A DNA stretch of 38,602 bases from Nitrospinaceae bacterium (lineage in GTDB: Bacteria; Nitrospinota; Nitrospinia; Nitrospinales; VA-1), in the NCBI GenBank assembly GCA_029937655.1, contig JAPYPK010000003.1, positions 1 to 38,602 on the forward strand, written 5' to 3'. Position 1 is the stretch's first letter, and each line of letters starts with the position of its first letter. Below are positions 1 through 38,602 of this stretch, one piece after another. The translations under genes and the position numbers were made by a program. The notes beneath the pieces were generated by a model. It worked only from the letters and a program-made list of their open reading frames with translations. It had not been told where the DNA came from and searched no databases.

Positions 1-153
1 AATACGCCTTTGTTCCAACTCATTCTCATCAGCGGGATTCCAGGGATGTCGATCTGCTGTATTTATTATTGAATCAGTCGATTGCGATTGGGAGCTTATC
101 GAGCAACCAATTAAGGAAGAAACAAAAAATATTAAAATCAATTTTTTAATCAT
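1..153 (-). CDS. Putative lipoprotein, N-terminal part (runs off left edge)
   Basis: Reverse-strand translation from ATG at 153: MIKKLILIFFVSSLIGCSISSQSQSTDSIINTADRHPWNPADENELEQRRI...; signal peptide with lipobox SLIGC; open to window edge; absent from ORF track because there is no stop in the window. Confidence 0.65.
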   Translation of the reverse strand, partial: MIKKLILIFFVSSLIGCSISSQSQSTDSIINTADRHPWNPADENELEQRRI

Positions 154-223
154 TTTTAGTGAAAATTACTTTATAATTATAATATAACTTTCCTATATTA
201 ATAGAAAACTCCAATTATTTCAA

Positions 224-1126
224 GTGGTTAGAAATGTGAAAGATTATTATTCAATACTAGGTGTGCCTCGTGGCTCTACTGAGGAAGATATTAAAAAAGC
301 TTTTCGAAAAAATGCCATGAATTATCACCCCGATAGAAATAAGGACAACCCACGCGCAGAAGAAAAATTTAAGGAGATTAATGAGGCCTACGCTGTTCTG
401 AGTGATAAAGAAAAGCGGTCTCAATATGATCGATTTGGAAGTGATGGGTTTCGTAAACGTTTTTCAAGAGAAGATATATTCAGAGACTTTGATTTTGGGG
501 ATGCTTTTAGTTCTTTTGGCCCCCAAGCCGGTTCTCGTGGAACTGGGGGATTTCCCGATCTAGATAGTTTCCTGTCGGGACAAGGCTTTGGAGGTCCACG
601 TACAAGCAGAGGAAAGGACATAAGGCAGGATTTTTATATATCTTTTTACGAAGCAGCGCTCGGTACTAAACGTAGTATAATTATTGAATTAAACGGAAAA
701 AAAATAGAAACAACCTTCAAGGTACCGGTAGGATCTAAGGATGGGTGTCGATTAAGGCTTGTTGGGAAAGGCCAACCTGGAGAGAATGGAGGGTCTCATG
801 GGGATTTATACCTCAAAATACGTATTAATAAACATCCTCATTTCTCTAGAGAGGGAGATGACCTAGTCATTAGTAAAGAAATAAGTCCAACGGAAGCCCT
901 GCTAGGTGCTTCAGTTGAAGTTCCCACGCTCAATGATTCGAAATTCTTAACAATTCCTCCATGCACTCAAAGCCACACAAAACTTAGAATCAAGGGAGTT
1001 GGTATCCCATTCAATCAAGGTAAGAATACGGGAGACCAGCTAGTTCGCATTATTGTCAAGTACCCCAAGCAACTCACAGAACAACAACTTGAACTGGTTC
1101 ACAAGCTAAAAGTTTCTGGTTTGTGA
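224..1126 (+). CDS. DnaJ/CbpA-type J-domain co-chaperone (no zinc finger)
   Basis: N-terminal J domain with HPD motif (YHPDRNKDNPRAEEKF), G/F-rich linker, DnaJ C-terminal domain (GKDIRQDFYISFYEAALGTKR...GDLYLKIRINKHPHFSREGDDL). GTG start at 224 or 236. Confidence 0.93.
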   Translation: MVRNVKDYYSILGVPRGSTEEDIKKAFRKNAMNYHPDRNKDNPRAEEKFKEINEAYAVLSDKEKRSQYDRFGSDGFRKRFSREDIFRDFDFGDAFSSFGPQAGSRGTGGFPDLDSFLSGQGFGGPRTSRGKDIRQDFYISFYEAALGTKRSIIIELNGKKIETTFKVPVGSKDGCRLRLVGKGQPGENGGSHGDLYLKIRINKHPHFSREGDDLVISKEISPTEALLGASVEVPTLNDSKFLTIPPCTQSHTKLRIKGVGIPFNQGKNTGDQLVRIIVKYPKQLTEQQLELVHKLKVSGL

Positions 1127-1176
1127 GAAATGAATGATGTCTGTGGTCAACTTTTTCTAACATATAACGATAAGAT

Positions 1177-1473
1177 ATGGCTTCCATAAAATTTATTCCA
1201 GACAAGATAATTCATCAAATTGAGGATGGTTGTCGATTAATTGAGATATGTGATGAAATCAATGTTTCTTTAGCTTTCGGTTGTACCGAGGGAAGTTGTG
1301 GTGTTTGTGAACTTACTGTTTTAGATGGAAAAAGTAACTTATCGAAAGTAACTGATGAGGAAAAAAATTATTTACTACCAGAAGATTTGGACCAAGGAAT
1401 GCGATTAGGTTGTCAATTAAAAGTTCGAAAAGGAGAGGTGTCTCTAACTTGGAGAAAAAGTAAGAAATCTTAA
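1177..1473 (+). CDS. 2Fe-2S ferredoxin
   Basis: Plant-type 2Fe-2S motif FGCTEGSCGVCELTVLDG...LGCQL. Confidence 0.9.
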   Translation: MASIKFIPDKIIHQIEDGCRLIEICDEINVSLAFGCTEGSCGVCELTVLDGKSNLSKVTDEEKNYLLPEDLDQGMRLGCQLKVRKGEVSLTWRKSKKS

Positions 1474-1548
1474 AATATTTTTAATAATTTTAAATTGATA
1501 CTCTCATTATTTCTTTTCGGTTTAACACATTAAGAATTTTTTTAGCTA

Positions 1549-1577
1549 TTGACTTATCCTCGACATATAAATAAAAT
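1549..1577 (+). promoter_or_regulatory. Sigma70-like promoter of the pyr operon
   Basis: TTGACT (1549-1554), 17-nt spacer, TAAAAT (1572-1577), just upstream of the PyrR leader. Confidence 0.65.
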
Positions 1578-1599
1578 GATTTTTGTTTAACTTTGAACT

Positions 1600-1629
1600 C
1601 TTTAAACTGGTCCTGTGAGACCTTTAAGG
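1600..1629 (+). promoter_or_regulatory. PyrR-binding RNA hairpin (anti-antiterminator) in pyr leader
   Basis: CTTTAAA-CT-GGTC-CTGTGA-GACC-TTTAAGG: 7-bp lower stem (1600-1606/1623-1629), 2-nt bulge, 4-bp upper stem GGUC/GACC, hexaloop CUGUGA; fits the known PyrR consensus (UCCNGNGAG core). Confidence 0.85.
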
Positions 1630-1658
1630 GATCTAATGCTATATTACATACATAAGCC

Positions 1659-1696
1659 AGCTCCTTCGTATAAACTTGCGTAGGGGCTATTTTTTT
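1659..1696 (+). terminator. Intrinsic terminator (attenuator) upstream of pyrR
   Basis: Stem AGCTCCT (1659-1665)/AGGGGCT (1682-1688, one G-U pair) followed by A and T7 (1690-1696). Confidence 0.7.
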
Positions 1697-1704
1697 GCCT
1701 TAAT

Positions 1705-2265
1705 TTGGAGTCAAAATTGAATTCTGCCGTTTTAAGCGAACAAGATATTTCCAGGGCGGTAACGCGTATAACTCATGAAATACTGGAAAAAAATAAAGGG
1801 GCTACAAACCTAGTATTGGTAGGAATCCGTACTAGGGGCGCAACTCTCGCAAAAAGAATTGTAAAAAAAATTAATGATATTGAAGGTTTAGAAGTAGACC
1901 TTGGAGTTTTAGATGTAACTTTATACCGAGATGATTTATCCGCGGGAAAACAAAATCCGGTAATCGAGAAAACAAGCATTCCCTTTGCTTTAGAGGGTAA
2001 GCACGTTGTCTTAATTGATGATGTGCTTTTTACGGGCAGATCAATCAGAGCCGCTATTGATGCTCTAATTGATTTTGGCAGACCTGCCTCTATTCAACTT
2101 GGTGTCCTGATCGACAGAGGGCACAGAGAACTTCCGATTAGACCTGATTATGTAGGGAAAAATATTCCAACCTCTAAAGCTAACCACGTGCAGGTTCAAA
2201 TGCGAGAAGATGACGGCAAAGATGAAGTTTGCATAATAGATCCTCTAACTGTAGATAATCCTTGA
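1705..2265 (+). CDS. pyrR: Bifunctional pyr operon regulator / uracil phosphoribosyltransferase PyrR
   Basis: PyrR N-terminus (NSAVLSEQDISRAVTRITHEILEKNKG) and PRPP loop VVLIDDVLFTGRSIRAAIDAL; downstream of a PyrR leader. Likely true start is TTG at 1717. Confidence 0.97.
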   Translation: MESKLNSAVLSEQDISRAVTRITHEILEKNKGATNLVLVGIRTRGATLAKRIVKKINDIEGLEVDLGVLDVTLYRDDLSAGKQNPVIEKTSIPFALEGKHVVLIDDVLFTGRSIRAAIDALIDFGRPASIQLGVLIDRGHRELPIRPDYVGKNIPTSKANHVQVQMREDDGKDEVCIIDPLTVDNP

Positions 2266-3197
2266 TGTTTATTCATAAAAATCTTTTAGGAACGAAAAGC
2301 CTATCCAATGATGCAATAACTACTATTTTAGATACGGCCGATTCCTTTAAAGAAATTTCCACTCGTCCCATCAAAAAGGTTCCTGCATTACGAGGGAAAA
2401 CCATCATTAATTTATTTTTTGAACCGAGTACTAGAACTCGTACTTCATTTGAAATAGCAGGTAAAAGGTTAAGTGCCGATGTTATCAATATTTCAGGGCC
2501 TTCTAGTAGTTCGGTTAAAGGTGAAAATCTAATAGACACCGCGCTAAACCTTGAAGCTATGCATCCAGATATTATGGTCGTACGTCATGCTCTCTCAGGA
2601 GCATCTGAAATGATTTCTCAGCATGTTAAATGCCCAATTATTAATGCCGGTGATGGTTTTCATGAACATCCTACTCAGGCCTTATTAGATTTGCATACCA
2701 TAAGAGAAGCAAAAGGAAGCTTGGAGGGCTTAAATATAACGATTGTTGGAGATATAGCTCACAGTCGAGTAGTCAGGTCTAATATTTACGCTATGAAAAC
2801 AATGGGTATGAACGTGAAACTTATTGGCCCCCCGACTATGATCCCTCAAGGAATAGATAAGATGGGTGTAAGTGTAGGCTATGATTTTGAAGGAGTAATA
2901 CATGACACAGATGTTATCATGATGCTCCGCTTACAAAAAGAAAGACAAAGCAGGTATCTCTTATCAAGTATTCGCGAATACTCTAATTTATATTGCCTTA
3001 CCTCTAAAGTCTTAGAAAAAGCAAAAGATGACGTTCTTATTTTTCACCCGGGACCGGTCAACCGTGGAATTGAAATTTCTCCAGACATTATGAGAAGCAA
3101 ACGGTCACTGATATTAACTCAGGTTACCAACGGAGTTGCTGTTCGTATGGCCCTGATGTATCTCCTTCTAGGAGGCAAAAATGACACTAGTAATTAA
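2262..3197 (+). CDS. pyrB: Aspartate carbamoyltransferase catalytic subunit
   Basis: Signatures FFEPSTRTRTSFE, HPTQALLDLHTI, HPGPVNRGIEI. Confidence 0.98.
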   Translation: MMFIHKNLLGTKSLSNDAITTILDTADSFKEISTRPIKKVPALRGKTIINLFFEPSTRTRTSFEIAGKRLSADVINISGPSSSSVKGENLIDTALNLEAMHPDIMVVRHALSGASEMISQHVKCPIINAGDGFHEHPTQALLDLHTIREAKGSLEGLNITIVGDIAHSRVVRSNIYAMKTMGMNVKLIGPPTMIPQGIDKMGVSVGYDFEGVIHDTDVIMMLRLQKERQSRYLLSSIREYSNLYCLTSKVLEKAKDDVLIFHPGPVNRGIEISPDIMRSKRSLILTQVTNGVAVRMALMYLLLGGKNDTSN

Positions 3198-4476
3198 AAA
3201 TGGAAGGTTTATTGATCCAGCCAATAGTTTGGATGAACCAAAGGATATCTTGGTCCATAAAGGAATAATTAAAGCTATAGAATCACCAGGGAGCATAAGT
3301 TTTGATGCTGGAGAAAAACCATCCGTTATTGATGCCAAAGGCTGTGTTGTTTGTCCAGGATTGATTGATATGCATGTACATTTTAGAGAACCTGGGTTCG
3401 AGTATAAAGAAACCATTACATCTGGATGCCAATCAGCGGCAGCTGGTGGGTTTACTTCTGTGGCAGTCATGCCAAACACTAACCCCGTAAACGATACACG
3501 AGCAGTTACAGAGCACATTCTAGCCCTAGCAAGGACTGAGGGTATTATCAATGTGTACCCCATTGCTGCTATTACGCAAAAACTTGAGGGAGAACGTTTG
3601 TCTGAAATGGCGGATCTGAAAAATGCTGGAGCGATAGCGTTTTCAGATGATGGGCGCCCCGTTATGAACAACGAGCTAATGCGCAGGGCATTTGAGTACA
3701 GCAAAATGTTTGAACTTCCACTGATTCAGCACAGCGAAATGCTAGATCTTACAGAGGGAGGTTGCATGAACGAGGGAATGGTGTCAACAGAACTCGGGTT
3801 AAAAGGCATGCCTGCAGAGGCAGAAGACATAATGGTATACCGTGATATAGCACTACTTGAAAAAACTGGAGGGCGGCTTCATGTCGCACACATAAGCAGT
3901 AAAAACTCTGTTGACCTTGTACGGCAGGCAAAGTCCAAAGGATTACCTGTAACCTGCGAAGTAGCTCCCCATCATTTTACTTTAACAGACGAAGCCGTGC
4001 GTGGATATGACACAAACACAAAAATGAGTCCTCCGCTTCGCGCAATTGAGGATGTTGAAGCTATTAAAGAGGGTTTAAGAGACGGGACAATTGATATTAT
4101 TGCCACTGACCACGCACCCCATGATATTACAGACAAACAGGTCGAATATCAGAATGCGTGCTTTGGAATCGTTGGATTGGAAACCGCCCTCCCCCTTTCT
4201 TTAAAATTAGTAGATGAAAAAATCTTATCTATGGGTGATGTCATCAAGAAACTCACCTCCACTCCCGCAGATATATTCAATCTAAAAGCTGGAAATCTTT
4301 CGTTGGGTAACGAAGCAGATATTTTAATTTTTAATCCAAGTCTTGAATACTCCATCGATATTTCAAAATTTCATTCCAAAAGTAAGAATAGCCCTTTTGA
4401 TGGCTGGAAAGTTAAGGGAAAGGTCCTCCACACATTAGTCAAAGGAAAAACTGTTTACTCAGTAAATGAAAATTAA
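3181..4476 (+). CDS. pyrC: Dihydroorotase
   Basis: GLIDMHVHFREPGFEYKETI, DHAPH motif; overlaps pyrB end by 17 nt. Confidence 0.97.
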   Translation: MTLVIKNGRFIDPANSLDEPKDILVHKGIIKAIESPGSISFDAGEKPSVIDAKGCVVCPGLIDMHVHFREPGFEYKETITSGCQSAAAGGFTSVAVMPNTNPVNDTRAVTEHILALARTEGIINVYPIAAITQKLEGERLSEMADLKNAGAIAFSDDGRPVMNNELMRRAFEYSKMFELPLIQHSEMLDLTEGGCMNEGMVSTELGLKGMPAEAEDIMVYRDIALLEKTGGRLHVAHISSKNSVDLVRQAKSKGLPVTCEVAPHHFTLTDEAVRGYDTNTKMSPPLRAIEDVEAIKEGLRDGTIDIIATDHAPHDITDKQVEYQNACFGIVGLETALPLSLKLVDEKILSMGDVIKKLTSTPADIFNLKAGNLSLGNEADILIFNPSLEYSIDISKFHSKSKNSPFDGWKVKGKVLHTLVKGKTVYSVNEN

Positions 4477-4504
4477 TAGCCCTTTTAAAAATTTATAAAA
4501 AATT

Positions 4505-5632
4505 ATGAAAGCTATTTTGGCCTTAGCGGATGGAAGAATATTTGAAGGAACGTCCTTCGGTGCGCAAGGTGAGGCTGATGGTGAAGTAGTATTTAACACC
4601 AGTATGACTGGATATCAGGAGATTCTAACAGACCCTTCATATTTTGGACAAATGGTGGTCATGACCTACCCTCTCATTGGTAATTATGGGGTTAATTCGG
4701 AAGACTTTGAATCTGAGCGACCTCACCTTTCTGCTTTCATTATAAAAGAATTAAGCGCCATCCCAAGTAACTGGCGATCTCAAGAATCATTGCATGATTT
4801 TCTTGCTCAGCATGGCATTATAGGAATTCAAGGGATTGATACTAGAGCATTGACACGCCACATTAGAAACACCGGGGCCCAACAGGCTGTAATTTCAACT
4901 AAATCAACTGATCGAAAGAAGTTAGTTGCTCAAGCAAATCTATTACCCTCTTTAGAAGGTCGTGACTTAGTAAAAGAAGTGACCTGCAAAGAATCATACG
5001 AATGGTGCGAGGGTGAGTGGGAATTGAATAATGGAAAGACTGCTTTTAAAGGCACTCCTATGTCCAGCAACTATTTTATTGTTGCCTATGATTTTGGGAT
5101 TAAAAGAAATATTTTGCGAAAGCTTGTTCAGGCAGGATGCCGGGTAAAAGTAGTGCCTGCCTCAATGCCGGCTAAAGATGTTCTTGCAATGAACCCAAGC
5201 GGTATATTTTTATCAAATGGACCGGGCGATCCAGCAGCAGTGGAATACGCTTTGAAAAATGTAAAATATTTGATTGGGAAAATCCCGATATTTGGGATAT
5301 GTCTTGGACACCAAATTCTCAGCCTTGCATTAGGAGCGCGTACCTATAAATTAAAATTTGGTCACCATGGAGGCAATCAACCTATTATTAATTTAAAAAG
5401 TAGTAGCGTTGAGATAACAGCTCAAAACCATGGATTCGCTGTTAATGCGACATCCCTGAGTAGTGACTGTGAAATCACATCCACTAATTTAAATGACAAT
5501 ACGATTGAGGGAATCCGCCATAAGTCTCTCCCGATTTTATCGGTTCAATATCACCCAGAAGCATCACCGGGACCACACGATTCGTCACACTTATTTAAAG
5601 AATTCACTGAATTAATAGATATAAATAAATGA
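4505..5632 (+). CDS. carA: Carbamoyl-phosphate synthase small subunit
   Basis: [26 protein letters not shown] glutaminase motifs, [17 protein letters not shown]. Confidence 0.98.
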
Positions 5633-6501
5633 TAAAAGATAGCATCGAGTATTTAATTAAAATCGCTACAAACCCTCCGTATTCAAACAACCTAATGGTA
5701 GCTCGTCAGGAATATCAAAAATATGCTGGTGATATTTTTGACGATGACAAATCCTATGAAAACCAAATGGCCTTATTTCTTGAATGGTATATTTTTGATC
5801 GCATTGAACCGGCACAAGATCAAACAGTACTTGAAATAATAATTAATAACGAGAAAGGAGCATCTCTCGACCTACAAAAAAATATCAATGTTTTTATCTC
5901 TCACATCCACGGCCTTTTCATAATCAAAAAAATAAAAGAAGATTATGTCAAAGTAATTAATTTATTTGATAATGAACAATATAAGGTTGTCGAACCTTCA
6001 GGAAAGCTTTATTTCAGCAAAAATAGTATTTTCGAGGGGAGACTTCTTACTTATGGAAACACCTATTACTTCACAGGAAACTTTTGTTTTCACCCAGATG
6101 ATTCAAAAAAATTCATTAAAAGTGAAACAAAAAAAATTTCCTCGTTACTAAAAGTAAACACAAAAGAACTAAAGCTGCAAAATGTAAAGTTGATGAATGA
6201 AAATAAAAAGCTAAATAAAGTCATTTCTTCCATAGAAAAAATTCAAAAAAAAATTCAAGGATTAAATTCCGAGAAAAAATTATTTAAAATTAAAAGCGAT
6301 CTATCTGAGCTAGAATTAATTAAAGAAAAACACGAAGAAAATTACTCCTTGCTAAAGAAAAATATTGATACATTTACCCAAAAAAAAATAATTCGTGAAA
6401 TACAATCAATCCAAACAAGATTTATATTAAAGCTTTCTTCTATGAGATTACTTTTAGATCGGTCTCGAAACATTGAACTTAAAGATATTTATAAAAATTA
6501 A
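5629..6501 (+). CDS. Uncharacterised protein with C-terminal coiled coil, between carA and carB
   Basis: 290-aa ORF; ATGA overlap with carA stop and TAATG overlap with carB start; Lys/Glu-rich heptad-like C-terminal half (residues ~165-265). Confidence 0.85.
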
Positions 6502-9500
6502 TGCCTAAAAGGACTGACATAAAAAGAATTTTACTCATTGGCGCTGGACCGATTATCATCGGTCAAGCTTGTGAATTTGATTACTCTGGAACACAGGCAT
6601 GCAAAGCTTTGAAGGAAGAAGGATATGAAGTTATCCTGGTTAATAGCAATCCAGCAACCATAATGACAGACCCAGGGTTTGCTGATAAAACTTATGTAGA
6701 ACCAGTAACTCCTGAAATGGTTGAAATGATCATCAAGAAAGAACGTCCGGATGCCATTTTACCCACTATGGGAGGTCAGACTGGTCTAAATACGGCTCTA
6801 GCGCTTGCTGACAAAGGCGTGCTTGATTTATATAACGTTAAATTAATTGGAGCCGATATCAGGTCAATTCGAAAAGCCGAAAATCGTCAACTTTTTAAAG
6901 AAGCAATGTTAAGCATAGGCCTTAAAGTCCCCCCTAGCGGGCATGCTCAAACTCTTGATGAGGCATTGGAAATAGTAAAAGAAACAGGTTTCCCTGCAAT
7001 CATCCGCCCATCATTTACCCTTGGAGGCAGTGGTGGAAGTATAGCTTATGGACCTATAGAATTTGAGTCCCTTGTAAAATCCGCGATTAATATAAGTCCC
7101 ACTAATGAAGTTCTTATAGAAAAGTCTCTCATCGGTTGGAAAGAATATGAACTAGAAGTGATGCGCGACCACATGGATAACGTTGTCATAGTCTGTTCAA
7201 TTGAAAATCTTGATCCGATGGGGATACATACTGGAGATAGCATTACTGTAGCTCCCATTCAAACACTATCAGACAGGGAATATCAATTAATGCGCAATGC
7301 TGCAATTGATATCATTCGTGAAATTGGTGTCGAAACAGGTGGTTCTAATATTCAATTTGCTGTAGACCCAAAAAATGGGAATATGATAGTAATTGAGATG
7401 AACCCTCGAGTATCTCGAAGCTCAGCTTTGGCTTCAAAAGCGACTGGGTTTCCAATAGCCAAAATAGCCGCCAAACTTGCCGTTGGATATACATTAAATG
7501 AGATAAAAAATGATATCACACGTGTCACACCGGTATCATTTGAACCTACAATAGATTATTGCGTTGTAAAAATTCCACGGTTTACTTTTGAAAAATTCCT
7601 CACAAGCGACCCTGTTCTTTCTACACAAATGAAATCGGTTGGCGAAGTAATGGCCATAGGTCGTACCTTTAAAGAATCACTCAACAAAGCTCTTCGGTCT
7701 TTGGAAATTGATGTATTTGATTTAAGCAAAAATATAAAAAATATTTCTAGTGATTTTACATCGGACCAAGAAACCATTAAAAACAAACTAGAAAACATAT
7801 TAAACAAGCCACTTTGGAATCGACTCTGGTATATCGCAGAAGCACTTAGGAACGGATTTTCCGTTGAGGAAGTATATAAAATCACTTTTATTGACCCTTG
7901 GTTTCTTCAGAATATTCAAGACCTTATAGCTATTGAAAAAGAACTAGTTTCCACAGGAAATCTTGATGGATTGACTGACGAACTACTTAAAAAAACCAAA
8001 CAGAATGGTTACTCAGATACTTTTATCGCGAAAATTCTCAATTGCAGTTCAACCGATATCCATGCTAGACGATGTTCATCTAATATTAAACCCGTTTATA
8101 AAAGAGTTGATACCTGTGGAGCTGAGTTCGAGGCACATACACCTTATCTCTATTCAACATACGAAGAGGAGTGCGAGGCTGAACCCACGAATAAAAAGAA
8201 AATTATGATACTTGGTGGTGGCCCTAATCGTATAGGACAGGGGATTGAATTTGATTATTGTTGTGTTCATGCATCCTTTGCACTTAAAGAATCTGGTTAC
8301 GAAACAATCATGGTCAATTGTAACCCTGAGACAGTGAGTACTGATTACGATACTTCTGATCGTCTCTACTTTGAACCGCTCACATTTGAGGATGTGTTAA
8401 ATATTGTGGAGGTTGAAAAACCAGATGGCGTTATAGTTCAATTTGGAGGACAAACACCTCTAAAACTTGCCATTCCACTAATGAGTGCTGGAGTACCAAT
8501 CATTGGAACGAGCCCAGATAATATTGACAGAGCCGAAAATAGAAAATTATTTTCGGAGGTTATTGGAACCCTTAATTTAAAACAACCAGCAAATGGAACA
8601 GCAACCTCATTTGACGACGCGCAAGAAATTGCTAAAAAAATTGGCTACCCAGTTGTTGTACGACCCTCATACGTTTTAGGAGGACGTGCAATGGAAATCG
8701 TGTATGATCGAGAACGCCTTGAATACTATATGGGAAATGCTGTTGAAGCATCACCTGAGCATCCAGTTTTAATTGATAGTTTTCTTGAAAATGCAATTGA
8801 GATTGATGTAGATGCTATTTCTGACGGAAAATCAGTTTTCATAGGGGGCATTATGGAACATATTGAAGAAGCGGGTATTCATTCTGGTGATAGCGCCTGT
8901 TCACTTCCTACCTTTTCCATAAAACCTGAAACCTTAGCATCAATAAAAGACCAAACACGTAGGCTTGCTTTAGAGTTGAATGTGATCGGTTTAATTAATA
9001 TCCAGTTCGCAGTTAAAACCAACGAGATCTTCGTTCTGGAGGTTAACCCAAGGGCGTCTAGAACTATACCGTTTGTGAGTAAAACTACCGGGATTCCCCT
9101 CGCAAAAAAAGCGGCCCTTGTAATGGTTGGAAAATCATTAAATGAGCTCGGTTTGACAAAGGAACCTATTTTATCTCATATAGCCGTGAAAGAATCTGTT
9201 TTCCCATTCAATAAATTTGACAACGTCGACATTCTTTTAGGACCAGAAATGAAATCCACCGGTGAAGTAATGGGAATTGACAAGTCTTTTGGAATGGCAT
9301 TTGCCAAAGCGCAGCTAGCGACAGGAATAAAGCTTTTAAATAAAGGGTCTGTATTTATCAGTGTTAAGGATTCGGACAAACCTAAAACACTAAAGATCGC
9401 TCAGGAATTTTCTATGAATGGTTACACTGTTATATCCACGAAAGGAACAGCCAAATACCTTAACAAAAATAATTTAAATGTAGTTGAGGTCAATAAGGTA

Positions 9501-9755
9501 AAAGAGGGTTCTCCCCATATTGTCGAAAAAATTAAAAGTGGAGAAATTCAATTTGTAGTCAACACAACATTTGGTGAGCAATCAATCAAAGATTCTTATT
9601 CATTGCGGCGCGCAGCACTTAACACTAATATCCCCTATTACACAACGATAGCTGGAGCACTAGCTCTGCTCAAAGGTTTGCAAGCGCTTAAGGATAACGA
9701 TATGACCGTTACCTCTCTACAGGAATTTAGGTTAGAGCAGGGCAAAAACAATTAG
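6501..9755 (+). CDS. carB: Carbamoyl-phosphate synthase large subunit
   Basis: 1084 aa with two duplicated ATP-grasp halves ([44 protein letters not shown]). Confidence 0.99.
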
Positions 9756-10849
9756 TATGACAAGGACGATAGGCCCTTGTAGTCCCCCCAAATGATATCG
9801 GGTTGAAATATATTTTTTTTCTTCTCTCGATGAGAGTTTCTTTTGGTCCAAGGAATTATTTTTGCCTCTATTTTTTTTGAACTTCTGTTTTTAGGAACAA
9901 CTAAATCACCAGGGGTTAAATTCACTCCCGCGACTATTTGCGCTTTCGAGAATCGCCCTTGAACCTCGCTGACCTTTATGATGCCTTTCCGGGAATACCT
10001 AGCACCCAAGTCAACTTTAGCTACTGGATCATTAAATTCAGGTTCTAACGAAAAAACGGTGAATACATCTTGTACATTAACACCATTTGCTTTCCCTAAA
10101 TTTATAATAGTACTATTATTTTTATGATCGATCGATATCAAATCACCCTCAAGCGGAACAGTATTTAAGGCGTTATAAATAAATACCTGTACTTGATCAT
10201 TCAAATTCCACAGAGCATTCCCCATTGAATGATCTTTAAAGGTATCTGATTGATAGCTAATATTCTGGACATTTATATCAAAAGGTTTTCGTCCTACACT
10301 TGAGTTAACTGTGAATATTTTTTTTACAAACGAGCGCCCCGTATGCAAATTCTGTAACTCTATGGATACCTGTATGAGCGCCAGCTCTTTATGAAGGCGT
10401 GCTTCTTTCTTTGTGTGGTTTTTTTTAAGCGGATTAGTATCTGGATTAAATATTAAAATATTACCTCGAACTTTGTACTGACTTAATGGAGCCTTCGTCA
10501 AAGAAGTAAAACTTGTCACATTGAGTTGGCTATCCTTATTAGTTTTTTTATCTTTCTTTGCTTTATTCCCCAATTGACTTTTAAACTTATTTGTTACATT
10601 TGATTCTATTTTTTTTAAGCGGACCACTTGAAAGACACCTAAATTAGTAAGACTGTTTTCAAGCATCGAGGAAAAAAAGATACCTGGTTTGAATTGATAC
10701 TCCCAGTCCACAGGATTAGAAAATGACTCCACTGTTATTTTTTTTATAAATTTTGCCTCTACATAGCTCTCAGAGAACAATAGAAAAGGAAAAAAAAGAA
10801 AATACATTAAATATGGTTTTGATAATATTTTTTTAGTTAAAGTACCCAT
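9752..10849 (-). CDS. Secreted protein with CsgG/FlgT-like C-terminal region
   Basis: Signal peptide; pattern ...[22 protein letters not shown]...[33 protein letters not shown] resembles FlgT C-terminal/CsgG-associated domains. Confidence 0.6.
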
Positions 10850-10967
10850 ATCATTAAATATCGACAGTTAGGCATAAAATCTTCATATAAATATTCGTTT
10901 TATTATAATAAAATCTTTGTTTTTCCAAATTATAGCCTTCTATACTTGCTTCCAATCGTCTTGACCT

Positions 10968-11759
10968 ATGGATCATAGAAAAGTACAATCACTCGCTATG
11001 AAAAAACTACTATATCTTATTATTTTTTCTTTATTATTTCTCCCAAACTATCAAGCACAGGCTAAGTCATCACCAGAGGGTATGGTTCTCATCAAAAAGG
11101 GTTGTTTCATGATGGGCACCAACAAAATACACGACTACTTGGCTTTTGACCCAGATGTCCGAGAACGCCCAAATGATCGAGAACGCCCCGTTCACAAGGT
11201 GTGCCTCGATGCTTTTTATATGGACACCTACGAAACTACACAAGATAAATGGAGCAAGGTGAACCTTATAAATAATTCCGTATACAAAGCCCCTAATATT
11301 GCTGTCAATCAAATTGAATGGGGAGATGCAAATGATTATTGTCAGACGCTCGGAAACCGCCTCCCTACGGAAGCTGAGTGGGAATATGCAGCTCGTGCAG
11401 GCACCACGACGGAGTATCCTTGGGGTGATAAAATGGACCGCAATTATGCTTGGTATGGTGGAAACTCAGGCCATACACATCACCCAGCGGGAACTAGAAA
11501 ACCCAACCCATGGGGATTGTATGACATGTTCGGAGGCGTCTGGGAGTGGGTTAGTGATTGGTATGGCGAGTTCTATTATAAAACCAGCCCACTAAAAAAT
11601 CCTAAAGGTCCATCAAATATTTTGAGCTGGCATGTAATCAGAGGGGGGTCATGGATTGATGACAAACAATTCGTTCGTACCACTATCCGATATCCCGGGT
11701 TAGCTGATAATACGGATGATTTCTGGGTTGGATTCCGCTGTGCCAGAGATTTAAATTAA
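10968..11759 (+). CDS. SUMF1/formylglycine-generating-enzyme family protein
   Basis: GNRLPTEAEWEYAARAG, NPWGLYDMFGGVWEWVSDWYG, RGGSW...VGFRCAR; N-terminal signal peptide. Confidence 0.9.
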   Translation: MDHRKVQSLAMKKLLYLIIFSLLFLPNYQAQAKSSPEGMVLIKKGCFMMGTNKIHDYLAFDPDVRERPNDRERPVHKVCLDAFYMDTYETTQDKWSKVNLINNSVYKAPNIAVNQIEWGDANDYCQTLGNRLPTEAEWEYAARAGTTTEYPWGDKMDRNYAWYGGNSGHTHHPAGTRKPNPWGLYDMFGGVWEWVSDWYGEFYYKTSPLKNPKGPSNILSWHVIRGGSWIDDKQFVRTTIRYPGLADNTDDFWVGFRCARDLN

Positions 11760-11793
11760 TCAATATGCCAGATCAAAAATCTCTCTACATGTA

Positions 11794-12438
11794 ATGACTT
11801 TTGTTTTTGATTCTCGCACAACCAATAGGTTATACCAAAAACTTAGATCAAGTATTCCTGTCGCTACAACAGAGTTGAGCTACAGTAATCATTTCGAACT
11901 ACTAATAGCAGTAATGCTTACTGCTCAGGCAACAGATAAAATCGTAAATGAAGTAACCCCATCGCTTTTTAAAAAGTGCCCTAGCCCCAAAAGCTTTATT
12001 TTGTACGGCGAAAAAAAACTAGCTCGCTTGATAAAAAGAATCGGTTTAGCGCCTACCAAAGCAAAAAATATTATTCGCACGTGTCAAATATTATTAAAAA
12101 ATCACAATGGCGTTATACCTAAAACTCGAGAGGAGTTAGTAGAACTTCCAGGTGTTGGTAGAAAAACGGCAAATGTTGTTTTAAATGAAGCATTTGGAAT
12201 ACCTACTATAGCCGTCGACACACATGTGTTTAGAGTTGCCAATCGCACAGGATTAGCCAAGGGAAAGACTGTCCTTGAAACTGAAAAAAAATTAATAGAA
12301 GTAACTCCGGAGAAATGGAAAAAAGACGCGCACCATTATCTTATTCTTCATGGACGTTATGTTTGCAAAGCAAAAAACTTTAAATGCTCCAACTGCTCCA
12401 TCATTAAAGAGTGTCAGTTTAAAAATAAAACTAAATAG
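11794..12438 (+). CDS. nth: Endonuclease III
   Basis: HhH motif LPGVGRKTANVVLNEAFG...VDTHVFRVANR; C-terminal [4Fe-4S] cysteines CKAKNFKCSNCSIIKEC. Confidence 0.96.
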   Translation: MTFVFDSRTTNRLYQKLRSSIPVATTELSYSNHFELLIAVMLTAQATDKIVNEVTPSLFKKCPSPKSFILYGEKKLARLIKRIGLAPTKAKNIIRTCQILLKNHNGVIPKTREELVELPGVGRKTANVVLNEAFGIPTIAVDTHVFRVANRTGLAKGKTVLETEKKLIEVTPEKWKKDAHHYLILHGRYVCKAKNFKCSNCSIIKECQFKNKTK

Positions 12439-12440
12439 AA

Positions 12441-13205
12441 ATGTCCACCCAAAAAAAAAGAAGTTATGCAGATCTTGTAAAACGATTAAGCAAAACACTA
12501 GATAATACCGTTCAAATTTTTACCCTTGACCATATTAAATATTCAAATAATAAATATCCCTTCCAAAAAATAATATTAGGAGTTCATAATCCGAGGCGAG
12601 TTCTAATTTCAGCAGGAATTCATGGGGATGAACCGGCCGGAATTGAAACAATATGCTCTTTTTTAGAAAATAGTAGGTACAAAAAACATTTGGATCAATG
12701 GGAAATCACTATACTCCCATGTATTAATCCTTATGGTTTTGAAAATGACACCCGTGAAAACCATGAGAGCAAAGATTTAAACCGCTTATTCAAGGTTCAC
12801 AACCCCCCACTTGAAGTAAAATTAGCTAAATCGATCATTGAGCCCTCATATTTTGACATGACAATAGAATTACATGAGGATTGTGATAGCCATGGATATT
12901 ACTTGTTCCAAAAATCTAACACACCTAATGGACTTGAAATTGGAGTTAAAATTATCGAAGCGCTGAAAGGAGTTATTTCAATTAATTCAGATAAAACTAT
13001 TGAGAACATGCCTGCAGAAAAAGGAATTATACATAGAATAAAAGACATCAATCAGATGGAATGGTGGCCTATGGCTGGATATTCGCTTTCAATGAAAGCA
13101 GTCCATTGCTTAACCCTTGAAACTCCCACCATGCTACCTATGGACACACGTGTACAAGCGCACCTCTTGGCCATCGATCAAGCATTAATGTGTAATCATC
13201 AATAA
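12441..13205 (+). CDS. M14-type zinc carboxypeptidase / succinylglutamate desuccinylase-aspartoacylase-like
   Basis: Zinc motif SAGIHGDEPAGIE, INPYGFEND, DMTIELHED, LTLETPT. Confidence 0.75.
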   Translation: MSTQKKRSYADLVKRLSKTLDNTVQIFTLDHIKYSNNKYPFQKIILGVHNPRRVLISAGIHGDEPAGIETICSFLENSRYKKHLDQWEITILPCINPYGFENDTRENHESKDLNRLFKVHNPPLEVKLAKSIIEPSYFDMTIELHEDCDSHGYYLFQKSNTPNGLEIGVKIIEALKGVISINSDKTIENMPAEKGIIHRIKDINQMEWWPMAGYSLSMKAVHCLTLETPTMLPMDTRVQAHLLAIDQALMCNHQ

Positions 13206-13254
13206 GTGTGCTGCCGTTTTATCACAATCAAAGGCGGTAATAAAATTAGGGGAC

Positions 13255-15444
13255 TTAACTTAACTTGAGGGGAGATATAATAGGAACAACTATAGGCTCT
13301 CCAACGGGGATAGAATTGATATCCTTCCTTGGATTATAACTAGCAAGTAACCAGAAAGGGATAGCGTATATTTCGTTACATAATTCCCAAGCGGTTTCAC
13401 CCTTGGCCATATTTCGAACTAAAAGCTTCTCAATCATAAAATTATTAAAAAAATCTTCCTGTATAGCTTTATGATATTCCTGTCTTCGTTCTTCAAAAAG
13501 ATCTGGTTCCACCTTTAGGAATGGAACTTTAATTTCCGCATGGACATTTAACTGAGACCTCTTATTCATCCGATTAAGTTTTAATATTTTTTTAACCGGT
13601 AATTTGCTCCACTCCGCATAGTGACTTAACGTTTCATCAAAGTCCACCACGATGACTCCGACTTGAGATGAGTTCATAGTATCGTTACCAGTAAAGGAAA
13701 CTGGGCGAAATGCTGGCCTACCATGATTAGCTTTATCTACAGATTTAATATGAGCAAGTTTTACTTCAAAGGTTTGATTTGTCCGTTTTTCCGAGTTATT
13801 TTTTTTCGGATCAGGTTTGAAAGTATTTCGTTTGACAACTTTAGGTCTGGATGCAATCTGCATTCGATCATTTAATGGTATTTCTCCCGAAGGAACGTTT
13901 AACAACTGACCGCGAATAATCTGATCCGGATATTTAATTCGATTTAACCTGAGTAATTCGTTTACTTCTGTATCAAATCGATTAGCAATTTTCGTTAAAT
14001 TATCATTGCGACGTACTTTATATGTACTTAATTCACCACTATATTTTTTCTGATATTGTTTTACCATACGAACTGAAGGGTAAGCAGAACCTCCCCTCCC
14101 AGGCAAACGAAGTACCTGTCCTATATATATTTTATTCCTATGAGTTAGATTATTATATGAGTATAACTTATTGACTGAAGTTCTAAATCGCGATGCAATT
14201 ACCGACAGGGTATCCCCTCGGCGAACGGTATACCATTTTGAGCGAATCTGGTTTTTGTGACGCTCACTAGCCGGGATAATCTGATAAAAACTTCTTTGTT
14301 GAGAAAGTTTATTTTGAGGAGCTTGAAAGGTGAAATTTCGCGGAATTCGCTTCTGACCAGATATAACTGGCCTTCTAAGAGCGGGATTATATTTTGCTAT
14401 TTCATCTCTTGTCATGTTCAGGCTAGGCATAACACTATTTATGTGAACAAAATCTTTAAAAACAACGGAAGATAAATTCAAAGGTTGTTCAAATTTAGCA
14501 TTAGGAAAATATTTATTCTTGTTTTTCACAACATGCAGTGCCGCTAAAAATTCCGCATAGAAATTTTTAGAAGCAAAACCAAAACTACGGCTTCTGTAGC
14601 CATTGATCACATCTACGATGTTGGCTCCATATCTTTTTTTAGCATTTTTCATTCCCTGAGTACCATGATTATACGCTGTAATAGCAAGTGGCCAGCTTTG
14701 CAGAGCTTTAAAGTTTGATTTTAAAAGTTTTGCTCCAGCAATAGTAGATAGAATTGGATCTCTACGCTCATCAACATCATAACCAACATTCATAAACAAA
14801 CGCCCAGTTCCGCGAGTAAACTGCCAAATCCCAGCCGCCCCGGCACTGGAGTACGCATTTACTTGAAACGAAGATTCGACGTGCGGGAGTACCGTTAATT
14901 CTAAAGGAAGTTTAGCTTCAGCGAAAATTTGATTAATTCTGTCTTTATACTTACCGGAACGTTCAATACCAGATTTAAAACGGTCACTCTGGCCGATTTG
15001 AACCCTTATTCTCCGGGAGGCTTTTCTAAAATTTGACTTAACTAAATTGTAAATTCTTTTAGGTTCACCTTTTAATGACTGCTTTTTTTTGGTTCTGGAT
15101 ATTTTTAGTAATAATTTTTTATACTTTTTTTTAACCAGACCCAATCTATACTCCCTTGACCTTCTCGACATATTTGATCCATTTTTGATATAGAGAACCT
15201 CATAAATTATGCCAAGGTTATCCATGTCATGAACTACGTAATGATCTGTGGAGTATTCAGAATAGATCTTTTTCCAAAATTTAACTTTCGACTCAAGTCC
15301 TACAGGAGTGGAAAAATCATAATGATGTAATGTGTGCACTTCTCTATTAAGGTTTGCATGCACATAACCTTCAGAAAAGAAATGTATAATTAAAAAAAGA
15401 AACAATATCTTTATAGATTTAGTGAACAAATTATTATCTTTCAA
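13255..15444 (-). CDS. Membrane-bound lytic murein transglycosylase D-like, SLT domain plus LysM repeats
   Basis: SLT motif LPHVESSFQVNAYSSAGAAGIWQFTRGTGRLF; ITAYNHGTQGM; LysM repeats YTVRRGDTLSVIASRF and YKVRRNDNLTKIANRF. Confidence 0.93.
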   Translation of the reverse strand: MKDNNLFTKSIKILFLFLIIHFFSEGYVHANLNREVHTLHHYDFSTPVGLESKVKFWKKIYSEYSTDHYVVHDMDNLGIIYEVLYIKNGSNMSRRSREYRLGLVKKKYKKLLLKISRTKKKQSLKGEPKRIYNLVKSNFRKASRRIRVQIGQSDRFKSGIERSGKYKDRINQIFAEAKLPLELTVLPHVESSFQVNAYSSAGAAGIWQFTRGTGRLFMNVGYDVDERRDPILSTIAGAKLLKSNFKALQSWPLAITAYNHGTQGMKNAKKRYGANIVDVINGYRSRSFGFASKNFYAEFLAALHVVKNKNKYFPNAKFEQPLNLSSVVFKDFVHINSVMPSLNMTRDEIAKYNPALRRPVISGQKRIPRNFTFQAPQNKLSQQRSFYQIIPASERHKNQIRSKWYTVRRGDTLSVIASRFRTSVNKLYSYNNLTHRNKIYIGQVLRLPGRGGSAYPSVRMVKQYQKKYSGELSTYKVRRNDNLTKIANRFDTEVNELLRLNRIKYPDQIIRGQLLNVPSGEIPLNDRMQIASRPKVVKRNTFKPDPKKNNSEKRTNQTFEVKLAHIKSVDKANHGRPAFRPVSFTGNDTMNSSQVGVIVVDFDETLSHYAEWSKLPVKKILKLNRMNKRSQLNVHAEIKVPFLKVEPDLFEERRQEYHKAIQEDFFNNFMIEKLLVRNMAKGETAWELCNEIYAIPFWLLASYNPRKDINSIPVGEPIVVPIISPLKLS

Positions 15445-15629
15445 TTGCAGGTAATTAGTATTTTTAAGGGACAGTATAATGGACTAATTCAAAAGGGAGT
15501 TAAATTACTACTAGAAAAACAACCTAACTTCTATATTTTCAAAAGGCTAACAAAGCTGCCACTGCCAGTCAAGGTAAATCCAGCACCAGAATTAAACCTT
15601 TGAAAAATCAATACGTGATAAAATTAAAC

Positions 15630-15920
15630 TTATTTATTTTTAGACGAATACTCACTATTAAGTCTATATACAAAGGACAATAACTCGGCTACTACCTGGT
15701 ATAAAGATGCCGGAATTTCACGATTTAAATCAACTTTCGAGAGTAGGTGGACTAAGTCCGGATCTTCCTTTATTGGAACATTATTTTCTTTTGCCAAAGC
15801 AATAATTTTATCAGCAATTAGTCCCTTACCCTTTGCGGTAACAACGGGAGATTTGTTAACTCTATTGTCGTACCGCAGCGACACTGCAGAACGATCTGGT
15901 TTTTTTTTGAAATCAATCAT
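15630..15920 (-). CDS. Stand-alone FlhB C-terminal-domain-like protein
   Basis: AVSLRYDNRVNKSPVVTAKGKGLIADKIIALAKENNVPIKEDPDLVHLLSKVDLNREIPASLYQVVAELLSFVYRL, pattern of FlhB cytoplasmic domain. Confidence 0.88.
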   Translation of the reverse strand: MIDFKKKPDRSAVSLRYDNRVNKSPVVTAKGKGLIADKIIALAKENNVPIKEDPDLVHLLSKVDLNREIPASLYQVVAELLSFVYRLNSEYSSKNK

Positions 15921-17476
15921 GTTGTCAAATCCACCAATCTATCAGAATCACATGTTAATAACTGGTCCAATTGTTTTTCCAATTTTCTATCAATAGTACC
16001 AACAACACAACATGATGCGCTAACCTCAAAGTCCAAACTACTTAAGCGAGAACAAAAATCTTTAAGATTACCGTCTATAAATTTAGCTACATTTTCACTC
16101 TCAACATCAATTTTAATTGAAATAGATTCCTTGTTCATTTTGGCATCAACACGAATATTTCCGAGCACTGATAATTCCAACAGAAAAACAAGAAGCACGT
16201 CATCATTATTTTTATCCTCTTTCCCTTTACCCTCATCCTCAGGACGTCTCAAATAAAGGTTAACTGTCTTACCAACCATAAAAGGATCAGGAATTTGTAA
16301 TAGGATAGGTTGATTTTCTTGACGTGCAAATTGATTCGTCAATTGCTGCAATTCAATATTTTCAACTGCCCGAAGTAAAACTTTAATTACCTCTGTAAAT
16401 TGACGCCTCTGACTAGCCGAAATATCCTTTTCTACACTCTTTGCCTCTAAGACCTCCAACAACTTTGTGAGTTGACCCTTCAAGTCGTTTCTCACATTAA
16501 ATGGAATTTCAAAAGGGACTTTTCCCTGAAAAATATTTTTCACTTTTGGCTCATAATTAATGCCAGATAAATCTATTTGTTCTTTTAGTTGGGTACTGCC
16601 TTGACTTAGAAAATTTTGTACCGTGGGTGGAGTTTTTACAAAATTCAAAGTTTTGGCCAAACGCCAAACTAAATCGGTTTTAGTACTGAGATTCTTAATA
16701 ACCTCAGATGAATTAACCAAAATATCTAGTCTTTCAAGCATTACTCCAAACGGTTCTTTAAAAGGTAATAAAGATTTAATTCTAAAAATATCAACCAGCT
16801 TAGACGTATTATCCGGTTGAACTACAAGCCTAAAACCATCACGATGTGGGGTGACTACTAAAGAAACATTTTCCCCGGTTTTAGGTGGTAGTGAAGAAAA
16901 ATAGGCAGTTATCAATTTATTTTCAAAATTAACAACTATATTATTATTTCCAGAAATATCCACAACGGTAGCTTTTATTGATTGACCTGATGTGAGATTC
17001 ATATTGTCGATTTCACGTGCCGACAAATCTCTAGAAAAAATATTACTGGATTTTGTTAGGGTGAGATTAGGGTTAGAATCCAAAATTGATTTATTATCGA
17101 ATACTTGATTTGATGGAATATTTGAAAAATTTTTGCCAGATATTTTGGTTCTATCCTCAATGCCATGTGATGGGGAAGTTGGATGAGAGTCTATTAATTT
17201 TATCTGTAATGGCAATTCAGAAGAAGGTCTATATACTTGAGCAGAAAAAGAATGCCCAGGAGTTAAAGGATGTCGTGTTTCAACCATTATCCGCTTATTA
17301 AAAATTTTTAGAATAGCTTTATTTTTCTCGGGCAATGATTCTAAAACGGTAGCCTGGAACTGTGCCCCCGATTTAAGAAATTTATTTAAATAAGGGAGAG
17401 TATCGAGAGAACTATTGACCAATGTCAATTTCAATGAGTTTTCAGATAAACCTTCAGGAATCAATTCAACCTCCAA
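15917..17476 (-). CDS. FliK-like flagellar hook-length control protein
   Basis: C-terminal Flg_hook-like region (FLLELSVLGNIRVDAKMNKESISIKIDVES), overlaps flhB-like gene, adjacent to fliL. Confidence 0.7.
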   Translation of the reverse strand: MEVELIPEGLSENSLKLTLVNSSLDTLPYLNKFLKSGAQFQATVLESLPEKNKAILKIFNKRIMVETRHPLTPGHSFSAQVYRPSSELPLQIKLIDSHPTSPSHGIEDRTKISGKNFSNIPSNQVFDNKSILDSNPNLTLTKSSNIFSRDLSAREIDNMNLTSGQSIKATVVDISGNNNIVVNFENKLITAYFSSLPPKTGENVSLVVTPHRDGFRLVVQPDNTSKLVDIFRIKSLLPFKEPFGVMLERLDILVNSSEVIKNLSTKTDLVWRLAKTLNFVKTPPTVQNFLSQGSTQLKEQIDLSGINYEPKVKNIFQGKVPFEIPFNVRNDLKGQLTKLLEVLEAKSVEKDISASQRRQFTEVIKVLLRAVENIELQQLTNQFARQENQPILLQIPDPFMVGKTVNLYLRRPEDEGKGKEDKNNDDVLLVFLLELSVLGNIRVDAKMNKESISIKIDVESENVAKFIDGNLKDFCSRLSSLDFEVSASCCVVGTIDRKLEKQLDQLLTCDSDRLVDLTT

Positions 17477-17536
17477 TTAAAAAACAAAGGTTTGAGTATT
17501 GCAAAAACAAAAGAAATTATAGTTAACGATTTTTTT

Positions 17537-17878
17537 TTAAACGGTAAGGTTGATGTTCTGCCCTTGGTGAGAATTACCTTTAAAGACATTTTCTTGGGTA
17601 GAATTTGGGAGGGCCTTTTCAAGATCATTATTTTGCTTAGATTTATTGCGAAGCCTAATATCGCGTCTTCGTTTTGCCTCAGGGCTAACTGAGTCTGGGG
17701 CTTCTATTTTCTCAGGGTCCTGAACTTCAATTTGTTTCAATTCATTTACAGCAACTTGTTCCTTCTGAATTTGCTGAGCAGTAGTTGACGGAAGCTGCTG
17801 CATCGTCTGCTGCAACTTTTCAGCATGCGTTCCCATTTGAAGAGTTTGCTGAGTATTTACAATTTCTATAGTTGGCAT
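17537..17878 (-). CDS. Small Gln/Lys-rich protein in flagellar block
   Basis: 113-aa ORF in the same direction between fliK-like and fliL; low complexity; no recognised domain. Confidence 0.6.
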   Translation of the reverse strand: MPTIEIVNTQQTLQMGTHAEKLQQTMQQLPSTTAQQIQKEQVAVNELKQIEVQDPEKIEAPDSVSPEAKRRRDIRLRNKSKQNNDLEKALPNSTQENVFKGNSHQGQNINLTV

Positions 17879-18000
17879 GGTTTAAAGCTATCGATTAACA
17901 AATAAGAGACATTAATCAATATAGCTCAACAACCTCCATTGTCAAGCGAACCAATACAAGCAACAAGTTAGTTATTAACTTTTACGGCAAAAGAAAAAGT

Positions 18001-18588
18001 CTACTTAACTATAAATTCAGAAAAATAGACCTCTTGAACAACACCCGTCCCAACAGGTAAAAGTTCGTTAACCTTAGTAATAATCCTTTTTTTAACTCGT
18101 TCCTTAGTGGACTCTATTTTTGTGGTGAGATTTTTATAGCTTTGCCGAAGAAGAATATTATAAATTCTTTTTCGAATACTGGGCAGGTTTTTAGAGATCT
18201 CCCCCCCTAACCCTGCATTGCTCATGCTAAAACTAGGGGTAACCAGAAGGAAACGACCTGATTCATCCTTACCCTTAAGCTTGATAGGAAAGAAAAATGC
18301 CTTGAGTGGATACATGTGTACTTTGTCAAACTTTGGTTGTACTAATTTACTGGCAACATCATCGCCCTCACCTAAAGCGCCTTCTGTTTCTAAATCAACC
18401 CCCTCTTCCGTCACAACATCACTTTTTGGCTCATCTCCTGAAAGAAAATAATACGCAGCGCCACCAATAAGTAAAAGAAGAAGCAAAACACCGCCACCGA
18501 CCATAATCATTAATTTTTTATCGGATTTAAGCTTTGCAATCAGGCTCGGTTCACTAGTATCTGATTCAGTTTTATCGTCTTCGGCCAT
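18001..18588 (-). CDS. fliL: Flagellar basal body-associated protein FliL
   Basis: Single N-terminal TM (LMIMVGGGVLLLLLLIGGAAYYFLS), FliL C-terminal pattern ending VQEVYFSEFIVK. Confidence 0.85.
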   Translation of the reverse strand: MAEDDKTESDTSEPSLIAKLKSDKKLMIMVGGGVLLLLLLIGGAAYYFLSGDEPKSDVVTEEGVDLETEGALGEGDDVASKLVQPKFDKVHMYPLKAFFFPIKLKGKDESGRFLLVTPSFSMSNAGLGGEISKNLPSIRKRIYNILLRQSYKNLTTKIESTKERVKKRIITKVNELLPVGTGVVQEVYFSEFIVK

Positions 18589-18609
18589 AATTCTTGATTA
18601 AATATTACT

Positions 18610-19215
18610 CTACGCAAGACTCTGAAATTCAGAATACAAACAATGTACCTGAGATTTCAATAGGTCTCGACCACTTGTGTTATCTAAAACATAATCGGCA
18701 TAATTCAACTTTTCCTCTAGCGACATTTGTGATTTAAGACGACTTTTAACGGAGGCACGGGATTCTCCGTCACGGTTCACCACACGTTGAATTTGCAGTT
18801 CCTGAGCACTTTGAATAATTATAACTTTAGCAACATTTTTATAGTTTTTTGATTCAATCAATAAAGCTGAATCAATAATAACAACAGCTTCAGGGCTTAT
18901 CTTTTGATGATCTGAATATATTTTTTTTTCTTCTGCTATAATGCGGTGATGCAAAATAACTTCTAAAGCATGTCTCTTTTTATCACTTTGGAAAACTTCG
19001 GCTGCTAATTTTGACCTATTTAGAGTTTTATCAGGGTTCAAATATTCGTTGCCAAACTTGTCAACAATTTCTTTCCAGGCAGGTTGATGGGGAGCGACGA
19101 GCTGCCGACTTATAAGGTCTGCATCAATAATATAGGCACCTAATTCCTTAAAGTACGATGCGGCAAGGGACTTTCCCGACCCTATATTTCCAGTCAATCC
19201 GATTAAAATGGACAT
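18610..19215 (-). CDS. coaE: Dephospho-CoA kinase
   Basis: Walker A GLTGNIGSGKS, YIIDADLISRQLV, NRDGES. Confidence 0.95.
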   Translation of the reverse strand: MSILIGLTGNIGSGKSLAASYFKELGAYIIDADLISRQLVAPHQPAWKEIVDKFGNEYLNPDKTLNRSKLAAEVFQSDKKRHALEVILHHRIIAEEKKIYSDHQKISPEAVVIIDSALLIESKNYKNVAKVIIIQSAQELQIQRVVNRDGESRASVKSRLKSQMSLEEKLNYADYVLDNTSGRDLLKSQVHCLYSEFQSLA

Positions 19216-19227
19216 AGCAATCCTCTA

Positions 19228-20085
19228 TCACTCAAAGCGCTCTAGAAAATTTTCATATAAGCAAACCAAACTTCGAGTAATAGGACCTGGCTTCCCATCA
19301 CCAACAATTTTTCTATCCAAACGAGTAACGGGCATAAGATTTTTAACAGACCCAGTTAAAAACATTTCATCAGCACTTTCAAGAATCTCAACAGGCCAAG
19401 CACCTTGCTCCAATCTAAATCCATTTTCCTGACTGAGTTTAATGACCAGATCTCTTGTTATACCAGCTAATATTCCACAATCTAAAGAAGGTGTCATCAG
19501 ACTCCCATTTCGCACAAAAAAGAAATTACTTGTTGTGCTCTCCGTTAAATGACCTTGTGAATTTAGCATTAAAGCATCATGTGCACCAAGACGCTCAGAC
19601 TCTATTTTAGCAAGTACATTGTTTAAATAGTTTCCAGTTTTAATGTTAGGACTCAGCGCATCTTTTGAATTTCTCTGAACACTGACAACAGCAAGGTGAA
19701 TTCCATTTTCGTAGAATTCTGAAGGGTATATATGCGCAGGAGTCACGTAAATAAGAACGAGCGGAGATAGGCAGGACGAAGGGTCAATGTTTATATCTCC
19801 CACACCACGAGTCACAACTATACGAACATAGGATTCTTGGTTTGCCGCATCTGCGAGAGTACGGTCAATCTGCTTCCTCAACCAAAAATCATCAAACGGA
19901 ATAACCAGTTCGATTCCTCCTGCAGAACGACGCAACCTCTTTAAATGTTCATCAAGAAAACAAGGGCGATTTTTCCTAGTATTAACAACCTCGTAAACAC
20001 TATCGCCAAATAAAAAACCATGGTCGAAAACTGAAACAAACGCTTCTTCTTTTATCGTTCCGTTAATATTAATACGTGTCTTCAT
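19228..20085 (-). CDS. Class IV PLP aminotransferase (BCAT / D-amino acid transaminase family)
   Basis: FDHGFLFGDSVYEVVNT, NIKTGNYLNNVLAK, LTESTTSNFFFV. Confidence 0.92.
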   Translation of the reverse strand: MKTRININGTIKEEAFVSVFDHGFLFGDSVYEVVNTRKNRPCFLDEHLKRLRRSAGGIELVIPFDDFWLRKQIDRTLADAANQESYVRIVVTRGVGDINIDPSSCLSPLVLIYVTPAHIYPSEFYENGIHLAVVSVQRNSKDALSPNIKTGNYLNNVLAKIESERLGAHDALMLNSQGHLTESTTSNFFFVRNGSLMTPSLDCGILAGITRDLVIKLSQENGFRLEQGAWPVEILESADEMFLTGSVKNLMPVTRLDRKIVGDGKPGPITRSLVCLYENFLERFE

Positions 20086-20115
20086 GCAATCTAGTATTAA
20101 AAAATTTACAAAAAA

Positions 20116-20850
20116 CTACTTAGTAGAAAATTTTTTCAGGAGATTGTTTAATTTATTTTTGTCTTCTTTTGTGTGGTTATCCATAGCATCTTCTTCAGGA
20201 CTATTTTTTATTTCCCCTTTAACCGCATCCAGCAATTCTTCTTTTTTATGTTTTATATCTTGAGTAATTTCATTAAGCGCACCTATTTTTTCTAATTTTT
20301 CTTGAACACCATCAAAGGACATCTCTGAGGAAAAATCTAAAAATTTATCGATGTAAGATTCTTGACTGACCAAGGAAATAATTTTCTCTAAATAAGGTGA
20401 AATAATTGATCCCTGAGTAACTTTTTCATAACCACCGCTAAATAAACCTAATGGAAACATCATAATAGCTACAATAACAAGCCCTTTTAGAAATCCAAGT
20501 CCCCCACCTACAATGCGATCAAGAAAGGAAATAGCAAGTGTCCCCTCAACACTTTTTCTGATCAATCGACCAAGCAAACCGAAAATGACTTTTACTATAA
20601 AAATAATAACCAGCCCTACTAAAATTTTAACAACAGTGAAAACTATCGTAAATTCTGCAATACGAGCCATAACCTCTTGAGAAACCATCGACTGAAGAAA
20701 AATGGCAAATTCCTCGTAGTAATCTATGGCCAAAACATAACCTACCAAATAACCAAGCAACGAAAATATTTCCCTAACCATTCCCTTAGAAAAGGAATAA
20801 ACAAAGGAAAAACCAACAATAAAAATAATAAAATAATCAAATAGACTCAT
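20116..20850 (-). CDS. CvpA family membrane protein
   Basis: Four hydrophobic segments; FDYFIIFIVGFSFVYSFSKGMVREIFSLLGYLVGY and DRIVGGGLGFLKGLVIV are CvpA hallmarks. Confidence 0.88.
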   Translation of the reverse strand: MSLFDYFIIFIVGFSFVYSFSKGMVREIFSLLGYLVGYVLAIDYYEEFAIFLQSMVSQEVMARIAEFTIVFTVVKILVGLVIIFIVKVIFGLLGRLIRKSVEGTLAISFLDRIVGGGLGFLKGLVIVAIMMFPLGLFSGGYEKVTQGSIISPYLEKIISLVSQESYIDKFLDFSSEMSFDGVQEKLEKIGALNEITQDIKHKKEELLDAVKGEIKNSPEEDAMDNHTKEDKNKLNNLLKKFSTK

Positions 20851-20909
20851 AGTAGCTAATTGGCAGCCGCATAAGCATTGCTACGCTAGGAAAATAATGA
20901 ATGATAAGG

Positions 20910-21419
20910 TCAGACAAGTTTATTGATATAATTCTCATAAATATGGCTAAAGGTTGACGTGTGTATATCGGGCTTTAATTGCATCAAGGCGCTTATTTCG
21001 GACAACTTCATATACTTACCCTCAGAAATCTCATTCTTGTTGATACAAATATTACCATCAGTAACACATTTATAAACACGAACATGCTCCCAAAAGGTCA
21101 TACTTTGGGCAGGAATGGATAAAACCTCATCTAATTTAACACTCGAAAGACTTAATTCTTCTTTAAGTTCCCGTTTAGCACAGCTAAAATAATCTTCCCC
21201 TGACTCTACATGCCCTGCTGCAGACGAATCCCATAACCCAGGGCTTTCGTCCTTATTCATCGACCTCATCTGAAGAAACAAGCTACCAATGGAATTAAAA
21301 ACAAGAATATGTGCCGACCTGTGCATTAAGTCCTTATTGTGGACTTGAAGTCTAGAAGCTTTACCTATAATCCGATCCTCTGAATCCACCACATCCAAAA
21401 TTTCTTCGTATTCACTCAT
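20910..21419 (-). CDS. Nudix hydrolase (IPP isomerase-like subgroup)
   Basis: Nudix box variant GHVESGEDYFSCAKRELKEELSL; N-terminal DVVDSEDRIIGKASR...HRSAHILVFNSIG. Confidence 0.9.
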   Translation of the reverse strand: MSEYEEILDVVDSEDRIIGKASRLQVHNKDLMHRSAHILVFNSIGSLFLQMRSMNKDESPGLWDSSAAGHVESGEDYFSCAKRELKEELSLSSVKLDEVLSIPAQSMTFWEHVRVYKCVTDGNICINKNEISEGKYMKLSEISALMQLKPDIHTSTFSHIYENYINKLV

Positions 21420-21451
21420 ATGACAACCAAAAATATTAAAAGTTAAAACCT

Positions 21452-22780
21452 TTATCCTGATTTTTGATATTCTCGTAGATAAGAAAGTCTCGCCGGGATT
21501 TCCCCTTTCTCGCAGTAGTTATGCTTTGCAAGTAGTTTAATATCATCAACAACTCTTTTGTCGCCCTCAAAGAATATAGTCTGATACCCTTTATCAGCAA
21601 CAAGCCCACCAACTTGCAAAAGGCTCATAACCGACTTGGCATTAAATTTTTTCTCATCAACAATCACAAACAAATCCAGATCTTCGTACTTCCTAGCAAT
21701 AATAGATACAAGAGTTGATGGGCGAGCGTGAAAACCTAATGGTTTAGGAACAGGCAACTCCACTTTCACCACAATAGAAAAGCATTTCAATATTTCATCT
21801 GCCAGATTATTACCTTCATTGATAAAGTATTGACTATAAAAAAAACCGTAATTAACGATTTTGTCCAAAAGCACATTTTTATTAACTATCATAGAAATAC
21901 GTTTCCTATTCTCTCCAGGTCGGATTTCATCCTCATGACGCTCATAAAAATGCACCAACCATAAAGATACTTCAAGAAGATGCAAGGGCATTGACACATA
22001 ACCACGCAATACTTTTAACTCCTGATGTTCAGCCTCAAGCTTTGTATTTTTAACATATGTATCAAAATCCGATTGGGCATTATGAATTAAATTTTTGTGA
22101 AGACGGGCTCGATTTTCATTATATTTCTGCAAAACGGATAGCTTGAGTTCATTAATATCATCTACTCGAGAAATCTTTGAATCATTCATTAATTTCGAAA
22201 TATGTTTAATTTTATCGCATACTTCAATGACACGTTCTTTTTCGTCTTTCACTTCATCCTCGGCAACATTGCGCGGCAACCTTTTATAGGATTCAATATC
22301 AGAAAATTCAATCTGAATATCACTATCAATAGACATATTCAAACTATTTGATTCGGTATCAGCATATAACTCCTGAAGCAGGTTGAGGATAGACTGGTTA
22401 AGAAAAAACAGCACACCTACAGACTCTTTCTTAAATTCATTTTCTTTACTACTAGATTCTCTCAGATTGTAATAAGGGTATCGATCTAATATATGGCGAG
22501 TAAAAAAAGCTGCAATGGATAAGTTTCGTATTGATGCAAGACACTCAACAAAGAAACTCCATTTTTTATTTTCTCTTGCTCCATATTGATCCATAAAATT
22601 TTCTAAAGACTCGGATTCTTGAATAAGGTTCGAATAAAATTTTCTTGAGATATCTTTTTTCTCTTTGTTACGGCGCTTAAAAAGAAAGAGCACATTAAAA
22701 AATTGTTTACACGGGACTTCAGCCAGCGCAAGAAAATCTTTCTCGGATATAATTTGGGTTAACGATTTAGGTTCAGCCAT
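21452..22780 (-). CDS. Large helical protein with C-terminal HPr-like phosphocarrier domain
   Basis: C-terminal KPLGFHARPSTLVSIIARKYEDLDLFVIVDEKKFNAKSVMSLLQVGGLVADKGYQTIFFEGD matches HPr active-site His and Ser regions; N-terminal ~330 aa has no recognised domain. Confidence 0.85.
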   Translation of the reverse strand: MAEPKSLTQIISEKDFLALAEVPCKQFFNVLFLFKRRNKEKKDISRKFYSNLIQESESLENFMDQYGARENKKWSFFVECLASIRNLSIAAFFTRHILDRYPYYNLRESSSKENEFKKESVGVLFFLNQSILNLLQELYADTESNSLNMSIDSDIQIEFSDIESYKRLPRNVAEDEVKDEKERVIEVCDKIKHISKLMNDSKISRVDDINELKLSVLQKYNENRARLHKNLIHNAQSDFDTYVKNTKLEAEHQELKVLRGYVSMPLHLLEVSLWLVHFYERHEDEIRPGENRKRISMIVNKNVLLDKIVNYGFFYSQYFINEGNNLADEILKCFSIVVKVELPVPKPLGFHARPSTLVSIIARKYEDLDLFVIVDEKKFNAKSVMSLLQVGGLVADKGYQTIFFEGDKRVVDDIKLLAKHNYCEKGEIPARLSYLREYQKSG

Positions 22781-22869
22781 AAATCTCCATTCACCTTATT
22801 ACTAATAATAAAATTAAAGGTTATATTTGAAATAAAAAAACACGGTGATTAATTAAAACAATAAATTCA

Positions 22870-23409
22870 TCAAATCAAAGATTTGGAAATTATAGAAGCG
22901 GGAAGATATTTTTTCCAGATTTCCAAATGAGAGGTTGGGCCTGTTGGGATGTTAAAAAAAGGCCAATAAGAACCTGGCTTAGATGGTTTCGTGAGTAGTT
23001 GCATTCCTTTTTCGGAAGGTGTTTGATTACCTTTTTTTAAATTACACGGTTTACAGGCAACTACTACATTAATCCAATTAGATTTGCCGCCACGTGATTT
23101 TGGGAGCACATGATCAACAGTCAACGAATTATTAATTGTACCGCAATACTGACAAGTAAAGTTATCCCGACGTAAAATATTTTTCTTACTAAAAGAGATC
23201 CCCTTCCGTTTGGACCGTTTTACAATATTAAGAACACGAATTACTGCTGGGAGGTTAAATGTTGTTGTTGGAGTTCGGATCACATAACCATCACTTTCAA
23301 TAAATTCAGCTCGCTCATTAAAAACCATAATAATTGCGCGTTTTGCACTACAAAACTGAAGTGGTTCATAAGAATAGTTTAGAACCAAGCTTTTCACTGA
23401 ATTTAGCAT
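22870..23409 (-). CDS. HNH endonuclease family protein
   Basis: CQYCGTINNSLTVDHVLPKSRGGKSNWINVVVACKPCNLKKGNQTP. Confidence 0.93.
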   Translation of the reverse strand: MLNSVKSLVLNYSYEPLQFCSAKRAIIMVFNERAEFIESDGYVIRTPTTTFNLPAVIRVLNIVKRSKRKGISFSKKNILRRDNFTCQYCGTINNSLTVDHVLPKSRGGKSNWINVVVACKPCNLKKGNQTPSEKGMQLLTKPSKPGSYWPFFNIPTGPTSHLEIWKKYLPASIISKSLI

Positions 23410-23535
23410 AATTCAGGGCCTCTATAATTAACAGAAATCAACCACACTAAGAAAAAAAAATTAGACCTACAGAATTCTTTCTACATTTCATATGCGCTGT
23501 CAATATGGGTTGTATTTTTCAAACAAACAGCGTTA

Positions 23536-24951
23536 TTAAAAAATATTCCCCTTACCAAGGATAAATTTTGGGTCAAAAACCTCCTTAATAGCCTTAAGTT
23601 GAACTACAGACTCTTCTCCCACCATCATCAAAAAATATTTTTTCTTCAACTTGCCAATACCATGTTCAGCTGAAATAGTACCATTCCAATCAAGAATTTG
23701 CCGAACAAGCCTGGAATACAGTTCGTGGGCTTTTGAAACATCTTGTTCTTCGGGTAAAAAATTTATATGTAAATGATTATCACCAACATGACCAAAGACA
23801 ACATATTCAATGCCTGAACTCTCAAGTTCATTTTTATAAAAAAACATCATATCTTTAAAGTGTACACTTGGGACAGCCATATCTGTTCCTATTTTGGTTC
23901 TTTTAAGGCGGCTATTTTCTTCATTTAATAAAACAGGGATCGCGTGTCTAAATTCATGAAAACGTTTTAAATCACTGTTGGATTGAGCCATCCAAGAGTC
24001 ACTAAGTGCGCTAGTTTCTTTCAAATAATCGAACCACCCTTCTAATGCAGGATCATGGTCTGATTGTCGGTAAATATCATTTTCAAAAAACAGGGCGGAT
24101 TGAGCGACAAGAGGAATATTTGTAAACTTTTTGCGCAAGCGATTCAATGAGTACCTATCAAAATATTCAAGAGAACAAGGATTTATAAATTTATTATTTG
24201 TTTTTTTAATCAAATCAATGAAATCCCAGCACTCTTCCTCCATACTAAAAAATAAAATTCCGCTAATAAAAGACGTGGGGCGAACCTCAAGTTTCAATCT
24301 AACACGAGTAAAGATACCTAGAGTTCCATCAGAACCAATAAGCAAATCCAACCAGTCCATATTAGGCCTTACATAATAACCAGCAGCGTTTTTACATAGC
24401 GGGCTATTGTAGGTAACCTCAGGGAAAAATAATTGCTGCCCATCAGAAAAGCTAATAGGACTATCGATGGTTAACCCCCTTTTCAAAGTGGTCGAATTCC
24501 CATCAACCAGCATAATGTCTGCTTCAAGCACATAGTCTCTGGTCACACCAAATTTATAACTTCTAGAACCAGATGCATTGGTTGAAAGTGTTCCACCTAT
24601 AGACGCAAGGGTTTCAGTGGGATTAGGTGGATAGAAATATTCTGTGGCTTCTAGTTTTTTATATAGATTAGCAAGAGATGCAGCAGGACCAACGTCTATA
24701 ATGCCATTCTCTGGGTTACCAACACGATCAAATCGCTCAAGAGAAATAACACAACCAGTTTCTGGAATACGTGATGCTGTCAATCCTGTCCCAGCGCCTG
24801 CTATCGTAATTTGTTGTGTGTTCGTTTTTAAAAAAGATGAAAGTTCTTCAATAGATTCTGGGATAACAACTTTATCCGCATTACCTCCAATGTAATTTGA
24901 CGCATCCTTCAGGTAGGGAGAGATTTCTTGTGGGTCTGTCTTGCAAATCAT
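23536..24951 (-). CDS. FAD-binding oxidoreductase (GlcD/D-lactate dehydrogenase-like)
   Basis: FAD_binding_4 pattern TIAGAGTGLTASRIP, GGTLSTNASGSRSYKFGVTRDYVLEAD, C-terminal ISAEHGIGKLKKKYF. Confidence 0.92.
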   Translation of the reverse strand: MICKTDPQEISPYLKDASNYIGGNADKVVIPESIEELSSFLKTNTQQITIAGAGTGLTASRIPETGCVISLERFDRVGNPENGIIDVGPAASLANLYKKLEATEYFYPPNPTETLASIGGTLSTNASGSRSYKFGVTRDYVLEADIMLVDGNSTTLKRGLTIDSPISFSDGQQLFFPEVTYNSPLCKNAAGYYVRPNMDWLDLLIGSDGTLGIFTRVRLKLEVRPTSFISGILFFSMEEECWDFIDLIKKTNNKFINPCSLEYFDRYSLNRLRKKFTNIPLVAQSALFFENDIYRQSDHDPALEGWFDYLKETSALSDSWMAQSNSDLKRFHEFRHAIPVLLNEENSRLKRTKIGTDMAVPSVHFKDMMFFYKNELESSGIEYVVFGHVGDNHLHINFLPEEQDVSKAHELYSRLVRQILDWNGTISAEHGIGKLKKKYFLMMVGEESVVQLKAIKEVFDPKFILGKGNIF

Positions 24952-24975
24952 TTGAGTTGCCTGTCAATAATCAAA

Positions 24976-25656
24976 TCACAATGCATTAAAGTTTGTTTTT
25001 ATAAAGGTATTTAATAGATCGTAAGCTAATTCTCTAGCCATAGAAATTTTTTTTTCCTCCAGACACTCATTCACTCTTTTATTGCCAAGCAACTCAATGA
25101 GAAATTTTTTTCTATATTCTACTGAGGGGATCTTTTTTTTAGACTCAACCCTAAATTGACTTTGCAAGTTAATTTGCAGGAGCATCAGATCGCTAATAGA
25201 TTTTTTTATTAAAGGTTCAAGGTGTTGCCTTATGGATTTACTCAATAAGGGACTTCTACCACCTGTAGAAATAGCGACTTGAACTGTGTCATTAATATTA
25301 ATTACTGATGGATGACTAAAATCACTCGCTTGTGGATCGTCTGATGCGTATACATAGCAATCGTATTTTTTTTTCCCAACAATAAGAATTTCTCTATTTA
25401 TATCTGGATCATCAGTTGTTGCCAAAATCAAATCAAGTTGTTTATAGTCATTTAAAAAGTCAACACTTTCTATTTTTCTTAAATCAAGTGAAACTTTGCC
25501 TTCATCAGCGTAGTTTTTTATCGATTGTTCAGCTTGTTCAGTTACCACAAAAATCTCGCATTGCTGCGAAAGAAGGGCTTCAATCTTACGACTTGATTCA
25601 TTACCTCCACCCACAACGAGAGCACGCTTTCCTATCAAATTAAGATCAACAATCAT
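24976..25656 (-). CDS. Precorrin-2 dehydrogenase / sirohydrochlorin ferrochelatase-like (siroheme synthase N-terminal)
   Basis: GKRALVVGGGNESSRKIEALL, ATTDDPDINREI, VQVAISTGGRSPLLSKSIRQ. Confidence 0.9.
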   Translation of the reverse strand: MIVDLNLIGKRALVVGGGNESSRKIEALLSQQCEIFVVTEQAEQSIKNYADEGKVSLDLRKIESVDFLNDYKQLDLILATTDDPDINREILIVGKKKYDCYVYASDDPQASDFSHPSVININDTVQVAISTGGRSPLLSKSIRQHLEPLIKKSISDLMLLQINLQSQFRVESKKKIPSVEYRKKFLIELLGNKRVNECLEEKKISMARELAYDLLNTFIKTNFNAL

Positions 25657-25786
25657 TATAAAAATCCATTTTATAATTCTAACATATATAACTATTCATA
25701 AATCCATCTGAAAATACGTTTGTAGATTCAGTAATACTCATATAACATTTCAATTTAAGGCGACATATATACTTTCTTTTGGGGGT

Positions 25787-26734
25787 TTGATGAATCAACA
25801 AAGTATTAGTAAAACTGCAGTACTAGACGGAGTCACTCTAACTTTAAGTAAACCAGACACAACTAAACCTGAATGGATTGGTCAAAGTGAAGTTTTAAAG
25901 CAAGTCTTAGCGTGCTGGATGGTTATATCAGATAAGGACCTCCCATTATCTCCTAGAATCATTGGTATGCCCGGAATCGGGAAAACCACTTTAGGAATGG
26001 TTGCAGCTTTAGAAAGAAAACAACCACTTTATATATATCAATGCACAAGTGATACACGACCAGAAGATTTAATTGTCACTCCTGTTTTGGCTGAATCAGG
26101 GAAAATTTCTTACCACGCATCACCATTAGTGACAGCAATGATTAGCGGAGGAATCTGCATACTGGATGAAGGAAATCGAATGAACGAAAAAAGCTGGGCT
26201 TCTCTAGCTCCTCTTCTTGATCACAGGCGCTATGTTGAGTCGATCATTGCCGGACTTAGGATAAAAGCCCACAATGATTTTCGTGCTTGTGTCACGATGA
26301 ATCATGATGAGTCAACATTTGAAATTCCCGATTACATATTATCAAGACTTCAACCTACCTTGTCATTGAATATGCCTAATACTGAAGATGAGATGGCCAT
26401 CTTAAAATATCACCTTCCATTTGCTGAAGAAGAATTACTCGAAATGACCGTTAACTTCTTACAAAAGTCTCATCAACTAGACCTTGAATTCTCTCCCAGG
26501 GACGGTTTACATATATTGCAATACGCGATGAAAAGGTTGATCCAAGACAAAGATCATCCAATAGCAAAAGATATGATTTGGCAAGAATCCATTCAAAAGG
26601 TTCTTGGGGACGACGCACTAGATTTAGATGTAATGGCAGAGAAGAAAAATCGCGCCTTAGGTGGAGCACAATTACCGCAAGGACTGGGTGATTTTTTTTT
26701 CGATGAAGATAGCCCAATTCATCCTGATCGATAA
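25787..26734 (+). CDS. MoxR-family AAA+ ATPase
   Basis: Walker [12 protein letters not shown], Walker [13 protein letters not shown], sensor-1 ACVTMNHDE; likely start ATG 25790. Confidence 0.88.
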
Positions 26735-26739
26735 CAATA

Positions 26740-28566
26740 ATGGGTATCTTTTATCTCAGTAAAAAAATTCGATTTTTACCAGTAATACATGGCAGTGCCA
26801 GTTTCACTCGTATTATAAGAGACCGCTTATTATCATCTCCAACTGACTGTTTAGCAGTAGGCCTTCCTCCAGAGTTTCAAACAACGGTGAATGAGGGGAT
26901 CAATCACCTGCCCTTAATAACTCTGTGCTCTCAGAAAGAATCATCGGGTTCCTATAATTATGTCCCTATAGATCCTTGCCAACCCGTTATTATGGGCCTC
27001 CGCATCGCTTCGCAAGAAGGAATCCCTAGAAAGTTCATAGATTATAGTTGTGATGACTATGAACCAAGAAAAATAAACTTCCCTGACTCATACGCCTTAA
27101 GGCATATGTCTTATGAAAAGTTTTGCGCCACTCTTTTACTTTCCATTAAACGCCCTAAAGCTGACACGCTTCATGACAAAAGAGCACGGTGGATGGGATA
27201 TCAGCTTCATCAGCTAGAAATGGATTTTAGGAATATAACTGTCATCTGTTCGATTCTAGACTGGCCCTGGATAAAAGAAGCTTATGATGACAGAAAACCA
27301 TACGATAAAATATTTTCATCTTTCAACAATCCTAAAATATATGGGGTTGAAAAAGAAACACTCTTTTTTGCACTTGCGGAATTTCCTTACATAACTTATC
27401 TCAATGAGGTATATCGGCAACAAATAAAATCTGACAAAGAAGTTGTGGTTGATGGAATTAAAGAAATTCTAATAAAAGCTCGAGATATCTTCACTAAAAA
27501 ACATAAACTACGATTTCACAATCTCACATCACAATCTTTTCAAATATACCTACAGTACGTAAGAAATTTAACATTAATAGAAAGCCGCCTAACACCTGAT
27601 CTGTATACTTTAATAACAACTGCAAAACAATTCAGTGGCGACCCTTTCGCAATTGCTGTTCTTGAAGCGGCCAGAGCGTATCCTTTTCAAGACCTTAAAC
27701 ATACTAATCTCGAACCGTTAGCACTTGGAATAGATAAAGCCATAGACAGTGAAAATAACGCTATTAACATGAAAAATCGCCTATCAGAAAATCAAACAGA
27801 ATGGCGTGAAATCAACCTAAAACCAGAACCTGGCATAAAAAAACAAACTCAATGGAAACACAATTGGAATCCATATGGCCAATGCTCCTGGCCACCAGAA
27901 GATGATAAAATAGAAAGCTTTAATACTCATGTTCGAGAACAATCTAAATTACTTTTGAGCACTGACCTCGCAAGGTCCGAGAAGTTTACTTCCTCCACAA
28001 AAGACGGTGTAGATATGAGAGAAACACTTCGTCATTGGCACGAAGGCGATATCTACGTTAAAGAAATACCCCCCTCACGGGGACGTGTCGAAATCGTTGT
28101 TTTTATTTTTGACACAGAACCTAATCAAAATAAATATCAATGGTGTCAAACTTGGTATGCCGAACATAATGAAGAGTCAACATTATGTTTTTTTGCAACA
28201 AATTACATGGATGATATGATCGGTCCTGGAGTGGGTCGTGCTACATATGGCGGATGCATGATGATCTATCCACCTAGACCAATACCTGACATCTGGAAAG
28301 ACCCTAGAATTCATGTAGGAAAAACTTTAGAAGAAAAATTATTAGAAGCAGCTTTTTTTCATTCGCAAGAAAAACATATAACAGTGGTCACACCATGCCT
28401 CCCAAAGTCAAACTGGCGAAAACTTTCTCGAAAGTATCACAAAAGTATTATCCACATTCCTTTGAAACGTTTCTCTAATCAAACCATCGAAAAAGTTCGA
28501 AGATTTCATGTCCTCAATGGAAAACAAATTAGATCTTTTGCAAATCATTTTATTCAAGATTTATAG
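26740..28566 (+). CDS. Uncharacterised 608-aa protein encoded with MoxR ATPase; N-terminal part loosely DUF5682/TraB-ChaN-like
   Basis: 5-nt gap after moxR-like gene. N-terminus FLPVIHGSASFTRIIRDRLL...CLAVGLPPEF...IASQEGIPRKFIDYS resembles the 'H...LL...VLIEGP...A...GVPVRFID' layout of DUF5682. Distinct C-terminal region GDIYVKEIPPSRGRVEIVVFIFD...ESTLCFFATNYMDDMIGPGVGRATYGGCMMIYPPRPIPD. Confidence 0.85.
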   Translation: MGIFYLSKKIRFLPVIHGSASFTRIIRDRLLSSPTDCLAVGLPPEFQTTVNEGINHLPLITLCSQKESSGSYNYVPIDPCQPVIMGLRIASQEGIPRKFIDYSCDDYEPRKINFPDSYALRHMSYEKFCATLLLSIKRPKADTLHDKRARWMGYQLHQLEMDFRNITVICSILDWPWIKEAYDDRKPYDKIFSSFNNPKIYGVEKETLFFALAEFPYITYLNEVYRQQIKSDKEVVVDGIKEILIKARDIFTKKHKLRFHNLTSQSFQIYLQYVRNLTLIESRLTPDLYTLITTAKQFSGDPFAIAVLEAARAYPFQDLKHTNLEPLALGIDKAIDSENNAINMKNRLSENQTEWREINLKPEPGIKKQTQWKHNWNPYGQCSWPPEDDKIESFNTHVREQSKLLLSTDLARSEKFTSSTKDGVDMRETLRHWHEGDIYVKEIPPSRGRVEIVVFIFDTEPNQNKYQWCQTWYAEHNEESTLCFFATNYMDDMIGPGVGRATYGGCMMIYPPRPIPDIWKDPRIHVGKTLEEKLLEAAFFHSQEKHITVVTPCLPKSNWRKLSRKYHKSIIHIPLKRFSNQTIEKVRRFHVLNGKQIRSFANHFIQDL

Positions 28567-28810
28567 TAATCCCCCTTTTCAACATAGCCTCTTAATACTT
28601 TTATTTATATCTTTATTCTTTGAGTAAGAATCACCTTAAATTTAAACAATTAGGCTTACCAATAAAATTTCTATATAATTTTAGTAAGTTGAGATTTCTA
28701 TTGACCTATACTTTGAACGTCCATTCAGCATTTTCCCTTTACCAAGATTAAATCATTCGATTATTTTTTATCCACATTAGGGTCTCCTTTTTTAACTAAC
28801 ACCATTTTAA

Positions 28811-30382
28811 ATGAACAATAATAAAAAGTTAAGTCAGACTGCTGGCACCGTTGGGGGAATGACACTTATCTCTCGTTTATTAGGGTTTATAAGAGATCTT
28901 GTTATAGGAATGCAGTTTGGAGCAACTTTTGCGGCAGACGCTTTTTTTGTTGCATTCAGAATCCCTAATGTTCAACGGAAAATACTTGGTGAAGGAGCTA
29001 TTTCCGCAGCTTTTATTCCCGTTTTCACAGAAATTCGAAATAAAAAAGGAGAAGAAGACGCCTGGAAAATGGCCGCAAATTTATTTAATATTTTATTGAC
29101 GATATTGATAACTTCCTCTCTCGCTTTAGCGCTATTTGCACCCTACATAATAATGGTTTTTGCACCTGGATTCGCACAAACTTCTGAAAAATTCAATCTA
29201 ACTGTTCTCCTAACCCAATGGATGGCTCCTTATTTTCTTTTTATAGGGTTGGCTGTTTTCTGCATGGGTATACTTAACACATACAACAAGTTTGCTTTAC
29301 CGGCAATAACCCCAGCCATTCTGAATATATGCATGATCTTAGGCACACTGATAATTTCTCCCAAGCTTGACCAACCAATTTTAGGCCTAGCAGTTGGAGT
29401 AATAACTGGGGGGTTACTTCAATTCGTTATTCAAATACCAGCAATTATCCGGTGCGGGTTCAAGTTTATCCCATCCATTGATTGGAAAAATCATGAAACT
29501 TTAAGAATTAGCAAATTAATGATTCCCGCTATATTTGGTTTAGCAATTTACGAACTTAATATGTTAGTGGATACCATTCTTGCTTCTTTACTCCCAGAAG
29601 GATCTATTTCTTATTTATATTACGGGAATCGTCTGGTGCAATTACCTCTTGGTATATTCGGCGTTGCGCTAGGAGTTGCAATCCTACCAATGTTATCTCA
29701 TCAAGTTGCGAATAAGGACTTCTCTGAAATGGTAAAAACAATCGCTTTCGGAATTCGATTGATTTTATTTATAACAATCCCTGCAACCATTGGTCTTATC
29801 CTTCTAAGGTTTCCAATTGTGAACACCTTATGGGAGAGAGGGGAGTTTAATAGACTGACAACTGAAGGAACGGCAATAGCTCTACTCTATTATTCTGTTG
29901 GGTTATGTGCTTTTTGCGGAATCAAAGTCATTGTTCCAGCATTTTACTCATTAAATGATACAAAGACTCCAGCAAAAGTTGGAGTCTATTCTATGCTACT
30001 CAATATAATTCTTAATTTAATACTCATGGGTCCCTTAAAGCATGGTGGATTAGCTCTAGCAACCTCAATATCGGCCTTGTTTAATGTGATTCTATTAATC
30101 TACTTACTTAGAAGAAGAATTGGATTGATGGGGGGGCGAAAGATATTATCATCTACCATCAAACTATTTTTCATATCAGGAGTCATGGGTATTGCAGTAT
30201 ATTTATTTAACTTAACTTTTTTTGACCCTAATTCGAAGTTAGCATTAAAACTCTTCATTCTTTTTGCAGATGTTTCGATTGGTGTTTTAGTATACACCGC
30301 TATCTCACGCATAACACAAAATGAGGAATTGATATTTTTGATTGAGTTATCTCGCAAACGTAAAAAAAAATCTTCCGTCTAA
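28811..30382 (+). CDS. murJ: Lipid II flippase MurJ/MviN
   Basis: Multi-TM; SRLLGFIRDLVIGMQFGATFAADAFFVAFRIPN...GEGAISAAFIPVFTE. Confidence 0.97.
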   Translation: MNNNKKLSQTAGTVGGMTLISRLLGFIRDLVIGMQFGATFAADAFFVAFRIPNVQRKILGEGAISAAFIPVFTEIRNKKGEEDAWKMAANLFNILLTILITSSLALALFAPYIIMVFAPGFAQTSEKFNLTVLLTQWMAPYFLFIGLAVFCMGILNTYNKFALPAITPAILNICMILGTLIISPKLDQPILGLAVGVITGGLLQFVIQIPAIIRCGFKFIPSIDWKNHETLRISKLMIPAIFGLAIYELNMLVDTILASLLPEGSISYLYYGNRLVQLPLGIFGVALGVAILPMLSHQVANKDFSEMVKTIAFGIRLILFITIPATIGLILLRFPIVNTLWERGEFNRLTTEGTAIALLYYSVGLCAFCGIKVIVPAFYSLNDTKTPAKVGVYSMLLNIILNLILMGPLKHGGLALATSISALFNVILLIYLLRRRIGLMGGRKILSSTIKLFFISGVMGIAVYLFNLTFFDPNSKLALKLFILFADVSIGVLVYTAISRITQNEELIFLIELSRKRKKKSSV

Positions 30383-30429
30383 AAAACCATACAAAATAAG
30401 CCTAAAAAATTTAAAAAAGGAATATTATT

Positions 30430-31041
30430 ATGCTTGCATGTCTTGACCTTGAAGGAGTTTTGCTACCAGAAATATGGATTGCTTTTGCAGAAAAAACAGG
30501 GATAGAACAACTTAAACTTACCACCAGAGAAATTCCTGATTACGACGAATTAATGCAAGGTCGGTTAAAAATCCTTCATGACAACAACCTAAAGCTACTT
30601 GACATACAAAATGTTATTAAAACATTATCACCTATGGCAGGAGCGATTGATTTTCTTGGTTGGCTCAAATCCGAATTTCAAGTAATTATATTATCTGATA
30701 CATTTTATCAGTTTGTAGGACCCCTCATGAAGAGCCTTGATTACCCAACTTTATTTTGCCACGAACTCACAGTTAACAGCAAAGGAAGCATAACAGGGTA
30801 TCGTCTAAGACAGAAGGATGGTAAAACCAAGGCGGTCTCAGCATTAAAAAAACTAAACTTCAAGGTGATTGCAGCAGGGGACTCCTACAATGACACCGGA
30901 ATGCTGCAAGAAGCAGATGCGGGGATCTTATTTTGTCCACCTGACAATGTTATTCAGGAATTTCCACAATTTCCAGTTTCGCGAAATTACAAGGAATTTA
31001 AGAATACCCTTCTAGATTTGCGAGACTCCCTAAACAAATAA
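30430..31041 (+). CDS. thrH: Bifunctional phosphoserine phosphatase/homoserine phosphotransferase ThrH
   Basis: HAD protein closely following ThrH: ACLDLEGVLLPEIWIAFAEKTGIEQLKLTTREIPDYDELMQGRLKIL...ILSDTFYQF...AAGDSYNDTGML...ILFCPPDNVIQEFPQFP. Confidence 0.95.
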   Translation: MLACLDLEGVLLPEIWIAFAEKTGIEQLKLTTREIPDYDELMQGRLKILHDNNLKLLDIQNVIKTLSPMAGAIDFLGWLKSEFQVIILSDTFYQFVGPLMKSLDYPTLFCHELTVNSKGSITGYRLRQKDGKTKAVSALKKLNFKVIAAGDSYNDTGMLQEADAGILFCPPDNVIQEFPQFPVSRNYKEFKNTLLDLRDSLNK

Positions 31042-31044
31042 TAT

Positions 31045-31578
31045 TTATTTTAAGTTTTGAACTTCTGATTTAATTAATTTGCTGGCAATCCACCCTTTTT
31101 TTTCAAACACTCGAACCTTTGTCCAGTCCCGTTTTTTTTGAACAATAATAAGATTCATTCCTTCCTCCACTACGGCAATTACTGGACTATCCATTGTAGG
31201 ATTTGAGCGAACGTTTGCCAACGATGGGATTACCGTATGTATTAACTCGAACCCATCATCTTGATCTTTTTCTCTTAAACTTAATGAGTCCGCTTCTAAA
31301 ACCGTATCTGAAGAAAAAAATAAATCATCCATAGACACATCAAACTTAACTACAACAATACATAAAAACAAAAATACTAAAACACTAATACGTTTAACGG
31401 CCTGATCTAAGGATATACCAGTCTCTTCAGGTTCTTTTTTAGGAAGGTCAGGAAGTCCACATTCAAAGCAAAAAATAGTTCCTGATAATATTTTTGCGCC
31501 ACAGTCAGAGCACAAACAGGTTAATTTTGATTCTTTTAAATGTTCTCGACTAACGCTCATCACAAAAAAAGCCCTCAA
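31045..31578 (-). CDS. Zinc-ribbon, single-TM, bacterial SH3 domain protein
   Basis: CLCSDCGAKILSGTIFCFECG zinc ribbon; TM ISVLVFLFLCIVVV; SH3b-like LANVRSNPTMDSPVIAVVEEGMNLIIVQKKRDWTKVRVFEKKGWIASKLI. Confidence 0.8.
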   Translation of the reverse strand: MRAFFVMSVSREHLKESKLTCLCSDCGAKILSGTIFCFECGLPDLPKKEPEETGISLDQAVKRISVLVFLFLCIVVVKFDVSMDDLFFSSDTVLEADSLSLREKDQDDGFELIHTVIPSLANVRSNPTMDSPVIAVVEEGMNLIIVQKKRDWTKVRVFEKKGWIASKLIKSEVQNLK

Positions 31579-31589
31579 GGTTTTAATTA

Positions 31590-33107
31590 TTAAAGGCTAT
31601 AAATTTGACCATACTTCTGTTTAAGATAGGAAATAAAAAAGTCTGGGTTTATTGAGTCTCCAGTAACTTTGTAAAGAAGGTTTTCAGGTGAATATAAACG
31701 GCCCGCCTTATGAATATTATCATTAAGCCATTTTTTTATACATGAGAAGTTTCCTTCCTTAATCTGTTTAGAGATATCGTTTATATCAAGTAACATTTTT
31801 GAATAAAACTGGCACGCATACATAGCCCCAAGTGTGTAGGAAGGAAAGTACCCAAATGCCCCCCCACTCCAATGCACATCCTGCAAGACTCCTTCTGAGT
31901 TGGAAGGTGGACTCACACCCAAATATTCTTCCATCTTATAGTTCCAGATATCAGGTAGGTCTTTCACACTAATACTTTCGTCAAACAACTCCTTTTCAAT
32001 TTCATAACGAAGTATTATGTGCAGGGGGTATGTTACCTCATCCGCTTCTACCCGAATAAAAGACGGGTCGCACCTATTAATAGCTGCATAAAGTGTATCT
32101 AAAGAAACACCTTGCATTGATTCGGGAAACGTCTCCACAAAAAGATTAAGATAGTGATCACAAAAATAAAAATTCTGCCCAATCATTCGCTCCCAGAACA
32201 AGGATTGAGATTCATGAATAGCCATGGTTAACGGTTCAGAAACCGGCAAATCCATAAAACCTAACATTCTACCTTGTTCATATAACCCATGCCCTGTTTC
32301 ATGTATTACCGCAAAAAGTGAATCAATAAAACTTTCTGATCGATAACGTGTTGTAATACGCACATCTGTCGGATGTCCACCACCACAAAACGGATGCACA
32401 GAAACATCCATACGACCCCTATCATAATCAAACCCTATATCCTTACTGATAATCCTCCCCAAGGCCTCTTGCTTATCAATTGGGAAATTACCTCTTAAAA
32501 AACCTATATCAGGGTTAATTGGTGATTTTCTAATTGCGTCAATGAGTGGAATTAATTCTTTTTTTAATGTGTCAAAAATTGGAGTGAGGCATTCCATCCT
32601 CATCCCTCTTTCAAAAATATCTATATTAGCATCGTAAGGATCTAGTTCCGGGAAAGCAAATTCAGCCCATTTCTTTTTCAGAATAATTAATCGCTCGAGG
32701 GTTGGAGCAAAATCTTCAAATTTATTTTCTTGCCTAGCCTTAGCCCATACTTGATGACCGCTGGAACTTAATTCCGCCAACTCCTGTATCAATTGCTTCG
32801 GAATTTTTGTTTCCAATTCATATTCACGTTTAGCTTCATAAATATTACATTGCTCGATCTCCGTGAAGTTATTTAGATCGCCCTCAAAAAGTTTGTCAAT
32901 CAAACTTCCAATCTCCACATCAACAGATTTGTCGTGTAAAACTCCCGCTAATGCTGCCATCTGCTTTGATCGATTTTCTGCTGCTGCCTTAGGCATAATG
33001 ACTTCCTGATCCCAGTGCATAGTTGCCATCACACCACCCAACCTACTACGTTCTTCAAGCTTGTTGACTAACTGCTGATACATATCTTTTAATTTTTTTG
33101 AATTCAC
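31590..33107 (-). CDS. Carboxypeptidase Taq (M32) family metallopeptidase
   Basis: HETGHGLYEQGR zinc motif, ATMHWDQEVIMP, HPFCGGGHPTDVRITTRY. Confidence 0.95.
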   Translation of the reverse strand: MNSKKLKDMYQQLVNKLEERSRLGGVMATMHWDQEVIMPKAAAENRSKQMAALAGVLHDKSVDVEIGSLIDKLFEGDLNNFTEIEQCNIYEAKREYELETKIPKQLIQELAELSSSGHQVWAKARQENKFEDFAPTLERLIILKKKWAEFAFPELDPYDANIDIFERGMRMECLTPIFDTLKKELIPLIDAIRKSPINPDIGFLRGNFPIDKQEALGRIISKDIGFDYDRGRMDVSVHPFCGGGHPTDVRITTRYRSESFIDSLFAVIHETGHGLYEQGRMLGFMDLPVSEPLTMAIHESQSLFWERMIGQNFYFCDHYLNLFVETFPESMQGVSLDTLYAAINRCDPSFIRVEADEVTYPLHIILRYEIEKELFDESISVKDLPDIWNYKMEEYLGVSPPSNSEGVLQDVHWSGGAFGYFPSYTLGAMYACQFYSKMLLDINDISKQIKEGNFSCIKKWLNDNIHKAGRLYSPENLLYKVTGDSINPDFFISYLKQKYGQIYSL

Positions 33108-33308
33108 TCAACCCCCTTTCTTTAATGTTTTGGAAATAAACATGCGGTGTTCTCGTGATTCATCACAAAGAATTATCAAAAAACGAGAGTTTTTAGATCA
33201 GAAAAAGCGTCTTGAAAGGGATATTAATGTGAGGGGGGGGATTAAAAATATTTGCACTGCACCAATGTTTTTTCACAACACACAAAAAACACTCTTAACC
33301 TTAGTTTA

Positions 33309-33569
33309 TCAGTTAATAAGATTTTTACCGTCTTCTTTTTTCAGCATTTCAAAGCTCCCATCTTTCGCTGAATCTATTTTTTTAAACTCCTCCCAATCAT
33401 CTCGAAAAAAATTAAACCCAACAAAATTAATTGCTTGCATGATTTCAAGGTCTGAGTATCTACCTTCTCCACCGTCAACTTCTCTAATGCAATCTTCGAT
33501 TGACTCACATAATTTCACAAACTTTGTATCCTCAGACTTCATTGAATCTTTCATAAAATCAAATGCCAT
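33309..33569 (-). CDS. Small acidic hypothetical protein
   Basis: 86-aa ORF with soluble, acidic composition in same direction as neighbours. Confidence 0.5.
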   Translation of the reverse strand: MAFDFMKDSMKSEDTKFVKLCESIEDCIREVDGGEGRYSDLEIMQAINFVGFNFFRDDWEEFKKIDSAKDGSFEMLKKEDGKNLIN

Positions 33570-33603
33570 GGAGTCCCCAATTCTAAAAAATTATAAAAAT
33601 GAA

Positions 33604-34269
33604 TTAAGACGTGGAGTGAAAAATTTTCACAGTTGAAACAAGTTCCGTAATAGCTGTTTTAATGGAGTCAAAGTCCTTATTTCTCATTCTCGTTACTGTA
33701 AACAACGACCCACCAACCGCCACAGCAGAGGCACCCGCCTTAAGGTATTCAACCGCATTAGATAAATCAACACCACCTACAGCCATTAATGATAACTCAT
33801 TAAATGGCCCGCGAACAGTATTAAAGTAACTCGCACCCATTTGTGAGGCGGGGAAAACCTTGACCATTGTAGCACCAGCACCCCACGCCTTTTCAATTTC
33901 CGTAGGAGTAAGCGCTCCGGGGAAATAAGCTATATCGTTTTCAACACAATGTGTCGCCACATCAATATTTAACGTTGGTGACACAATAAACTGGGCTCCC
34001 GCATTGACTGCCTGCTTGACATCGGTTAGCGTGAGAACCGTTCCTGCTCCAACGCAAAGATCTTCTGAAAACTGTTGCGACGCTGATTCAATTAGAGGCA
34101 ATGCTTCTTCTGTATTGAGAGTCAACTCAACAAATCTAAGCCCTCCGGTAACACAGGCATCCAATACGCCTTGAATTGAGTCCTTCGATACGCCACGAAT
34201 AATACCAAGAACTGGGGATTCTTTGAATCGGTTTAGATTAAAAGTCGAGTTTGTCACCAAGTTGTTCAA
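33604..34269 (-). CDS. KDPG/KHG aldolase-like (Eda family)
   Basis: VLGIIRG, CVGAGTVLTLTDVKQAVNAGAQFIVSPTLN, FPGALTPTEIEKAWGAGATMVKVFPASQMG (catalytic Lys). Confidence 0.9.
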   Translation of the reverse strand: MNNLVTNSTFNLNRFKESPVLGIIRGVSKDSIQGVLDACVTGGLRFVELTLNTEEALPLIESASQQFSEDLCVGAGTVLTLTDVKQAVNAGAQFIVSPTLNIDVATHCVENDIAYFPGALTPTEIEKAWGAGATMVKVFPASQMGASYFNTVRGPFNELSLMAVGGVDLSNAVEYLKAGASAVAVGGSLFTVTRMRNKDFDSIKTAITELVSTVKIFHSTS

Positions 34270-35216
34270 GCACTATCACTCTGAGCAAGACTATCAAAAA
34301 AACCTAGATAGTCATCTTTGCTTTCTGATTTTCTCAGCTTCATTCCTGCTCTTGGATGCAAATCAAGAATTCCGGTAATCATATAAGGGATTGTATATCC
34401 CCATTCTATTTCTTCCTTTAATTTCACAAAGTGACTTTCCAGGATTTCCAGTATAGGGCGCAAATCATATTTTGGATTTTTTAGGAACCCAAGTAATAAT
34501 TCCAATGGGCAGTTGCCCGCGGCACGACCAATTCCAAAAATGGTTCCATCCAAATAGTTTATATTTTGTATAACTGCTTCTATCGTGTTTGCAAAAGCCA
34601 ATTGTTGATTATTATGCGCGTGAATACCTATTTGTTTTGTAGGCATTAGTGACTTGTATTTTTGTGCTAAATGAGAAATCTGTTCAGAGTATAGAGCACC
34701 AAAACTATCCACAAGGTATAAAGCATCAACATTGGATTCTTTTTCTACTTGCATCAAAGCCTCATCTAGTTCTACTTCTCTTGCATGAGATACCGCCATC
34801 AGGTTTATTGTCGCCTCGTAACCCTTTGTTTGTATTTGATTTGCTAAGTCAATGGCTTTGTCAATATCCTTCACATAACTTGCCACACGCATCATATCAA
34901 TCAAACTTTCACCCTTATGAGGTATTGTCGAGGGATCTACTCGGCCAATATCAACCATTACAGAGATTTTACTTTTCACTTCCTCGCCATTAATAACTTT
35001 TTCAATATCTTTTTCACTACAAAACTTCATCGATCCGTATTCACTTCTAGAAAATTGACTTTCGTCAGCCTTATAACCAAGTTCAATATAATCAACTCCA
35101 GAACTATTAACCGCTCTAAAAACAGCGGACAGAAAATCATCAGTAAACAAATGATTGTTCATAAGGCCACCGTCTCTAATCGTGCAATCTAAAACCTTGA
35201 TTTCTTTACGATACAT
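34266..35216 (-). CDS. DRE-TIM aldolase (4-hydroxy-2-oxovalerate aldolase/HMGL-like)
   Basis: LDCTIRDGGLMNNHLFTDDF, DSFGALY, IGIHAHNNQQLAFANTIEA; overlaps eda-like start (TTGA). Confidence 0.88.
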   Translation of the reverse strand: MYRKEIKVLDCTIRDGGLMNNHLFTDDFLSAVFRAVNSSGVDYIELGYKADESQFSRSEYGSMKFCSEKDIEKVINGEEVKSKISVMVDIGRVDPSTIPHKGESLIDMMRVASYVKDIDKAIDLANQIQTKGYEATINLMAVSHAREVELDEALMQVEKESNVDALYLVDSFGALYSEQISHLAQKYKSLMPTKQIGIHAHNNQQLAFANTIEAVIQNINYLDGTIFGIGRAAGNCPLELLLGFLKNPKYDLRPILEILESHFVKLKEEIEWGYTIPYMITGILDLHPRAGMKLRKSESKDDYLGFFDSLAQSDSA

Positions 35217-35442
35217 ACCTATCCTCTAAAAAAAACATTTTTTCAATCAAACTAATATGGCATTAAAAAACATAAGTGGTATATAAGAATTATATTTTGA
35301 ATGTTCAATCAGGTCAATCTATTAATTAAAATCAATACTTTATACACTACTAATTCCCCAACGAGTTGATAATGGTAGAGTTCCGTCAGGTGTTATATAC
35401 TCAGTTTCTCATGATAATCTCCAAATATTAGTTTTTTAACTT

Positions 35443-35865
35443 ATGAATTTTTGGCTTGTTAAACAAGAACCATCCCAATATAGCTGGGATCAGTTTGTAA
35501 TAGACAAAGAAACCTACTGGGATGGAGTACGTAATTACCAGGCACGTAATAACCTCAAAAAAATGAAGAAAGGGGATCTTGTTTTTTTCTATCACAGCGT
35601 TGTAGGAAAGGAAATCAAGGGGATTGCGAAAGTGTCTAAAGAGAATTACCCTGATCCAACCGCAGATAGTCCGAGCTGGGTGGTGGTAAACCTTAAACCA
35701 TACAAAGCGTTATTAGTACCCGTTACCCTCAACGACATTAAAAACCAGCTAAAATTAAGTAACATGGCCTTAATCAAACAATCCCGGCTATCTGTTATGG
35801 CGCTCACGAAAAATGAATTTAAGATTATTTTGATAATGGGAAACACAAAAATCTCAAACTTATAA
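35443..35865 (+). CDS. EVE domain protein
   Basis: MNFWLVKQEPSQYSWDQF...YWDGVRNYQARNNLKKMKKGDLVFFYHSVVGKEIKGIAKV...LIKQSRLSVMALTKNEF. Confidence 0.95.
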   Translation: MNFWLVKQEPSQYSWDQFVIDKETYWDGVRNYQARNNLKKMKKGDLVFFYHSVVGKEIKGIAKVSKENYPDPTADSPSWVVVNLKPYKALLVPVTLNDIKNQLKLSNMALIKQSRLSVMALTKNEFKIILIMGNTKISNL

Positions 35866-35870
35866 GCCCA

Positions 35871-36557
35871 ATGACTTTAAACAAACGAAAAACTTTAGGG
35901 AATCTAAATATTTTCATACTTTTACAATCACTTCTAATCGCATCGTTTGTATCAACAGCATTTGCAAATCCACCCTGCCAAGAATTGGTCGAACCACTTT
36001 TTAAAACTACCGATAACATTGCCTTAAATGGAGGTCTATGGGGATATTTTGAGAAAGATCCATTGTTACGAAAGTATTCAACACAAGCCGTACAACTTGA
36101 CTCACGTATTAACAAAGTATTTTTTCTTCTTAATTATCTTTGTAAAACAAGAAATGGCATCCCTTTTAATGACCTTGCAACTTATATATCACGCAGTATT
36201 GCGGAGAAAGGTGAGCCTGCATTCAAAGCAGAACTTATTATTTTTGGCAAGACCTCTAAGCAAATTAAAGGCTGGTTTAATTTTTTTAAATTTGCACAGT
36301 CTCACAGATTTCGAACCCTTAACTTAACCACAATCAGAGCTACTATCAAGAGAGCAACCCCTTTGATAAATAATTACACGACTTTGGGAAAAAACATTAA
36401 TCAATCAAAACAATCAAAAGTTATATTAAAAAACGCAGAGAAACTTAGAATTGAAATTGATAGATTTCTTTCAAAAGACCCATATATCACTCAAGCTTTA
36501 GATGAAATTTCACATGTGCCATACTGGGATATCAACGAAAGCACTGGCGGGTCCTAA
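35871..36557 (+). CDS. Uncharacterised secreted protein
   Basis: 228-aa ORF with N-terminal signal peptide (FILLQSLLIASFVSTAFA); no recognised domain. Confidence 0.7.
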   Translation: MTLNKRKTLGNLNIFILLQSLLIASFVSTAFANPPCQELVEPLFKTTDNIALNGGLWGYFEKDPLLRKYSTQAVQLDSRINKVFFLLNYLCKTRNGIPFNDLATYISRSIAEKGEPAFKAELIIFGKTSKQIKGWFNFFKFAQSHRFRTLNLTTIRATIKRATPLINNYTTLGKNINQSKQSKVILKNAEKLRIEIDRFLSKDPYITQALDEISHVPYWDINESTGGS

Positions 36558-36614
36558 ACAAGTCGGATCAACCCAAGGTAATAAAAACACAGAAATGTTA
36601 ACTGAAAGGATCCA

Positions 36615-37421
36615 ATGAAATTTTTTTTAATCATAGGTGGAACAGGGGTTATGGGAACATCGGCTATAAGAGCAATAAGGGAACACTTTGACCAAAGCAG
36701 TGTGATTATTGCTAACTGGTACGGCAAAGAATCTCCTGGTTTTAAAATTGAAGGTGCTGACAACACTATTTTTGGTGACATAAATGACCTTAGTTGCAGA
36801 GAGCAAATTAAATCCTTTAATAATGGAAAGTATGACTACATGTTTTATGCAACAGCTCTTGGAGACGTAGGCATTCCAGTAAAGGATGCAACTAAGGAGC
36901 AAATTGATCGCTCTAACAAGCTTTCGTTTAATCCAATTCCTCAACTTGAAAATGAGCTTGATATCTCCACCATAGTTGCTTATTCGACATTCTACACAAT
37001 ACGACATCAATTAAGCACTTACGGCGCTATGGGACACTCAAAAGAAAATATAGAAAAATGGACAGTGACCTCAGATGGATCATCGAAACATGCTTGCATC
37101 CGTGCCGGCCTTTTTGAATCTCCCTCATCAAGAGGAATCAAACTACTTCTCAGAAAAACATCTAAAAACCTAGATAATTTAAAGGACCCCCTTCTCCGTT
37201 CCTATTTCGAAAATACCCCTTCTAGCGAAGGGATTAAAAAATTTGAAGAAGGGATCTTCACAGAAGAGAAAGAAGCGTATGGAGATTGTCGAACTAAGAA
37301 GGAAGACCTGATGAGAGCACACCTTGAGTTATTCAAATCAGACAACCCAACTTTTATAAATGTTTGCGGAAAAAAGATATGGCCAAGCAAAGAACCTCTC
37401 TTACTCAAGCAGTTTATCTAA
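36615..37421 (+). CDS. Rossmann-fold (SDR/enoyl-reductase-like) protein
   Basis: N-terminal FLIIGGTGVMGTSAIRAI dinucleotide-binding motif; DYMFYATALGDVG; exact family not recognised. Confidence 0.65.
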   Translation: MKFFLIIGGTGVMGTSAIRAIREHFDQSSVIIANWYGKESPGFKIEGADNTIFGDINDLSCREQIKSFNNGKYDYMFYATALGDVGIPVKDATKEQIDRSNKLSFNPIPQLENELDISTIVAYSTFYTIRHQLSTYGAMGHSKENIEKWTVTSDGSSKHACIRAGLFESPSSRGIKLLLRKTSKNLDNLKDPLLRSYFENTPSSEGIKKFEEGIFTEEKEAYGDCRTKKEDLMRAHLELFKSDNPTFINVCGKKIWPSKEPLLLKQFI

Positions 37422-37589
37422 ATATAATGAATCTTAAGACTATGGTCATCTAATTATTTTAAAATTCAAATCCACAAGATTTAATTGATTTAATAGCACT
37501 TTCAGATAATAATAATTTAATTCAATAGCAATTAGAGCATTGTAAAATAAATCCAAAAATTTGTTTAACTTTCAGCATGATCAGGTTCT

Positions 37590-38602
37590 ATGAGAATTGT
37601 TTGCACTCATTGTCAAACTAGTTACCAAGTAGATATTTCCGAAGTAAAACCTGAGGGAATAGAATTTAAGTGCGTAAAATGTAACAAATTTTTCCTAGTA
37701 ACCCAAAAAGACATTGACCACCACAAATCAGGAGTTCGAAATAATATGAACACCGAACAACCCCGTTATTCTGAAGATGACAATCTCAACACCCTTGTGG
37801 CGAGTGTTGTCGATGACCTTAAAGGCTATGGCAATCGACTAAATAGTCAGCTAGGCAAGCTATCTGAAATTGGAATTGCCTTATCAGGCGTTACTAATCT
37901 CACCGTTTTACTAGAAATGATTGTGGATCAGGCCAGGGAATTCACTAATGCCGATGCTGGGACCCTCTACCTTAAAGAGGAAAACAAACTAGCCTTTAAA
38001 ATTGTTCAGAATGAAAGTCTGGGAATTCGCATGGGTGGAACATCGGGGAAAGACATCACTTTTCCCCCTGTCGAACTAAAAGAAAGCAATGTTTCGGCCT
38101 ATGTGGCAATCAAAGGTGAATCTGTAAATATTCCCGATGTATACCAAACCGAGCTATTTGACTTTACTGGACCAAAAAACTTTGACAAATCATCTGGGTA
38201 TCGGTCTAAATCCATGCTTGTGGTGCCTATGCGAAACCATGAAAATGATGTCATTGGCGTCTTACAACTTCTTAATGCCCAAAACATTAAGACAAATGAG
38301 GTCATCCCGTTTTCTAAAGATTATGAAAATTTAACCGAATCTCTCGCGTCCCAAGCAGCGGTTGCCGTGACCAATGCCCAACTAATCAGAGAAATGGACA
38401 ATTTATTTGATTCTTTTGTCCAGGTGATGGCAACAGCAATTGATGAAAAATCTCCTGTTACCGGAGGTCATATACGACGAGTTGCAAATATGACGCTCAC
38501 ATTTGCCGACATTCTCAACAAGAACCAAGATCAGTACAAAGATATTTCTTTTAATGATGATCAAATCCATGAACTCCGAGTTGCCGCATGGATGCATGAT
38601 AT
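37590..38602 (+). CDS. Zinc-ribbon, GAF, HD-GYP phosphodiesterase-type protein (runs off right edge)
   Basis: My translation from ATG 37590: MRIVCTHCQTSYQVDISEVKPEGIEFKCVKCNKFFLV... (MJ0042-like CxxC/CxxC), GAF (VLLEMIVDQAREFTNADAGTLYL...SMLVVPMRNHENDVIGVLQLLNAQN), HD domain start (ATAIDEKSPVTGGHIRRVANM...LRVAAWMHD). Missing from ORF track because no stop in window. Confidence 0.88.
   Translation, partial: MRIVCTHCQTSYQVDISEVKPEGIEFKCVKCNKFFLVTQKDIDHHKSGVRNNMNTEQPRYSEDDNLNTLVASVVDDLKGYGNRLNSQLGKLSEIGIALSGVTNLTVLLEMIVDQAREFTNADAGTLYLKEENKLAFKIVQNESLGIRMGGTSGKDITFPPVELKESNVSAYVAIKGESVNIPDVYQTELFDFTGPKNFDKSSGYRSKSMLVVPMRNHENDVIGVLQLLNAQNIKTNEVIPFSKDYENLTESLASQAAVAVTNAQLIREMDNLFDSFVQVMATAIDEKSPVTGGHIRRVANMTLTFADILNKNQDQYKDISFNDDQIHELRVAAWMHD

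Follow-up and report, generated by a model that had tools for sequence, protein, structure and literature searches.

Two adjacent genes in a draft Nitrospinaceae genome encode an AAA+ ATPase of the MoxR superfamily and a 608-aa partner protein which, as judged from alignments and profile searches, represents a real, unnamed family spread over five bacterial phyla. The well-studied MoxR ATPases act with vWA proteins, and insert metals or rebuild complexes. What is new in the gene pair described here is that the vWA partner is replaced; a MoxR-type ATPase plus a dedicated partner is an arrangement already known. The window, by which we mean the whole stretch of 38,602 nucleotides that was analysed, is contig C10 (1-38602) of an 84%-complete genome assembly with a size of 1.67 Mb.

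Both genes, and all the features given below for the window, lie on the + strand. The ATPase gene (25790..26734, 314 aa) is separated by a measured gap of 5 nt from the partner gene (26740..28566, 608 aa), which is the spacing reported in the initial annotation of this DNA. The ATPase ORF can also be read from a TTG at 25787 (25787-26734, 315 aa), but the ATG at 25790 is most likely its start codon, since a GGGGG Shine-Dalgarno-like run sits 4 nt 5' of it. That annotation had further described a MoxR-like ATPase with intact Walker motifs, and the description holds: Walker A is GMPGIGKT (25964..25987), Walker B is ICILDE (26153..26170) and the protein matches Pfam AAA_5 at E=7.6e-18. Its best sequence relatives in the PDB are Midasin, CbbQ and NorQ, and it is 31% identical to a NorQ of Phaeobacter over 190 aa. 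By these sequence matches it belongs to the CbbQ/NorQ/GvpN branch of the MoxR AAA+ superfamily, although it is not GvpN itself because it scores far below the GvpN equivalog cut-off. In BLAST comparisons E. coli YehL did not match it significantly, and the similarity to a DUF5682-linked ATPase reached E=0.002 at best, which places the protein outside the YehL-type ATPases as far as such comparisons can tell. The C-terminal tail of the ATPase (RALGxxxLPxGLGDFFFxxDxPLHPxR, 26651..26731), recognized from its conservation pattern, is a candidate docking peptide; this tail is near-invariant in the clade of the window, whereas the sister subfamily shows it weakly and the Neochlamydia and L139 copies lack it.

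The lack of any confident family for the 608-aa protein was already suspected, and indeed no model in Pfam, NCBIfam or PADLOC scored above its cut-off and no PDB sequence matched. Matches to GrdX, Ribonuclease T2, CHASE and Malectin were weak, partial and different between members of the family, and were taken as chance. A scan of GTDB genomes with the protein recovered 48 loci in the Nitrospinota, Nitrospirota, Planctomycetota and Omnitrophota, at 36-86% identity across most of the length, and the same pair, again adjacent, is present on plasmid pS13 of Neochlamydia sp. S13, where a gene of the TtcA tRNA thiolation family precedes it (L093:6133-9836). In phylum scans the partner was present in 24 of 148 Nitrospirota genomes, 38 of 246 Planctomycetota genomes, 5 of the 14 genomes scanned around the Omnitrophota locus and 44 of 60 Nitrospinota genomes, the last count leaving out one genome whose sole match is a TraB protein. 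Across 62 diverse partner sequences 33 residues are invariant. No relatives were found among phages and viral contigs, and a viral origin is rejected on that account. The partner gene of the Rhodopirellula baltica BR-MGV assembly (L044:5923-7937) is split between two frames, which may mean that the copy is broken or that the sequence contains an error.

The inheritance of the two genes is tightly coupled. Among the 246 Planctomycetota genomes, all 38 that bear the partner also bear the ATPase, two have the ATPase alone and 206 have neither (Fisher p ~1e-42, uncorrected for shared ancestry). In the two exceptions (G226 and G372) the partner was undetected, which may be due to assembly gaps or to a genuine loss. 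Ten Pirellulaceae-type genomes that were checked carry an ATPase of 63-66% identity that is unlinked to the partner, and several other planctomycete genomes also hold the two genes apart; because both are kept though unlinked in the former, the association does not stem from linkage. Among the Nitrospinota relatives the partner occurs in 42/42 ATPase-positive genomes, and in each of the two genomes with the partner only the contig breaks off on the side where the ATPase would lie. The pair is near-universal and single-copy in the Nitrospinaceae and relatives, one genome (G054) has it in two copies, and the two genes are adjacent in the Nitrospinota, Nitrospirota, Omnitrophota, Neochlamydia and most of the divergent planctomycetes. 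The ATPase lies directly upstream of the partner in 63 of the 107 copies examined, a count that takes in redundant and truncated loci. The survey of gene neighbourhoods that the initial annotation had proposed thus upholds its claim of a two-gene AAA+ unit, coupled by co-occurrence even where unlinked.

Other genes in the vicinity vary between lineages. By inspection, the neighbours of the pair in the window are siroheme-type and GlcD-type genes; flagellar-type genes lie farther away at 9752-18588 (FlgT-like, 9752-10849; FliK-like, 15917-17476; FliL, 18001-18588), as does a 268-aa ORF outside the Pfam families (36615-37421). A ligA-like gene follows the pair on the same strand in 24 loci of the Nitrospira type (for example L042 and L009; the count includes redundant loci), where a LysM-type protein and trp-type genes in divergent orientation lie ahead of the pair, an arrangement that the Nitrospinota do not share. 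The neighbours in the Pirellulaceae are a lipase-like gene and another MoxR. No neighbour is common to several phyla, and the adjacent genes were rejected as a clue to function.

The N-terminal ~200 residues of the partner (residues 1-205; 26740..27354) are assigned by profile comparison to the TIKI/TraB superfamily, close to TraB/PrgY and to DUF5682, with structural support from one match in one library. The hhalign probabilities for residues 1-230 were 96.8 to TraB and 96.9 to DUF5682, those for the divergent subfamily alone 97.8 and 97.0, and those for the clade of the window alone 86.9 and 81.9, whereas the controls (reversed, unrelated and 30 shuffled profiles) gave at most 1.4. When an AlphaFold2 model of the partner was searched against the viral structures of BFVD, the top match came from the TraB family (E=1.5e-3, prob 1.00) and the next had prob 0.15; no TIKI structure was found among the 50 best PDB matches of the model. 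The DUF5682/TraB-ChaN-like layout guessed at earlier for this end of the protein is thereby borne out. Membership in DUF5682 itself (PF18934, a model of 727 positions) is not indicated by the Pfam searches, since the best members of the family reached E=0.15 and 0.028, below the gathering score, and the latter match covers just the N-terminal 80 model positions. The profile of the partner family also matched a TraB protein encoded in this genome. An intact TraB/PrgY protein with a hydrophobic C-terminal half is encoded on its contig C158 (L088:4337-5530, - strand), where the gene adjoins a uvrB-like gene and is unlinked to the pair.

The TIKI enzymes, among which there are proteases and esterases, rely on a His-Glu pair together with another His and a basic residue that is conserved (PMC6254334), and the partner family is divided with respect to these positions. 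H17 (26788..26790), corresponding to the first catalytic-site His, is retained in 61/62 sequences, and R148 (27181..27183), at the position of the basic residue of the TIKI proteases (PMC6254334), in 62/62. The residue equivalent to the catalytic Glu (in a VEL motif in the other subfamily and in TraB/DUF5682) is G41 in the window (26860..26862); it is E in 18 of the 62 sequences and P, C, G or A in the others. The residue equivalent to the second His is D174 (27259..27261), in a position where 17 of the 18 E41 sequences have G171-x-x-H174 and where the clade of the window has D, E, Q, K or Y, or sometimes H without G171. These 18 sequences have E41, E85 and G171 together, plus R148, and 17 of them have both H17 and H174; the other 44, the window included, have neither E41 nor E85 and, bar one exception, no G171, while keeping H17 and R148. 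Five more Omnitrophota sequences fit the E41/E85/G171 pattern, three as complete and two as degenerate; the degenerate pair seem to be loci that the alignment already includes, which leaves three independent sequences. In a tree built from residues 262-608 alone, a single branch with a support of 99 separates the 44 degenerate sequences from the rest. Since TraB and DUF5682 both carry the complete motif, loss is the simpler direction, and the alignment and tree indicate a single loss of the catalytic Glu and second His, in the clade of the window. With the Glu and second His gone, and only H17 and R148 left of a site that is complete in the sister subfamily, the TIKI site of this clade is probably that of a pseudoenzyme, although a modified activity is possible given the conserved H17 and R148.

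The remainder of the protein is without a recognizable relative. The AlphaFold2 model, computed from 61 sequences with one plasmid sequence left out, has a mean pLDDT of 91.4 and a pTM of 0.80. It shows a mostly helical middle region (residues 206-340; 27355..27759) followed by an alpha/beta region (residues 341-608; 27760..28563) in which pLDDT is mostly 88-97 outside of residues 411-450. In fold searches of the PDB and BFVD residues 341-608 had no significant match, and no PDB entry passed E=0.001 for the whole model; matches to SPARTA/SPARDA Argonaute subunits and to Irgb6 were rejected (E >0.06, TM ~0.1). The C-terminal half did not align with the DUF5682 or TraB profiles (hhalign prob 0.5 to DUF5682). 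The comparison of the two halves by structure prediction and profiles, which had been suggested as a check, therefore recognizes TIKI/TraB in the first and nothing in the second. This unmatched C-terminal half is the most conserved part of the partner by segment entropy, with 52 invariant residues in the clade of the window, versus 25 in residues 1-260. Within it, the KFTSSxKDGxDxRETLRHW segment (residues 411-445; 27970..28074) has a lower entropy than any other part of the protein and also the lowest model confidence (pLDDT blocks of 67-84); it might be a functional loop (a putative finger, lid or active loop) that takes on order only once a complex has formed or a ligand is bound. A second conserved core, WxxTWxAEHxEESTLxFxAT...GPGIxxxxYGGxxxxxPPR...W (residues 468-519; 28141..28296), contains E475, E479, S480, P496, G504, G505, P511 and W519, each invariant in 62/62; the distinct C-terminal core noticed in the initial annotation (about residues 436-520) lies within the stretch of the family that is most conserved.

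Neither a Pfam vWA domain nor a MIDAS-type motif was detected in the partner protein, including its C-terminus, where such a domain had been considered, and no MIDAS-type motif was found in the loci of the family by a pattern that recovered the control YehP and DUF5682-vWA fusions and missed one NorD. The absence of a vWA partner, claimed earlier for this locus, accordingly extends to the neighbourhoods of the pair. A search elsewhere in the genome located VWA_2 proteins on contigs C6 and C122, apart from the pair on C10, and C6 also carries a canonical MoxR. By these domain searches the pair is not a MoxR plus vWA two-component system. It resembles NorQ-NorD and CbbQ-CbbO in its ATPase family, size and two-gene layout, but differs from them in that its partner has, in place of the vWA domain of NorD and CbbO, the TIKI domain and the unmatched domain. 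It likewise resembles the TIKI/TraB/PrgY hydrolases in its N-terminal fold and, in one subfamily, in the order H...E...R...GxxH, and differs from them by a fused extension of 400 aa, the paired AAA+ gene and the catalytic degeneracy of the clade of the window.

The published account of NorQD (PMC13036017) describes how the vWA protein extends a finger into the pore of the ring and the ATPase strains a linker, whereby iron is inserted. We propose, by analogy with NorQD and as an evenly balanced proposition, that the pair is a vWA-free MoxR-type module, with the 608-aa protein as the adaptor that couples an AAA+ ring to its client. The AAA+ protein would form a NorQ/CbbQ-like ring driven by ATP, and the 608-aa protein, in the role held by the vWA proteins NorD, CbbO and CoxE in related systems, would bind both the ring and a dedicated client and pass the ATP-driven strain on to the latter. 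In the clade of the window the N-terminal domain would probably have turned from an ancestral hydrolase into a binding or scaffold pseudoenzyme, with the essential conserved work placed in the unmatched C-terminal region. We infer from the analogy a physical complex, a coupling to the ring and a remodelling of the client; co-inheritance of the pair is by itself no proof of a complex. The metalloprotein target offered in the initial annotation is a conjecture, and no conserved third gene lies nearby to point to the client.

The strongest rival to the adaptor reading is that the 608-aa protein is itself the client, its C-terminal region being a new-fold enzyme that the AAA+ ring would serve as activase or maturase, much as CbbQ acts as a rubisco activase/maturase-type ring. 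We consider this rather improbable, as the neighbouring genes give no clue to a substrate, but it draws strength from the failure of the region to match a known fold and from a dense set of invariant polar residues of a kind typical of an active site (E387, D388, E392, S419, D422, E475, E479, S480, H590 and R598, in 62/62). That the ring might instead feed or gate the TIKI active site, as in an ATP-gated hydrolase or protease, suits the subfamily with H17, E41, R148 and H174, and the enzymatic range of the superfamily (PMC6254334); it is unlikely, since the gene pair stayed conserved while the clade of the window did without the Glu and second His.

Two further alternatives would assimilate the pair to systems already described. 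The E. coli YehL-YehM(-YehP-YehQ) system consists of a MoxR ATPase, a DUF5682 protein, a vWA protein and a SWIM protein, and its first two genes are the nearest analogue in layout, in which a MoxR-superfamily ATPase gene directly precedes that of a protein whose N-terminal domain is of the TIKI type, although sequence comparison puts the ATPase here in a different branch. The DUF5682-like N-terminus and the shared gene order would suit a remote branch of this known, uncharacterised system, a reading made quite unlikely by an ATPase that is nearer NorQ, a C-terminal half unrelated to that of YehM, and the failure to find a vWA (YehP) or SWIM (YehQ) partner at the pair. The designation of an undescribed system in the initial annotation has to be qualified: the N-terminal superfamily is known, and MoxR plus DUF5682 pairs exist as yehL-yehM. 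In the planctomycete loci L073, L074, L075 and L077 a single ORF of ~1,240-1,290 aa starts with DUF5682 and adjoins a YehL-type ATPase; those of L073 and L074 end in a vWA-like MIDAS motif (DVSASM and DVSGSM) and apparently fuse the functions of YehM and YehP. A role in defence or conflict, after the manner of the MoxR-vWA ternary systems (VMAP, iSTAND etc.; Kaur et al. 2020, PMC7159879), we hold to be very unlikely. Such systems also combine a MoxR ATPase with a distinctive extra protein and occur in planctomycetes, and one copy of our pair is plasmid-borne, but the pair has no vWA component, variable effectors were not seen, the partner has no PADLOC match, relatives were not found in phages or viral contigs, and inheritance is like that of a core gene, in near-universal single copy in the Nitrospinaceae and relatives.

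A fuller version of the adaptor reading, which we put forward as possible though doubtful, is a MoxR-superfamily machine made of a TIKI-derived pseudoenzyme adaptor and a new-fold domain whose possibly catalytic activity has been kept across five phyla. If true, it would show that another protein can take over entirely from the vWA co-chaperone, and that a former hydrolase became, on a single occasion, a structural adaptor. As a pair without vWA, near-universal in the Nitrospinaceae and relatives and co-inherited across the planctomycetes, the two genes would point to another route for coupling an AAA+ ring to its client, and would put on the map a highly conserved domain of no assigned function. 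We found no mention of DUF5682 in the literature searched, and the pair may give a first evolutionary handle on the DUF5682 proteins.
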